Origin: an uncultured Chthoniobacterales bacterium
GTDB taxonomy: Bacteria > Verrucomicrobiota > Verrucomicrobiia > Chthoniobacterales > UBA10450
Assembly (NCBI GenBank): GCA_902805675.1
Contig: CADCTA010000068.1
Coordinates: forward strand, 25,994-89,993
Direction of reading: 5' to 3'
Length of the DNA: 64,000 nt
Every line of letters starts with the position of its first letter. Within the stretch, counting starts at the first letter, position 1. A program made the translations under genes and the position numbers. Positions 1 to 64,000 of the stretch are shown one piece after another. The notes under the pieces are model-generated. The model searched no databases. It had not been told where the DNA came from and saw only the letters and a program-made list of their open reading frames with translations.

Positions 1-388
1 GCTGCTGGCGCTCAGCGTTGTTATAGAGCCGGAACTCGTAAGTGTGGTCGGCCTGGATCCACGGCGCTTCTGACGAGCCCTTCGGCTCTTTTGCGAAGAG
101 CGCTTCTGCGCCTCCGTCGGTGACGACGTAGACCGCCGCGTCCGGGTTCGCACCAGCCGCGCCAGCTTCCCACGCAATGGTTGTCTTGCCCGGGCCGCCG
201 GACGTGGGGACCGGATTCGGCGTCGCGGTGAGTGTGACGCCCGGCTGCGGAGCAGGGTCGGCGGGCGAAGCGTTCTTGCTTGCCGGCGATCCGCCGCTGG
301 TCGCCGGTGTGGTGGAGTTTTCGCCGCAGCCCGTAAGTAAGCCGATACTGCACGCGCACAAAAGGAGAACAGCCGGTCTCAAATTCAT
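1..388 (-). CDS. Lipoprotein, C-terminus truncated by window edge; Ig-like/surface-glycan-associated
   Basis: Not in ORF track. Reverse complement from ATG at 388 reads MNLRPAVLLLCACSIGLLTGCGENSTTPATSGGSPASKNASPADPAPQPGVTLTATPNPVPTSGGPGKTTIAWEAGAAGANPDAAVYVVTDGGAEALFAKEPKGSSEAPWIQADHTYEFRLYNNAE..., with lipobox LLTGC. Confidence 0.75.
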   Translation of the reverse strand, partial: MNLRPAVLLLCACSIGLLTGCGENSTTPATSGGSPASKNASPADPAPQPGVTLTATPNPVPTSGGPGKTTIAWEAGAAGANPDAAVYVVTDGGAEALFAKEPKGSSEAPWIQADHTYEFRLYNNAERQQ

Positions 389-464
389 TCCAAGGTATCC
401 AGTCGATCCGCGCGGTTTGCAATGCGGTTTCGCTCTCTCGCGGAGCGTTGTGCGGCTCCGCGCT

Positions 465-3179
465 TTACCTAAGATTCCGCGCCGCGGTGCTCGGCGCGGA
501 AGTCGCGCCCTGCTTCCGAGAGCTGCGCGACGTGCGACCCGGCGGCCCTTCCATTACGTCGAGCTCGGCGAGCAATTGCTGCAGATTCCTTTTCGCGACG
601 TCGACCGAGAAGTGGTCCTGGACATTGCGCAGGCTGTTGCGCGAGAGGCGTTCCCAAAGTTGCTGATCGCGGTGCAGAGAGACGACGTGCTTTGCGAATT
701 CTGACGCATCATCCGCCAGCAGAATGTCTTCACCATCGGTCGCGTGCATTCCCTCAGCGCCGATCGCCGTTGACACGACGGGAACGCCGTAGCTCATGCT
801 CTGGTTGATTTTGCCCTTCACTCCCGCCCCGTAGCGAAGCGGCGCGACAGAGAGAACGCACGATTGGAAGAATGGCTCGACGTTCTCAACGTAGCCATGC
901 ACGACGACGTTCTCCGCTGCCAGCCCATGGATCGCCGGCGGCATCATGCTGCCGATGATGTGGAGGCGCGTTTGCGGCAACTCTGCGGCGACATACGGCA
1001 TTACCTCTGAGCAGAACCAGAGCATTGCATCGACGTTCGGCGGATGCTCGTAACCGCCGATGAAAACGAAATCGCGGCGTCCAGCGAACGGTTTTACCGG
1101 CTCGTGCACCTCGTGGATGTTCGAAACGATCGCGACGTGGCTTTGCGGCAGTTCCTGCTGGAGAACCGCCTGCTCCAGCTCGCTGACCACGATCACTGCG
1201 TCGCAACGCGAGGCGATGTCGAGCTCCGTGCGACGGACTGATTCCGCCTCCTCGCGCTTTGCTGCGCTCTTCGCCAGCTCCGCTTCACGGCGGCTGCGCA
1301 CGAAATGGAGATCGACGGTGTCGAAAATTACAGGGGTGGACGGCGCCGTCTCATGGCAGGCGTCGAGCATCTTCTGCCCCATCTCCATGCGCGAGAGAAC
1401 GATCACGTCGAACTCACCTGCGCGCTCGCTGAGGAAATCGCGGAAGCTCCCGAGGTAAGCGCCGTGGAGGCACTCGAACCCGAGCTCCTGCATCTGCTCG
1501 GTGTAGGGCGACTGGTGCAGCTTGTTGCCCGGGAGGAACGTGACCTTGAACCCGAGCTGCTGGAAGATGAGCAGCAACTTAAGCATCCGCAGCGAGCCGG
1601 AATCCTGGTCAGGGCAAAGCACCCGCGCGTCCGCCACGAGGACCCGCCGTTGGATGCCACGGTCTTTCGCTAGATCCTGCGAGATCGTGTGACCGGCGGG
1701 GTGCAACGCGAGGCGGTGCTGCCACTTGGTGCGGAATTTGACCTGGTTGACCAGCTGGTAGCTCTTCACACCGCTGTCGGTGCTCGTGCCGCAGCTCTGC
1801 CCTTCGTGGTGAATCACCGTGGCAAACGGCTGGTAGTACACCGTGCGGCCGGCATCCCGCACCTTGAAGGCGTAATCAGTGTCTTCGTAGTACGCGGGCA
1901 CGAGCGCGCGATCGAACCCGCCAAGCTCGTCGAACAACGCTTTCGGTGTGAGGATGCATGCGCCCGAGCAGTAATCGACCTCGCGAACGTAGTTGTATTG
2001 CGGCTTGTCCGGGTTGTCCCGCTTGCCGTAGTTCGCGCCCGACGCGTCGCACCAGATGATGCCGCCTGCTTCCTGAAGTCGCCCATCTGGGTAAACGAGC
2101 TTGGCGCCGACCACGCCCGCATCCGGGCGCGTCTCGAAGATGCGCAGCATCGCACTGAGCCACCCCGGTGTGACCTCTGTGTCGTTATTCAGGAACAGGA
2201 GGTATTCACCCTTTGCCTCGGCGGCGGCGAGATTGCAGTTCTCCAGGAACCCACGATTTGTTGCGTTCCGTATCAACCGAAGACCGCGGATGCGTTCAAG
2301 CGCCTCCTTCGTTCGATCGTCCGAGCAGTCGTCGACGACGATCACCTCGTAAGTGACATCCTGCGTGTGCCGCTGGATAGAGTGAAGGCATGAGAGCGTC
2401 ACTCCAAACTGATTGTAAACGGCGATGATGATCGAGACTTTTGGCGACTCGGCCGGATGCAATGCCAGTAGCCTCGCGCGCTGCGCGTCGAAATCCTCCA
2501 CAAGCGCTGCCAGTCGCTCGTCGGGAACGGAGAGCGTGCGTCCGAGCCGCGCAAAAACAATCGAACCGTCGTGCAGCCGAGCTTTAACTGTGATGGCAGC
2601 TTTGTGCGTGCCGACGGCGATCCGGCACATGAACCCGCACCGATCCGCTTGCGCCACGCCCGGGAACATCGCGGCCACACGGGAGCGCGGATGCTCGAAC
2701 TCGCACTCTGTGGATGCGCCGCCGACTTGCAGCCAAAGTTGACGGATGCTCTGCTGCGGATGAAGCGCCCATCCCGAGATGGTGACAGGACTGGATGCCG
2801 CAACTTCCTCGCTGGGCGTTTCAATCTCGGCCATTAGCCGCGCCTGCTCGGAGCAGATGACGAGCGATGTCGCTTCCGCCCAATCCTCGCCGTCTTCGCT
2901 GAACTCAAGTCGAGCCACCTGCCGCCCCAGCGGTATGCAGGTCTTGAGAAGGAAACCGGAGCGACTCGCTTGCGGAAACTGCGGGAAAGCGACGCCCACA
3001 TCCCTCCGCCGAATGCCGGACTCGCAGAGGAACGTTTGTTCGCCTACGGAGAGTCTTACTTTCGGAACCTCAGAGCTCGATTCGTCGAAGCACCAGCCAG
3101 CGAGCCGAATCTCGCCTGCGTGCGCGAACAACGGCTTCGGCTCGTCGATGTGAAACCGGCACTTTTCGATATCAATCAT
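465..3179 (-). CDS. Bifunctional glycosyltransferase: GT2 domain ([10 protein letters not shown]...VDDCSDD) plus C-terminal GT4 domain
   Basis: 904-aa ORF with GT2 motifs ([16 protein letters not shown]) and GT4-like tail ([28 protein letters not shown]). Confidence 0.9.
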
Positions 3180-4875
3180 CCACCTGCGCCGCAGCAGTGA
3201 GTTGCGCGATTTTCCGCTGTGCTTTGCCGAACGGGAGAATCAGCTTCCGACAAACGATCTCGCGCAATCGAACCATTTGTTTCTGCTGGAAGCGAAGCTC
3301 TTTGGCAGTTGCCTTCAACTTTTGTTCCTTCTCCTTTCGGTCAGCCTGCTGCTGCTCGAGGTCCATCTGAACTCCGTGAAGCATCTCGCGCAATCGATCG
3401 CGCTCGCTCTCTGCTGCCCGTGCGCGGTTCTCGAACTCCTGCATTGCCCACCCGGAGTTATCGCGCGCCTCGGCCTGCCGCAACGCATCGGCGCGCGTGG
3501 CCAGTGCGTTCCAGCGGGCGTCCAGCAGTTCGTCGGCAGTACGGGCCAGGCGCTCATTGCTTGATTGAAGCGCGAGAGTGACCCGTTCGACGCTCCGCGC
3601 CTGTTCCTTCGCCTCCCGCTGATAGTGCTCTGCGAGGCGTGTTTTTTCGTCCCGTTCCCTTCGCAGTAGCTCCACCTCTTCGTTTCTCGCCGAGATTGCC
3701 CGTTGCGTCTCGCGCACATTTCGCACATTGAGGTCGACTTCAGCTTGCAGGATCTCAACGTGCCGAACCTTTTCGTCGAAGGCGGCCCGCGCTTCCACCA
3801 CCTGTCGCTCCTTCTCCTGCACTTGCTGCTGCAGGATGACGATGTGCGCCACCTTCTCGTCGAAAGCTGCGCGGGCCTCAGCCACCTGCTGCGTTCGTTC
3901 CGCCACCTCCGCCTGAAGAATCACGACGTGCTTCGCTTTTTCATCGAACTGCTCCCGGACCGGGAGCTCCGACAAATCATTGATGCGAGGCTGAAACAAG
4001 GCCGAGAAAAGGTCGAGCTGCTCCGCGAGGCGCGAGATCCGTTTCGCCGCAGCGGTACTGTCGGCACCATCCAAAAGTGCTTCGTAGGCCTGCAGCACGA
4101 CCGGTGGAGTAAGACCGCCGCTCGGCCGTTCAGCGTCACCGGGGTGGTGGGACGGCAGGGAGCCTTCGAGAAAACCGCGGACCTCCTCCTGGAAGGCAGC
4201 GGAGCGACGCTCAGCGAGATTGAGATCTTGCCACGCCTTCGTCAACACCGTGGTTGGATCAGAAAGAAGTTCAGTGTAGCTGACGATGCTGCGGGCTTTG
4301 TCACGCGTCGCCTGCTCTGCTTCGAGGGTGTAGCGCAACCAGAGCAGCATCGCTTTCGAGGGCACGATGCCGTTCTGCCGCAGGAGTGATTCCGACACTT
4401 CCCACGGGTGCCGCACCATCACGACAAAACATGGGTCGACCTTGAGTTGCTCAAAAATCGGGAACCACAGCGGAAGTAGTCGGCTGATCCTCGGATCTGC
4501 AAAACCGAACAGCGGTCGATCGCCGAAGTCTCGTTCGACAATGCTCGCGAGCGCGGCCTGTATCTCGCGGCTGCGGTCGCGTTCGAGCCAGCCGTCAGGG
4601 AGCGGAGCCTCGCTGTCCCAGCTCGCGCCGAGCGATGTCAGAAGTTCGTCGTGGAGCGCGACGATCTCGACGTGTTCCCAGAAACTGTTCTCGTTGTCCT
4701 TTGCCGGACGGGCGAGCCGGTCGCCAAAATCGACCCCCAGCCGAGCGATCGAGCCGCTAAAGGCGGATGTGCCGCTCCGGTGCATGCCCAACACAACGAC
4801 GGCCTGTGCCCGGCCCGCTTGAGCAGTTCGGCGCGTATCTTGCGTATCGGCGGCGTTTGACGTTCTGTTGCTCAT
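3172..4875 (-). CDS. Sulfotransferase-family protein with long C-terminal coiled coil
   Basis: [27 protein letters not shown]-loop-like PAPS motif; Gln/Glu/Arg-rich heptad tail with three 28-aa repeats. Confidence 0.8.
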
Positions 4876-5080
4876 TCGTGGCTGCACGCGAGTTCTGTCG
4901 AGGGGCGATCACACATAGAGCGGCTGCGCCTCTCGGAGAGCCTTCGCACCAGTCGTAATAACCACCACCGCCTAATTTACAACCTGTTTGCGTGCTTTCA
5001 GGCAGACGGATCGGTGGTCGTCGCGGCGGCGGCACGGTTGACCCGAGGGTCATTCGGTCATTAGCTTTGCGGCCACCTTC

Positions 5081-7876
5081 GTGCCGCAGCTTCCACCGCC
5101 TCGCTCGCCGCCCGAAGTAACCTTTGCCGTGCAAGCTTGTACCATCGTCGCCAGCAATTACCTCGCGCAAGCGCGCGTGCTGGCGCAGTCGTTCCTTCAG
5201 CATCATCCGGGCGCCCGTTTCGCGATTCTGTTGGTTGACGATACCGCTGGGGAGCACCAGCCGCCGGATCGCGTCGAACTCCTTCGGTTAACCGACATCG
5301 GCCTCGAACCGGCCGAGGAATACCGCATGCCGGTCATCTATGACGTGACCGAGCTTTCAACCGCGGTGAAGCCGTGGCTCCTCCGCCATATGCAGCAAAC
5401 AGGCACGCCGGAGGTCATCTACTTCGATCCCGACATCCAGATCTTTACGCGGCTGGACGACATCACAGATCTCGCCCGCCAGCACTCAATTGTGCTGGCC
5501 CCGCATGTCACAGAGCCAATCCCGCGCGACGGGCTACGACCGACCGAGACTGACATTCTCGGGGCCGGCATGTACAATCTGGGGTTCATTGCGATCGGGG
5601 CCGGCAGTGAAGCGTTCCTCGATTGGTGGGCGGTTCGGCTGAAACGCGAAGCGGTCATCGACCCGCCGCGGATGCGGTTCACCGATCAACGCTGGATCGA
5701 TTTCGTGCCGGGCCTGTTTCGCAGTCACATCCTGCGCGATCGCGGGTGTGACGTGGCGTACTGGAACCTGCACACTCGCCGTCTGTCGTGGACGGGCAGC
5801 CGGTATGAGGTGGATGGCGAGCCGCTGCGCTTCTTTCATTTCAGCGGCTACCATCCCGAGGCTCCGGACGTGCTGAGCAAATTCATGGAGGACAAGCCGC
5901 GCATCGTGCTGTCCGAAAACCCCGCCCTCGCGAAGATCTTCGGAGAATACGGCGAGAAGCTGATGGCGGCCGGCTTCGGCGAGGCTTCTACGACGCCGTA
6001 TGGTTATGCCTCCTTCGCCGGCACTGTGAAGATCGATGCGTGCATGCGTCGAATATATCGTGAGGCGCTTGCCAGATTCGAAGATGGCGAGACCGCGGAG
6101 CCTCCAAGCCCTTTCGCACCGGATGGCGCAGAGGCGTTCCTCGATTGGCTGAACAAACCGGTGCGGGCGCAGCACCCGATCATCACCCGCTACATGCTCG
6201 GGCTTCACGAATGCCAAAGGGATTTGCAGACCGATTTTCCAGACCCGCTCGGCCCCGACGCAGTTGCTTTTCACGAGTGGTTTATCGATGAAGTGCAGCG
6301 GGGAGAAGGCCCTCACCCACTGCTCAGGCCGCCAGACGCAGTTGCGATCGAACCATTGAGAGAGCGTGATGCTGCGCTTCGCAGTGCTCAGGACCGTCTG
6401 GCCGCTGACAACAGCGTCCCGTTGGCTGACTCAAATCCAGAGGCCGCAGCTGGCGGGACCGGGCCGGAGCTGGTCACGCCGGAATCAGCGCCAGACAGCG
6501 AAGAGGATGCTGCGTCTCCAATCATCGTCGCTCCGGTCGAACCGACGGCAGAGATCGAAGCTGACGCCTTCATGCCGCCCCTGGTGGCGGTAGCGGATTC
6601 CGGCCCAGAACTTGACGATGCGGCTACCATTTCGTCTCCTTCACCCGGGCCTCCTCCCCGTATTCCGGACGCGCGTTGGCGCTCGATGCGCATCGCATTC
6701 GTCGTTCAACGCTGCGGGAGCGAGGTGAACGGCGGCGCTGAATTGCACTGCCTGCAAGTAGCCCAGCGTTTATCCAGCCATGTGACGACGGAAGTTCTCA
6801 CCACGTGCGCACTCGATTACACCACGTGGGAAAACTTCTACCCCGCGGGAGTGGAATCCAACGGCGGGACGTTGATCCGCCGCTTTCCTGTCGACGAACC
6901 GCGCAACCGGGACGCTTTCAACCGGCTCTCCGCTGAACTGCATGAGAGGCAGGCCTGCACGAGTCTGGAAGAGCAGGAAGAGTGGATGCGCGCGCAAGGG
7001 CCTATGTCGAGCGCGCTGCTCCGATACATCGGGTCCGAAAAGGAGAACTATGACGCTTTCGTCTTCTTCGGTTATCTCTACGCCACCACTTATTTCGGAT
7101 TGCCGCTGGTACAGGAGAAGGCATACCTCGCTCCGCTGGCGCATGATGAGTGGCCGATTTATTTCGCCATGTGGGAGCGGATCTTCGCAATGCCGCGGCA
7201 GCTCATCTACAACACGGCGGTCGAGCGCGAATTCGTAGAACGGCGGTTCCCGGCGCTGTCCCTCACGGGCACTGTCGCAGCGGTCGGGATCGAAGCGCCG
7301 TCCGATGTGGATCGCGAAGCGTTCGCAATCCGCCACGGTCTCCGTGGTCCCTTCCTCCTCTATGTCGGCCGGATCGATGAAGCGAAGGGCTGCCAGACTC
7401 TGTTTGACTATTTCACGCGCGCACGCGCCGAAGAACTCATCCAGCACAAGCTTGTCCTTATCGGGCGCGAGGCGATGCCGGTGCCGGTGCACGACGACAT
7501 CATCTATCTCGGGTTTGTCAGCGAACGGGAGAGATGGGAGGCAATGGCAGCGTGCGATTGGCTGGTCGTGCCGTCACCGCATGAAAGTCTGTCGTTGGTG
7601 CTGCTCGAAGCGTGGAGCATGGGACGACCCGCGCTGGTCAATGGGGAGTGCGATGTGCTGACGCAGCAATGCCGCCGCGCGAACGGCGGGTTGTGGTACG
7701 ACAGCTACGACGACTGGGTCGCAGTTCTCAGAAACGTCACAGCGCCGCAAAAGCGGCGACTCGCTGAGCAGGGAACAGCATTCGTAACCGAAGAATATTC
7801 GTGGGATCGGGTTGAGAACGACTACCTCGCGATCTTGTCTGCGGCGCGCAGCAACACCGCTGATGCGCGTGTTTGA
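5081..7876 (+). CDS. Glycosyltransferase: N-terminal GT8-like domain (YFDPDIQIF) and C-terminal GT4 domain
   Basis: 931-aa ORF, GTG start; CTIVASNYLAQARVLAQSF..., FLLYVGRIDEAKGCQTLF, VVPSPHESLSLVLLEAWSMGRPALV. Confidence 0.87.
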   Translation: MPQLPPPRSPPEVTFAVQACTIVASNYLAQARVLAQSFLQHHPGARFAILLVDDTAGEHQPPDRVELLRLTDIGLEPAEEYRMPVIYDVTELSTAVKPWLLRHMQQTGTPEVIYFDPDIQIFTRLDDITDLARQHSIVLAPHVTEPIPRDGLRPTETDILGAGMYNLGFIAIGAGSEAFLDWWAVRLKREAVIDPPRMRFTDQRWIDFVPGLFRSHILRDRGCDVAYWNLHTRRLSWTGSRYEVDGEPLRFFHFSGYHPEAPDVLSKFMEDKPRIVLSENPALAKIFGEYGEKLMAAGFGEASTTPYGYASFAGTVKIDACMRRIYREALARFEDGETAEPPSPFAPDGAEAFLDWLNKPVRAQHPIITRYMLGLHECQRDLQTDFPDPLGPDAVAFHEWFIDEVQRGEGPHPLLRPPDAVAIEPLRERDAALRSAQDRLAADNSVPLADSNPEAAAGGTGPELVTPESAPDSEEDAASPIIVAPVEPTAEIEADAFMPPLVAVADSGPELDDAATISSPSPGPPPRIPDARWRSMRIAFVVQRCGSEVNGGAELHCLQVAQRLSSHVTTEVLTTCALDYTTWENFYPAGVESNGGTLIRRFPVDEPRNRDAFNRLSAELHERQACTSLEEQEEWMRAQGPMSSALLRYIGSEKENYDAFVFFGYLYATTYFGLPLVQEKAYLAPLAHDEWPIYFAMWERIFAMPRQLIYNTAVEREFVERRFPALSLTGTVAAVGIEAPSDVDREAFAIRHGLRGPFLLYVGRIDEAKGCQTLFDYFTRARAEELIQHKLVLIGREAMPVPVHDDIIYLGFVSERERWEAMAACDWLVVPSPHESLSLVLLEAWSMGRPALVNGECDVLTQQCRRANGGLWYDSYDDWVAVLRNVTAPQKRRLAEQGTAFVTEEYSWDRVENDYLAILSAARSNTADARV

Positions 7877-7945
7877 GGATTACGGTCGAGCAGCTAGCAA
7901 GCGGCGTCCGATCCAGGATTGGCAGTGGCGGCGCGAGCGACCGCT

Positions 7946-9052
7946 CTACTGCTCTGGCGCGGTGGTCGACTCGACCACCAACCGCTGCAGCAGTGGCGCG
8001 TGCTCAGCCACGATCGCCTTGATGAATTCTGCATCTGCGCTGTGCCGCTCCTCGACCGTCGTTAACTGCTGCTCCAGCCTTTGTCCGCTCGACGCCAGGT
8101 GCGCAAGAGACTGCTGCGCAGACCGCGTTTCGATGGTGTTCTTTCCGACTTCGGATCGGACGGTTTGAAATTGCACTCCTAGCCGCTCCACCTGCCGCTC
8201 GACTGCCCGGAGACGATCGACCCAGGACCGGGCGCGATCTCGCAGCGCATTCGCCTCATTTTGGACGTTAACAATGTGCGCGCCGAGCCGGTCTGCCTGT
8301 CCTTGCAAAGCTTCGAGATGCTCCCGCGCACCAATTGCATTTACCTCACGTTCAAAGTTGACAACGTGACCGCCAAGCCGATCCAATTGTGCCTGCATCG
8401 CCTGCAGGTGCTCGCGCGTGCCTGCTGCATTCATTTCGTCCTGCAGGTTATTGATGTGAACCCCGAGGCGGTCGAAATTCCCCTGGAGCAGGGAGAGGTG
8501 CTCATGGGCTCGTGCCAGCGAGTCGGTCTGTTCGGCAGCGGCGGCGCTTTGCCCGGCGAGCTTCTGTTCCGCGGCATGCATCCAGGCAATGTCGGCGCTA
8601 CGCGCAGCGGCCACATTGGCGAGCCAGCGGCTTTGCGACTCGCCCGCGGAGATCAAGTCGGCGATGCGGTTCGCCATCTCGTTGTTGCTCTTGACGAGGG
8701 AGGTGATCGTCTCGATGAGCCGTCGATTGAAGCCGTCCTGATTGCGAAAGAGCGGCCGGAACGGCTTCGGAATCCAGCTGGCGACATTCAAGCTCTCGCG
8801 CGCGCTGCGCAGCAGATCGTCGAACTTCTCGCGCCTGAAGTTCACCCGCTTGATCGGTCGCAGTATCGGCGAAGGCGAAATATCGCGCACCGCCGGCGCT
8901 GTAGCCGTGCCCGGGAGGCGCCCAGGTTGTTGTCGGTTGATATTCCGCGCCACGATCTTCGCCGCTTCGGCGCGGACGCGCTGCATCAATTCGGCGACGT
9001 CGATTTCAGGGTTGCTCGTCTCGATCATACGCGTGGGGTTGAGTAATCTCAT
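7946..9052 (-). CDS. Coiled-coil protein of the glycan locus (N-terminal DVAELMQRVRAEAAK motif)
   Basis: ORF with heptad-rich 30-aa tandem repeats; ATG at 9052 gives MRLLNPTRMIETSNPEIDVAELMQRVRAEAAK. Confidence 0.7.
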   Translation of the reverse strand: MRLLNPTRMIETSNPEIDVAELMQRVRAEAAKIVARNINRQQPGRLPGTATAPAVRDISPSPILRPIKRVNFRREKFDDLLRSARESLNVASWIPKPFRPLFRNQDGFNRRLIETITSLVKSNNEMANRIADLISAGESQSRWLANVAAARSADIAWMHAAEQKLAGQSAAAAEQTDSLARAHEHLSLLQGNFDRLGVHINNLQDEMNAAGTREHLQAMQAQLDRLGGHVVNFEREVNAIGAREHLEALQGQADRLGAHIVNVQNEANALRDRARSWVDRLRAVERQVERLGVQFQTVRSEVGKNTIETRSAQQSLAHLASSGQRLEQQLTTVEERHSADAEFIKAIVAEHAPLLQRLVVESTTAPEQ

Positions 9053-9161
9053 AGCCGGTCCATCGGCAGCTGCCAACTGCAAGTGAAGCTGTCGATCAAA
9101 CCCGCGTCACCCGATCTCGTGGTGCCCTTGACACGCTACCGTGCCGGTGGCACGTGCCGCT

Positions 9162-9764
9162 ATGATGCCATCCAAACTGCTGCGCCCATTTTGTATGCTG
9201 CGCGCCAGGACGCGCCAGTGCTGTGCCGTCGCATGTCTCGGCCTTATTGCGCTAAGCCAATTCGCTTGTGATAAGAGCGATCCTCCCGCACCGACGACGG
9301 CTGCGACTCCGGCCGGCGAAAGCGTTGTGGGAAAGGGAATCGAATTCGGTGCGGCGGCAAACTCGACGAAGTATCTCAGCTCGGGCTGGAGTACCGCAGA
9401 CGAGCAATTCACATGGTCGGAGGGCACATCGGCCAAGCTTGATCTGCCGATCGGACCGGCTCCCGGCGGATTGAGGTTAGTCGCGAAAATAGCGGCGTTC
9501 ATCAATCCCCCCGAGCTGCCGACGCAGCCGGTCGAACTCTACGCAAGTGGAACGAAGATCGGGGAGTGGCAGGTCGGAGATACTGCTGATTTCTTGGCGC
9601 AAGTCCCGGCCTCAGCTACACAAAAGGGGGGGCGTTTGCTGCTGGAATTTCGCACGCCACGCGCCCTGTCTCCGAGCGCTGCGGGGAAAGGCAATGATCC
9701 GCGCCTGCTCGGGATTGCGCTTCACCGACTTGAGCTGATACCCGCGACAGCGGCCGGCAACTGA
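9162..9764 (+). CDS. Putative lipoprotein/exported glycan-locus protein
   Basis: Hydrophobic N-terminus ending LSQFACDKSDPP; YLSSGWSTADEQFTWSEGTSAKLDLPI resembles a domain seen with glycosyltransferases. Confidence 0.65.
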   Translation: MMPSKLLRPFCMLRARTRQCCAVACLGLIALSQFACDKSDPPAPTTAATPAGESVVGKGIEFGAAANSTKYLSSGWSTADEQFTWSEGTSAKLDLPIGPAPGGLRLVAKIAAFINPPELPTQPVELYASGTKIGEWQVGDTADFLAQVPASATQKGGRLLLEFRTPRALSPSAAGKGNDPRLLGIALHRLELIPATAAGN

Positions 9765-9827
9765 CCGGCAACACGTTCCGAGCAGGCTGGCGTCCGGCTG
9801 GTCGCACGCGCATCGCTGCCGGTGTAG

Positions 9828-9900
<73 letters not shown>

Positions 9901-10341
9901 GTTTGAGCTTTTCGGGTCAGGCTGAAATCCGAACGCCTACGTCGAGCCCCGAGGTGGTGGCCAGATTTCGGACGTTGTGACTCCATCTCCCCAATAAGGG
10001 ATCGCAAATTACTCATCCCCGCCCACTGCACAACCGCGGAAGTTCTGCCGGGCACGTGGTGGACGGCAAGCGAGCAAGATTCCGGCCCGTAAGTGCAGCC
10101 GGCGTGACCGCACGGCGCTGGCGTTACTTCACGTTGTATACTGCCGCAAGGCGGCGCCCGTAGTGGCGTCAGCGCTGCAGACCGACGGCTGTGCAGTTAC
10201 ATTGCTGCTGCAAAGAACGCAGGGAGAGAGCCTTCATGCCTCATCGCGTCAAGCCGCTCGGAGTGGAGGCTGCAGCGTTCTGTCTTCCACATCACGGTGC
10301 CTCCGGCCGGGTGGCAGGCATGTTGGAGATCTCAAACAGTC

Positions 10342-10527
10342 CTACGCCGAACCCTGGCGCCGCAAAAAGTAAAAGACCGGGTGCCAGCAGATCGGGCAGA
10401 GTCCCGACAGCGCGCCTAGCGCATGCTCCGGCAGCGCGTGCGACTTGCCGGCCTCCAGCACGATCGTCCAGCGAGTGGAAGCGAACGCGCTCGAGCGCGC
10501 TTCCGCGTCAAAGCGAACCGATGGCAT
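10342..10527 (-). pseudogene. Truncated N-terminus of an ECF-like sigma factor
   Basis: SSAFASTRWTIVLEAGKSHALPEHALGALSGLCPICWHPVFYFLRRQGSA* resembles the family start (F..TRWSVVL.AG....AL..LC..YW.PLY.F.RR.G) and then stops. Confidence 0.6.
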
Positions 10528-10629
10528 CGGCCCGTCCTGCCGTTCCGGGCAGAAGAAGACGAGCCAGCAAGATGTGCGGCTGTCGCATGGCAGGAGCGCT
10601 CGCACGGCAGCGCCGAACAACGCCGCCGC

Positions 10630-11322
10630 TCAGCGAAGCAACCGCTCGGGGAATTGCGCGCTCTGTTCGCGTCGGAGAATACGTTGCTGCCGGTGCCGCA
10701 ACGTCGGGCCCGGCCGCTTCGGGTTCCAGCCTTTCGGATTCGGCAGAACCGCGGCCAGGAGCGCGGACTGCTCGCGGGAAAGATTGTTCGCGCTCGCTCC
10801 GAAGTAATGTCGCGAGGCGGCTTCAATGCCGTAAATGCCGGGCCCGAACTCGATCACGTTCGCATAGAGTTCGAGGATGCGGCGCTTCGATAGCAGGGCT
10901 TCCATCCAGAGCGTGTAATATGATTCGAGTCCTTTCCTGATCCACGAGCGCCCCTGCCAGAGAAAGATCGAGCGCGCGCACTGCATCGTGATGGTCGACG
11001 CTCCGCGCACCGGCGTGCCTCGCCTCTCGGAGCGTTCGATCGCGATATCGATTTCGCGCCAGTCAAAGCCATCGTGCTGAAAGAAGCGCTGGTCTTCGGA
11101 GATCCACACGTGTTTCAGGAACATCGGCGACACGTCCCGCAGATCCGCCCAGCGATAGTGCAGGCGTGAGCGACCGGCGCCCGACACGCTCGCGGCCGCT
11201 TGATGTAAAAGCATCGGGCGGGTGCGTGGCGGGTTGATGAACCTAACCACCGCGACCTCCATCGGCGGACCGAGCAGCAGAGCAGCGATGATGATGAGCG
11301 GCCATCTCAGCCGGCGGATCAA
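10630..11322 (-). CDS. mtgA: Monofunctional biosynthetic peptidoglycan transglycosylase
   Basis: WISEDQRFFQHDGFDWREI, RGASTITMQCARSIFLWQGRSWIRKGLESYYT, GT51 motifs. Confidence 0.9.
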   Translation of the reverse strand: MIRRLRWPLIIIAALLLGPPMEVAVVRFINPPRTRPMLLHQAAASVSGAGRSRLHYRWADLRDVSPMFLKHVWISEDQRFFQHDGFDWREIDIAIERSERRGTPVRGASTITMQCARSIFLWQGRSWIRKGLESYYTLWMEALLSKRRILELYANVIEFGPGIYGIEAASRHYFGASANNLSREQSALLAAVLPNPKGWNPKRPGPTLRHRQQRILRREQSAQFPERLLR

Positions 11323-11472
11323 TGTTGGCTTCTTCAGGTCGGCTACCTTACAACCGGTTTCGCGTCGTGCCCTGATCGTGTAGCTGCCGCGGCTCCCGCT
11401 GCGCGTAAGGAGACGCGCTTTGACGGCTGACTCGCATTAGTCGAATGCGGAGCGGCAATCGTAACTCCTCGA

Positions 11473-14055
11473 GTGACTCTGCAATACCTGCGCCTCTTCC
11501 GCTGGCACGTGCTGCGCTACATCGCGCAGCATCGGCTACTTGCCTTGCTGAATGTGTTGAGCGTGGCGCTCGGCGTCGCGGTTTACCTCGCCATCCAGAT
11601 CGCGAACCACAGCGCAAACCGCGCCTTTGCGGCCAGCGTGGATCTCGTCGCGGGCAAAGCCGAGCTTCAAATCACCGCGCCGGTCGGCGGCTTGCGCGAT
11701 GATGTGCTGCCCGCCGTTACCCAGCACGCTGGCATCAAAGCCGCGACTCCGCTCGTCCGCGGCTTGGTCACGCTGCCCGATCTCCCGGGCGAATATCTTC
11801 AGATCCTCGGCATCGATGTTTTCACGAACGAGCCGTTCCGCACTTTCGAACTCAGCGACTTCGGAGCGCAGGGCAGTTTCGACGTGCAGGGCTGGCTCGG
11901 CGATCCGCGGGCGATTGCGCTTTCGGAGGAGTTCGCGCGGCTGCACAAGCTCGCTGCGGGCGACACACTTCGCGCGCAGGTGAATGGACGCGAGCACACA
12001 CTGCGGATCGCGTTTCTCATGCGTGGAGGAGCCGGAGGGACGCCGGACGAGCACTTCGCTGCGATGGACATCGGCTGGGCGCAGGAGCTTTTCGGGCGTC
12101 GCGGCATGTTGGGCGCGATCCAGCTGCAACTGACCGACAAAGCGAAGCGCGACGAGATCATCGCCAGCCTGCGTCCGCTGGTCCCGCCAGACGCCGGGAT
12201 CGCCAGCCCAGCGCAACGCAACCAGCAGATCGAGAACATGCTCGGCGGGTTCCAGCTCAACCTGACCGCGATGAGCCTCGTCTCGCTGCTCGTCGGCATG
12301 TTCCTCATCTACAACACCGTCTCTGCGTCCGTCGTCCGCCGCCGGCGCGAGATCGGCATCCTGCGCTCGTTAGGCGTGACGCGGAATGAAGTGCGCGGGC
12401 TGTTTCTCGGTGAAGCGATCGCGCTCGGCATCCTCGGCGTCCTAGTCGGCTGTATCGGGGGAGTGCTGCTCGCGCAGGTTCTCGTCGGCACGGTCGCGAA
12501 GACGATCTCGTCGCTCTACGTATTGCTGAGCGTTCGCGAGACGGCGCTCACGCCATGGATGTTTGCCTCCGCGGCGGTGCTTGGCGTGCTCTCGGTGGTA
12601 GTGGCAGCCTGGCTGCCGGCTGCTGCAGCCGCAAAGATGAAACCTGCCGGCGCACTTCATGCCGGCGCCGTGGTGGAGGAGGCACAGACCCTTTCGCCCG
12701 CGTGGTTCTGGTTCGGATTGCTTTGCATCTTCGCTGCTGGTGTCGCCTCGTATCTTGCGCTGACAACCGGGCCGCCATGGATCGGCTTTGGTGCTGCGTT
12801 TTTCGTTCTGGTCGGCTTCTCGTTCATCGTGCCGAGTGTGACCTCGCGCTTCAGCGCGATCGCTTCTCGCGTGCTGAGCGGTGCGATGCGGCGGGTGGGC
12901 AAAGCGTTGCTCGAGCCGACGCTCGCGGCTGGGAATCTCTCGCGCTCACTGGTGCGGAACTCCGTCACGATCGCGGCGCTGGCCGCGGCTGTAGCCATGA
13001 CGATCGGGGTGAGCGTGATGGTTTTCTCCTTCCGCAAGACGGTCGAGGTCTGGCTCGATCAGACGCTCGCGGCGGATCTGTTCATCGCGCCCGGATCAAA
13101 CGAGATGGCGGGCGCATCGGGGTTCATGCCGCCCGAGGCAATCCGCTATCTCGAGGCGCATCCGTCGGTCGCAGCAGTCGACACCTTTCGCGAGCTCAAC
13201 CTGCCGGTGCGTGACAGGACCGTAATCGTGGCGGTGGTGCGCGGAACCGACCGCCGCAATGTGCAGTTTCTCTACGGCGACGGCGCAGCGATTATGCAGC
13301 GCTTCTATGCTGAGCCGTGCGTGATCGTGTCGGAAAGCTTCACGCGACGCCACCGGATGAAAGACGGCGACCTGCTCGAGCTGCCAACCCCGCAAGGCCC
13401 GCGGCAGTTTCCGATTGCGGGCACGTTCTACGATTACACGCGTGACCAGGGTATCGTTTACATGAGCCAGGCGACGTTCCTCCCGATCTGGAATGATGAC
13501 CGCGTGCATAGCGTCGCTGTCTACCTGCACCCCGGCGGCTCGCCTGCGGACGTCGCCTCTGCCTTCCGCACGGAGATGAGCGCAGCGGGTCAGTTCATCA
13601 CGTTCTCAAATCGCGAGCTGCGCACCCGCATCTTCGAGATCTTCGATCAGACGTTTGCAGTTACGTACGTGCTGCGCACGATCGCTGTGATCGTGGCGAT
13701 TATCGGCATTTGTCTCACGCTCACCACGCTGATCACGGAGCGAACGCGCGAGCTCGCGGTGCTGCGCGCGATCGGCGGAAGCGCCGCGCAACTGCGTAAG
13801 TTGCTGCTCTGGGAATCGGGGATGATCGGGTTACTCGCGGCGCTCGTTGGGCTGGCCTCCGGTGTGTGCCTGTCGTTTGTGCTCACCGGCGTGATCAATC
13901 GTGCCTTCTTCGGCTGGACGATTCAGCTCGCGTTTCCGTGGAGCTCGCTTGCCTTCACGCCGGTGTGGATCGTGGCCGCCGGAATCATCGCCGGTGTCTT
14001 CCCGGCGTGGCGCGCGGGACGGTTGGCGCTTGCGGGAGCGTTACGCACGGAATGA
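11473..14055 (+). CDS. FtsX-like ABC transporter permease (two FtsX/MacB-type repeats)
   Basis: 860-aa ORF, GTG start; [29 protein letters not shown] and [32 protein letters not shown]. Confidence 0.9.
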
Positions 14056-15215
14056 AACGTCATCTCGACCGGAGTGGAGAGATCCCGGTGCAGCGTCGAC
14101 GGTACTGCCACGGGATTCCTCGACTCCGCTTCGCTGCGCTCGGAATGACAGTGCTTTTCACGGCGGCTTGTTGTCTGGCCGGGGATTGGAAGCTCGCCGA
14201 GGCCGGCTGGCGCTACGAGTTCCCTCGGGACCACTCGATCCATGAGGAGTTCAAGACGGAGTGGTGGTACTTCACGGGAAACCTGGCCGACTCGAGCGGG
14301 CGGCGCTTCGGGTATCAGCTCACGTTTTTCCGCCACGGCGTTCGTCACCCTGCAGCGCGCGATCCCGAGATGTCGCGCTTCGTCGTGGGGGACCTGAAGT
14401 TCTCGCACTTCACCGTCACCGATGTGGCCGGCCGGCAGTTTCAATTTCAACAGAAGACGAGTCGCGGCGCGTTCGGTGAAGCCGGCTTCAACGACGGAGA
14501 GCGCATCGCATGGATCCAATCCTGGACGCTGCGGCGGGACCGCGACGATGTCTTCCACCTCAGCGCTGATATGCCCGATGCAGCGATCGAGCTTCAGCTG
14601 CGCGGCTCGAAACTGCCGGTGATCCATGGCGAGGACGGCATCAGCCGAAAGGCAGCGAGTGAGGGGCATGCGTCGCATTACTATTCGATGACGCGGCTCG
14701 AGACTTCGGGTGAGGTGCGCATCGGCGGCCGCAGTTTTCAGGTGACCGGCCAAAGCTGGTTCGATCATGAATGGGCGACGAATCAGCTCGCACCTGGGCA
14801 GATCGGGTGGGATTGGCTTTCGGTGCAATTCGACGACAACACGGAACTGATGCTCTACCAAATGCGCCTCGAAAACGGGATGTCGGACCCGAGCTCAAGC
14901 GGGACGATCATCTCACCGGACGGCAGCAGCATGCATCTTACCCGCGCTTCGTACACGATGAAGCCGACACGCTTCTGGAAGAGCAAGCGGACCGGTGCGC
15001 AATATCCGATCGCGTGGCAGGTCGAAGTACCCGGACAGCGGATGGAATTGACCGTGACCACGCCCGTCGAGGATCAGGAGCTCGCCTTGCTTCCGCTCGC
15101 GTACTGGGAAGGCGCAGTCGAGGTCGAGGGCACCCGCGACGGCAAGCCGCTCCGCGGGCGCGGCTATCTTGAGCTCACCGGCTACGGCGCACCGCTGCGG
15201 GAGTTGAGCCGGTAA
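14052..15215 (+). CDS. AttH/CrtC-like (lipocalin-like carotenoid hydratase family) protein
   Basis: HEEFKTEWWYFTGNLADSSGRRFGYQLTFFR, FDHEWATNQLAPGQIGWDWLSVQFDDNTELMLYQMR; ATGA overlap with upstream permease stop. Confidence 0.85.
   Translation: MKRHLDRSGEIPVQRRRYCHGIPRLRFAALGMTVLFTAACCLAGDWKLAEAGWRYEFPRDHSIHEEFKTEWWYFTGNLADSSGRRFGYQLTFFRHGVRHPAARDPEMSRFVVGDLKFSHFTVTDVAGRQFQFQQKTSRGAFGEAGFNDGERIAWIQSWTLRRDRDDVFHLSADMPDAAIELQLRGSKLPVIHGEDGISRKAASEGHASHYYSMTRLETSGEVRIGGRSFQVTGQSWFDHEWATNQLAPGQIGWDWLSVQFDDNTELMLYQMRLENGMSDPSSSGTIISPDGSSMHLTRASYTMKPTRFWKSKRTGAQYPIAWQVEVPGQRMELTVTTPVEDQELALLPLAYWEGAVEVEGTRDGKPLRGRGYLELTGYGAPLRELSR
14059..14150. repeat. Palindromic repeat (GTCATC...AATGAC ends) forming an in-frame N-terminal extension
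   Basis: gtcatctcgaccggagtggagagatcccggtg...ccacgggattcctcgactccgcttcgctgcgctcggaatgac; related copy at 40791-40871. Confidence 0.75.
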
Positions 15216-15235
15216 ATCTTCGAGCTATTCGGATT

Positions 15236-16816
15236 GTGAGCGCGCGGGCCCTCCTCATCTTCCTCACGGCGCTTCTGGTTGTCTTCGCGGTGTATCGCCG
15301 GTCGCCGAGCCATTTCTTGCGAGCGGAGAGCGGCTCGTATCTGATCCTCTCGCATTCCGATGCGCAGACGCGGCGGGCATCAGAGATCGAGCTCGTCCGC
15401 TACAGCTTCAATGGGCACTACACGCCGCTCGCGTTCCTCGCCGAATTCCGTATCGCGCGCCTGATCGGCACGAACGGAAAGATTTGGCGTGCGCGACAGA
15501 TCATCGTCCTCGCGCTTGTCGCTGCTGGTGTGTTTGCCTTCGGCCGCTTCGTCACTGGCGTGTTTGGGGTAAGCGCATCGGCGGCAAGCGCGACCGCCGC
15601 GGCGCTCGCCGCGAGTGTCGCCTTTCAACCGCAGATGTTCGACTTCATCAGCTGGCCATTCATGATCCTGCAGCTGCTCTGGATCGGCCTCGCGCTGCTG
15701 GTGGTGTCCGCGCTGCTGCGATTCGTCGCGGAACCGGCGGCGGGGCGCTGGCTCTGGATCGCGGCGGGCGCGGCGTATGGCTCCATGCACGTCTCGGGGC
15801 TGGGGCTCGTGCTCGTCGGTGCGACGGCTATCGTGCTTGGCGGAATTCTGTTCATCGCGCGGCGGAGTGGATCGCCCGATTTTCGGCCCAACACGCGGCT
15901 CGTCAGCGCCGCTCTCGTGGCGATGCTGTCGCTGGGCGCGGTGCACTCCGGCGCGATGCTCCTTCTCGAGTATGGCCCTCCATCACCGACTCCGGCAAAC
16001 GCTTCACTCGACGCCGCGAGATACTTTCTCGGTTTCTTCTGGCAGTTTGCGATCGCTGGCCTAACGAGCTTTCTGCCGGCTGCGGTCGCAAGCACGAACG
16101 GCCCGACGCTCGCATACCTGTGGCCGGCTGGCGTGCTGTTACTCGGTGCACTCACCTGGGCGCTCGCCGCGCTGGCGGCTCGTGCCTCCGTGCGGCCGGA
16201 TCGTGAACGGCTCGCGTGCTTCGTCCTCCATGCCTTCTCCATCTCCGCCTTTTGCGTGCTGGCGCTGCTCGTGGTCTTACGTCTGCGCGGCGTGCCGGCG
16301 GAGGAGCTGGGCGACAAGCTCGGGAACTACACGTGGGGACCGCGGTATGTCATTCCGCTGCACACGACGATGCTTGGCTCGTTCGCGGTTCTGGTTGCGT
16401 CTATCGGCCGTCGCGCGCCGCGCGCCGCAGCCGTCGGCTTCTCGGCTCTCGCGATCACCGCGATCGTGGCCCAGGCGGAGTTTCAGCAGCGTGCCGCCAG
16501 GCACCTCGGCCCAGCCGCCAGCATCTCTCATGATGCAGCATGGCAGCTCGTGCTGGCAGCCGCTCGGGAGTGCCGCGCGCAGAATTTGCCGATACCGGAC
16601 GTGCCGCTCAGCGCGCTCGCACAGGAGTTCACGGAGACAACACTGCGGAGCGTGGAGCCGCTGCTGCGGCATGACCTGAAGCTACGCGACGGCGAGGCGA
16701 TTGAGATGATCCCGTGGCAGGAATACACGGCTGCTGGACGGCAGCGATATCGCACCGTCCCGGCGCTCAAGCGCCTCGAGCGGAAGCTCGGCTTGCTGCC
16801 GAGCAGGAAATCCTAA
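15236..16816 (+). CDS. Multi-pass membrane protein, glycosyltransferase-39/PMT-like
   Basis: 526-aa ORF with many hydrophobic segments; GTG start. Confidence 0.7.
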
Positions 16817-16986
16817 GCCTGCGTGTGGCGGGCGTACTGAATCTCGGCGCCCTTCGGCAGGAGACGCTTGCGACCGCGCTGGCGACGACGAGCGATACAA
16901 GCGCGGCCGGCTTTGGTGCTCATGCGTGCGCGGAAACCGTGCTGGCGTTTCCGGGTGCGTTTCGAAGGCTGAAAGGTGCGTTTCAT
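16813..16986 (-). CDS. rpmH: 50S ribosomal protein L34
   Basis: Below ORF-track length cutoff. Translation [57 protein letters not shown]. Confidence 0.95.
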
Positions 16987-17018
16987 AAGCAAGCCGCCGC
17001 GGAGCGACGAAGGGCGCT

Positions 17019-17046
17019 ACATTAGGGACGAGAGTTGCTTTGTCAA
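17019..17046 (-). promoter_or_regulatory. Candidate sigma-70-type promoter of rpmH
   Basis: Minus strand TTGACA - 16 bp - TAATGT, about 30 bp upstream of the rpmH start. Confidence 0.5.
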
Positions 17047-17178
17047 CGTGCCGCGCGATTCGCCGTTTAGGTCGCCCGCGCCCAGCGTTTCTACGCAAAT
17101 GCCGTACTGCTTTTCCGTACATTGAGCCGCGCCCCGCCGCTGATTGTGCTACTTACCTGAGTCCGGCACCTTTGGCGC

Positions 17179-17745
17179 ATGACAACGTCTGCCCCCCTCA
17201 GACTGAACGTCGAAGATAAGCTGGAGGCGCTTCGCAAACTCGACACCAGCGGCCGGTGGCGCTCGCTGGACGATCAGCGCTACTGCACACGCTGCGATCA
17301 CGTCATCAGCGGCCGGCAGATTGAGGTCGCCGGCGGCACGCGTGTGCATGGTGCATTGCGACTCGAGTGTCCCACGGAAAGTTGCGCCGCGACGCCAGCA
17401 GACTGGAGAGCGGCGGGCCGTCGGAACACAGCGGCGCCGCGAGCGGCCGCAGAGCGGAGCGAGAGGGATGGCGCGGACTCGCATGATGCCGGTTACGTCT
17501 ACATCCGCGCGAGAGGCGAAGGGATCGCGATCACGCACAATGGCCGCGCCGCGGTCGTGCGGCGGAAACGCTCCGGGCAGGTCGTGCGCCTGGAAGACAT
17601 CGCGCAATTCAGTGAGCCGCGCGCGCGTCGTCCCCGGTTTTTGGGATGGTTGGCGCGGAATGTCGTTTCTCTCGCGACTGATGGTGGCCGCCTCTTGAGC
17701 CTGCTTCGGCAGGCGAACCGGGGCGGCTCACATCCCGTCCATTAG
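17179..17745 (+). CDS. Zinc-ribbon-like protein of unknown function (paralogue of 25730-26308)
   Basis: RYCTRCDHVISGRQIEVAGGTRVHGALRLECPTESCAATPADW and AITHNGRAAVVRRKRSG. Confidence 0.75.
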   Translation: MTTSAPLRLNVEDKLEALRKLDTSGRWRSLDDQRYCTRCDHVISGRQIEVAGGTRVHGALRLECPTESCAATPADWRAAGRRNTAAPRAAAERSERDGADSHDAGYVYIRARGEGIAITHNGRAAVVRRKRSGQVVRLEDIAQFSEPRARRPRFLGWLARNVVSLATDGGRLLSLLRQANRGGSHPVH

Positions 17746-17870
17746 CGGCTCTCCGGAGTCGCGAGCAAATCTTCGCATCCAACCTGCGGACGCGCAGCGA
17801 TTTAGCTGCCGATGCCCGTTACACGAACCCGCAGCAGTTGCGCCGCGCCCGCCAGGCGTGGATCCCGCGC

Positions 17871-18281
17871 ATGATCATGGCGGTGGACGACGGCGCGTCG
17901 GGCGACGGTGGGGCACAGCGGCTCCGCATCTTCATCATCGAAGACCACGCTGATACGGCGCGCGGTCTCGCGATGTACCTCCGGTCGAGCGGCCACGAGG
18001 TGCATGTCGCGCTGGATGTGCGCTCGGCGAGACAGCTGGCGACTGAGATCGATTACGACATCCTGCTCAGCGACATCGGACTGCCGGATGGGAATGGCTG
18101 GGATCTGCTGGAGGAGTTGCGGGCGCGTCGTCCGATCAAGGCGATCGCGATGAGTGGATACAACACCGAAGCGGATCGCGAGCGCAGCAAGGCCGCGGGA
18201 TTCGTGGAGCATCTTCCGAAGCCGCTCACGCCGGATGAGCTGGATAACGCGTTTGCACGCGCGATGAGCGGCGGCGGATAG
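17871..18281 (+). CDS. Stand-alone response-regulator receiver (REC) protein
   Basis: RIFIIEDHADTARGLAMYL...DILLSDIGLPDGNGWDLLEELR...IAMSGYN...KPLTPDEL. Confidence 0.85.
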   Translation: MIMAVDDGASGDGGAQRLRIFIIEDHADTARGLAMYLRSSGHEVHVALDVRSARQLATEIDYDILLSDIGLPDGNGWDLLEELRARRPIKAIAMSGYNTEADRERSKAAGFVEHLPKPLTPDELDNAFARAMSGGG

Positions 18282-18395
18282 GGGACGCCGCGCTGCGGCG
18301 CCGGAGGCGGGTGGATCGCGCTATAGGTGTTCGTGCGTCACCCACTTGCCACGCAGCTCGGACATCGCAGCGCGATCTCCCTGCCTCGGGGGCAG
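18279..18395. repeat. Degenerate REP pair (BIME)
   Basis: TAGGGGACGCCGCGCTGCGGCGCC ... GCCACGCAGCTCGGACATCGCAGCGCGATCTCCCTGCC, diverged head-to-head copy. Confidence 0.6.
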
Positions 18396-18438
18396 GCAAG
18401 CCTCGCGAGACGTGGCGCGCGCAGCGATCTGCGGTGCG

Positions 18439-19140
18439 CTACAGCTGCTGGTTGACCCAGGTCACCGCGAAGCGCGCGACTTCGCGCGCGTTCTTGAAGT
18501 CGAGCTTCTCTTTGATGTGCGCGCGGTGCGCTTCCACCGTCTTCGCGCTGATGTGCAGCTCCTTCGCGATCTCCACGAGCTCTCGGCCTTTGCCGAGTAG
18601 CTGCAGGATCTCCAGCTCGCGATCCGTCAGGCGATCGACAGGCGAAGCCGCATCGCCGCCGCCGTGCAGGTGGGCGAAGACCATCCGCTTCGACATGTTC
18701 TCGCTGATGAAAATCTCGCCGCGCAGCACAGTGCGCACAGCGGAGATGAAATGCTCGAGCGCCTCGCGTTTCATCACGTAACCGCGCGCGCCGGCGCGGA
18801 GCGCGCGCTCCGCAAACATCGTCTCGTCGTGCATCGAGAGGACGAGCACCGGTAGCTCGGGTCTCTCCGCCTTGATCGCTTTGGTCAGCTCGATGCCGTT
18901 GGTGCTGCCGTCGAGTCCGATGTCGACGACCGCGAGGTCGAACTTCTGCTGCCGCAATTCGCCGAGCGCCTGCTGGCTGTTGCTCGCTTCCGCCCGCACC
19001 TGGAGATCGGGCTCATCGGTCAGCAACTGCACCACGCCTTTGCGGAAGAGGGGGTGATCGTCGACCACGAGCACGCCGTATTTGTGTAGCGCGCCGCTGT
19101 CGTTGGTGTCCGCGGATAGTTTCTTCCCGTTGCTCTTCAT
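18439..19140 (-). CDS. NarL/FixJ-family response regulator
   Basis: ATG at 19140: MKSNGKKLSADTNDSGALHKYGVLVVDDHPLFRKGVVQLL...LTDRELEILQLLGKGRELVEIAKELHISAKTVEAHRAHIKEKL. Confidence 0.92.
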   Translation of the reverse strand: MKSNGKKLSADTNDSGALHKYGVLVVDDHPLFRKGVVQLLTDEPDLQVRAEASNSQQALGELRQQKFDLAVVDIGLDGSTNGIELTKAIKAERPELPVLVLSMHDETMFAERALRAGARGYVMKREALEHFISAVRTVLRGEIFISENMSKRMVFAHLHGGGDAASPVDRLTDRELEILQLLGKGRELVEIAKELHISAKTVEAHRAHIKEKLDFKNAREVARFAVTWVNQQL

Positions 19141-19291
19141 GAGGTGAGACGCGGATGAAGATCGCGCGTGCTGCTTACAGGAACATCGCAGTCGGGGGGC
19201 ATGGCGGACGCGACGCAGTTTCCGCGGGGTGAAAGAAATCGCGCGCGCGGGTTTGCTGCGGTCGGGAGGCGAAGGTGTGACGCATCGCCCT

Positions 19292-19400
19292 GGTAGGGAC
19301 ATCGCGCTGCGATGTCCGAGCGGCGTGGTAAGGTCTTTGATGGACGAACGTCCTGTGCGCGAGCAACGCGTCTCGGACGCCGCAGCGCGGCGTCCCTACC
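19292..19400. repeat. BIME (inverted REP pair) upstream of RAYT
   Basis: GGTAGGGACATCGCGCTGCGATGTCCGAGCGGCGTGG...CTCGGACGCCGCAGCGCGGCGTCCCTACC. Confidence 0.9.
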
Positions 19401-19414
19401 GTGCGTCTGTTCCC

Positions 19415-19852
19415 GTGCCGCCGCGGCGGGTACTGCCACATGACACGCCGACGTGGGTTGATCCTGCTAAGGAGATTTACTTCGTCACTATTTGTTGTCG
19501 CAAACGCGGCGTGAACCAGCTCGCGACGGCCGCGATCGCGGAGTCGCTAATCGCGACGATCAAGCACCGCAATGATCGCGGCGACTGGTTCGCGCATCTC
19601 GCGTTGTTGATGCCGGATCACATCCATCTGTTGGTCTCGTTTCCGCGGGATCGGCGGATGCAGACGACGATCAGCAAATGGAAAGAATGGACCGCGAAGT
19701 CGCTGGGCATCGATTGGCAGCGCGACTTCTTCGAGCATCGACTGCGGCGTGATGAGAGCTATCGCGAGAAAGCCGATTACATCCTCATGAATCCTGTGCG
19801 CGCGGGGCTTGTCGCATCGGCCGAAGACTGGCCATTCAAGTTTATCGGGTAG
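19415..19852 (+). mobile_element. REP-associated tyrosine transposase (RAYT / TnpA_REP, Y1-type)
   Basis: GTG start gives MPPRRVLPHDTPTWVDPAKEIYFVTICCRKRG...HLALLMPDHIHLLVSF...ESYREKADYILMNPVRAGLVASAEDWPFKF; HxH and catalytic Tyr region; REPs on both sides. Confidence 0.92.
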
Positions 19853-20072
19853 GGACATCGCGCTGCGATGTCCGAGCGGCGTGGCAAGGTCTCTGATGGG
19901 CGGATGTCCTGTGCGTGAGCCACGCGCCCCGGGGCGGCGTGGCAAGGTCGTTGATGGACGAATGTCGGGTGCGTGAGCCACCCGCCCGGCGCGGCGTGGC
20001 AAGGTCGTTGATCGTCCGAACGTCCTCCGCGTGAACCACGCGCCCCGGACGCCGCAGCGCGGCGTCCCTACC
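19849..20072. repeat. BIME with expanded internal ~57-bp tandem units, downstream of RAYT
   Basis: Starts GGGTAGGGACATCGCGCTGCGATGTCC, three units beginning GCGGCGTGGCAAGGTC, ends GACGCCGCAGCGCGGCGTCCCTACC. Confidence 0.9.
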
Positions 20073-20122
20073 ACCTTGTTTGCGTCGTCGTGTTTTGGCA
20101 GGGTCGCGCGCTTCGGGCGCCG

Positions 20123-23100
20123 CTACTGCTTCACCGGCACGCGGCAGGTCACCCTTGTCCCTTTGCCCTGCTTCGATTCCAACTTCAGCATGCCGCCGGA
20201 GACGTTCGCGCGGTATTGCATCATCTGAATGCCCAGCCCGCCGCGTTTGCCGCGGCGGCGCGGGGTGCCGTTGTCAGTGATGACGAGATGGATCTCGTCC
20301 TTCTGCCGCTCGATGCAGATCACGACCTCGGTTGGCTTCGCGTGCTTGAGCGCGTTCGTGACCGCTTCCTGCGCGATGCGGTACAGGTTCACCGCGATGG
20401 CCTCGCTCGGCACGCGCAAGCTGCGCGGGCACTCGCAAGTGCACGTCACCGTCTGGCTGGTGCGCGACGCGAGCTCGCGCAATGCCGAGACCAGGCCGCC
20501 CGAGCCGAGCTCCAGCGGATGCAACCCACGCGCGAGGTCGCGCGCCAGGCCGGCATTGCGATTCACCATCTCGGCGCTCTCGATCAAAGCTTCGCCGGCT
20601 TCGGGGTCTTCGCGCGCAAGACTCTTGGCGCGCGATTTCAGGAGGAACGCCGTCGCCGTCAGTTCCTGGCAAAGGCTGTCGTGCAGATCCTGGCTGATGC
20701 GCGCGCGCTCGTTTTCGCTCACCTCGAGGACCTGGCGCTCCAGCTTCTGCCGCTGCGCCATCTCCTGCTCGAGCGATTCGTTCATCGCCTGCAATTCCTT
20801 CGTGCGATGATGCACGCGCTGCTCGAGCTCCGCGTGCGCCTGCCGCAGTTTCTCGTCCGCCATCTTCTGCTCGGTTGCCTCCCGGGCCACCTTCGCGAAT
20901 CCGCGCAGCGTGCCGTCGTCGTGATTCAGGCGCCGCATGAAACCATCGAGCCAGAGCCGCGTGCCATCCTTGCGCACGTGCCACCGCCGGTCCGGCGCTG
21001 CGCCCTCACGAAGCGCGCCCTCGATCTCCTTCATGTCTGCTCGTGTGGCGAGGTCTTCCTCGACGAAAATCAATGAACCCTTTTGGCCGATCGCTTCCTC
21101 AGGTGTCCAGCCAAACACCCGCTCGGCGCCGCTGCTCCAGAAGGTAATGTTGTTCTCCGGATCGAGCAGGAACATCGCGTAATCCGGCGCCCCTTCGACC
21201 AGCAACCGGAACTTCTCTTCCGTCGCGGTGAGTGCCGCCTGCGCCTCCTTCAAGTCCTGAATGTCGGTCGCGGAACCGAACCAGCTCATCACCTTGCCGT
21301 TGTTTTCCCGCAGCGGAACATTGCGGGCGAGGAACCAGCGGTAATTGCCATCGGCTGCGCGCAGCCGGTACTCGGCGTCGAAGACCGCGCCACTTGCGAA
21401 CGCTTGCTGCCATCGCTCGATCGCCGCCGGCGCATCGTCGGGGTGCACCACGGTCTGCCAGCCCGGGCCGCGCAGTTCGTCGTGGGTCATGCCCGTGTAA
21501 TCGAAGAAGCGCCTGTTGAAGTAGACCGCGTCGCCGTTCGCATCGTTTGTCCAGATCACTTGCGGCACGTTGTCGGCGATCGTGCGGAAACGCTCCTCGC
21601 TGGCGGCGAGCGCCTGCTGGGTCTCCTTGCGATCGGTCACATCGACGATGAACTCGACCCCGAACTCCTCGCTGAGCGCCTTTGCGCTGAACAGTCCCCA
21701 CCAGCGGCTCCCATCCTTCCGGATGTATTGCTTCTCGTACGTGGTCGTCTTTCCCCTGCGCTGCAATTCCGCGAGCGCCTCCTTCGAAGGCTCGATGAAT
21801 TCCGGTGCCGTCATCGTGTCCCACCGCACGATGCCGCGCGCGAGGTCCTCGCGCGTGTAGCCGCTCATGCGGAGGAACGCATCGTTCGCGTCGTTGATCG
21901 CGCCGCCGGTGGTGAAGAAAATCACGCCTACGGTCTCGATCTCCAGCGTGCGGCGCATCCGCGCCTCGCTTTCGCGCAGCTCGTCTTCCGCTTTCTTCCG
22001 CCGCGTGATCTCGATAAACGTCGCGACCACGCCCGCGATCCGGTCTTCGGTCGTGCGATAGGGCGCGATCCGCGTCAGATGCCATGTCCCGTTCGCCAGC
22101 TGCACTTCGCGTTCGCGCGTGTGCAGGTCGTGCAACACCTTCTCGACGTCGGCCATGAAGCCTTCGTACTTCAGCGTGCTCGTGATGTCCGAGATGGGAC
22201 GGCCAAGGTCGGCCGGGATGAGGTTGAAGACGCGCTGCGCGGCGGGCGTGAAGCGATGGATGCGCAGTTGCCGGTCGAGGAAAATGGTCCCGATGTCGGA
22301 CGAAGCCATCAGGTTGTTGAGGTCGGCGTTCGTCTTGCTCAACTCCTCCACGCTGCTCTTCAGCTCGTGGTTCACGGTCGTCAGCTCTTCGTTGACGGAC
22401 TGCAGCTCCTCCTTGCTCGTCTCGAGCTCCTCCGTGGCGGAACGCATCTCCTCGTTGATCGCCTGGAGCTCTTCGTTGCTCGCTTTCAGCTCCTCGTTCA
22501 TCCCCTCGTACTGCTCGACCGTGGCGTTGAGCTGCTCCTTGAGGAACTGGATCTCCTCGTCTGCATCCTGACTGATGACGGTCGACGGAGCGCCCTGACC
22601 GACCACCGACGCGTCCGCCGGCTTCTCGAACAGGACGAGGAAGAATCCTTGCGCGAGGTCATCTGCCACCGCCGGCCGCACGACTACCGTGATGACCTCC
22701 TCACCCCCGTCGAGATGCACCCGCGTCGGCGAGCCTGTGGCGGCGGTCTTCGTCTGCGCGGCCTTGAACAATGCCGTGCGTAGCTCGGTCTGGAGCTCCG
22801 GGTGCACCACTTTGGTGATGTTCGCCGTCGGCTCGCCCGCCACGAAATGCAGGTAACGCCCGGCACTCTGCGACAAATGGACGATGTCGTGGCCTTCATT
22901 CACCACCACCGAGGGCGGCCCGTATTGCTCGAGCAGCCGCAGGTGCAGCTCGCCGAAGAGAACTTCGCGCCGTGCATGGCCCGCTTGAAACGCGGTGACA
23001 CTTTTCGTCGCGGCGTCTTCCGCAATGGCGGGCGTCAATGCCGGCAGCGGCCGCGAACGCCAGCCGGCAACCGGCCGGCCAGTCGTGAGCGGCGCCCTGA

Positions 23101-24706
23101 TGGGAAGGATCGGCACCTTCCACGTTGGCCGCGGCGTCGAGCGGCGCACGAAGATGCGGTGCTTCGCGTCCATCGGCGTGAAGAGCGATTCCGCCTGGCC
23201 GTGGTTCTCCGCGCCGCCGAGGAAGAGCAGTCCGCCCGATTTGAGCGCGAAATGGAAAACGTCGAACACCTGCTTCTGCGCCGAGGTGTTCAGGTAGATC
23301 AGCAGGTTGCGGCACGAGATCATGTCGCAGCGCGAGAAGGGCGCATCCTTCAGCAGGCTGTGCGACGCAAAGAGGACCTTCTCGCGGATCTCCTTCCGCA
23401 CCCGGTAGCGCCCGTGGTCGCGCATGAAGAACTCGCGCAGCCGCTCCGGCGTGACGTCTGCCTCGATCATCGCTGGGTAAAGCCCGTCGCGTGCGGAGGC
23501 GATGGCCTCCTCGTCGATGTCGGTCGCAAAAACTTGGATGCTTGGCGGATCATCCAGCCGCTGTGCGTGCTCGCAGAGCAGCATCGCGATGGAATACGCC
23601 TCTTCGCCTGTCGCGCAGCCCGCCACCCAGATGCGGACTTCGTCGTCCTTCTTCTTGCCTGCGAAGAGCTGCGGGATGTGCGACTCGATCGCGGCAAACG
23701 AGTCGCGATCGCGGAAGAAATGCGTCACCCCGATGAGCAGATCCTGGAGCAGAGCCCGCGCTTCGACCGGGTGGGTGCGGAGGAACTCGACGTACTGCGG
23801 GATCGACTCGAGCGAATTCACCTGCAGTCGCCGCGCGATGCGGCGCAGCACCGTCGCGCGCTTGTAATGCGAGAAATCGTGGCCCGTCTGCGCCCGCACG
23901 TCGGCCAGCACTTTGCCGATCGCCTCTTCGTCTTCGGTCTGGCGCGTCTCGTCGGAAACCGTCTCGCCGCCCGGCGCGTCCACCACCTTCGCGTCCGGCT
24001 CCGCGGCATCGAGAATTTCCGGCGGCAGCCGCATCCGCTGCTCGTTCCCGACGAACTCGGCCAGCTTCGCTGCCATGTCGCCGACCGGCAGCACCCAGTC
24101 CACCATCCCGGTGCTGATCGCCGTCGCCGGCATGCTGTCGAACTCGGCCTCGTTCGGGTCCTGCACGATCGAGAGCCCGCCCTGGGCGCGGATGTGTTTC
24201 AGCCCGATCACGCCATCGGAGTCCGTGCCCGAAAAGATCATGCAGACGGCGCGCTGCCCGTAAGCCTGCGCCAGCGTGCGGAAGAACAGATCGATCGCCA
24301 CGCGCCGGCCCAAACCCTGTTGCGGCGGCACCAGGTCGAGCATGCTGTCGTTAAACGTCAGCTGCTGCCCCGGCGGGATCACGTAGACGTGATTCGGCCG
24401 CACCTTCACCGGCTCGGTGACCTGCATGACCGGCATCGACGTCTTCTGCTGGATGATGTTCGCGAGATGGCTCTCGTGCTCGGGCGAAAGATGCATCACG
24501 ACTACGAACGCGAGCCCGGTCTCGGGGTTCATGTCCGCGAAGAACTGCTGCAGCGGCGCCACGCCGCCGGCCGACGCGCCCAGCCCTACGACCGCCGCCG
24601 GCTCATTCGGATCACGCCGCTTTTGCGCACCGCGGCGAGCGTTCTCGGAAGTCTCGTCAGTCGCGGCGGGATCGAGCGCCTGGCTCGGGGAGTTTTCTTC
24701 AGGCAT
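20123..24706 (-). CDS. CheB-CheR-PAS (multiple)-histidine kinase (NarX/DesK-like HisKA_3 + HATPase) fusion
   Basis: VVGLGASAGGVAPLQQFF (CheB), RIWVAGCATGEEAYSIAMLL (CheR), long coiled coil, PAS boxes, RISQDLHDSLCQELTATAFLL and IAQEAVTNALKHA. Confidence 0.92.
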   Translation of the reverse strand: MPEENSPSQALDPAATDETSENARRGAQKRRDPNEPAAVVGLGASAGGVAPLQQFFADMNPETGLAFVVVMHLSPEHESHLANIIQQKTSMPVMQVTEPVKVRPNHVYVIPPGQQLTFNDSMLDLVPPQQGLGRRVAIDLFFRTLAQAYGQRAVCMIFSGTDSDGVIGLKHIRAQGGLSIVQDPNEAEFDSMPATAISTGMVDWVLPVGDMAAKLAEFVGNEQRMRLPPEILDAAEPDAKVVDAPGGETVSDETRQTEDEEAIGKVLADVRAQTGHDFSHYKRATVLRRIARRLQVNSLESIPQYVEFLRTHPVEARALLQDLLIGVTHFFRDRDSFAAIESHIPQLFAGKKKDDEVRIWVAGCATGEEAYSIAMLLCEHAQRLDDPPSIQVFATDIDEEAIASARDGLYPAMIEADVTPERLREFFMRDHGRYRVRKEIREKVLFASHSLLKDAPFSRCDMISCRNLLIYLNTSAQKQVFDVFHFALKSGGLLFLGGAENHGQAESLFTPMDAKHRIFVRRSTPRPTWKVPILPIRAPLTTGRPVAGWRSRPLPALTPAIAEDAATKSVTAFQAGHARREVLFGELHLRLLEQYGPPSVVVNEGHDIVHLSQSAGRYLHFVAGEPTANITKVVHPELQTELRTALFKAAQTKTAATGSPTRVHLDGGEEVITVVVRPAVADDLAQGFFLVLFEKPADASVVGQGAPSTVISQDADEEIQFLKEQLNATVEQYEGMNEELKASNEELQAINEEMRSATEELETSKEELQSVNEELTTVNHELKSSVEELSKTNADLNNLMASSDIGTIFLDRQLRIHRFTPAAQRVFNLIPADLGRPISDITSTLKYEGFMADVEKVLHDLHTREREVQLANGTWHLTRIAPYRTTEDRIAGVVATFIEITRRKKAEDELRESEARMRRTLEIETVGVIFFTTGGAINDANDAFLRMSGYTREDLARGIVRWDTMTAPEFIEPSKEALAELQRRGKTTTYEKQYIRKDGSRWWGLFSAKALSEEFGVEFIVDVTDRKETQQALAASEERFRTIADNVPQVIWTNDANGDAVYFNRRFFDYTGMTHDELRGPGWQTVVHPDDAPAAIERWQQAFASGAVFDAEYRLRAADGNYRWFLARNVPLRENNGKVMSWFGSATDIQDLKEAQAALTATEEKFRLLVEGAPDYAMFLLDPENNITFWSSGAERVFGWTPEEAIGQKGSLIFVEEDLATRADMKEIEGALREGAAPDRRWHVRKDGTRLWLDGFMRRLNHDDGTLRGFAKVAREATEQKMADEKLRQAHAELEQRVHHRTKELQAMNESLEQEMAQRQKLERQVLEVSENERARISQDLHDSLCQELTATAFLLKSRAKSLAREDPEAGEALIESAEMVNRNAGLARDLARGLHPLELGSGGLVSALRELASRTSQTVTCTCECPRSLRVPSEAIAVNLYRIAQEAVTNALKHAKPTEVVICIERQKDEIHLVITDNGTPRRRGKRGGLGIQMMQYRANVSGGMLKLESKQGKGTRVTCRVPVKQ

Positions 24707-24907
24707 TGGCGTGGTTAGTGTGGCTCACGTTGTTTTAACATACAACGCTGGCGCCATTTAGTTTTGCCACAATACGAACGCGCGAAGGCCGCTCCCCGGT
24801 TTGCTTCGCGCAGAAGGTTTCTGCCGTCGAACTCGCTCGTTTGTTGCAGCCGAAAATTCGCGAAATTTCCAACACTTACACCGGGGGGGTTACGCGATTC
24901 AGCGCTA

Positions 24908-25096
24908 ATGGAAACGCGCGTGATCGAGGTGCCGGTGATCTGCGCGCGTTGTCGTAAGCGTAAGCAGACGCTGCCACTAACCGTCCGCGGCGCCGCCGAT
25001 CCGCTGCCCGTTTACGGCGTCTGCCCGGCTTGCCGGACGTCACCCTCGCCTCGGGTTGCCACGGTGAAGCCGCGTGCAGAGACGGACGCAGCCTGA
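24908..25096 (+). CDS. Small zinc-ribbon-like protein
   Basis: METRVIEVPVICARCRKRKQTLPLTVRGAADPLPVYGVCPACRTSPSPRVATVKPRAETDAA. Confidence 0.6.
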   Translation: METRVIEVPVICARCRKRKQTLPLTVRGAADPLPVYGVCPACRTSPSPRVATVKPRAETDAA

Positions 25097-25197
25097 GTCT
25101 CTCCCGCCGCAATCTCTCGAGCGCATTTCCGCCATGCGATGGATGGCCTGCGGGTCAATTCACATGTGCCGAGGGTTGAAGCGCGAACGCTGAGAGG

Positions 25198-25305
25198 GTA
25201 GGGACATCGCGCTGCGATGTCCGGGCGGCGTGGCAAGCTGGTAGACATCCGCACATCCTCCGCGCGAGCCACGCGCCTCGGACGCCGCAGCGCGGCGTCC
25301 CTACC
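25198..25305. repeat. BIME (inverted REP pair)
   Basis: GTAGGGACATCGCGCTGCGATGTCCGGGCGGCGTGGCAAG...GCCTCGGACGCCGCAGCGCGGCGTCCCTACC. Confidence 0.9.
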
Positions 25306-25440
25306 ATCGGCGGTCTGCTACGCTTCCCATCCATCTGATCGTCTCCCCGTCACCAGCCGACGACCGAAAAATCGCGCCGGACAGGCGAAGTTTCCTGCCT
25401 CCCTCGCTTACCCAAACCTCGACGGAACTGGAGTCCCAGC

Positions 25441-25725
25441 TCAGCTGGCTGCGTGGCCGTAGCGGCTAATACGCGCCTGTGGCGGCGGCGGCGGCGGCGC
25501 CTCACGTAGCGAGCGATCGCTCGGGCGCGCCTCTCCATTCGTCCGCGGCTGTGCGGCAGCTCCCCTGAGGTTGAACCAGGCGGGCGGAAATTGCGCCTCG
25601 AGGACGTGCCGATGATGCAGCAGCACTTCCTGCATTCGGGTGTTATCGACGGTCTCGCCGCATGCGGGGCAGCGATAGGTATTTCCTGTCGCCGCTGCCG
25701 CCGTCCATTTCGGTGTCATTGCCAT
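25441..25725 (-). CDS. Small zinc-ribbon-like protein with Pro-rich tail
   Basis: MAMTPKWTAAAATGNTYRCPACGETVDNTRMQEVLLHHRHVLEAQFPPAWFNLRG... Confidence 0.6.
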   Translation of the reverse strand: MAMTPKWTAAAATGNTYRCPACGETVDNTRMQEVLLHHRHVLEAQFPPAWFNLRGAAAQPRTNGEARPSDRSLREAPPPPPPQARISRYGHAAS

Positions 25726-25729
25726 AAAG

Positions 25730-26308
25730 CTAAGTGGGTGGATTGGCGCCGTGGGTCGGCGCAAAGTTGTGGAGATGCGCGATGACGTTCTGAATCGCCG
25801 CGCGGAATCCCGTCGACCGGCCGTCGCGTGGCTTCGAGGCCGTTGATTGTGCCGGGAGATGCGGGCGCCTTCTCACCGTCCAGACTCGGCCTTGGTGTGT
25901 CACGGTGACGTCGCCGGGAGGAGCATCTGGCAGCGGTTCTGGCGGGACGACGGCCTCCCACCAATCCGGTCCCGCATTGCAGTGCAAACCGGGGCAGCGC
26001 AGTCGGAGCGACCCGGAGGAACGCGTTCCGCCGACGATCGGGATCTCCCAGCCATCGAAAACATCTCCGCAGGCAAGACAGCGCCGCTTGTCGGACAACT
26101 TTGTCCAAGGGCGAGCAGTATCGAGCCGCCGCAAGACTCGCAGCCGATGCTCCGAGGAGAGATCCAAGTCGAGTAGGGGCTCGATCACACTGTCATCTTG
26201 CGCGGACGACGGAGAATCGACAATCGGTCGCCGCTCCGATTCGGCTCTAGGAATAATTAGTACGCCGACGGCACGGATCGTCAGTTGGCATCCACTGCGT
26301 TTGGTCAA
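25730..26308 (-). CDS. Zinc-ribbon-like protein of unknown function (paralogue of 17179-17745)
   Basis: RRCLACGDVFDGWEIPIVGGTRSSGSLRLRCPGLHCNAGPDWW...VTVTHQGRVWTVRRRP; start codon uncertain. Confidence 0.7.
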   Translation of the reverse strand: MTKRSGCQLTIRAVGVLIIPRAESERRPIVDSPSSAQDDSVIEPLLDLDLSSEHRLRVLRRLDTARPWTKLSDKRRCLACGDVFDGWEIPIVGGTRSSGSLRLRCPGLHCNAGPDWWEAVVPPEPLPDAPPGDVTVTHQGRVWTVRRRPHLPAQSTASKPRDGRSTGFRAAIQNVIAHLHNFAPTHGANPPT

Positions 26309-26385
26309 CGAATCGCGGGAACTGTCGGTACGGCGTCGTTCACGTTCTGAGGAGCAAAGAGGCCGCTCGGCGCGTTTAAGGGGCG

Positions 26386-27675
26386 ATGAAGCTTCCGTTT
26401 CGCCGCCGGCCGAGGCCGAACCTGCGGATGTTGCTCGGCTCCGCGTTGATCGGCAGCGCTGCGACGGTCGGGCTTCAAACGTTGTTTGGCCGGCAGTCGC
26501 GCATCCGGCACCCGATCACGACCGATTACGCGGTGGGCGACGCCGGCTTCACGCGCATCGTCAGCCAGCTTCTCTCCGCGCCATTGGTGGGTGGCAATAA
26601 AGTCACCGCACTGCAAAACGGCGAAGAAATCTTTCCTGCCATGCTCGCGAGCATCCGCTCCGCGCGACGCACCGTGACATTTGAGAGCTTCCTCTGGGCG
26701 CGCGGTGCCGTCGTGGACCAATTCGCATCAGCACTGGCGGAACGCGCCCGCGCCGGCGTGAAGGTCCACTTCCTGCAGGACGCTTTCGGCTGTCTCGCGC
26801 CGTTCGGTCGCGCGATGAACGAAATGCGGCGCGCCGGCGTGCAGGTGGAGTTGTTCCGGGTCGCACATCCGTTGCGGCTGAATAATCGCTCGCACAACAA
26901 GCTCCTCGTGATCGACGGACAGGAAGGCTACATCGGCGGCGTCTGCCTCTCGGATGACTGGCAGGGCAACGGCCAGACGCCCGGATTCTGGCGCGAGACG
27001 CATTACCGCGTGCACGGGCCGGCAGTGGCGCAACTTCAGAGCGGGTTCATGGCGCACTGGATCGAGCAACGTGGCGAGGTGCTGCAGGGCGACGCCTACT
27101 TTCCCGAGCTGGAGCGCTGCGGCGAAGATTGCTGCCAGGTTTTCACCACCTCAGCGGGGGACCGGTTCGACAGCGCCCGCCTCATGCTCCTGCTCTCGAT
27201 CGCCGCGGCCCGACAGAGCATCCGCATCGCGAACATCTTTTTCATTCCCGATAACCTCCTGCGCGACGCGCTGGTCGATGCGCTCCGGCGCGGTGTGCAC
27301 GTGGAAGTGATCGTGCCCGGCCCGGACCTCGATGCGCAGACGCCGCGCTCCGTCGGCAAGGCACGCTGGCGGCCATTGCTGGAAGCGGGCGCGTGCTTCT
27401 ACGAGTACCAGCCCGCGCGTTATCACTGCAAGTATCTCACGGTGGATGATTGCTGGAGCTCGGTCGGCTCCGCGAATCTCGATGACCGTGCGCTGGTGCG
27501 AAACGAAGAGGCCAACCTCAACGTCTTCAGCCGTCGCTTCGCCGCCGCGCAGGTGCGCGTCTTCGAAGAAGACAAAAGCCGCTCACGCGAGATCACGCTC
27601 GACGACTGGCGGCACCGCCCCACGCACGAGAAGATCAGGGGCGCAGCCGGTGCGTTGGCGCGGTCACAGATATAG
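26386..27675 (+). CDS. Phospholipase D-like / cardiolipin synthase-type protein
   Basis: Two HKD motifs: RSHNKLLVIDGQEGYIGG and YHCKYLTVDDCWSSVGSANLDDRAL. Confidence 0.9.
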   Translation: MKLPFRRRPRPNLRMLLGSALIGSAATVGLQTLFGRQSRIRHPITTDYAVGDAGFTRIVSQLLSAPLVGGNKVTALQNGEEIFPAMLASIRSARRTVTFESFLWARGAVVDQFASALAERARAGVKVHFLQDAFGCLAPFGRAMNEMRRAGVQVELFRVAHPLRLNNRSHNKLLVIDGQEGYIGGVCLSDDWQGNGQTPGFWRETHYRVHGPAVAQLQSGFMAHWIEQRGEVLQGDAYFPELERCGEDCCQVFTTSAGDRFDSARLMLLLSIAAARQSIRIANIFFIPDNLLRDALVDALRRGVHVEVIVPGPDLDAQTPRSVGKARWRPLLEAGACFYEYQPARYHCKYLTVDDCWSSVGSANLDDRALVRNEEANLNVFSRRFAAAQVRVFEEDKSRSREITLDDWRHRPTHEKIRGAAGALARSQI

Positions 27676-27900
27676 CTCGGGTGGCCGTGCGCTGTATCGC
27701 GAGCAACGGGCGAGTCCGAACAGATTGTGACTTCTCGGGCCTCCGGGCATCAGCACGACCTCGACGCAGTTCTCCTTCTTCTGGTTGAAGATCTCGTAAG
27801 CGCGGTGCCCCCGGAGAGCGGGAGGCGATGCGAGATGATGTCGTCGAGGTTGATCTCGCGGCGCTCCAAGTGGCCGATGTTTCGGGGCGATAGTCTTGAA
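27664..27900 (-). pseudogene. C-terminal remnant of a zinc-dependent alcohol dehydrogenase, frameshifted
   Basis: GHLERREINLDDIISHRLPLSGG in one frame, HRAYEIFNQKKENCVEVVLMPGG in the next; together the usual family C-terminus. Confidence 0.7.
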
Positions 27901-27940
27901 GATCACTGGACGGACGGCCAGCTGCCGGTCGTCGCCCGGG

Positions 27941-28012
27941 GCCAGACTTCGCGCTCGATGGCGCGAAGTCTGGCAGCCCGGACGAACAATCGCCGAGGCG
28001 ACAGATGTCGCC
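27941..28012. repeat. Second REP-like palindrome group
   Basis: GCCAGACTTCGCGC-TCGATG-GCGCGAAGTCTGGC (perfect 14-bp stem, 27941-27974) and GGCGACA-GA-TGTCGCC (27997-28012). Confidence 0.7.
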
Positions 28013-28023
28013 CCGTTTTCGAC

Positions 28024-28407
28024 TTAGGCGCGGGCGGTCACGTGCGCGCCACGCGGGTGCCGTTCTGTCACCGCGCTGGTGAGGACGATCAGGATGCCGA
28101 CGATCAGATGCGGCATCCATGCGTTCGAGGGCCGATTCGCAAATCCGAAGATCCACGGCGACGCGGCAAGGACGATGCCCGCAACATAGTCGTTCATCAG
28201 GTGCATGCGCATCGGCATCATCTTGGCCAACCCCAGTTCGTAGTTGGTCATGAGCGCCTGGAGTAGCGTGATGACCGCTACGACGCGTGGCACCCAGACA
28301 GCCGCGCCGCCTTCGTCAGCGAAGCCGAAAAGGTTGGGCGCGATGAAGAGGAGAATGGCGCCGAGGTAATCGGTCAGCCCGTGGACGAATGTTGGAATGA
28401 ATTTCAT
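28024..28407 (-). CDS. SPW-repeat family membrane protein
   Basis: MKFIPTFVHGLTDYLGAILLFIAPNLFGF...NDYVAGIVLAASPWIFGFANRPSNAWMPHLIVGILIV. Confidence 0.8.
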   Translation of the reverse strand: MKFIPTFVHGLTDYLGAILLFIAPNLFGFADEGGAAVWVPRVVAVITLLQALMTNYELGLAKMMPMRMHLMNDYVAGIVLAASPWIFGFANRPSNAWMPHLIVGILIVLTSAVTERHPRGAHVTARA

Positions 28408-28599
28408 GTGGTTTCTTTGTTGAAGTTGTTTGGTTGAATCTGCCGGTTTGCTATCCCGAGAACGTCGCTGCCGCTGGCTGCGGACTGCTCGTTAGGCCGA
28501 CAATCACGAAGATAGGAATTCTCCTGATGGCGCGGTCGGGAGCGAGCCGTACCGGCTCCTCGGGTCCGGCCTGCCGGCGTGCTGCGTTTCCGTATTTTG

Positions 28600-28836
28600 A
28601 TGGAGACGCCGCTGATCGAGCTGGATGGCGAGCGCTTCTGCCTGACGGTGCCGATAAAGGAGGCAACGGCATTCGCATTGGGCTGGTCCGACCTCGGCTG
28701 TACGGCGCCGCCAGACGCGCTTCGTCAGGCGGTTGGCATTCTCGTCATCGATGCGCTGCAGTTCTCGGAGGAGTGGCGCCTCGCGGGCATGGTCAGCACG
28801 TGTCTCGCCCTCAAATGGCCTGACGGCATTTCGTAG
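28600..28836 (+). CDS. Small uncharacterised protein, paralogue A
   Basis: METPLIELDGERFCLTVPIKEATAFALGWSDLGCTAPPDALRQAVGILVIDALQFSEEWRLAGMVSTCLALKWPDGIS; aligns with 34672-34911 and 35005-35229. Confidence 0.75.
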   Translation: METPLIELDGERFCLTVPIKEATAFALGWSDLGCTAPPDALRQAVGILVIDALQFSEEWRLAGMVSTCLALKWPDGIS

Positions 28837-28868
28837 CGTCGTCCGGGGAGCAGCCGCGTTCGAAATAG

Positions 28869-29627
28869 ATGGCACGTCGACCAAATCTCGGGCCGATCCA
28901 GAGCCTCCGCGCGTTCGTGAGAGTTGCGCTCCCGGTGATCTTCGCGCTCGCCCTCTTTGCGCCGGCGGACGCGGACGCGAAGAGCCGCCGCCGCAAAGAC
29001 AAGCGATCGTACTTCGTGCGCACGATCCTGAAATCGGCAGCGGTCGCGCCGTTCTCCACCGTCATCATCGATCCCGGCCCTGGTGGGGTGGATCCGGGCG
29101 GGATTCGGCAGAACTTCATCCCCGAGAAGGGGGTGGCACTGGATGTAGCGAAGCGTCTGCAGAAGAGCCTGAAACGATCCGGGCTCAACACTTCGATGAC
29201 TCGCTCCGATGACCGGTTCATCCCGCTCGATGCGCGCGTAGCCTTCGCGAACTCATACCGCGACGCGATCTTCCTCAGCATCCACTTCAATTCGGCCCCG
29301 CGCCGGGCAGTCCGAGGCGTCGAGACCTACTACGCGGCGCCGACCGAAGCGGTGCTGGCGGCGCGCATTCAGCGGAACATCGCGGCGACGACCACGGGCG
29401 GGAATCGCGGCGTGAAACGCGCGGGGTTTCGTGTCCTGCGCAACACGAAGATGCGAGCCGTTCTCGCCGAGTGCGGCTTTCTCACCAATCCGCAGGATGT
29501 CGCCCTGGCGGTGAACCCGCGCTATCGCCAGATGCTCGCGGACCAGATCGCGCGAGCCGTCGTGGAAGAGCGCAATGCGGTTCGTGCGGTAACGCAGGCG
29601 AGCGCACCACGTGTGACGCGGTTCTAG
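28869..29627 (+). CDS. N-acetylmuramoyl-L-alanine amidase (Amidase_3)
   Basis: VIIDPGPGGVDPGGIRQNFIPEKGVALDVAKRL...LSIHFNSA...LRNTKMRAVLAECGFLTNPQD. Confidence 0.92.
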   Translation: MARRPNLGPIQSLRAFVRVALPVIFALALFAPADADAKSRRRKDKRSYFVRTILKSAAVAPFSTVIIDPGPGGVDPGGIRQNFIPEKGVALDVAKRLQKSLKRSGLNTSMTRSDDRFIPLDARVAFANSYRDAIFLSIHFNSAPRRAVRGVETYYAAPTEAVLAARIQRNIAATTTGGNRGVKRAGFRVLRNTKMRAVLAECGFLTNPQDVALAVNPRYRQMLADQIARAVVEERNAVRAVTQASAPRVTRF

Positions 29628-29676
29628 AGTCGAAATCCTACGGCGTGGCTGCCCGTCGCGCGCGATTCGGAGGTGA

Positions 29677-30639
29677 ATGCAACGACGTGACATTGCGGTG
29701 GTGGGCGCTTCGACCGGGGGAGTGGAGGCGCTGCGTATTTTCGTCGAAAATCTGCCCGCAGATTATCCCGGGACAATCTTCGTGACCATGCACGTGGGGC
29801 AGGTCAGCCTCCTGCCGGAGATCCTCGCGCGCTCTGGGAAGGTGCCGACGAGCGCCGCCGAAGACGGGGTGCGCTACGAGCCGAATCACATCTACGTCGC
29901 GCCGCCAAATCGCCACCTCGTGATCAACGATGGCCACATGAAACTCTCCGCCGGGGCGAAGGAGAACGGCCACCGGCCGGCAGTCGACGCGCTTTTCCGC
30001 AGCGCAGCGCGTGAGCTGCGCTCGCGAGTGGCCGGCGTGGTCCTGAGCGGAGCGCTGGACGACGGGGCGGCAGGGTTGTTCGCAGTGAAGTCGCGCAACG
30101 GCGTTGCGATCGTCCAGGACCCGAAGGAAGCCGCCGCACCCGACATGCCGCTGAATGCGATGAAGAATGTGACGGTTGATTATATTCTGCCGGTCGCGCA
30201 GATCCCAAGCTTGCTGGCGGAACTCGCCCACGCCGAAGCAGGCGAGACGGAGGGGGGCATCGAGGCCGGCGAGATGAAACTGGAAAAGGAGGAGCTCGTC
30301 TCCGATCCGCCGTCGTCCCTTAAGCAGATTTCGATGGCCTGTCCGGAATGCGACGGTCCGCTCTACGAAACCGCGGAGGGACAACTGGCGCATTTCCAAT
30401 GCAATGTCGGGCACGCGTTCTCGCCCGTCAGCCTGAGTGCCGCGCATGGCGAAGCGCTCGAGCGTGCGCTCTGGGTGGCAGTTCGCACGCTCAACGAGCG
30501 GATCACACTGCACCGCGAGATGCTGAGGAAAAATGATCGGAACGCCGGGCAGGAGGCGCTGTTCCGCCGGCTGGAAGAGTCGGTCAAGATCGCGGAGCAA
30601 GACGTCCAGCTCCTACGGCAGATCATCGAGCGGATTTAG
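29677..30639 (+). CDS. CheB methylesterase-domain protein with C-terminal Cys-rich extension
   Basis: DIAVVGASTGGVEALRIFVENLP...FVTMHVGQ...GVVLSGALDDGAAGL; CPECDGPLYETAEGQLAHFQCNVGHAFS. Confidence 0.88.
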   Translation: MQRRDIAVVGASTGGVEALRIFVENLPADYPGTIFVTMHVGQVSLLPEILARSGKVPTSAAEDGVRYEPNHIYVAPPNRHLVINDGHMKLSAGAKENGHRPAVDALFRSAARELRSRVAGVVLSGALDDGAAGLFAVKSRNGVAIVQDPKEAAAPDMPLNAMKNVTVDYILPVAQIPSLLAELAHAEAGETEGGIEAGEMKLEKEELVSDPPSSLKQISMACPECDGPLYETAEGQLAHFQCNVGHAFSPVSLSAAHGEALERALWVAVRTLNERITLHREMLRKNDRNAGQEALFRRLEESVKIAEQDVQLLRQIIERI

Positions 30640-30735
30640 CGCAAGCGGACGAGTGTCTCGTGCCCGCGACGCGGCAGCTGATTTTAGACGACTAGGATCC
30701 CGGCGGATTGCGTTCCCTCAAACGGGGGAACAAGC

Positions 30736-31591
30736 ATGGGTTCAGGGAACGGGAAGCACACGAAAGCGCGCGGGCGGCCATCGCGAAACGGGACGCCTGG
30801 GCTGATGATGATCGGCGGCCGCGAAGATCGGACGGCGAGAAAGCGATCCTGCAGGAAGTGGCGCGGCGCGTCGGGCAGGGGAAGCTGGTGGTCAGCACCG
30901 TCGCGTCGAGCGAGCGGGACGGGCTCGTCGAGGTTTACGAGAGAGCCTTCACTGATCTCGGGGTGAAGCGGATTCACAATCTCGAGATCGCCACGCGCGA
31001 GGAAGCGACGCAGGCGGACAAGATCAAAGAGGTGGAAGGCGCGCAGGGTTTCTTCTTCACCGGCGGCGACCAGCTCAAGATCACGAGCCAGATCGGCGAC
31101 ACGCCGATTCACGAGGAGTTGAGCAGCATCATCGCGCGCGGCGGCATTGTCGCCGGGACATCAGCGGGAGCGTCTGCCATGTGCGAGACGATGCTGGTGA
31201 GCGTGTCGGGCGCGAGTCGCATCGGGTCGATGATTCGCTCCGTATGTCGCCGGGTCTGGCGATGATTCCGGACGTGATCGTCGATCAGCATTTCGCGGAG
31301 CGCGGGCGGCTGGGCCGGCTACTCGGGGCTGTGGCGCACAATCCGAAAAGCCTCGGCATCGGGATCGACGAAGACACTGCGGTCCTAGTCGAGCCCAACC
31401 GGCAGCTGGAGGTCTTCGGCTCCGGAGCTGTCTACATCATCGATGGGCGCGAGGTCACAGCGTCGAACATCACCGACGCGAGGCCGGATCAGACGTTGTC
31501 GATGTTCGGAGTGACGCTGCACGTGCTCAGCGCCGGCGATCGCTTCGATCTCGGAACGCACACGCCGATGCGCGGCGGTATTCGGACCTAA
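30736..31591 (+). pseudogene. Cyanophycinase-like gene with two apparent frameshifts
   Basis: Segments lie in different frames: TPGLMMIGGREDR / DGEKAILQEVARRVGQGKLVVSTVAS...AGTSAGASAMCETMLVS / GRESHRVDDSLRMSPGLAMIPDVIVDQHFAERGRLGRLLGAVA... Confidence 0.8.
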
Positions 31592-31767
31592 CGATCCGCG
31601 CGTGGCCGTGGCGCGCCTTGCGCTGGGACAGCGGACGCTGGCAGCGTCACGCGAGCGTTTGCCGCGACTGTGGCGGCCGGCCGCCATGTTGCAGCGGTGC
31701 GTCGCTTACAAGTGGCCGGCGTTGCAGCCGGAGTGAGGCGGCGCACCTCCCGCCATCACCTGCGTTG

Positions 31768-33198
31768 TTAAGCGGGAGTGAGCTCGAGCGCGCCGAGCGG
31801 GTCGAAAGCCTCCGCCTCGGCTTCAGGTACGCGGTCGGCTTCGGGCGGCTGCTGCCATTCCCAATCACTCATCTGCGGCATCCATCCGCGAATCCAGTGC
31901 GCCGTCGGTTGTTGAAACTCGTAGGCCGGGAGCTCGCTCGCGCGACATCCACCGGCTGCGAGTGCAAAGCTTGTGGAGATCGCGGACGGCTGCCGATCCA
32001 GCTGTGCGTCTAACGAGTAAATGCCGACGGGATCGACGTGGCCTTCGCAGCGCCGCAGGAGCGAATCCCAGTCGCAGGAATCGACGAACGGATACCAGCA
32101 ATGCCCGTCCATGGCCACGCCGGCATCCGCCGCGATCTCGCATTGCTCAAGGGTGTACTTGAACCACGTCGCGCGGTCGGACGCGGTGCCGCGGATGTTC
32201 GTTTCGCCGAGCAGGCAGGGACGCTGATAGCGCGTCCAATATTCCACGATCAGCTCGGAGAGGGCGCACGGACGGTTGGTCGGCGCGAAGTCGACATCCA
32301 GCTTCGGGTGCGACCACTGATTGTGCGCGTAGTAATCGAGCCCGACGACATCCACGTGCCCGGGCTCCATGTTCAACAAGTCCGCGCCTCCTGCTGCGAT
32401 CATCTCGCGGAAGAACGGCCGGTCCGGGTCAAGGTCGATGCCGAGGAGAAGATCGAGGACCGCGAAGCGGCGATCGTTCAGGAGCGCCGCCGCTTCGGTG
32501 TTGCCGTCATGCCGCTCGCAGGTGTCGGTGTGAAAGTGGCGCGCGTTCGGCAGCAGTTCGCGGCAGATGCGGCTCGCCTCGCTCCAGGCGGGAAGCACGT
32601 TGTTCCACAGCTGGATCATTCCCGGCAGGTCGTCGTAATAGGGCGGCCACGCGCCGACCTGGCCGGAAAGCAAGAGCGTGGAGAAGGGCTCGTTGAATAA
32701 CGTGTAGCTCTCGATCCATGGATAACGGCGCGCGAACGCCTCCACATAACGGAGGTAGGCGCCGCTGAAACGCGGATCGGCAAAGTCGAGCCAACCCGGA
32801 TGGCTGGTGTGGTGAAGCAAGTCTGCGATCGGCTCCAGGCCGCGCTCCAGGAGGCACTCCATCGCTTCGTCTGTCTCACGCCAGTCGAGCTTGCCTTCAG
32901 TTTCTTCTACACGGTGCCACCGCACCGGGTAGCGCACGCGCCGCACGCCTGTCCCGGCCAGGAGGTCTAGATCGGCGCAACGCCGGTCGACGTGGCCGTT
33001 GGTTTCGCACACATCACGGTCGTGCAGCGGCGCGTAGGTCGACTCGAAGCCGGTGAGAATTTCAATCGGTGCGATGCGTCGTGCGGTTTGGTGCCGGCCT
33101 GTGACTGCCGGCGGAACGAGGACGCGCGGCCAGCCTGGCCGGGAAAGCGCTGCGGAGCAGGTGAACGAGTGGGGGAGGCTGTTCGGTTTGATCGACAT
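31768..33198 (-). CDS. Clan GH-A / GH1-like glycoside hydrolase
   Basis: GVRRVRYPVRWHRVEETEGKLDW, ESYTLFNEPFSTLLL, PCLLGETNIRG. Confidence 0.75.
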   Translation of the reverse strand: MSIKPNSLPHSFTCSAALSRPGWPRVLVPPAVTGRHQTARRIAPIEILTGFESTYAPLHDRDVCETNGHVDRRCADLDLLAGTGVRRVRYPVRWHRVEETEGKLDWRETDEAMECLLERGLEPIADLLHHTSHPGWLDFADPRFSGAYLRYVEAFARRYPWIESYTLFNEPFSTLLLSGQVGAWPPYYDDLPGMIQLWNNVLPAWSEASRICRELLPNARHFHTDTCERHDGNTEAAALLNDRRFAVLDLLLGIDLDPDRPFFREMIAAGGADLLNMEPGHVDVVGLDYYAHNQWSHPKLDVDFAPTNRPCALSELIVEYWTRYQRPCLLGETNIRGTASDRATWFKYTLEQCEIAADAGVAMDGHCWYPFVDSCDWDSLLRRCEGHVDPVGIYSLDAQLDRQPSAISTSFALAAGGCRASELPAYEFQQPTAHWIRGWMPQMSDWEWQQPPEADRVPEAEAEAFDPLGALELTPA

Positions 33199-33446
33199 AA
33201 GGCTGGGAGTTGTGCCACAGAGCCTCGACGCCGCGTTATTGGGTGGCTATTGGGTGACCGGCTTGATGTCATATCAGGGTTTTGCCTAACGACTCGTCGA
33301 ACTCCTCCCTAGCGTGTGCCCGGCAGCGGGCCCGTTTGGCACATGGCTCGCCACTCGTCGGGATCCGAAAACCGCAGACCGCGCGCGCGTCGCGCGGCGT
33401 TTGCGTCATTGCCGCACCACGAGCGTGCAGCGACAAAAGAATTGCT

Positions 33447-33643
33447 ATGAGCAACCAACCTAAAGACGAGCAGCAGCCGCTAGCGATCGAGAAGTCGAGC
33501 GCCGGGCAGGCCAACGCCGACCTCGCCTCTGATTCCGTGCCGGGTGATCGCAAGGCCAGCGGAGACGGAGCAGCTCCTCGAAGAGACGGTGGAAGAAAGC
33601 TTCCCAACCAGCGATCCAGTGTCGCCGAAGCAGATCACCTGAC
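33447..33643 (+). pseudogene. Small acidic protein, apparently frameshifted
   Basis: MSNQPKDEQQPLAIEKSSAGQANADLASDSVPGD in one frame, then AETEQLLEETVEESFPTSDPVSPKQIT* in the next; the tail resembles the common (EE)xxxxESFPASDPxS terminus. Confidence 0.5.
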
Positions 33644-33725
33644 GCGGCAATCGTGCTATCGCGCTCCCATTCCCGACGCTCTACCCGTCGCCTTTGCTGC
33701 GACGCCCCACGGCAGCTCGCGAGAG

Positions 33726-34073
33726 CTACGCCGCCGCGAGGACGGAGCGGAGCCGGCGAAAGTCGAGGGGCTTCGTCAGGTAATCGTCGAATCCGGCCTG
33801 CATCCCGCGTTCGCGGTCTTCGTCCGTAGCCAGCGCGGTGAGTGCGACTGCCCTCTTCAAGGGCTGGCGCTTTCGAGCCTCGCAGACCAGCTCCAGCCCA
33901 TCGCCATCGGGCAGGCCGATGTCGCTGAGCAGCACGTCGAAGCGCAGGTTTCCGAGCAAGATCAAAGCATCTCCTACGGTGCCAGCGGCCGAGACGTCGT
34001 GTCCGCAATGGTTCAGCAAACGCGAAAGCACCACCCGGGTATCGGTGTGATCTTCCACGAGCAGAATGTGCAC
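33726..34073 (-). CDS. Stand-alone response-regulator receiver (REC) protein
   Basis: MHILLVEDHTDTRVVLSRLLNHCGHDVSAAGTVGDALILLGNLRFDVLLSDIGLPDGDGLEL...LTKPLDFRRL; GTG start. Confidence 0.85.
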   Translation of the reverse strand: MHILLVEDHTDTRVVLSRLLNHCGHDVSAAGTVGDALILLGNLRFDVLLSDIGLPDGDGLELVCEARKRQPLKRAVALTALATDEDRERGMQAGFDDYLTKPLDFRRLRSVLAAA

Positions 34074-34671
34074 ACCGCTATATTCGGATAAAACGCGCGG
34101 CTGCGTGCCTCGGGCGGTAGGGTGGGGCTGATTTTTCGCTCCAGCTCGCGCAGCGAGTCCTGACGCACTTCACCGCTCCGAACCTCTATCGCATTCCTCG
34201 AGACGCCACACCACGTCACGTACGGAGCAGCACTAGCCGGTCGGCAATCCACGCAATGGCAGTCACTGCCACGCTACGGCGTAGCGTGCAGACGATAGCG
34301 GACGCCTCCGCACAGACAGCCGCCTTCGATGGCGCTCGCCATACACTCAAGGCGTTTCCGGTTGCATGAGGCTGCGGAAAAAGGCGGCAGGTTGCGGCCG
34401 ATCGTCCGGGCCGGTCAGGCCGGTGCAACGCTCGCGTGTGTTCACGCCTTCAGTTCTACTGATTGCCACGCGAACGCCAAGAGGCGACCCGCGCGTCAGC
34501 GTCAGCGTCGGCGTCCCACGAGCAGAGGCGTTTTGTTAAGCAACACAGACGCTCCAGGCGCGCAGAACTGCGGGCGCGCGATAGCCGAGGGAGCTGCTGG
34601 CGTGCGCTTTGAGCCGGCGCGCGCTCATTCTGGCGCGTCCGTGGTGGAGTCGCAGCGCGTTTCCGTCGTGA

Positions 34672-34911
34672 ATGGGAACGAGCCCGATCGAGTTCGGCAA
34701 TGAACGCCTGCGGCTGACCATCTCGCTGAGCGACGCCGTGTCGTTCGCGATGGGGTGGTCGAACCTCGAGTACCGCGACCCGGCAGACCACCTCCGCCAT
34801 GTGGTCGGCGTGCTGGCGATCGACGAATTGCAGCGGAGCGAGCAATGGCGGCTGGCGTCCATGTTACAAGCCTGCCTGGCGCACCGCTGGCCCGCCTACC
34901 AGGCGGATTAG
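34672..34911 (+). CDS. Small uncharacterised protein, paralogue B
   Basis: MGTSPIEFGNERLRLTISLSDAVSFAMGWSNLEYRDPADHLRHVVGVLAIDELQRSEQWRLASMLQACLAHRWPAYQAD. Confidence 0.8.
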   Translation: MGTSPIEFGNERLRLTISLSDAVSFAMGWSNLEYRDPADHLRHVVGVLAIDELQRSEQWRLASMLQACLAHRWPAYQAD

Positions 34912-35004
34912 CGTCTCCGATCGCACCGGCTGAGAGCGGCGGGCGCTCCACCGCCGGCTACGGTGCTATGACGGAGCCGCGACACCAGTCTGTGCGGTAC
35001 AAAC

Positions 35005-35229
35005 CTACCGGAGAAGATCCGGCCACTTCTCCTGGAGAAAGCTCCGGAGCAGTGCTGCCGCGCGCCATTCCTCCGAATACTCCAGGGTGTCGATGACAAG
35101 CAGCCCGACCAGCTGCCGCAATTCATCCGTGGGATGGATGTAATCCAGATCCGACTCGCCCATGACGAAAGGAATGGCGTCGCTGAGCGGAATGGTGAGT
35201 CGGTAGCGTTCTTCGTTCGCTTCGATCAT
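35005..35229 (-). CDS. Small uncharacterised protein, paralogue C; directly downstream of STAS gene
   Basis: MIEANEERYRLTIPLSDAIPFVMGESDLDYIHPTDELRQLVGLLVIDTLEYSEEWRAAALLRSFLQEKWPDLLR. Confidence 0.85.
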   Translation of the reverse strand: MIEANEERYRLTIPLSDAIPFVMGESDLDYIHPTDELRQLVGLLVIDTLEYSEEWRAAALLRSFLQEKWPDLLR

Positions 35230-35251
35230 GCGGGGTGTCTCCTGGCCGCGG

Positions 35252-35659
35252 CTATGCTGCGACTTGCGAACTGCCTCCGACCACGGACCCGAACAGCGGC
35301 TCGGCAGGCGGTGGCATGCAGCCACTGCGCAGCCGGGCTATCGCTTCGTCGAGGCTGCTGAAAATGGGCACCGCTTTCTCGAGTTGCACGATCTCGAACA
35401 CGTAGCGGACCGGTTGCGTAGGACCTGCAATGCAGAACTGGGCGCCAGACTCGGCGGTGGCGCGCAGGTACTCGATCAGGACGGCAATGCCAGTGGAATC
35501 AATGAAGTCGACGCCGCTGAGATCGGCGACCAGAGCAGGGCAGCGCGCCTTTGCTTTCGCCCCAAAGATCGACCGTAGAGCGGGCGCATAGTGGAGGTCG
35601 ATCTCGCCTTCCAAATGGAAGACGTCGATCTGATCGTGGCGTGATTCGCGGAGTTTCAT
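35252..35659 (-). CDS. STAS-domain protein (anti-sigma factor antagonist-like)
   Basis: IDVFHLEGEIDLHYAPALRSIFGAK...PALVADLSGVDFIDSTGIAVLIEYLRAT. Confidence 0.88.
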   Translation of the reverse strand: MKLRESRHDQIDVFHLEGEIDLHYAPALRSIFGAKAKARCPALVADLSGVDFIDSTGIAVLIEYLRATAESGAQFCIAGPTQPVRYVFEIVQLEKAVPIFSSLDEAIARLRSGCMPPPAEPLFGSVVGGSSQVAA

Positions 35660-35884
35660 CAGCTAGGGCGGGGAGAAGGCTATGGCCGGCGCGGACAGAA
35701 CCCCTCAGGCCGCTCAGCTGAGCCGTGCGTCCTGCCCCTTGTCTGCCCGCGCCGGCAAGTGACGAGTAATTACCGTCTGCGCGGCAGCGGGACAATCGGG
35801 CCGCCGCCGAAGCCCGGAATGGGTGAAAACCCTACCCAGCGAGCGGATGCGCTTATGCCCTCGGGCCTTCGCGCCGCGTTCAGC

Positions 35885-37363
35885 TCAGGTGCCGCAGAAG
35901 GTCTGCAGGACACGTTCGTGTTGCTGCGGCGGTTCGGCGTAGTGCGAGAAGTTGCGTTGGTCGTCGAACGGGTTCGCGAGCACGGCCAGCAGTTCCTCGA
36001 ACGGGCCGAAATCATCGCGATCCACGGCGGCTCTGATCATTGCTTCTACGCGATGGTTGCGCGGGATGTAGGCGGGGTTCACAGCTCGCATCGCCGCACC
36101 GCGTGCTGCGGAGTCGGATGGCTCCTGCGCAAGGCGCTCGCGCCACCGCGCCGCCCAGCTGTCGTATGCGGTCGCGTCGGCGAAGAGAACGCGCACAGCG
36201 GAATCGGCTTCGGGATCGGAAGCTGCATCAGACAAGCGGCGGAAGGTGAGTGTGAAGTCGGCGCGGTTCGCTGCCATCGCATCGAGGAGATCGCGGCCGA
36301 GCGCGAGGTCACCTTCCTGTTCTGTCACGAGGCCGAGTTTCCGTCGCAGGCCCGCCTGGTAGGCCTTCTCAAACGCGGGCGGGTATGCGCCCAGCGCTTC
36401 CTCGGCGTCCGCCACCGCGGCGTCGTCATCATCCGAAAGGAGCGGCAGCAGACACTCCGCCAGACGCGTCAGGTTCCACTGGCCGATCGTCGGCTGATTC
36501 GCGTAGGCGTAGCGGCCCGCGCGGTCGATCGCGCTGTAGACGGTTTCCGGATCGTAATGATCCATGAACGCGCACGGGCCGTAATCGATCGTTTCGCCGG
36601 CGATCGACATGTTGTCCGTGTTCATCACACCGTGGATGAACCCGACGAGCAGCCATTGCGCGATTAGCTCGGCCTGCGCTTTGACGACGCCATCGAGCAG
36701 CGCGCGGTAAGGTCGCTCCGCTGCAGCAGCATGCGGGTAGTGCCGCGCGATGACGTGATCGGCGAGCAGCCGCACACCTTCCATGTCGCCACGCGCCGCG
36801 AAGAATTGAAATGTCCCCACGCGAATGTGGCTGGAGGCGACACGCGTGAGCACGCCGCCCGGCAGGATCGTTTCGCGGAACACCTCTTCGCCCGTCGTCA
36901 CCGCCGCCAGAGCGCGCGTCGTTGGAATTCCAAGCACCGCCATCGCCTCGCTCACGACGTACTCGCGCAGCACCGGACCGAGCGCTGCCCTGCCGTCGCC
37001 GCGCCGCGAGAAAGGTGTCGGCCCCGCGCCTTTGAGCTGGATGTCGCGCCGGACGCCGTCGCGATCGATGACCTCACCGAGCAGGATGGCGCGCCCGTCG
37101 CCGAGCTGCGGCACAAATCCGCCGAATTGATGGCCTGCATACGCAGTGGCGATGGCCTCCGCTGCGTCGGGCAGGCGATTGCCGGCGAGCATGGCGAGGC
37201 CGGGTTCACTGGCTAGCCAATCAGGATCCAGGCCGAGATGGAGCGCGAGCGCGTGGTTCAGCCGGATCAATCGGGGCGCGCTCACCGGCGTGGGCGGAGT
37301 GCGCGTGAAGAAGCGCGCCGGCATGCGCGCGTAGGTGTTGTCGAAAGGCAGTGGAGCGATCAT
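35885..37363 (-). CDS. selO: Protein adenylyltransferase SelO (YdiU/UPF0061)
   Basis: FDNTYARMPARFFTRTPPTPVSAPRLIRLN, YAGHQFGGFVPQLGDGRAILLGE, GVMNTDNMSIAGETIDYGPCAFMD; ATG at 37363. Confidence 0.95.
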   Translation of the reverse strand: MIAPLPFDNTYARMPARFFTRTPPTPVSAPRLIRLNHALALHLGLDPDWLASEPGLAMLAGNRLPDAAEAIATAYAGHQFGGFVPQLGDGRAILLGEVIDRDGVRRDIQLKGAGPTPFSRRGDGRAALGPVLREYVVSEAMAVLGIPTTRALAAVTTGEEVFRETILPGGVLTRVASSHIRVGTFQFFAARGDMEGVRLLADHVIARHYPHAAAAERPYRALLDGVVKAQAELIAQWLLVGFIHGVMNTDNMSIAGETIDYGPCAFMDHYDPETVYSAIDRAGRYAYANQPTIGQWNLTRLAECLLPLLSDDDDAAVADAEEALGAYPPAFEKAYQAGLRRKLGLVTEQEGDLALGRDLLDAMAANRADFTLTFRRLSDAASDPEADSAVRVLFADATAYDSWAARWRERLAQEPSDSAARGAAMRAVNPAYIPRNHRVEAMIRAAVDRDDFGPFEELLAVLANPFDDQRNFSHYAEPPQQHERVLQTFCGT

Positions 37364-37577
37364 GGATGCAAGCGGTGACGTGATGCGGCTGGCAGGAGGC
37401 CGCGTCACATTCCCGTTTGTATTACGTCGCGGATGGGCGAGAGTGGCCGCGTTGGATTAGTGTTCTGTTTCGGTTCGTCGCTTGGTAGGTCGTCAGTTGA
37501 GTTCGTCTCTTTGGTGATTCTGAAACCCGGTTCTCGGGAACGGCTCGCAGCTCGCAGTATCGCTCCACATTATCACC

Positions 37578-37883
37578 ATGAAATTATACGTAGGGAATCT
37601 CTCCTTCGACACGACTGAAAACGATCTCCAGGATCTTTTCGAACAACACGGCCAGGTGCGCGAAGTCGCCCTGATCAACGATCGTGAAACCGGCCGCTCA
37701 CGCGGATTCGGCTTCGTCACGATGGCTGATGCCGCAGCGGGAACCGCCGCGATGAACGCCTTCAACGGCAAGGAAATTCAGGGTCGCACCCTGACCGTCA
37801 ACGAAGCCCGCGCACGCGAAGAGCGTCCAGCAGGCGGCGGCGGCGGTGGTGGCCGCGGCGGCTACTCCGGCGGACGCCGGTAA
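37578..37883 (+). CDS. RRM-type RNA-binding protein with Gly-rich tail
   Basis: [49 protein letters not shown]...[15 protein letters not shown]. Confidence 0.93.
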
Positions 37884-37904
37884 TCTAGTCCGCTAGTTTT
37901 TCAG

Positions 37905-37932
37905 CCGGCGTCCTGATCCGTCAGGACGCCGG
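37905..37932. terminator. Hairpin between convergent genes, terminator-like
   Basis: CCGGCGTCCTGA-TCCG-TCAGGACGCCGG, perfect 12-bp stem with 4-nt loop; no clean U-tract follows. Confidence 0.55.
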
Positions 37933-37965
37933 TTCTGCGTACAGCGATGACGCCGGGCGGAGGGA

Positions 37966-38400
37966 CTAACGAGCGGAAGCCGCGAGCTGCGCGCGTAAAG
38001 CCGGTCGCCGCTTCAACTGCTCCGTCAGCGCTTCAATCGCGCGCAACGTTGACGGACTGATGTGGTGTTCCATGCCTTCCACATCATGCTGAATGACGCG
38101 CTCGTCGATGCCGAGCAGTGTCAGAAAGTCGGTCAAGAGGTGATGGCGTTGCGCAATGTTGCGCGCCAGTGTTTCGCCAGCAGTGGTGAGCACGAGTCCG
38201 CGATACTTCTCGTATTTCAGGAGGCCCTCGGCGTCGAGCCGCTGGATCATATTGGTCACGCTCGCCTGCGAGATGCCGAGGCTCGTCGCGATGTCCACGA
38301 CGCGGGCGTAGCCCTTCGTATTGATCAGTTCGAGAATGCGCTCGAGATAGTCTTCAACCGCCGCAGAATTCCCGAGCGAAGACGGCCCTTTACCGGCCAT
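37966..38400 (-). CDS. mntR: DtxR/MntR-family metal-dependent regulator
   Basis: AVEDYLERILELINTKGYARVVDIATSLGISQASVTNMIQRLDAEGLLKYEKYRGLVLTTAGETLA. Confidence 0.9.
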   Translation of the reverse strand: MAGKGPSSLGNSAAVEDYLERILELINTKGYARVVDIATSLGISQASVTNMIQRLDAEGLLKYEKYRGLVLTTAGETLARNIAQRHHLLTDFLTLLGIDERVIQHDVEGMEHHISPSTLRAIEALTEQLKRRPALRAQLAASAR

Positions 38401-39370
38401 ATGCAGGTTGTGGCGCCGCCTCCAAGCGGACGGGCTTGCTCCGGCGCGACAGCCACGTGGCGAGCAGGCCTGCTCCCGGACTGAAAACCCACGCCAGCAC
38501 AAAGAGCGCTGCGCCCATCACCACCATTGCTGCGGCCATCGAGCATTCTAGCCAGATCGACAGGTGAATGCCAAGCAACGAGCTCAGCGCGCCGTGCACG
38601 CCGCTCAGCAGGAGCACGACCGGCAGGCGTTGCGAGAGCAGCGACGCGGTCGCGCCGGGCAGAATCAGCATCGCGATGACGAGAATGGCGCCGACCGATT
38701 CGAATGCGCTCACCACCACGACCGACAGCATCGACATGAGCGCGTAGTGCATGACGCCGGCGTTGATCCCGAGCGAGGCGGCGAGCCCCGGATCGAACGA
38801 GCTCACGAGCAGCTCTTTGTAGAAGAGGATGATCAGCAGCAGCGTGAGCGCGGCCACGAACCCCATCCGAACGACCGGCTCCGGCCCGAGCGGCAGCCCG
38901 AACATCTGCACGTGTGGCGCCAGCGGAACAAAAGCGATCTCGCCGTAGAGCACGCACTCGGCGTCGAGGTCAACTTTGTCTGCGTAGAGGCTGATGAGGA
39001 TGACGCCGATCGCGAAGAGCGTGGAGAACGCGATGCCGATCGCAGCGTCTTGTTTCACGCGCGATTTCTTGTGGATGACCTCGATGATCACCGTCGTCAG
39101 AATCCCGGCAACGAGCGCACCGAGGAACATCACGGGCGTGCTGCGGCTGTTCGCGAGCAGGAAAGCGATCGCTATTCCCGGCAGCACGCTGTGGCTGATC
39201 GCGTCGCCGACGAGCGCCATCCGGCGAAGGATCAGGTAATTGCCGACAAGTCCGCACGCTGCTGCGACAAAGAAACCCATGAGCGCGATCCAGATGAAGG
39301 TCTGCGCGCCGTCGGCCCATGGCGCGATGAACACGCGCGCGAAGTCGAACTCTGGTATCAGATCGTTCAT
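38390..39370 (-). CDS. Metal (Mn/Zn) ABC transporter permease
   Basis: ABC-3-type permease: VGNYLILRRMALVGDAISHSVLPGIAIAFLL. Confidence 0.92.
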   Translation of the reverse strand: MNDLIPEFDFARVFIAPWADGAQTFIWIALMGFFVAAACGLVGNYLILRRMALVGDAISHSVLPGIAIAFLLANSRSTPVMFLGALVAGILTTVIIEVIHKKSRVKQDAAIGIAFSTLFAIGVILISLYADKVDLDAECVLYGEIAFVPLAPHVQMFGLPLGPEPVVRMGFVAALTLLLIILFYKELLVSSFDPGLAASLGINAGVMHYALMSMLSVVVVSAFESVGAILVIAMLILPGATASLLSQRLPVVLLLSGVHGALSSLLGIHLSIWLECSMAAAMVVMGAALFVLAWVFSPGAGLLATWLSRRSKPVRLEAAPQPAYGR

Positions 39371-40884
39371 GCGCGGCGACCCGCCGTCGAGGGGTAGATG
39401 TCTTCGAGGCCGGGAATGAGACGGCCGTGCGGATCACGCTTGGCGAATTGCAGGCGCCGCTCGATTTCGCGCACGGTTTCGGTGCCGATCACGTGCTCGA
39501 TTACGTCGGCGTCTTCATGCACGTGGTCGGGCGCGTATTGCACAGCGTTTGTGAGGTAAAGCTCCCACAGCCGGTGGTTGCGCACAATCTCGCAGGCGCG
39601 CTGCCAGCCTTTCGGCGTGAAGAAGAGCACGTTGCCTTCTTCATGCGTTGAGACGAGGCCGTGGCGGCTGAGATCGACACTCTCCGCGCGCGCTTCTTCG
39701 ATGCTCTCGCGGCGCAACTGTGCAAGTTCTCGCAAGGCGACGCCCTCGTCTCGAAAGTCGCGCTCTTCCAGCACGCGGTAGATCGATTTGAGCGCGTTCT
39801 CGCGCCGGATGCGCCCGGAACGCGAACGGCGTTTCCACCAACGCACCACGACACCGTGTTTCGGCCCGAAGAGGAACGCGCAGACGAAGACCGCGCTCGC
39901 GCCGAGCACCATGAACGGACCGGTCGGCAGGTTATTGCCAAGGAACGACAGAAACGCGCCGAGCACCCCCGCGATCATCCCGAACAGCGCTGCGAGCAGT
40001 AGCATGCGGTGCATGCGATCGGTGAGCAGATAGGCGGCGGCGGCAGGCGTGATCAGCATGGCGGAGACGAGCACCACGCCGACGGCTTGCAGCGCCACCA
40101 CGATGGTGAACGCGAGCAACAGCATGATGCTGTGATGGATCAGCTGCGTGGGGAATCCAGCCGCGCGCGCGAATCCAACATCGAAGCTGGTGACGAGGCA
40201 TTCTTTGTAGAAGACGGTGATCGTGGCGATGGAGAGGAGCGTCACGAACGCCATCAGCCGGACGTCGCCCGCGCTGATTGCCGCCGCCTGACCGAAGAGA
40301 AATTTGTCGATGCCGCTTTTGTTTCCGGTGGGCAGGCGCTGGATCATCGTCACCAGGCAAATGCCGACCGCGAAGAAGGACGCCAGCACGAGACCGAGCG
40401 CAGCATCCTCTTTCAGGCGCGTCGTTTGTTTGATGAGGCTGACGACGGTGGTGCCGATCAGGCCCGCGATGGTCGCGCCGACGAAGATTGCGAACGGATC
40501 CTTCGTCTGCCCCCAAAGGAAACCGAGCGCCACACCCGGCAGCACGGCGTGCGATAAGGCATCGCCGACGAGCGCCATCTTGCGCACGACGATAAAGCTA
40601 CCGAGCAACCCGCAGGTGATGCCGAGCAGGATGGAACCGACCAGCGCGAACCGAAGCGACGGATCCTGCAAGCTGAAGAAACGCAGCGCCTGCTCGCCGA
40701 TGTTGGTGCTGGTGAGATCGCTGACTTTTGCTGCCTCGGCGGATGTGGAGATCACCAAGCAGAGAGCGATGGCCCCCGTGGTCATTCTGAGCGAAGCGGA
40801 GCGGAGTCGAAGAATCCCGTGGCAGTACTCACCGTGGAGCCACGGGATCCCTCGGCTTCGCTCGGGATGACAGACCGGGCTCAT
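39367..40884 (-). CDS. Metal (Mn/Zn) ABC transporter permease fused to C-terminal DtxR-like domain
   Basis: LLGSFIVVRKMALVGDALSHAVLPGVALGFL; C-terminal ESVDLSRHGLVSTHEEGNVLFFTPKGWQRACEIVRNHRLWELYLTNAVQYAPDHVHEDADVIEHVIG. Confidence 0.92.
   Translation of the reverse strand: MSPVCHPERSRGIPWLHGEYCHGILRLRSASLRMTTGAIALCLVISTSAEAAKVSDLTSTNIGEQALRFFSLQDPSLRFALVGSILLGITCGLLGSFIVVRKMALVGDALSHAVLPGVALGFLWGQTKDPFAIFVGATIAGLIGTTVVSLIKQTTRLKEDAALGLVLASFFAVGICLVTMIQRLPTGNKSGIDKFLFGQAAAISAGDVRLMAFVTLLSIATITVFYKECLVTSFDVGFARAAGFPTQLIHHSIMLLLAFTIVVALQAVGVVLVSAMLITPAAAAYLLTDRMHRMLLLAALFGMIAGVLGAFLSFLGNNLPTGPFMVLGASAVFVCAFLFGPKHGVVVRWWKRRSRSGRIRRENALKSIYRVLEERDFRDEGVALRELAQLRRESIEEARAESVDLSRHGLVSTHEEGNVLFFTPKGWQRACEIVRNHRLWELYLTNAVQYAPDHVHEDADVIEHVIGTETVREIERRLQFAKRDPHGRLIPGLEDIYPSTAGRRA
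40791..40871. repeat. Palindromic repeat in the 5' end of the permease ORF (related to 14059-14150)
   Basis: GTCATTCTGAGCGAAGCGGAGCGGAGTCGAAGAATCCCGTGG...CCACGGGATCCCTCGGCTTCGCTCGGGATGAC. Confidence 0.8.
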
Positions 40885-41660
40885 CGCAGAATCCGCTGTT
40901 CTTTCACGGCCTCGGCCACATCCGAGAGGATCGTTAGCCGTCCGCCATACGTCGTTTGCAAAAGCTCATTCGTGAAGACCTCGCTCGTGGGGCCAAACGC
41001 CACGAGCCGCATGTTCAACAGGATGAGCATGTCGAAATACTCGCGCGCGGTCGGCAGATCGTGATGCACGACGAGCATCGTCTTGCCGCGCTCACGCAGC
41101 TCATGGAGGAGCGTGATAATGGCAGACTCCGTCGCCGCGTCGACGCCCGAGAACGGCTCGTCCATGAAGTAGAGGTCGCTCTCCTGCGCGAGGGCGCGCG
41201 CGAGGAAAACGCGCTGCTGTTGCCCGCCGGAAAGGTTCGAAATCTGGCGGTTCGCATACGGGAGCATGTGCACCTTCTCGAGGCAGGCACGCGCGACTTC
41301 GCGGTCTTCTTTCGTTGGTCGCTTGATCAGGCCGAGGCGGCCGTAACGACCCATCAGCACCACATCCATCACGCTCACCGGGAAGTCCCAATCGACGGAC
41401 TCGCGCTGCGGCACATAGCCGATCCGCTGCAGGCTTTTCTTGAGCGGCTGGCCGAACACCTTCACCCAGCCGCTGCTGATCGGGAGCAGCCCCATCACCG
41501 CTTTGATCAAGGTCGATTTCCCGGCGCCGTTCGGGCCGACGATGCCGATCAGCTTCCCCTGCGGCACCTCGAGATCGATGCCCCAGAGCACCGGCTTCTT
41601 GTGGTAGGCGACCGTGAGATCGTGAAGTTCAAGGGCTGGCGCGGTGTCGTGCATGTTCAA
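40881..41660 (-). CDS. Metal (Mn/Zn) ABC transporter ATP-binding protein
   Basis: GIVGPNGAGKSTLIKAVMGLL, NLSGGQQQRVFLARALAQESDLYFMDEPFSGVD. Confidence 0.94.
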   Translation of the reverse strand: MNMHDTAPALELHDLTVAYHKKPVLWGIDLEVPQGKLIGIVGPNGAGKSTLIKAVMGLLPISSGWVKVFGQPLKKSLQRIGYVPQRESVDWDFPVSVMDVVLMGRYGRLGLIKRPTKEDREVARACLEKVHMLPYANRQISNLSGGQQQRVFLARALAQESDLYFMDEPFSGVDAATESAIITLLHELRERGKTMLVVHHDLPTAREYFDMLILLNMRLVAFGPTSEVFTNELLQTTYGGRLTILSDVAEAVKEQRILR

Positions 41661-42574
41661 AAACGCCAGGTAGCGCCGACGAATGGATTCACGTCATCCG
41701 CCGCGCGCGTGACACCGACGTTCACGCCCGCGTCGAGCTGGATGTCTGCGGTGAGACCATACGTCAGACCGAGATCGACAGTCCCAACCCAGTCGCTCTC
41801 GTCTTCGGTGCTGACCGCGCTGAAGAACTCCACGTAACCCGCAAGGTCGCCCACGATGTCGTGGCTGAGGGTAACCGTGTTGATGAACTCTGTGTGATAG
41901 CCACTGCCCGAGCCGTCCCGGTTAAAATCAAACTGCGTCATCAGTCCCATCTGCCATTCGGCTGGCAATGCGATTGCGAGCGGCACGATCAATCCGCCCT
42001 CCACGGCGTCGTTGCCAAGATCCTGCTGGCTGGTGGGAAACTTCACGAAGGGCATCAATGCAAGAGCCGTCTGGCCGCCGTCGTTGCCCCAGAGGTTGAT
42101 CTTCAACCGTGTGACGACGTCGCCGAACCCAGAGCTTTCCTCCGCAATGTCGAAGGTGCGATCCTCCGTGCGGACGTGATTGAAGGTCGAGACGACAACC
42201 TGCAGATCGACGTTGTTGAGGAGGCCGACTTTGAAGTTGGTATTCGCAAACGACCAACTCTCAGTCGTCGTGTCCGTGGGGTCGCCGTTGAAAGCGTCGT
42301 AGCTGAAGCTCGCGAGGTCTGATTCGATTTGGAAATGCCCGGCGTCTACCGTGTAAGGGCTTTCGGTCTTGTCAGGCCGATCGGTGCTGAGCTCACGCAT
42401 CAGCTCGCGCGGTGTGGGATTGAAAAGGTGGTACTCGGTCTTCGCCTTCAAATCGATCACCGTTAACCCGAGACGCGCGTCTACCTGCTGGTCGTTGGCG
42501 CGAGTCGCGTGTGCGGAAACGTAGCACGCCGCGCAGACAATTAGCATGCACACCCACCGTCGCCGCGGCATCAC
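41657..42574 (-). CDS. Outer-membrane transporter-like protein (phenol-degradation MetA-type beta-barrel)
   Basis: Signal peptide; TDRPDKTESPYTVDAGHFQIESDLASFSYD; GLTYGLTADIQLDAGVNVGVTRAADDVNPFVGATWRF. Confidence 0.7.
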   Translation of the reverse strand: MMPRRRWVCMLIVCAACYVSAHATRANDQQVDARLGLTVIDLKAKTEYHLFNPTPRELMRELSTDRPDKTESPYTVDAGHFQIESDLASFSYDAFNGDPTDTTTESWSFANTNFKVGLLNNVDLQVVVSTFNHVRTEDRTFDIAEESSGFGDVVTRLKINLWGNDGGQTALALMPFVKFPTSQQDLGNDAVEGGLIVPLAIALPAEWQMGLMTQFDFNRDGSGSGYHTEFINTVTLSHDIVGDLAGYVEFFSAVSTEDESDWVGTVDLGLTYGLTADIQLDAGVNVGVTRAADDVNPFVGATWRF

Positions 42575-43506
42575 TTCAATCCTTCGACGATCGTGGTCAG
42601 GTTGTGTTTGATCATGCCGTCGTAGGTGCCGAGATCGTAGCCGTTCTCCATCTGCCCGAGCGCCCCCATCGCGTCGGAAAACAGCTCACCGCCGATTTTC
42701 ACGCCGCTGTCTTTGCTGATCCGCTCGATCGTGTTGTGCGGCACGCTCGACTCCACAAAGACGGCCTTGATGCCCTTCTCCTTGATGAAGTCGGTGAGCT
42801 TCGCCACGTCGGCTAGCCCAGCTTCCGAGACGGTGGAGATGCCTTGCAGGCCCACCACTTGGAATCCGTAGGCGCGGCCGAAATAGTTGTAGGCGTCGTG
42901 GCTCGTCACCAGAATCCGGCGGTCGGGCGGAAGCTCTCCGGCTTTCTTCAATGCCCAAGCATGCAGTTCGTCCATTCGCGCGCGGGCCTCATCGCCTCGC
43001 TTGGCGTAAGCGTCCTTGCTCTTGGGATCGACCTCGCTCAGCCCTTTCACCACCGTGTCGACACACAGCTTCCACAGCGGGACGTCGAACCAGACGTGCG
43101 GATCGTAATGGCCGGCGAATTCCGGCGGCTCGAGCAACCGCTCGAGGGGGATCGATTCAGTGACCGCATAAACGAAGCGTTTGGAACGGGCCAGCGTCCC
43201 GAAGAGATCCTGCATTTTCCCTTCGAGGAGCAGGCCGGAATAAAAGATCGCGTCGGCCTGCTGGAGCTTCGTCACGTCTGATGCAGCGGCCTTGTAAAGG
43301 TGAGGATCGACGCCCGGTCCCATCAGCGCCTCGACCTGGACCCGATCGCCGCCGACCTCGCGGACGAGGTCGGCCACCATGGTCACCGTCGTCGTCACTT
43401 TCAGTTTTTTCTCAGCCGCGTAGGTGACGGAGGCAGTCGCATTGACCAGCAGGAGAAGGGCGCCGGCGAATAGAGTAGAACGTAGAAACATATATTTGGT
43501 GACCAC
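42571..43506 (-). CDS. Metal ABC transporter substrate-binding protein (ZnuA/MntA-like)
   Basis: LKVTTTVTMVADLVREVGGDRVQVEALMGPGVDPHLYKAAASDV...YDPHVWFDVPLW...VTSHDAYNYFGRAYGF; alternative ATG at 43491. Confidence 0.94.
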   Translation of the reverse strand: MVTKYMFLRSTLFAGALLLLVNATASVTYAAEKKLKVTTTVTMVADLVREVGGDRVQVEALMGPGVDPHLYKAAASDVTKLQQADAIFYSGLLLEGKMQDLFGTLARSKRFVYAVTESIPLERLLEPPEFAGHYDPHVWFDVPLWKLCVDTVVKGLSEVDPKSKDAYAKRGDEARARMDELHAWALKKAGELPPDRRILVTSHDAYNYFGRAYGFQVVGLQGISTVSEAGLADVAKLTDFIKEKGIKAVFVESSVPHNTIERISKDSGVKIGGELFSDAMGALGQMENGYDLGTYDGMIKHNLTTIVEGLK

Positions 43507-43512
43507 AGAAGA

Positions 43513-43526
43513 TTAGCCGAGCCTAA
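43513..43526. promoter_or_regulatory. Candidate DtxR/MntR-type operator
   Basis: TTAG-CCGAGC-CTAA inverted repeat 22 bp upstream of the ATG of the first gene of the Mn/Zn operon. Confidence 0.5.
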
Positions 43527-43742
43527 CATTGTGACATTCAGCGTCAACCGAAGTTTTATGCGGTAATTGCCGACTTCCCGCGCCGCTCGCCCAGTGCGCT
43601 CGGTTTGCTGCGGAGCCGAAACTGCCGAGCACACGATGCGGCGCCGCCGCTCCGCGAAATCATTCACCCGGAATCAGCCGGCAGGAGGTGTCCGGCTCCT
43701 AATGTGCGTGCCTTCCTGACGAGTCGCGCTACAACCGCAGCA

Positions 43743-44969
43743 ATGAAGGCCCTGCTTCTTACGAACGAATACCCGCCGCACGTTTACGGCGGCGCGGGTG
43801 TGCACGTCGATTATCTCTCGCGCGAGCTGGCCAGGCACATGCCGGTCGAGGTGCGTTGCTTCGGCGAGCAGCAGCTTGCGCGCGCCAATCTGCAGGTCAC
43901 GGGGTTCGAGGCGCACGTGAGTTCGTTCACCTGTCCGAAGCCGCTGCGTTCGGTGTTCGGAGCAGTGCAGCGCTGCACGAGCTTCAACGCGACCGACATT
44001 GATGCCGACCTGGTGCATTGCCACACTTGGTACAGCCACTTCGGCGGCATCCTGGCCAAACTGAACTACGGGATTCCGCTGGTCATCACCGTCCACTCGC
44101 TCGAGCCGCTGCGGCCCTGGAAGCGCGAGCAACTCGGCGGCGGCTATGATTTCACCGTCTGGCTGGAGAAGACGGCGCTCGAAATGGCCGATGCGGTGAT
44201 TGCCGTATCCGGTGAGACGAAGCGTGATCTCGAGCGGCTGTTCCACATCAGGCCCGAGCGGCTCCACGTGATCTACAACGGCATCGACCTTGATGAGTAT
44301 CAGAAGGTGACGACAACCGCAGCGCTGCGGCGATACGGCATCGATCCGGATCAGCCGTTCGTGCTCTTCGTCGGACGCATCACGCGACAGAAGGGGATCA
44401 TTCACCTGGTCCGCGCGATCGACCGCATGGCGCCGGGATTTCAGGTGGTGCTTTGCGCAGGCGCTCCTGATACACCTGAGATCGGGCGCGAGATGGAAGA
44501 GGCTGTCGCACACGCGAGTGCGAAACGGCGCGGCGTGATCTGGATTCGCGAGATGGTCGACAAGCTGACTGTGATCGAGCTCTACTCGCAGGCTGCGGTG
44601 TTTTGTTGTCCATCGATCTACGAGCCGTTTGGCATCATCAACCTGGAGGCGATGGCGTGCGAGACGGCGGTGGTGGCGAGCGCGGTGGGCGGCATCAAGG
44701 AAGTGGTCGTAGACGGCGAGACGGGATTTCTGGTGCCGCTCGAGCAGATGAACGAGAGCCCGTTCGAAGCGACGGAACCCGAGCGTTTTGCGGGCGACCT
44801 CGCGCACCGCATCAATCAACTAATGGCGGATCCGGATCTGCGGGAGCGGTATGGGCGGGCCGGGCGCAAGCGGGCCGAACAGATGTTTAGCTGGAGCGCG
44901 ATTGCCGCACAAACAAAGGCGCTATACGCCGCGCTTTTAGACCGCCACGCCGAAGTTCCGTCCCAATAA
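43743..44969 (+). CDS. Glycogen synthase (GT4 family, actinobacterial GlgA/GlgM-like)
   Basis: MKALLLTNEYPPHVYGGAGVHVDYLSRELARHM...FVLFVGRITRQKGIIHLVRA...CPSIYEPFGIINLEAMACETAVVASAVGGIKEVV. Confidence 0.88.
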   Translation: MKALLLTNEYPPHVYGGAGVHVDYLSRELARHMPVEVRCFGEQQLARANLQVTGFEAHVSSFTCPKPLRSVFGAVQRCTSFNATDIDADLVHCHTWYSHFGGILAKLNYGIPLVITVHSLEPLRPWKREQLGGGYDFTVWLEKTALEMADAVIAVSGETKRDLERLFHIRPERLHVIYNGIDLDEYQKVTTTAALRRYGIDPDQPFVLFVGRITRQKGIIHLVRAIDRMAPGFQVVLCAGAPDTPEIGREMEEAVAHASAKRRGVIWIREMVDKLTVIELYSQAAVFCCPSIYEPFGIINLEAMACETAVVASAVGGIKEVVVDGETGFLVPLEQMNESPFEATEPERFAGDLAHRINQLMADPDLRERYGRAGRKRAEQMFSWSAIAAQTKALYAALLDRHAEVPSQ

Positions 44970-45040
44970 TGTCGCATCCCTGCCGACGGTGCAGGGTGAC
45001 AGGCGGAGCGCAGCGTGCCACGGTGCGCTAACGAGCTCCT

Positions 45041-46186
45041 ATGTTTGTCGATCGAATCAAAGTCTTTGCGCAGGCCGGTGACGGTGGGAGCGGCTGCGTC
45101 AGCTTCCGGCGCGAGAAGTTCGTGCCGCGCGGCGGTCCGGATGGCGGCGACGGGGGGCGCGGTGGCGACGTCATCCTGCGTGCCGACGTGCACACCGACA
45201 ATCTCACGAATTTGTATTACGAGCCGATCGTCAAGGCGAAGTCCGGCACGCACGGCATGGGTAAGAAGATGTCCGGCAAGAGTGCTCTGGCCAAGGTCGT
45301 GAACGTTCCGATTGGCACGATCGTTTACCGCACCGCAGCGCCGGCGCGGAGAGCGGCCGAAACTGACGAACTGCACGTCGCAACGGGGGAAGAAGAGGCC
45401 GAGCAGCCTGAAGGTGCTGTGAGCGATAAGACTTTACCTGCTCCGGAGGACCAGATCGCGGACCTGGCTGCCGACGGACAGGAGTTCGTCCTCTGCGCGG
45501 GCGGTAGAGGCGGGAAGGGGAACGTCCACTTCAAGAGCGCTAAGAACCGCGCGCCGATCCAATTTACTGAAGGTACGGAAGGCGAGCAGGGGCACTTCCT
45601 GCTCGAGCTGCGGACGATTGCGGACGCGGCGCTGGTTGGCTATCCAAACGCCGGCAAGTCGACCTTGCTCGGGAAGCTTTCCGCCGCGCACCCGAAGGTG
45701 GCGCCGTATCCTTTCACCACGCTGCGGCCGAGCGTCGGCGTGGTTGAGCTGGATGAGTATCGCCGCGCAACTGTGGCTGATATCCCGGGTTTGATCGAAG
45801 GAGCGCATCGGAATGTCGGGCTGGGGCACGACTTCCTGCGCCACATAACGCGCTGCAAGTTTCTGCTCTTCGTGGTGGATGCTGCGGGAAGTGAAGGACG
45901 TCACCCCGTGGCGGATATCCAGAGCTTGCGGCGCGAGATCGACTTGTATGATACGCGCTTGTCGATGCGCCCGTGGTGCATCGTGGCCAACAAGATGGAC
46001 TTACCCGAAAGCAACGAGAACATCGCCATCCTGCGCGACCGATTCGCCCCGGTGCCGGTGATCCCCGTTTCAGCTGACCGTGCTGAGGGGATCGGGGACT
46101 TGAAAGCTCATTTGGCTGACTGGCTTACTGTCGAAACAAATAACGCGCCCGCCGTGGAATCCGTGGCCGCTACCGCTTCCGATTAA
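45041..46186 (+). CDS. obgE: GTPase ObgE/CgtA
   Basis: MFVDRIKVFAQAGDGGSGCVSFRREKFVPRGGPDGGDGGRGGDV...VGYPNAGKSTLL...VADIPGLIEGAH. Confidence 0.96.
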   Translation: MFVDRIKVFAQAGDGGSGCVSFRREKFVPRGGPDGGDGGRGGDVILRADVHTDNLTNLYYEPIVKAKSGTHGMGKKMSGKSALAKVVNVPIGTIVYRTAAPARRAAETDELHVATGEEEAEQPEGAVSDKTLPAPEDQIADLAADGQEFVLCAGGRGGKGNVHFKSAKNRAPIQFTEGTEGEQGHFLLELRTIADAALVGYPNAGKSTLLGKLSAAHPKVAPYPFTTLRPSVGVVELDEYRRATVADIPGLIEGAHRNVGLGHDFLRHITRCKFLLFVVDAAGSEGRHPVADIQSLRREIDLYDTRLSMRPWCIVANKMDLPESNENIAILRDRFAPVPVIPVSADRAEGIGDLKAHLADWLTVETNNAPAVESVAATASD

Positions 46187-46228
46187 CAAATGGACAAGAG
46201 CTTCCGGGGTCGGTAACACTCAGATTTT

Positions 46229-47455
46229 ATGGCTGATCGCGTCGTAGCGAGCTACTGCACAACTTTCTTGAAACCGGAGATGCTTCACATCTACCGGCAG
46301 GTCCGCTCGCTACAGAGCTACCGCACGTTCGTCATGACGAAGTGGCTCCAGAATGAGGACCGCTTTCCGTTCGACGACATTGAGTTAATCCCGAAGCCGC
46401 ACATCAATCCGCTGCGGCATGGCTGGTTGAAGTTCGTGAAGCGGAAATCGCCGATCGAGTATCGCGGCGAATATCAGATGCTGGCGTCGCTGCTCGAGCG
46501 GCGCGGCGCGGATCTGATGCACATCTACTTCGGCCACACTGGCGTGCACTTGCTGCCCTTCATCGAGCGGTGGAGCAGGCCATGCGTGGTCTCTTTCCAC
46601 GGCGCCGATGTGGCGTCGAAGCCGGAGATTCGCGACTACGCGCGCAAGCTGAAGCGGCTGTTCAAATCAGTGCCGCTGGTGCTGTCGCGGTCGCACTCGT
46701 TGAGTCAGCGCCTGATCTCGCTCGGCTGCCCGCCTGAGAAGCTGCGCCTCTGCCGCACGGGTGTGCCGCTTCGCCAGTTTGAGTTTGTGCGACGCGAGGC
46801 GCCCGCGGATGGACGCTGGCGGCTGCTTCAGGCCTGCCGCCTCATTCCTAAGAAGGGTGTGGCGACGACGCTCTGCGCGTTCGCGATTTTTCAGAAGGAG
46901 TTCCCTAAAGCGGAACTCGTCATCGCAGGCAAAGGGCCGCTTCAGGGGCACCTCGAAGAGCTTGCGGAAGAGCTCGGCATCGCTTCCAAAGTGCAATTCC
47001 GCGGCTTCCTTACTCAGGGCGAGCTGATGGAACTCTACGCCAGCGCGCACATCTTCGTGCACCCAAGCGAAACTCCGCCGGATCAGAACCAGGAAGGAAT
47101 TCCGAACTCGGTGCTCGAGGCGATGTCGACGGGCCTGCCCGTGGTGGCAACGACACACGGTGGCATCCCCGAGGCGGTGGAGCATGGTCGGGGAGGTCTG
47201 CTTGTTGAAGAGCGGGATTTCGAGTCGCTTGCGACGGCGCTGAAGGAGATTGCGCGTTCGAAGAACGCTTTTCGCGAAATGGGATTGCTCGGGAGCGAGT
47301 ATGTTGCAGGGAACTTCGAGCAGAGCGCGCAAATCCGCAGCCTCGAGGCGCATTATACCGAAGCGGTGGAGCTCGCCGGCGAGCGAAAACCAGCGGCGCA
47401 GGCAGTGTCGGCCCGCGTGGCGCAGAGCTACGTAGAGCAGGTTCCGGCTAAATAA
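46229..47455 (+). CDS. Glycosyltransferase family 4
   Basis: LLQACRLIPKKGVATTLCAFAIF...HPSETPPDQNQEGIPNSVLEAMSTGLPVVATTHGGIPEAV. Confidence 0.9.
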   Translation: MADRVVASYCTTFLKPEMLHIYRQVRSLQSYRTFVMTKWLQNEDRFPFDDIELIPKPHINPLRHGWLKFVKRKSPIEYRGEYQMLASLLERRGADLMHIYFGHTGVHLLPFIERWSRPCVVSFHGADVASKPEIRDYARKLKRLFKSVPLVLSRSHSLSQRLISLGCPPEKLRLCRTGVPLRQFEFVRREAPADGRWRLLQACRLIPKKGVATTLCAFAIFQKEFPKAELVIAGKGPLQGHLEELAEELGIASKVQFRGFLTQGELMELYASAHIFVHPSETPPDQNQEGIPNSVLEAMSTGLPVVATTHGGIPEAVEHGRGGLLVEERDFESLATALKEIARSKNAFREMGLLGSEYVAGNFEQSAQIRSLEAHYTEAVELAGERKPAAQAVSARVAQSYVEQVPAK

Positions 47456-47621
47456 ATCGGCGCGTCCGCGTGCCCTTCGGCGCGGGGAGAAAATTCGGGA
47501 AAGTCTCTTGTCAGACTCAGAAAACCCGCTTTGGTAACCGCGCAATCGCCTCGTGTGGTGAGTGCGCGACTCGCGTCGCTGCACCTCCAGGGAACATCGG
47601 GCGGCTGCCTCCTTAACCGCA

Positions 47622-48566
47622 ATGCCGTTCCGTTTTTATAGCCGACTGCTTCTCGCGATGTTCGTCGCGACGCTCTTGTGTGCAGGTGGAGCTGATTCGT
47701 TAGCCGCGACCGCCGCACCCGGCCAAACAGCGGACGCACACACGGCCGGGCACGACGAGCATCACACGCTTCCGCTAAAAGCCGTCGAGCTCTTCCACAT
47801 CGGCAAATTCACCGTCACGAACTCGATGTTGATGACGTGGATCGTGGCCGCGGTCATCATCATCTGCGCGCAAATGGCGACGCGGAACATCAAGCAGGTA
47901 CCGACCGGCGCGCAGAACTTTTGGGAATGGCTGGTGGAAAGCCTCTACAACTTCCTCTCCGGCGTCATCGGTTCCGAGCTGGTGAAGCGGACGTTCTGGT
48001 TCTTCGCCACCTGCTTCATCTTCATCCTCACGCTCAACTGGTTCGGCCTCATCCCCGGCGTCGGCACGATCGGCTGGGGCCACACCAGCCCGACGAGCGG
48101 CAACTTCATCATCGATCAGCCACTCTTCCGCGGCGCGAATGCCGACCTGAATCTCACCATGGCGATGGCTTGCGTGTTCTTCGCCTGCTGGATCCTCTGG
48201 GCCATCCAGATGAACGGCGTCGGCGGCGTGCTCGTTCACATTTTCGGACCGAAAGGCAAGTCATCCGGCTTCCTCAAAATCCTGCTGCTGGTCATCTTCT
48301 TCCTCGTCGGCATCCTGGAAGTCGTCTCGATTCTTTTCCGCCCCGTCTCGCTGAGCTTCCGTCTCTACGGCAACATCTACGCCGGTGAAGTGATGCTCGA
48401 ATCCATGGCAGCGGTCGCTCCCAAGTTCCTCGCCTGGCTGATTCCCATCCCGTTTTACTTCCTTGAGCTGCTCGTTGGCTTCGTGCAGGCGCTCGTGTTC
48501 ATGCTCCTGACCGGCGTCTTCACGCTCCTGATCGCACCGCACGATCCTGCGCACGAGCATCACTAA
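47622..48566 (+). CDS. atpB: F0F1 ATP synthase subunit a
   Basis: SLSFRLYGNIYAGEVMLESM...LLVGFVQALVFMLLTGVFT. Confidence 0.95.
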   Translation: MPFRFYSRLLLAMFVATLLCAGGADSLAATAAPGQTADAHTAGHDEHHTLPLKAVELFHIGKFTVTNSMLMTWIVAAVIIICAQMATRNIKQVPTGAQNFWEWLVESLYNFLSGVIGSELVKRTFWFFATCFIFILTLNWFGLIPGVGTIGWGHTSPTSGNFIIDQPLFRGANADLNLTMAMACVFFACWILWAIQMNGVGGVLVHIFGPKGKSSGFLKILLLVIFFLVGILEVVSILFRPVSLSFRLYGNIYAGEVMLESMAAVAPKFLAWLIPIPFYFLELLVGFVQALVFMLLTGVFTLLIAPHDPAHEHH

Positions 48567-48633
48567 AAAATTTCGGCAGTCGGACCGTGGATCCCGCGGA
48601 GGCTGCTGACGTAACAACCAAAGAAAGACACAT

Positions 48634-48846
48634 ATGATCCTACCACTACTGGCAGAACTAACGGGTAACCTTCACGTCGGTCTCGCGGCATTCGGCGCGG
48701 CCATCGGCGTCGGCATGATCGGTATGGCCGCAGCGGGCGCTGTCGGCCGGAATCCTGGCGCGGCGACACCAATTCTCGTGCAGGCGATTCTCGCGATCGC
48801 GTTGGCGGAAGCCATCGTGTTCTACGCGCTCTTCCTCGCCAAGTAA
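48634..48846 (+). CDS. atpE: F0F1 ATP synthase subunit c
   Basis: MILPLLAELTGNLHVGLAAFGAAIGVGMIGMAAAGAVGRNPGAATPILVQAILAIALAEAIVFYALFLAK. Confidence 0.97.
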   Translation: MILPLLAELTGNLHVGLAAFGAAIGVGMIGMAAAGAVGRNPGAATPILVQAILAIALAEAIVFYALFLAK

Positions 48847-48893
48847 TTGGACTCTGCGCGGCTGGCAAACAGCTGCGGTAATTCATCCATCTA

Positions 48894-49436
48894 GTGAACT
48901 TAGTAATCCTGGCACAGGGCGGTCTCGGTGACGTTGCGCGGGAAACCGCGAGCACGTTTGGCTTCAATCTGTGGCTGTTCCTCTCGCAGGTCATCAGCTT
49001 CACGATTGTCGCGCTCGCGCTGCGGCGTTTCGCCTACAAGCCGATCCTCGGCATTCTGGAAGAGCGGCGTCAGCGCATCGCTGAAGGCTTGCTCAATGCC
49101 GAGAAGATCAAGCAGCAACTCGCGGACGCGGAGGCGCGCTACGCTGAGATCCTCGCCACCGCGAACACCGCCGCGCAAAAGATGATCGACGACGCTCGCC
49201 AGAGCGCCGAAGTGGTCTCTGAGCGGAAGCAACAGGAGGCGATCGTGGCGGCCGAGCAGATCGTGGCGAAGGCGCGCGAAGCCAGCGCGATCGAGCACGA
49301 GCGCACCATGATGCAGCTCAAGCGTGAGCTGGGGCGGCTGGTCATTGACACCACGGCAAAAGTCACCGGCAAGGTGCTGACGACGGAAGATCAGCGCCGC
49401 CTCCAGGACGAGGCGACGCGTCAGCTCGCCTCCTAG
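48894..49436 (+). CDS. atpF: F0F1 ATP synthase subunit b
   Basis: Membrane helix then amphipathic helix (EERRQRIAEGLLNAEKIKQQLADAEARYAEIL); operon position; GTG start. Confidence 0.93.
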   Translation: MNLVILAQGGLGDVARETASTFGFNLWLFLSQVISFTIVALALRRFAYKPILGILEERRQRIAEGLLNAEKIKQQLADAEARYAEILATANTAAQKMIDDARQSAEVVSERKQQEAIVAAEQIVAKAREASAIEHERTMMQLKRELGRLVIDTTAKVTGKVLTTEDQRRLQDEATRQLAS

Positions 49437-49448
49437 CGCCGATCACGC

Positions 49449-49841
49449 ATGAAGATCAACAAAGAGTCACGTCGCCTCTCACGCGAGCTCATCCGCGCCA
49501 GTTTCACTGACGGGCAGTTGGATGGCGGTCGCGTCGCGGCGCTCGTGAAATCGTTGATCGACAAGAAGCCGCGCAACTACATGAACGTGCTCGGCGAGTA
49601 CAAGCGCCTCCTCCGCCTCGAGGTGGAGAAGCGCACCGCTGTCATCGAGAGCGCGAGCGAGTTGAGCCCTGAAGTCGCGGTGAGCACAGTCGAAAACCTG
49701 AAGCGTAAATACGGCTCGGACATTACCACGTCGTTCGTGGTGAATCCGGAGCTGCTCGGCGGAATGCGCATCCGCGTCGGCAGTGACGTGTGGGACAGCA
49801 GCGTGCGCAACCGGCTGCAACGCTTGCAGGCAAACCTTTAA
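49449..49841 (+). CDS. atpH: F0F1 ATP synthase subunit delta (short)
   Basis: 130 aa; SASELSPEVAVSTVENLKRKYGSDITTSFVVNPELLGGMRIRVGSDVWDSSVRNRLQRLQ. Confidence 0.92.
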   Translation: MKINKESRRLSRELIRASFTDGQLDGGRVAALVKSLIDKKPRNYMNVLGEYKRLLRLEVEKRTAVIESASELSPEVAVSTVENLKRKYGSDITTSFVVNPELLGGMRIRVGSDVWDSSVRNRLQRLQANL

Positions 49842-49853
49842 TCCTTACCAACT

Positions 49854-51389
<1,536 letters not shown>

Positions 51390-51395
51390 TTCGCA

Positions 51396-52271
51396 GTGGC
51401 CAACACGCAAGATCTCCGGCGCCGGATCAAGTCGATCCGCAACACCGCCCAAATCACGAAAGCCATGCAGATGGTCGCCGCATCGAAGATGCGGAAGGCG
51501 CAGCTGCATGCTCTCGCCGGGCGGCCGTATGCCGGATTGATGAATCGCGTGCTGGTTTCATTGCAGCAGCGCACGGATGCGGCTCTGCATCCGCTGCTCC
51601 AGGTACGCGAAGTGAAGCGTGAGCTCGTTATCGCGATCAGCACCGACAAGGGTCTCGCTGGCGCGTTGAACACGAACCTCCTTCGCGAGCTGGCGAACTT
51701 CGACGCCGACAAAACCACCTACGTGGTTCTGGGCCGCAAAGCGCGGCAGTTCCTCGCCCGCAGCCGTCGCGAGATCGTCGCAGACTTCGAACTGAAAGAC
51801 GCACCCGCGTTCGTCGAGACAAAGGTGGTCGCGCAATTCGTGACCGAGCGGTTCCTGAGCGGCGAAGTCGATCGCGTGTCGGTTCTGTTCAGCCACTTCG
51901 TCAACACGATCAACCAGAAGCCGACTGTGCGGACGTTGCTCCCGATCACGAACTTCGAGGTTGCGCAGGCTGACGGTGCCGCCGCCACGACCGACGGCAA
52001 AGACCCGATGACTGGCTACATTTTCGAGCCGAACCCCGAAGCCGTACTCGACGTGATGCTGCCGTATTACCTGCAGTATCAGCTTTTCCAGATGATCCTC
52101 GACGCACGTGCCTCGGAGCACAGCGCGCGCATGGTGGCGATGAAGAACGCCACCGATAACGCGAAGCAGTTCATCAAGGATCTCACCCTCGAGTACAACA
52201 AGGTGCGGCAAGCCAGCATCACCACCGAGTTGCTCGAAATCTCGACCGCCCAGATGGCGCTCGGCAGCTAA
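51396..52271 (+). CDS. atpG: F0F1 ATP synthase subunit gamma
   Basis: DLRRRIKSIRNTAQITKAMQMVAASKMRKAQ...FIKDLTLEYNKVRQASITTELLEI; GTG start. Confidence 0.97.
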   Translation: MANTQDLRRRIKSIRNTAQITKAMQMVAASKMRKAQLHALAGRPYAGLMNRVLVSLQQRTDAALHPLLQVREVKRELVIAISTDKGLAGALNTNLLRELANFDADKTTYVVLGRKARQFLARSRREIVADFELKDAPAFVETKVVAQFVTERFLSGEVDRVSVLFSHFVNTINQKPTVRTLLPITNFEVAQADGAAATTDGKDPMTGYIFEPNPEAVLDVMLPYYLQYQLFQMILDARASEHSARMVAMKNATDNAKQFIKDLTLEYNKVRQASITTELLEISTAQMALGS

Positions 52272-53696
<1,425 letters not shown>

Positions 53697-53701
53697 GCGC
53701 G

Positions 53702-54112
53702 ATGGCTGCGACTCTCCGACTCGAAATCGTTACACCCGACGCCACGGCCTACTCCGAGGACGTCGAGATGGTGACGCTCACGGGCGCTGACGGAGAACTC
53801 GGAGTATATCCGAATCACGTTCCGCTTCTGACGACATTGCAGCCGGGGGAACTCCGGGTGCTAAAAGGTGGACGCGAAACGTTCCTCGCCGTCGGCGAAG
53901 GGTTCGTAGAAGTGAAGGGCGACGCTGTCTCCGTTCTGACCGATCTGGCACTCGAGGCCTCAAGCATCGACGAGAATGCCGCCGAAGCGGCCGTGGCGCG
54001 GGCACAGGCTGCGATGAAGGAAGATCACGGCAGCGAAGCATCGGCGGCACTGCAAGCGACGCTGCAGAAAGCGCTCGCGCAGCTGAACGTCAAGCGACGC
54101 CGCCAACACTAA
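53702..54112 (+). CDS. atpC: F0F1 ATP synthase subunit epsilon
   Basis: LRLEIVTPDATAYSEDVEMVTLTGADGELGVYPNHVPLLTTLQPGELRV. Confidence 0.96.
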   Translation: MAATLRLEIVTPDATAYSEDVEMVTLTGADGELGVYPNHVPLLTTLQPGELRVLKGGRETFLAVGEGFVEVKGDAVSVLTDLALEASSIDENAAEAAVARAQAAMKEDHGSEASAALQATLQKALAQLNVKRRRQH

Positions 54113-54141
54113 ACGGCTGAGCGCTCGGCGCTCTCGACAGC

Positions 54142-54951
54142 TTGCAAACGCCGGAAGCCCTCGGAATCATCGCCGGGAGCGGCGCGTATCCGCTGCTGGT
54201 CGCGCAAGCGGCACGAACGGCAGGAACACGAACAATCGCCGCGGCGGCGTTTACCGGCGAGACCGATCCAGCACTCGCGCCGCACGTCGACTCCATCGAA
54301 TGGCTGCGCGTCGGGCAGCTCGGGCGGCTGTTAACCTTCTTCAAGTCAGCCGGCGTTCGCCACGCAATGATGGCTGGGCAGATCGCGCCGAAGAACTTGT
54401 TCGACGTGCGGCCCGACGTGAAGACGCTGCTCCTGCTGGCCCGGCTGAAACGCAGGAATGCTGAGACGATCTTCGGCGCCATCGCCGATGAGCTCGCCGC
54501 AATCGGTGTCGAACTCCTGCCTGCGACCACGTTCCTTCACGATTCGCTCGCGCATGACGGGCTAATTGCCGGCCGTGCGTTGAGCCGGCGCGAGCAGGAT
54601 GACGTGGCCTTCGGCTTTGGCATCGCGAAGGAAGTCAGCCGGCTCGACATCGGCCAAACCGTCGTGGTGAAAGGCGGCACCGTCGTCGCAGTCGAGGCGT
54701 TTGAAGGCACCAACGACGCCATTAAGCGCGGCGGCGCTCTTGCTCACAAGGGCGCGGTGCTCGTGAAAGTTTCGAAACCCAACCAAGACATGCGCTTCGA
54801 CGTGCCGGTGATCGGGCCGCAGACGATCGAAATCGCAGCGGCCGCAAACGTGCGGGTCATTGCGGTGGAGGCTGGGCGAACATTGTTGCTCGAGAAGGAC
54901 GCACTCGCTGCCGAAGCCACGCGCCAGGGCCTTTCGGTCGTGGGCGTTTAG
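54142..54951 (+). CDS. lpxI: UDP-2,3-diacylglucosamine diphosphatase LpxI
   Basis: LGIIAGSGAYPLLVAQAAR...VGQLGRLLTFFKSAGVRHAMMAGQI...VVVKGGTVVAVEAFEGTNDAIKRGG...DMRFDVPVIGPQTIE. Confidence 0.92.
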   Translation: MQTPEALGIIAGSGAYPLLVAQAARTAGTRTIAAAAFTGETDPALAPHVDSIEWLRVGQLGRLLTFFKSAGVRHAMMAGQIAPKNLFDVRPDVKTLLLLARLKRRNAETIFGAIADELAAIGVELLPATTFLHDSLAHDGLIAGRALSRREQDDVAFGFGIAKEVSRLDIGQTVVVKGGTVVAVEAFEGTNDAIKRGGALAHKGAVLVKVSKPNQDMRFDVPVIGPQTIEIAAAANVRVIAVEAGRTLLLEKDALAAEATRQGLSVVGV

Positions 54952-55272
54952 TTGGCTACGCTGGTTCCCGGCGCTCACACGACCTGAGCGGCCATTCATC
55001 ATCGGCGGCGGGCGTTCGTCCGAATTTCGACCCAACATCCCGGTGCGCGTGATTTCATCACGCCTATGACAAACAGTGAATCAGCCGGACGGCGCGCAGC
55101 TTGGATGAACCGCGCCGTGAATTTGCCAGCCGCCGCTTTCTGGCGATGCCACTGGCGGGGACGCTCGCGTGGATCGCGGTTGAAGCTGTACCCGCGGCCG
55201 AACGCTCGCCAACGACAGCCCGAACTTCCAATTGCAAATCGGATCAGCGCGCTCGAAACTTCGCACCTAATC

Positions 55273-55345
55273 GGGGTCTTAGCTCAGTTGGTAGAGCACC
55301 GCAATGGCATTGCGGGGGTCAGGGGTTCGAATCCCCTAGGCTCCA
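55273..55345 (+). tRNA. tRNA-Ala (anticodon GGC)
   Basis: GGGGTCTTAGCTCAGTTGGTAGAGCACCGCAATGGCATTGCGGGGGTCAGGGGTTCGAATCCCCTAGGCTCCA, complete 73-nt cloverleaf. Confidence 0.95.
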
Positions 55346-55384
55346 GACCTCCGAGGCCAGCACGACTTCAACGCGGCAGCACGG

Positions 55385-57082
55385 CTATTCTGCGCCTGCG
55401 TCAAAGACCGTCTCGCCGCCGATCACCGTCATCACGCAACGGGCCTTCAGAATTTCCGGATGCGGAATCTTCATGATGTCAGAGGAGAGCACCGTGAGGT
55501 CGGCGAGCTTGCCGACTTCAATTGAGCCGCGCTCGTTCTCTTCGAACGCTGCATACGCGGGCCACGCGGTAAACATCTTCAACGCCTGCTCGCGTGAGAC
55601 AGCCTGCTCCGGGTGCCATCCGTCCTTTGATTCGCCTTTGAGGCTCTTCCGCGCGACGGCGGCGTAGAACTCGATCATCGGTTCGCCACGCTCGACCGGC
55701 GCGTCCGACCCACCTGGGATTATCGCGCCGCTCTTGATGAGGCTCTGCCACGCGTAGGCGCCCGCGAGGCGCTCCTTCCCGAGCCGGCTGGGGGCGAAAA
55801 ATAGATCGCTGATCGCGTGCGACGGCTGCATCGAAGGGATCACGCCGAGCTTCGCGAAGCGCGGGATGTCCGGCGCGCTGATGACCTGCGCGTGTTCGAC
55901 GCGCCAGCGCGGCTCCCGCTCTTTGCGATCGGCAGGCGGGACGGCTTTGAAAACCTCTTCGTACAAGTCGAGCACGAGCCGATTCGCACGATCGCCGATC
56001 GCGTGCGTCTGCACCTGAATGCCGCGGCGCAGCGCGTGTTCGAAGGCGGGCCGCAGAGCTTCGGGTTTGTTCGTAAAGAAGCCCGCCGTATCCGCGTCAG
56101 CATATTTCTCGAGCAGCGCAGCGCCGCGCGAGCCGAGCGCACCATCCGCGTAGAATTTGATCAGCCGCTGCGTGAAGCGGCCGCCGAATGCGCCGACGGT
56201 TGGGCCTTCCGCGAAAAGGCGATCTGCAGCTTCGCCCGGTCCCGAAACCGCATTGTAGATGCGGAGCTTTACGTTTCCGGCTTCGTACAGTCGACGCATT
56301 ACGGCAACGTCTTCGACACTGCTGCCGGCATTATGAACCTGGGTCCAGCCGAGCTCGACGCTGCGCTTCGCACCGAGCAACAACGCCTGCTCCTTATCCG
56401 CTGTTGTCGGCGGTGGCACATGCTTCTCCACCAGCTCCTGCGCGTGATCGAGCAACATGCCCGTTGGTGCGCCGCCCTCCTTTTCCTTCAGGATTTCGCC
56501 GCCGAAGGGACTCGCCGTCTCGGCCGTGATCCCAGCGATGCGAAGCGCGGCGCTGTTCACGACCGCGGCATGCCCATCAGCTCGGGTCAGGAACACGGGT
56601 TTGTCCGGGGCGATCTCGTCGAGCTCGCGGGCAGTCGGGAAATCCGGTGGGCTCCAGAACGTCTCGATCCATCCGCGGCCGGTCACCCACTTGCCCGGCT
56701 CGATCTGCGCGGCGCGCTCCTTCACCTTCGCGAGGAAGTCTTCGCGCGTGCTCGTGCCCTCCAGGTTCAGGTGCATCTCGCGCTCGCCGATGCCGAAGAT
56801 GTGGCAATGCGCATCCGTCAGGCCAGGGACAACCGTTCTGCCCGCGAGATCAACAACACGCGTCGCCTTGTCGGCTAATTTCCGCACCGCCTCGTTTTTG
56901 CCCACCAGCAGCACTCGGCCGTTCTTCACCGCGACGGCTTCGGCGCGCGGCGCCCGGTCGCTGCCGGTGTAGACATTCGCGTTCACGAAGATGGTCTCGG
57001 CGATCTCCGCGGCGCGTGTGACTCCGCTGCTGGATGTTGCGGCGAGGGCAACGATTGAAAAGGCGATCAGGCGTTTTGTCAT
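55385..57082 (-). CDS. Secreted amidohydrolase (YtcJ-like)
   Basis: RTVVPGLTDAHCHIFG, TQVHNAGSS, VEHAQVISAPDIPRFAKLGVIPSMQPSHA, GGSDAPVERGEPM. Confidence 0.9.
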   Translation of the reverse strand: MTKRLIAFSIVALAATSSSGVTRAAEIAETIFVNANVYTGSDRAPRAEAVAVKNGRVLLVGKNEAVRKLADKATRVVDLAGRTVVPGLTDAHCHIFGIGEREMHLNLEGTSTREDFLAKVKERAAQIEPGKWVTGRGWIETFWSPPDFPTARELDEIAPDKPVFLTRADGHAAVVNSAALRIAGITAETASPFGGEILKEKEGGAPTGMLLDHAQELVEKHVPPPTTADKEQALLLGAKRSVELGWTQVHNAGSSVEDVAVMRRLYEAGNVKLRIYNAVSGPGEAADRLFAEGPTVGAFGGRFTQRLIKFYADGALGSRGAALLEKYADADTAGFFTNKPEALRPAFEHALRRGIQVQTHAIGDRANRLVLDLYEEVFKAVPPADRKEREPRWRVEHAQVISAPDIPRFAKLGVIPSMQPSHAISDLFFAPSRLGKERLAGAYAWQSLIKSGAIIPGGSDAPVERGEPMIEFYAAVARKSLKGESKDGWHPEQAVSREQALKMFTAWPAYAAFEENERGSIEVGKLADLTVLSSDIMKIPHPEILKARCVMTVIGGETVFDAGAE

Positions 57083-57087
57083 ATCGG

Positions 57088-58389
57088 TTACGGCTTCTCG
57101 ATGCTGCCGCTGTTTCCGTGCTTCATCTTCCAGTCCATCGCCATGCGGATGCGCGCGCGTCCACTCGGATGATCGAAGAAGACGAACTCCTCGAGCGCGC
57201 CGGGATCCAGCTTCCGGTATGCGCCAAGCTTTAATGCCACGGCAGCGGCAGCATCAGGTTCACGCGCGGTCTGCAGGGCGAATGCGTCGGCGTCGCTTTC
57301 CACAAGGCGGGTCAGCGACTTGGTAATCGGCGTCAGGAAGAAAAGAACCGTCGCGAAGATCAGCGTCAGCAACGGCAAGCCGGCTGGATCGGCGATGCCA
57401 CGCACGCCCCATCGGTCGCCCCAGCGTTTCACCGCATAACCGAAGGTAGCGCGCGCGACCGCGAAGCTGACCAGGAAGAGCGACCCGAAAAAGAGTAGCA
57501 ACTTGCCGGTGTGATTCAGCACGTAATGCCCCATCTCGTGGCCCATGACGTGCCGGATCTCCGGCAGCGTGCATTGCGTCAGCAGATTGTCGTTCAACGC
57601 GATGCGGGTGGTGCCGAGGAACCCGGAGACGTTTGCGCTGATGCGCTTCGTCTGGCGCGAGGCATCCACCTCGAATACCTGCGTGACGGGGATCTTGTTC
57701 TCGCGCGCGAGCTCGAGAATCGGCTCGCTGATCGCCGGATCGGCGAGCGGCTTGTAGGTGTTGAAGAGCGGCTGGATGTAAACGGGAGTGATCAACATCC
57801 CGAACATCATGAAGACGACCACGACCGCTGTTCCCCAAAGCCACCATGTGCGTGGCGCACGGCGGAACACAGCGTAAAGACCGCCGAGCGCGAGCGGCGT
57901 CATGATCAGGCTGATGATCAGCCCTTTCAGCTGCTCGCCGAACCATGCGCCGAACGTTTGCGTCGCCATCCCGTAAGCGTGCTCGCGATAGAACGACTCG
58001 TAGACGGTGAGCGGAAACGCGAGCAGGGAGCCGATCAGGATGTAAGGCACGGCATAGATCGCCACCTGCAGGAACTTGAAGCGCGTGGTTCGCTCGGCGA
58101 AGTCGCGCAGCCGGGCTGAGATCCGCGTGCCGAGCAGCAACAGCGCGATAGCCGCGCTGAGAAGATAATTCCAGAGGATCAACCAGTAGCCGCCCTCGAA
58201 ATAGGCGTCAGACTTCTCCCGATCGGCCGCGGGAACGGTATCGAGCCACGCGCGTGTGGCAGCGGCGGGATCGCTGACGTTCTGCGCGGCCGCGGGAACA
58301 ACGACGGGTGTGGGAGCAGGGGAGCTTTCCTGCGCAACGATTGTCCCTGCGGCAAACGCGAGGACGATGAAAACGGCAATGCAACGCAT
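57088..58389 (-). CDS. M48 (Ste24/HtpX-like) membrane metalloprotease
   Basis: RHVMGHEMGHYVLNHTGKLL; VESDADAFALQTAREPDAA. Confidence 0.92.
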   Translation of the reverse strand: MRCIAVFIVLAFAAGTIVAQESSPAPTPVVVPAAAQNVSDPAAATRAWLDTVPAADREKSDAYFEGGYWLILWNYLLSAAIALLLLGTRISARLRDFAERTTRFKFLQVAIYAVPYILIGSLLAFPLTVYESFYREHAYGMATQTFGAWFGEQLKGLIISLIMTPLALGGLYAVFRRAPRTWWLWGTAVVVVFMMFGMLITPVYIQPLFNTYKPLADPAISEPILELARENKIPVTQVFEVDASRQTKRISANVSGFLGTTRIALNDNLLTQCTLPEIRHVMGHEMGHYVLNHTGKLLLFFGSLFLVSFAVARATFGYAVKRWGDRWGVRGIADPAGLPLLTLIFATVLFFLTPITKSLTRLVESDADAFALQTAREPDAAAAVALKLGAYRKLDPGALEEFVFFDHPSGRARIRMAMDWKMKHGNSGSIEKP

Positions 58390-58408
58390 ATGCCGCCAGC
58401 GTATGAGA

Positions 58409-59296
58409 TCAGCGGCGAATGGGAAGCTCAGCAGTGCGTCCGTCGCCATTCTCGACGAGTGCCGGAGCAGTATGTTTGATGTGGACACGAGTCGCCGCGA
58501 GGCCCTCCTGCAGTTTCTTTAGCTGCTGCTCGAGCTCGTTAAACTGATCTTCCAGCGTCGGGTGACCAGTCTCGCGCACGTGCCGCGCGCGGTCGCGCTC
58601 GTCGATCTCGGCGTGCATTTCGCCCATGCTGTTCATGATGACGCCGATGAACAGGTTCAACATGATCATGGTGCCGAGAACGATAAAGCTGGTGAAGTAA
58701 ACGATCGCGCGCACCGGACCAGCGCCGTGCACCGCGCCGAATACGTCCACCCAGCCCTCGAGCGTGATCAGTTGGAAAAGCGAAAACAGAGCGGCGGAAA
58801 GCGATCCGAACTGCTCGGGCGCGGCCCCGCCGAAAAGGTGCACGCCTGCGACGGCGTAGATATAGAACATCAGGCCCAGCAGAACGCCGACATAGCCCAT
58901 CGCGGAGAAGCTCTTGAGCAGCGCGCCCACGAGTAATTGCAGCTTCGGGAGCGCGGAGACCAGGCGCAGCAGCCGCAGCGCGCGGGCTAGTCGCAGCACC
59001 GCAGCGAACGGTCCCGCGGCCGGCAGAAGGCAAAGAAGCAGGACGGTGAAGTCGAAGACGTTCCACGCATCGAGGAAGTAGCGCCACGGCCGGCGCCCAT
59101 GCGCCGCGATCTTGAGCACTGCTTCCAGCCCGAAGACCCCGAGGATCAAGCTGTCCAACAGGTGGAGCAGCCCATGATGCCGCTCAACGAACGCCGCATT
59201 GGTTTCGAGCCCCGCCAGCACACCGGCGACGACGATTGTCGCGATGATCAGGCGATTAAAGATCTTGGTCTCAACAATACGCGCAGCGAGTTTCAT
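58409..59296 (-). CDS. Voltage-gated-type ion transporter (single-domain BacNav-like)
   Basis: S4-like RLARALRLLRLVSALPKLQLL; pore LFQLITLEGWVDVFG; C-terminal coiled coil. Confidence 0.85.
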   Translation of the reverse strand: MKLAARIVETKIFNRLIIATIVVAGVLAGLETNAAFVERHHGLLHLLDSLILGVFGLEAVLKIAAHGRRPWRYFLDAWNVFDFTVLLLCLLPAAGPFAAVLRLARALRLLRLVSALPKLQLLVGALLKSFSAMGYVGVLLGLMFYIYAVAGVHLFGGAAPEQFGSLSAALFSLFQLITLEGWVDVFGAVHGAGPVRAIVYFTSFIVLGTMIMLNLFIGVIMNSMGEMHAEIDERDRARHVRETGHPTLEDQFNELEQQLKKLQEGLAATRVHIKHTAPALVENGDGRTAELPIRR

Positions 59297-59355
59297 GATC
59301 AGAAAGGCAGCGACGTTGCGCGAATCTGCGCCAGCACGCAAGCCGATGCGGCGAG

Positions 59356-60318
59356 CTAAACCAGCGAGCCGCCGCAGCTCGAGCCAGCGCCGGCGGTGCA
59401 GCCGAAGCAGTGGTCTGCCGTTAGGATCTCGCGATTCTCAACGTCAGCGGGATCGATGTCCCACAGGTGCAGGCCGCGATCGCCGTCGCGCCATTGCATC
59501 TTCAGCATCTGGTTGAAGTCGCAATCGAAGACCTCGCCCTGCCAGCTCACGTTGATCGTGTTGCGGCACATCAGCCCGTCGATCGTCGACGCGTTGAAGT
59601 TCTCCATCAGCAGCTGCATGTAATCAGCGAGCTTGTTGTTGTTCTTCAGATACGAAGCGAAGCGCGAGACCGGCAGGTTCGTGATCGTGTAGAGGCTGTT
59701 GAACTCGATGCCGAAATGCTCGCGCAGCTCCTGCTTGTAGTCGGCTTCCAGCTCCGCCTGCGGGCCGGGCAGGAAGGCGCCGTTCGGATTGTAGACGAGG
59801 TGCAAAGGCAGCTCCGGATCCGTCGCGTAGCCTAACGAGTTCAGCAGCTGCAGGGCCTTGATGCTGCCGTCGAAAACTCCGTCGCCACGTTGCGCGTTCA
59901 CGTTGTCCGGCGAATAGCACGGCATCGAGGCGACGATCTCCACCCGGTGCTTCGCCAGGAACTCGGCGTAACCCTCGTAACCTGGCTCGAGCAGGATGGT
60001 GAGATTACAGCGATCCATCACGTGCCGTGAGGGCGTGAGGCTCTTCACGCGTTCGACCAGGTAGCGGAAGTCGGGAATCATCTCCGGCGCGCCGCCCGTG
60101 AGGTCGACGGTCGGGATGTCGGTCTTCGCCAGCCAGTCGACCACCCGATCAACCGTCTCGCGCGTGATGATCTCCTTGCGCTTCGGACCGGCGTTCACGT
60201 GGCAATGCACACAGGTCAGGTTGCAAAGCTTGCCGACATTGATCTGCAACACCTGGGTGCGCGTGTGGCGCAGCGGAAGCGAATGCTCGGTGAGCTTGCC
60301 GGCGAACCGATTCATCAC
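59356..60318 (-). CDS. arsS: Arsenosugar biosynthesis radical SAM protein ArsS
   Basis: LQINVGKLCNLTCVHCHVNAGPKRKE, VDLTGGAPEM, CYSPDNVNAQRGDGVFDGSIKALQLLN, HCFGCTAGAGSSCGG. Confidence 0.92.
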   Translation of the reverse strand: MMNRFAGKLTEHSLPLRHTRTQVLQINVGKLCNLTCVHCHVNAGPKRKEIITRETVDRVVDWLAKTDIPTVDLTGGAPEMIPDFRYLVERVKSLTPSRHVMDRCNLTILLEPGYEGYAEFLAKHRVEIVASMPCYSPDNVNAQRGDGVFDGSIKALQLLNSLGYATDPELPLHLVYNPNGAFLPGPQAELEADYKQELREHFGIEFNSLYTITNLPVSRFASYLKNNNKLADYMQLLMENFNASTIDGLMCRNTINVSWQGEVFDCDFNQMLKMQWRDGDRGLHLWDIDPADVENREILTADHCFGCTAGAGSSCGGSLV

Positions 60319-61139
60319 GGCAGGCTACTCCCGCTCCCGAGATACTCCACGACTTCCTGGCACTGCGGGTTCTCGAGCAGCGCATCACAGCAGGCGGTTT
60401 CCGCCACAGTCCCGGCGCCATTCCGAACGCAAATGCACGCGAGCCAATCCGTCACGCGCCGCGCCTGCCCAATGTTATGTGTCACCAGAACGATCGTGTG
60501 ACGTTCCTTCAACTTCAGGATCAACTCCTCGATTGCCTGCGTCGACTTCGGATCGAGCGCGCTGGTCGGCTCGTCCATCAGGATCGCTTCAGGTTCGGAA
60601 GCGAGTGCGCGCGCCAGGCAGAGGCGTTGCTGTTGTCCCACTGAGAGCGCGAGCGCGGAATCGTTCAGCCGATCGCGCACTTCGTTCCACAACGCCGCTT
60701 CGCGCAAGGCGCGCTCCGCCACTTCCGCGAGCACACCGCGGCTTAAACGCCGCAACCGCCGCACGCCGAAGAGCACGTTCTCGATGATGCTTTTTGGAAA
60801 CACGACCGGCTGCTGGAACAGGAACCCGATGCGCGCGCGGAGCGCGTCGGGATCAACGGATGGGTCGCGCACCGATGTGCCCTCGAAGCGAACATCGCCG
60901 CTAACACGAATCTCGGGTGTGAGGTCCGTGAGCCGGTTCAGGCATCGCAGAAAGGTGCTCTTGCCTGCGCCTGACGGACCGATGATGCCGAAGACCTGGC
61001 GCGGCGCGATCGAGACGTTCACATCGCGCAGGAGCGTCTTGCCGCGCGCGGTGACGTTCAGGTTCCTGACCCGGAAGGTCGCGTCGGCGCTGGCGGTCGT
61101 GTCGTGGGACTCAGCCTCTTTATGCATGAGCTTCATCAT
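60315..61139 (-). CDS. pstB: Phosphate ABC transporter ATP-binding protein
   Basis: FGIIGPSGAGKSTFLRCLNRLTDLTPEIRVSGDVRFEG...LSVGQQQRLCLARALASEPEAILMDEPTSALDP. Confidence 0.92.
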   Translation of the reverse strand: MMKLMHKEAESHDTTASADATFRVRNLNVTARGKTLLRDVNVSIAPRQVFGIIGPSGAGKSTFLRCLNRLTDLTPEIRVSGDVRFEGTSVRDPSVDPDALRARIGFLFQQPVVFPKSIIENVLFGVRRLRRLSRGVLAEVAERALREAALWNEVRDRLNDSALALSVGQQQRLCLARALASEPEAILMDEPTSALDPKSTQAIEELILKLKERHTIVLVTHNIGQARRVTDWLACICVRNGAGTVAETACCDALLENPQCQEVVEYLGSGSSLP

Positions 61140-61968
61140 GTAAACGGAGACGAAAAGGCAAGGCGATCATGCTCAACGCGAACACCAGCATGAGCAGCAC
61201 GAGAGCGGAGCCCCAGAGCTTCGCGCCGACCCCCGGATCGAACGAATCCTGCGCGAGAATGAAGATGTGGTACGGGAGCGAGAGCACCGGGCTCTCGCGA
61301 ATGCCGTGCGGCAGACTCGCGCCGGCAAAGATGGTCGCTGTGAACATGATTGGGGCTGTCTCGCCCGCCGCGCGCGCGAGTCCAAGCAGCGAGCCGGTAA
61401 TCAAGCCGCTCCACGATTGCGGCAGAATCACCGACCAGATGATCTGCGACTGGCGCAACCCGAGGCCGGTCGCCGCCTCGATGTACTTCCGCGGCAACGC
61501 GCGGATGCGCTCGATCAACGACACCGTCACCGTCGGGAGGATCATGAGCGCGAGCAGGATGCCGCCGATCAGCCACGATTTTCCCCAGCCGAAGAACTTC
61601 ACGAAGACGATGAAGCCGAAGATCCCGAACACGATCGAGGGGATGCCGTTCAGGGTGTAGAGAAAGAGTCCGAGGCGTGACCGCGCCGACGCGCTGCGCA
61701 GGTAGACAGCTTGCGTGAGCGCGAGCCCGGTAGCGATCGGCGCGGAAATCACCAGCGCGGCGGCGATGAGGATGAGCGTGCCGAGCAGATTGTAGAAGAT
61801 GCCGCCGGCGGAGCCGACCTGCCGCATCTGATCGGTGAAAAACGTCCAGCTCAGGGCGGGAACGCCGCGCTGCGCGATGACGAAAACGAGGCCAACGAGC
61901 AGTGCGCATGCAAGCAGCGCGCACACTCCGCACAGGGCAGGGAAGATGACGTTAGATGCTCGGCGCAT
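61120..61968 (-). CDS. pstA: Phosphate ABC transporter permease
   Basis: NGIPSIVFGIFGFIVFVKFFGWGKSWLIGGILLALMILPTV...EAATGLGLRQSQIIWSVILPQSWSGLITGSLLGLARAAGETAPIMFTA. Confidence 0.94.
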   Translation of the reverse strand: MRRASNVIFPALCGVCALLACALLVGLVFVIAQRGVPALSWTFFTDQMRQVGSAGGIFYNLLGTLILIAAALVISAPIATGLALTQAVYLRSASARSRLGLFLYTLNGIPSIVFGIFGFIVFVKFFGWGKSWLIGGILLALMILPTVTVSLIERIRALPRKYIEAATGLGLRQSQIIWSVILPQSWSGLITGSLLGLARAAGETAPIMFTATIFAGASLPHGIRESPVLSLPYHIFILAQDSFDPGVGAKLWGSALVLLMLVFALSMIALPFRLRLHDEAHA

Positions 61969-62911
61969 ACTTCGTCTTTCGCTGCCACGCGCCGCCGATT
62001 GTAGCGGCGAGCACCATCGTCATGAGGATGAGCGCGAGGCCGACCATCGCCGCCCAATGCAGCGGATCGCCATACGCGATGTTCGTCTCGGAGCCGCCGA
62101 GCTTGCTCGAGAGCGTCTGGCCCGATTCAAGCCACGCGCGCGGCGAGAAGATGTTAGCCGGCAGATTGTTGTCCTGCCGGCCCACGACGAGAAAGACCGC
62201 AATGGTTTCGCCGAGCGCGCGGCCGAGGCCAAGGAGCAGCGCAGCGATCAGACCGCGCCCGGCTTGCGGAATCGTCACCGCCAACACCGTCTCGGTTGCA
62301 GTGAGTCCGAGGCCGCGCGCCGCGCGCCGTTGCTCCGCCGGCACGCTGCGCAATGCGTCGTCCGCGAGCGTCATCACCGTCGGCAAGATCATCACGCCGA
62401 GCAGCACACCGGCAGTCAGCAACGTGTCGCCGCTCAGCAGATCGAAGCGCGCGAACAGTTCGTAGATCCAATCGCGCAGCAGCAGAATGCCGATCAGCCC
62501 GTAAACGACTGACGGCACGCCGGCGAGCAGTTCGATCGTGATCTTCACCGCGAGACGAACTCGCGCGGGCAAAAACTCCGAAGTGAAAATCGCGGCGCCA
62601 ATTCCAATCGGCGCGGCGAGGAGCAGCGCGATCAGCGCGACGGTCAACGTGCCGTAGATCATCGGCAATGCACCGAATGTCTGCACTCGATAAAACCACT
62701 TCCCGCCGGTGAGGTAGCCAATTCCTTCGTCCTGCCACACCGGCAGGCTTTGCAGGATGAAGATCAACGTGAGCGCGCCGACTGTGCCCAACGCGAGCGC
62801 GGTGAATGCAAAGCTTGCAAGTCGCGTGCAACTGATGCCCGCGAGGTAGGGACGGCGCGCTGCGCCGTCCGAGAGGCGTAGATCGCGCACAAGATCTTCG
62901 TTTGTCATCAT
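61952..62911 (-). CDS. pstC: Phosphate ABC transporter permease; N-terminus encoded by a REP element
   Basis: LLAGVPSVVYGLIGILLLRDWI...ARGLGLTATETVLAVTIPQAGRGLIAALLLGLGRALGETIAVFLVVG; N-terminus MMTNEDLVRDLRLSDGAARRPYLAG. Confidence 0.94.
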   Translation of the reverse strand: MMTNEDLVRDLRLSDGAARRPYLAGISCTRLASFAFTALALGTVGALTLIFILQSLPVWQDEGIGYLTGGKWFYRVQTFGALPMIYGTLTVALIALLLAAPIGIGAAIFTSEFLPARVRLAVKITIELLAGVPSVVYGLIGILLLRDWIYELFARFDLLSGDTLLTAGVLLGVMILPTVMTLADDALRSVPAEQRRAARGLGLTATETVLAVTIPQAGRGLIAALLLGLGRALGETIAVFLVVGRQDNNLPANIFSPRAWLESGQTLSSKLGGSETNIAYGDPLHWAAMVGLALILMTMVLAATIGGAWQRKTKYAPSI

Positions 62912-62953
62912 GTGAGCCACGCGCCTCGGACGCCGCAGCGCGGCGTCCCTACC
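62845..62953. repeat. BIME at the pstS-pstC junction
   Basis: GGTAGGGACGGCGCGCTGCGCCGTCCGAGAGGCG...GAGCCACGCGCCTCGGACGCCGCAGCGCGGCGTCCCTACC. Confidence 0.9.
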
Positions 62954-63791
62954 TTTGCTTCAACTCGGCAATCGACAGATAGCCGTGCTTCTTCACCAGC
63001 TCCTGGCCACGCGATCCGAGCATGAAGTCCACGAATGTCCTGGCATCTCCCTGCGGCTCGCCGTTGGTGAGGAGGAACAGTGGTCGACTCATCCCATAAC
63101 GACGGCTCACGATGTTCTCGGGTGTCGGCTGCACGACCTCGCCCGCGTCGGCCTTGATGCCGAGGGCGAACACCTTCTGGTTGTCCGTCCACGAGGCGGA
63201 GAGCTGCGACATCGCGCCGCGTGTCGACGATACCTTGTTGCGCGTCTCTTCATTGCCGCCGACTTCGGGAAAGCTCACCTGCGGCGCCTTCTTGGCGTCG
63301 CCGTAAAGCCAGTGCGCGAACACTTCCCAGGTGCCGCGGCCCGGCTCCTTGTTGAAGAACGCGATGCGCTGCGGTTTGCCGCCAACGTCTTTCCAGTCGG
63401 TGATTCTGCCTTCGTAGATGTCGCGCAGTTGCTGCTGGGTGAGCGACTTCACGCCGCCTTCCCACACGTCGCGCGAGACGATCATGGCGACCGCGTCCTC
63501 GCCGATGTGGATCGGGTTAAAGTTCACCTTCGGATACTTGGCGCGATCGGCGTCGCTGATCGATTTCGATGACATGCCGAGCTGCACCAGCCCATCGCCC
63601 ACGCCGGAGATGCCGCCCGAGCTACCGCCTTGTGTGTCGACTTGGATGTCGAGCTTCTTCTGGGCGCGTAACTCTTCGGCGGCTTCAGCGACCGGCAGGT
63701 TTACCGTCGTGGAGCCGTTGATCTTGAGCGTCTCAGCGCTCGCGAGCTGCGTCGCAGCAATGGCGGCGACAAAGGTGAGCAGTCTCTTCAT
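62949..63791 (-). CDS. pstS: Phosphate ABC transporter substrate-binding protein
   Basis: LKINGSTTVNLPVAEAAEEL...VDTQGGSSGGISGVGDGLVQLGMSSKSI...FNKEPGRGTWEVFAHWLYG. Confidence 0.9.
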   Translation of the reverse strand: MKRLLTFVAAIAATQLASAETLKINGSTTVNLPVAEAAEELRAQKKLDIQVDTQGGSSGGISGVGDGLVQLGMSSKSISDADRAKYPKVNFNPIHIGEDAVAMIVSRDVWEGGVKSLTQQQLRDIYEGRITDWKDVGGKPQRIAFFNKEPGRGTWEVFAHWLYGDAKKAPQVSFPEVGGNEETRNKVSSTRGAMSQLSASWTDNQKVFALGIKADAGEVVQPTPENIVSRRYGMSRPLFLLTNGEPQGDARTFVDFMLGSRGQELVKKHGYLSIAELKQR

Positions 63792-63794
63792 TCG

Positions 63795-64000
63795 CTAGCA
63801 GCAACTGCCGCCGTCGCAGCAACTGCTCGCGTCCGTCGTCGCCGTGTAATCTTGGCCCTTCGTCTCGCGCGGATGCCGCAGTGCTGTGCGCGAGCAATCG
63901 AACGGCTTCGCGTCGGCGAGGGGAATATCAGTCAGCGGCTCGATGAACTCGAACGAGCCGGCATACGGCGCCTTGCGGTAGAGGTTGTAAGTCTTGTCGC
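63795..64000 (-). CDS. C-terminal part of a protein with Cys-rich terminus (runs off window)
   Basis: Not in ORF track. Reverse frame reads ...DKTYNLYRKAPYAGSFEFIEPLTDIPLADAKPFDCSRTALRHPRETKGQDYTATTDASSCCDGGSCC*. Confidence 0.65.
   Translation of the reverse strand, partial: DKTYNLYRKAPYAGSFEFIEPLTDIPLADAKPFDCSRTALRHPRETKGQDYTATTDASSCCDGGSCC

Follow-up and report, generated by a model that had tools for sequence, protein, structure and literature searches.

Two described systems come closest to the genes reported here. In the alphaproteobacterial general stress response the NepR proteins are small anti-sigma factors which may be present as paralogues in one genome, and their pathway can receive input from a single-domain response regulator (PMC4814048, PMC5964349). 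The second is the SpoIIAA/RsbV type of STAS protein. On a wider scale, the FESNov catalogue (PMC10849945) collects novel gene families from uncultivated taxa, each restricted to a lineage.

The window, a stretch of 64,000 nucleotides from an uncultured Chthoniobacterales bacterium (Verrucomicrobiota), carries three members, A, B and C, of a small protein family referred to below as the orphan family. Like NepR, orphan proteins are small, their genes are found near ECF sigma and response-regulator genes and paralogues occur in one genome. They differ in having neither a Pfam or NCBIfam sequence match nor a fold match to NepR: no NepR model was listed when all members were compared with Pfam and NCBIfam at a limit of E=10, and the fold is not among the 12 PDB matches listed by Foldseek for a model of copy C. 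A further difference is that ECF sigma genes occur regardless of the presence of the orphan. No PhyR-type gene (REC plus sigma-like) was seen in the annotated stretches around the orphan loci; ECF sigma and REC genes are close to some of them. The likeness to SpoIIAA/RsbV systems is one of position, since copy C and the copy of the congener G003 follow an RsbV-like STAS gene. In contrast, the orphan proteins themselves match no STAS, RsbW or RsbU model, and the link concerns only two of 11 loci. The family resembles those of FESNov in kind: it is confined to largely uncultured genomes and its function is guessed from context, but its neighbourhood is a statistical tendency and not a fixed operon.

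An unnamed family of small acidic proteins

The preliminary description of this DNA reported three paralogues of about 75 aa, alignable from end to end. These are indeed present: copy A (28600-28836, + strand; 78 aa), copy B (34672-34911, +; 79 aa) and copy C (35005-35229, -; 74 aa), each of which runs from ATG to stop. They share 49-51% pairwise identity with 30 invariant columns in an end-to-end alignment, and the sequence pattern proposed for them fits with trivial deviations only (I for L and V for L in copy A). They were the sole matches of a BLAST query at E<=10 in the 3.5-Mb, 125-contig assembly. Copies B and C are convergent and 93 bp apart.

Comparison of 13 family members demonstrates that the genes are truly protein-coding. 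Identities at the three codon positions are 0.60, 0.71 and 0.39, the third position being the freest, and frame 0 contains no stops, with amino-acid identity at 50%, in contrast to the other frames, all of which are interrupted by stops. Residues A18, F21, L28, D35, R38, G42, D47, L49, E53, W55 and R56 (copy C numbering) are invariant in all 13. The family is mostly acidic, with a pI of 4.2-4.8 in 11 of the 13 copies, and no enzyme-like motif was found in its proteins. It had been proposed that the three copies are too diverged for recent duplication; a tree, in which A, B and C do not form one clade, agrees, with weak branch support, as it is built from 13 short sequences and its deep forks are not well supported. 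The region includes another paralogous orphan pair: two related proteins of about 190 aa (17179-17745, +, and 25730-26308, -) with 32% identity over 124 aa, common CxxC and GGTR motifs and no Pfam match.

No credible match to the orphan family was obtained in Pfam, NCBIfam, PHROGs, PADLOC or PDB sequences, where matches were at chance level, so that identity with a known family was rejected. This bears out the initial impression that no named family could be recognised. A phage, plasmid or viral origin was likewise rejected, with no match among phages, plasmids and viral contigs (IMG/VR). The AlphaFold model of copy C, with seven sequences as input, is confident (mean pLDDT 89.8, pTM 0.78) and entirely helical, with three predicted helices at residues 15-22, 35-51 and 55-68. 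Foldseek returned nothing significant for this model in PDB or BFVD and no PDB match below E=4.9.

Profile searches identified carriers in 10 of the 83 genomes of the window's bacterial family (seven of the 30 of good quality), distributed over four of its 14 genera. No carrier was found outside it in samples of 214 genomes from the order, 385 from the class and 390 from the phylum; these samples overlap, and for class and phylum they are incomplete. The orphan family is real and unnamed, a group of small acidic proteins with a predicted three-helix fold, found only in one Chthoniobacterales family. The literature on stress signalling and on small proteins of this clade yielded nothing about it; it appears to be undescribed and one more lineage-restricted orphan family.

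Decayed copies are also present. A fourth copy in the window is reduced to a C-terminal remnant (31671-31736, +; translation WRPAAMLQRCVAYKWPALQPE followed by a stop) without an intact upstream part, detected by a profile match (E=0.014) and by tblastn with copy B (E=1e-6, the search being small and run with composition correction disabled). G003 includes a second fragment, in which the Trp is changed and stops follow, while its main copy (L020, 9221-9450) is frameshifted close to its C-terminal end, with what remains of the conserved tail encoded in another frame; this frameshift could be an assembly error. The relaxed-E matches in the window and in G003-C50 are real remnants of the family. 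The best extra matches of the relaxed-E search of the order were inspected, and those in G091 (glycosyltransferase-like by eye) and G001 (ClpS-like by eye) were judged to be due to chance. Orphan-family copies thus come and go: copy number is variable and the family is fast-changing. Between copy A and the remnant, a peptidase S51 (cyanophycinase-like) gene is apparently split into overlapping frames (30708-31265 and 31244-31591, both +; Pfam match for the first part), by a frameshift or an assembly error.

Genomic neighbourhoods

We compared 11 loci, that of the window and ten from nine other genomes, in which genes were called and selected neighbours tested in Pfam. A response-regulator domain occurs within about 3 kb of the orphan gene in eight of them, where about one would be expected from the genome-wide density of 16.7 such domains per Mb. 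The binomial tail is 9e-7, or 3e-4 if the syntenic genus is treated as a single case, values which are approximate, given that random placement is assumed, that the 3-kb limit was set after viewing the loci and that independent lineages are few. The orphan family thus lies close to two-component, ECF-sigma and stress genes at a frequency above chance, and the regulatory neighbourhood first suspected from the window alone recurs in other genomes, chiefly as response-regulator domains.

In the window, copy A is followed on the same strand, after 32 bp, by an N-acetylmuramoyl-L-alanine amidase gene (28869-29627, +; PF01520) and then by a gene for a protein with a CheB-type methylesterase domain (29677-30639, +; PF01339). 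A single-domain response regulator (REC; 33726-34073, -; PF00072, E=4e-22) is encoded 598 bp from copy B, and in G035, G029 and G070 blastp revealed relatives of it close to the orphan gene. The window also encodes a CheB-CheR-PAS-histidine kinase (20123-24706, -; Pfam), whose relatives were found by blastp in comparable islands of G029, G035 and G003, and a response regulator (18439-19140, -) 89% identical to one in the G003 island, which there combines REC with a LuxR-type output (Pfam). The G003 locus includes genes for an ECF sigma factor, a REC protein, a LuxR-type regulator, a PAS histidine kinase, a STAS protein and the orphan; blastp detected relatives of its REC, LuxR-type regulator and PAS kinase in the window.

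Elsewhere, the loci of G035, G029, G070 and G071, all of one genus, include an ECF sigma gene with a REC or LuxR-type regulator gene, and some also DUF892, a CheB-CheR-PAS kinase or a pyrophosphatase. A cyclase-domain protein and REC are encoded at the G012-C102 locus, REC and DUF1345 at that of G020, and an RRM protein together with a translation-initiation-factor-1-like (infA-like) gene, recognised by eye, at those of G012-C15 and G006. In G008 the orphan gene is at a contig end, beside a pyrophosphatase-like gene (by eye). No obvious common promoter motif was seen by eye in the upstream regions. A sequence resembling a palindromic repeat, GAGGGACG...CGTCCCTC, was noted, also by eye, no more than about 220 bases upstream of the G006 copy (L015, start 5002, - strand).

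An RRM gene is also present in the window (37578-37883), preceded by a leader of about 130 nt (37450-37577, +) with no Rfam match. Of 208 genomes of the order, 95 contain DNA that is 75-90% identical to this leader, either over most of it or over part of it. Its relatives directly precede an RRM gene in all 15 loci checked. The folding of the leader is less stable than that of shuffled sequence (z=+2.5), so that it may lack structure and serve for protein binding or autoregulation.

An ECF sigma gene is near the orphan in five loci (G035, G029, G070, G071 and G003), but 82 of 83 genomes, carriers and non-carriers alike, have an ECF sigma gene, and an obligate partnership was therefore rejected. 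In G068, a congener of G035 without the orphan, the ECF and REC genes are retained in the same order, and a stretch of 62 nt corresponds to the 506 nt of G035 in which the orphan gene lies. The signalling island can thus exist without the orphan, which is an optional add-on to it.

Possible roles in stress signalling

Given that its genes are often surrounded by genes for the sensing of stress and signals, the orphan protein probably acts in stress signalling or stress protection and is probably dispensable. We tentatively favour an accessory role in stress signalling, as a protein-protein adaptor: made under stress, the protein would bind one signalling protein of the island (REC, kinase, sigma or STAS) through its conserved helical residues and would tune the output without being the core switch. 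Consistent with this are coding under selection, the enrichment in signalling islands, the STAS-orphan order in G003, the lack of an enzyme motif, the acidic pI and the all-helical model. On the other hand, no neighbour is constant and most copies are outside any operon with a signalling gene, so that no dedicated partner stands out; the copies of G006 and G012-C15 adjoin the RRM/infA-like group and that of G008 the pyrophosphatase-like gene; and no fold match in PDB or BFVD points to a binding mode.

The islands also include stress effectors (DUF892, DUF4142, small-HSP-like, pyrophosphatase), and location therefore cannot tell a regulator from an effector. Small general-stress proteins exist elsewhere, and it is nearly as likely as an adaptor role that the orphan is a stress-protective effector, a small, abundant, acidic protein controlled by the island regulators and not itself engaged in signalling. 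Its optional presence, its variable copy number and neighbouring SPW, DUF892, DUF4142, pyrophosphatase and DUF326 genes would fit such a role. However, the most specific conserved gene orders are those with STAS and REC genes and not with any one effector, and this places the adaptor slightly ahead.

The STAS gene of the window (35252-35659, -; PF01740 E=2e-18; ant_ant_sig TIGR00377 above cut-off) encodes an SpoIIAA/RsbV-like protein with a D-S-T-G motif. As the preliminary description stated, copy C lies downstream on the same strand after exactly 22 bp (35230-35251). The pair is kept in G003, where the STAS ortholog is 57% identical and the orphan gene follows after about 40 bp, but the association proposed from it is no general rule: no STAS gene was seen in the stretches read at the other nine loci. 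The link is real but narrow. The spacing in two species of the genus, the phosphorylatable Ser retained in the D-S-T motif of both STAS proteins and the RsbW-type ATPase domain encoded elsewhere in each carrier genome would agree with copy C modulating, or being sequestered by, the adjacent STAS protein in a partner switch. We consider this unlikely as a role for the family, with only two of 11 loci concerned, the G003 copy frameshifted and related STAS genes (44-48% identity) existing without the orphan. Every carrier genome has other STAS genes, on contigs without the orphan. There is no RsbW-like kinase at the locus; the contig of the window has a single HATPase_c_2 match, namely the histidine kinase 20123-24706, and the stand-alone RsbW-like ATPase of this genome is on another contig.

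Least probable is that the gene is a very small cassette, selfish or mobile, or one half of a toxin-antitoxin pair, which has spread within the clade, as patchy presence, several copies and remnants and the G035-G068 length difference might suggest: no flanking repeats beyond syntenic DNA are common to the 13 copies, so that a cassette with common flanks was rejected, there is no phage, plasmid, viral-contig or defence-database match and no constant toxin or antitoxin partner, and orthologous positions across genera are partly seen (on the pyrophosphatase side in G008 and G070, on the RRM side in G006 and G012).

In its broadest form the adaptor reading would make the family a new class of small helical regulators plugged into the REC/ECF/STAS stress network of soil Chthoniobacterales, with paralogues serving different input branches, a proposal which we regard as rather doubtful. 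The context of the orphan family indicates a process, though not yet a mechanism. Verrucomicrobia are numerous in soil and poorly represented in culture, and to our knowledge their stress signalling has barely been described. An orphan protein with a confidently predicted fold that tracks signalling islands provides a small, concrete target for the study of stress control in such bacteria.
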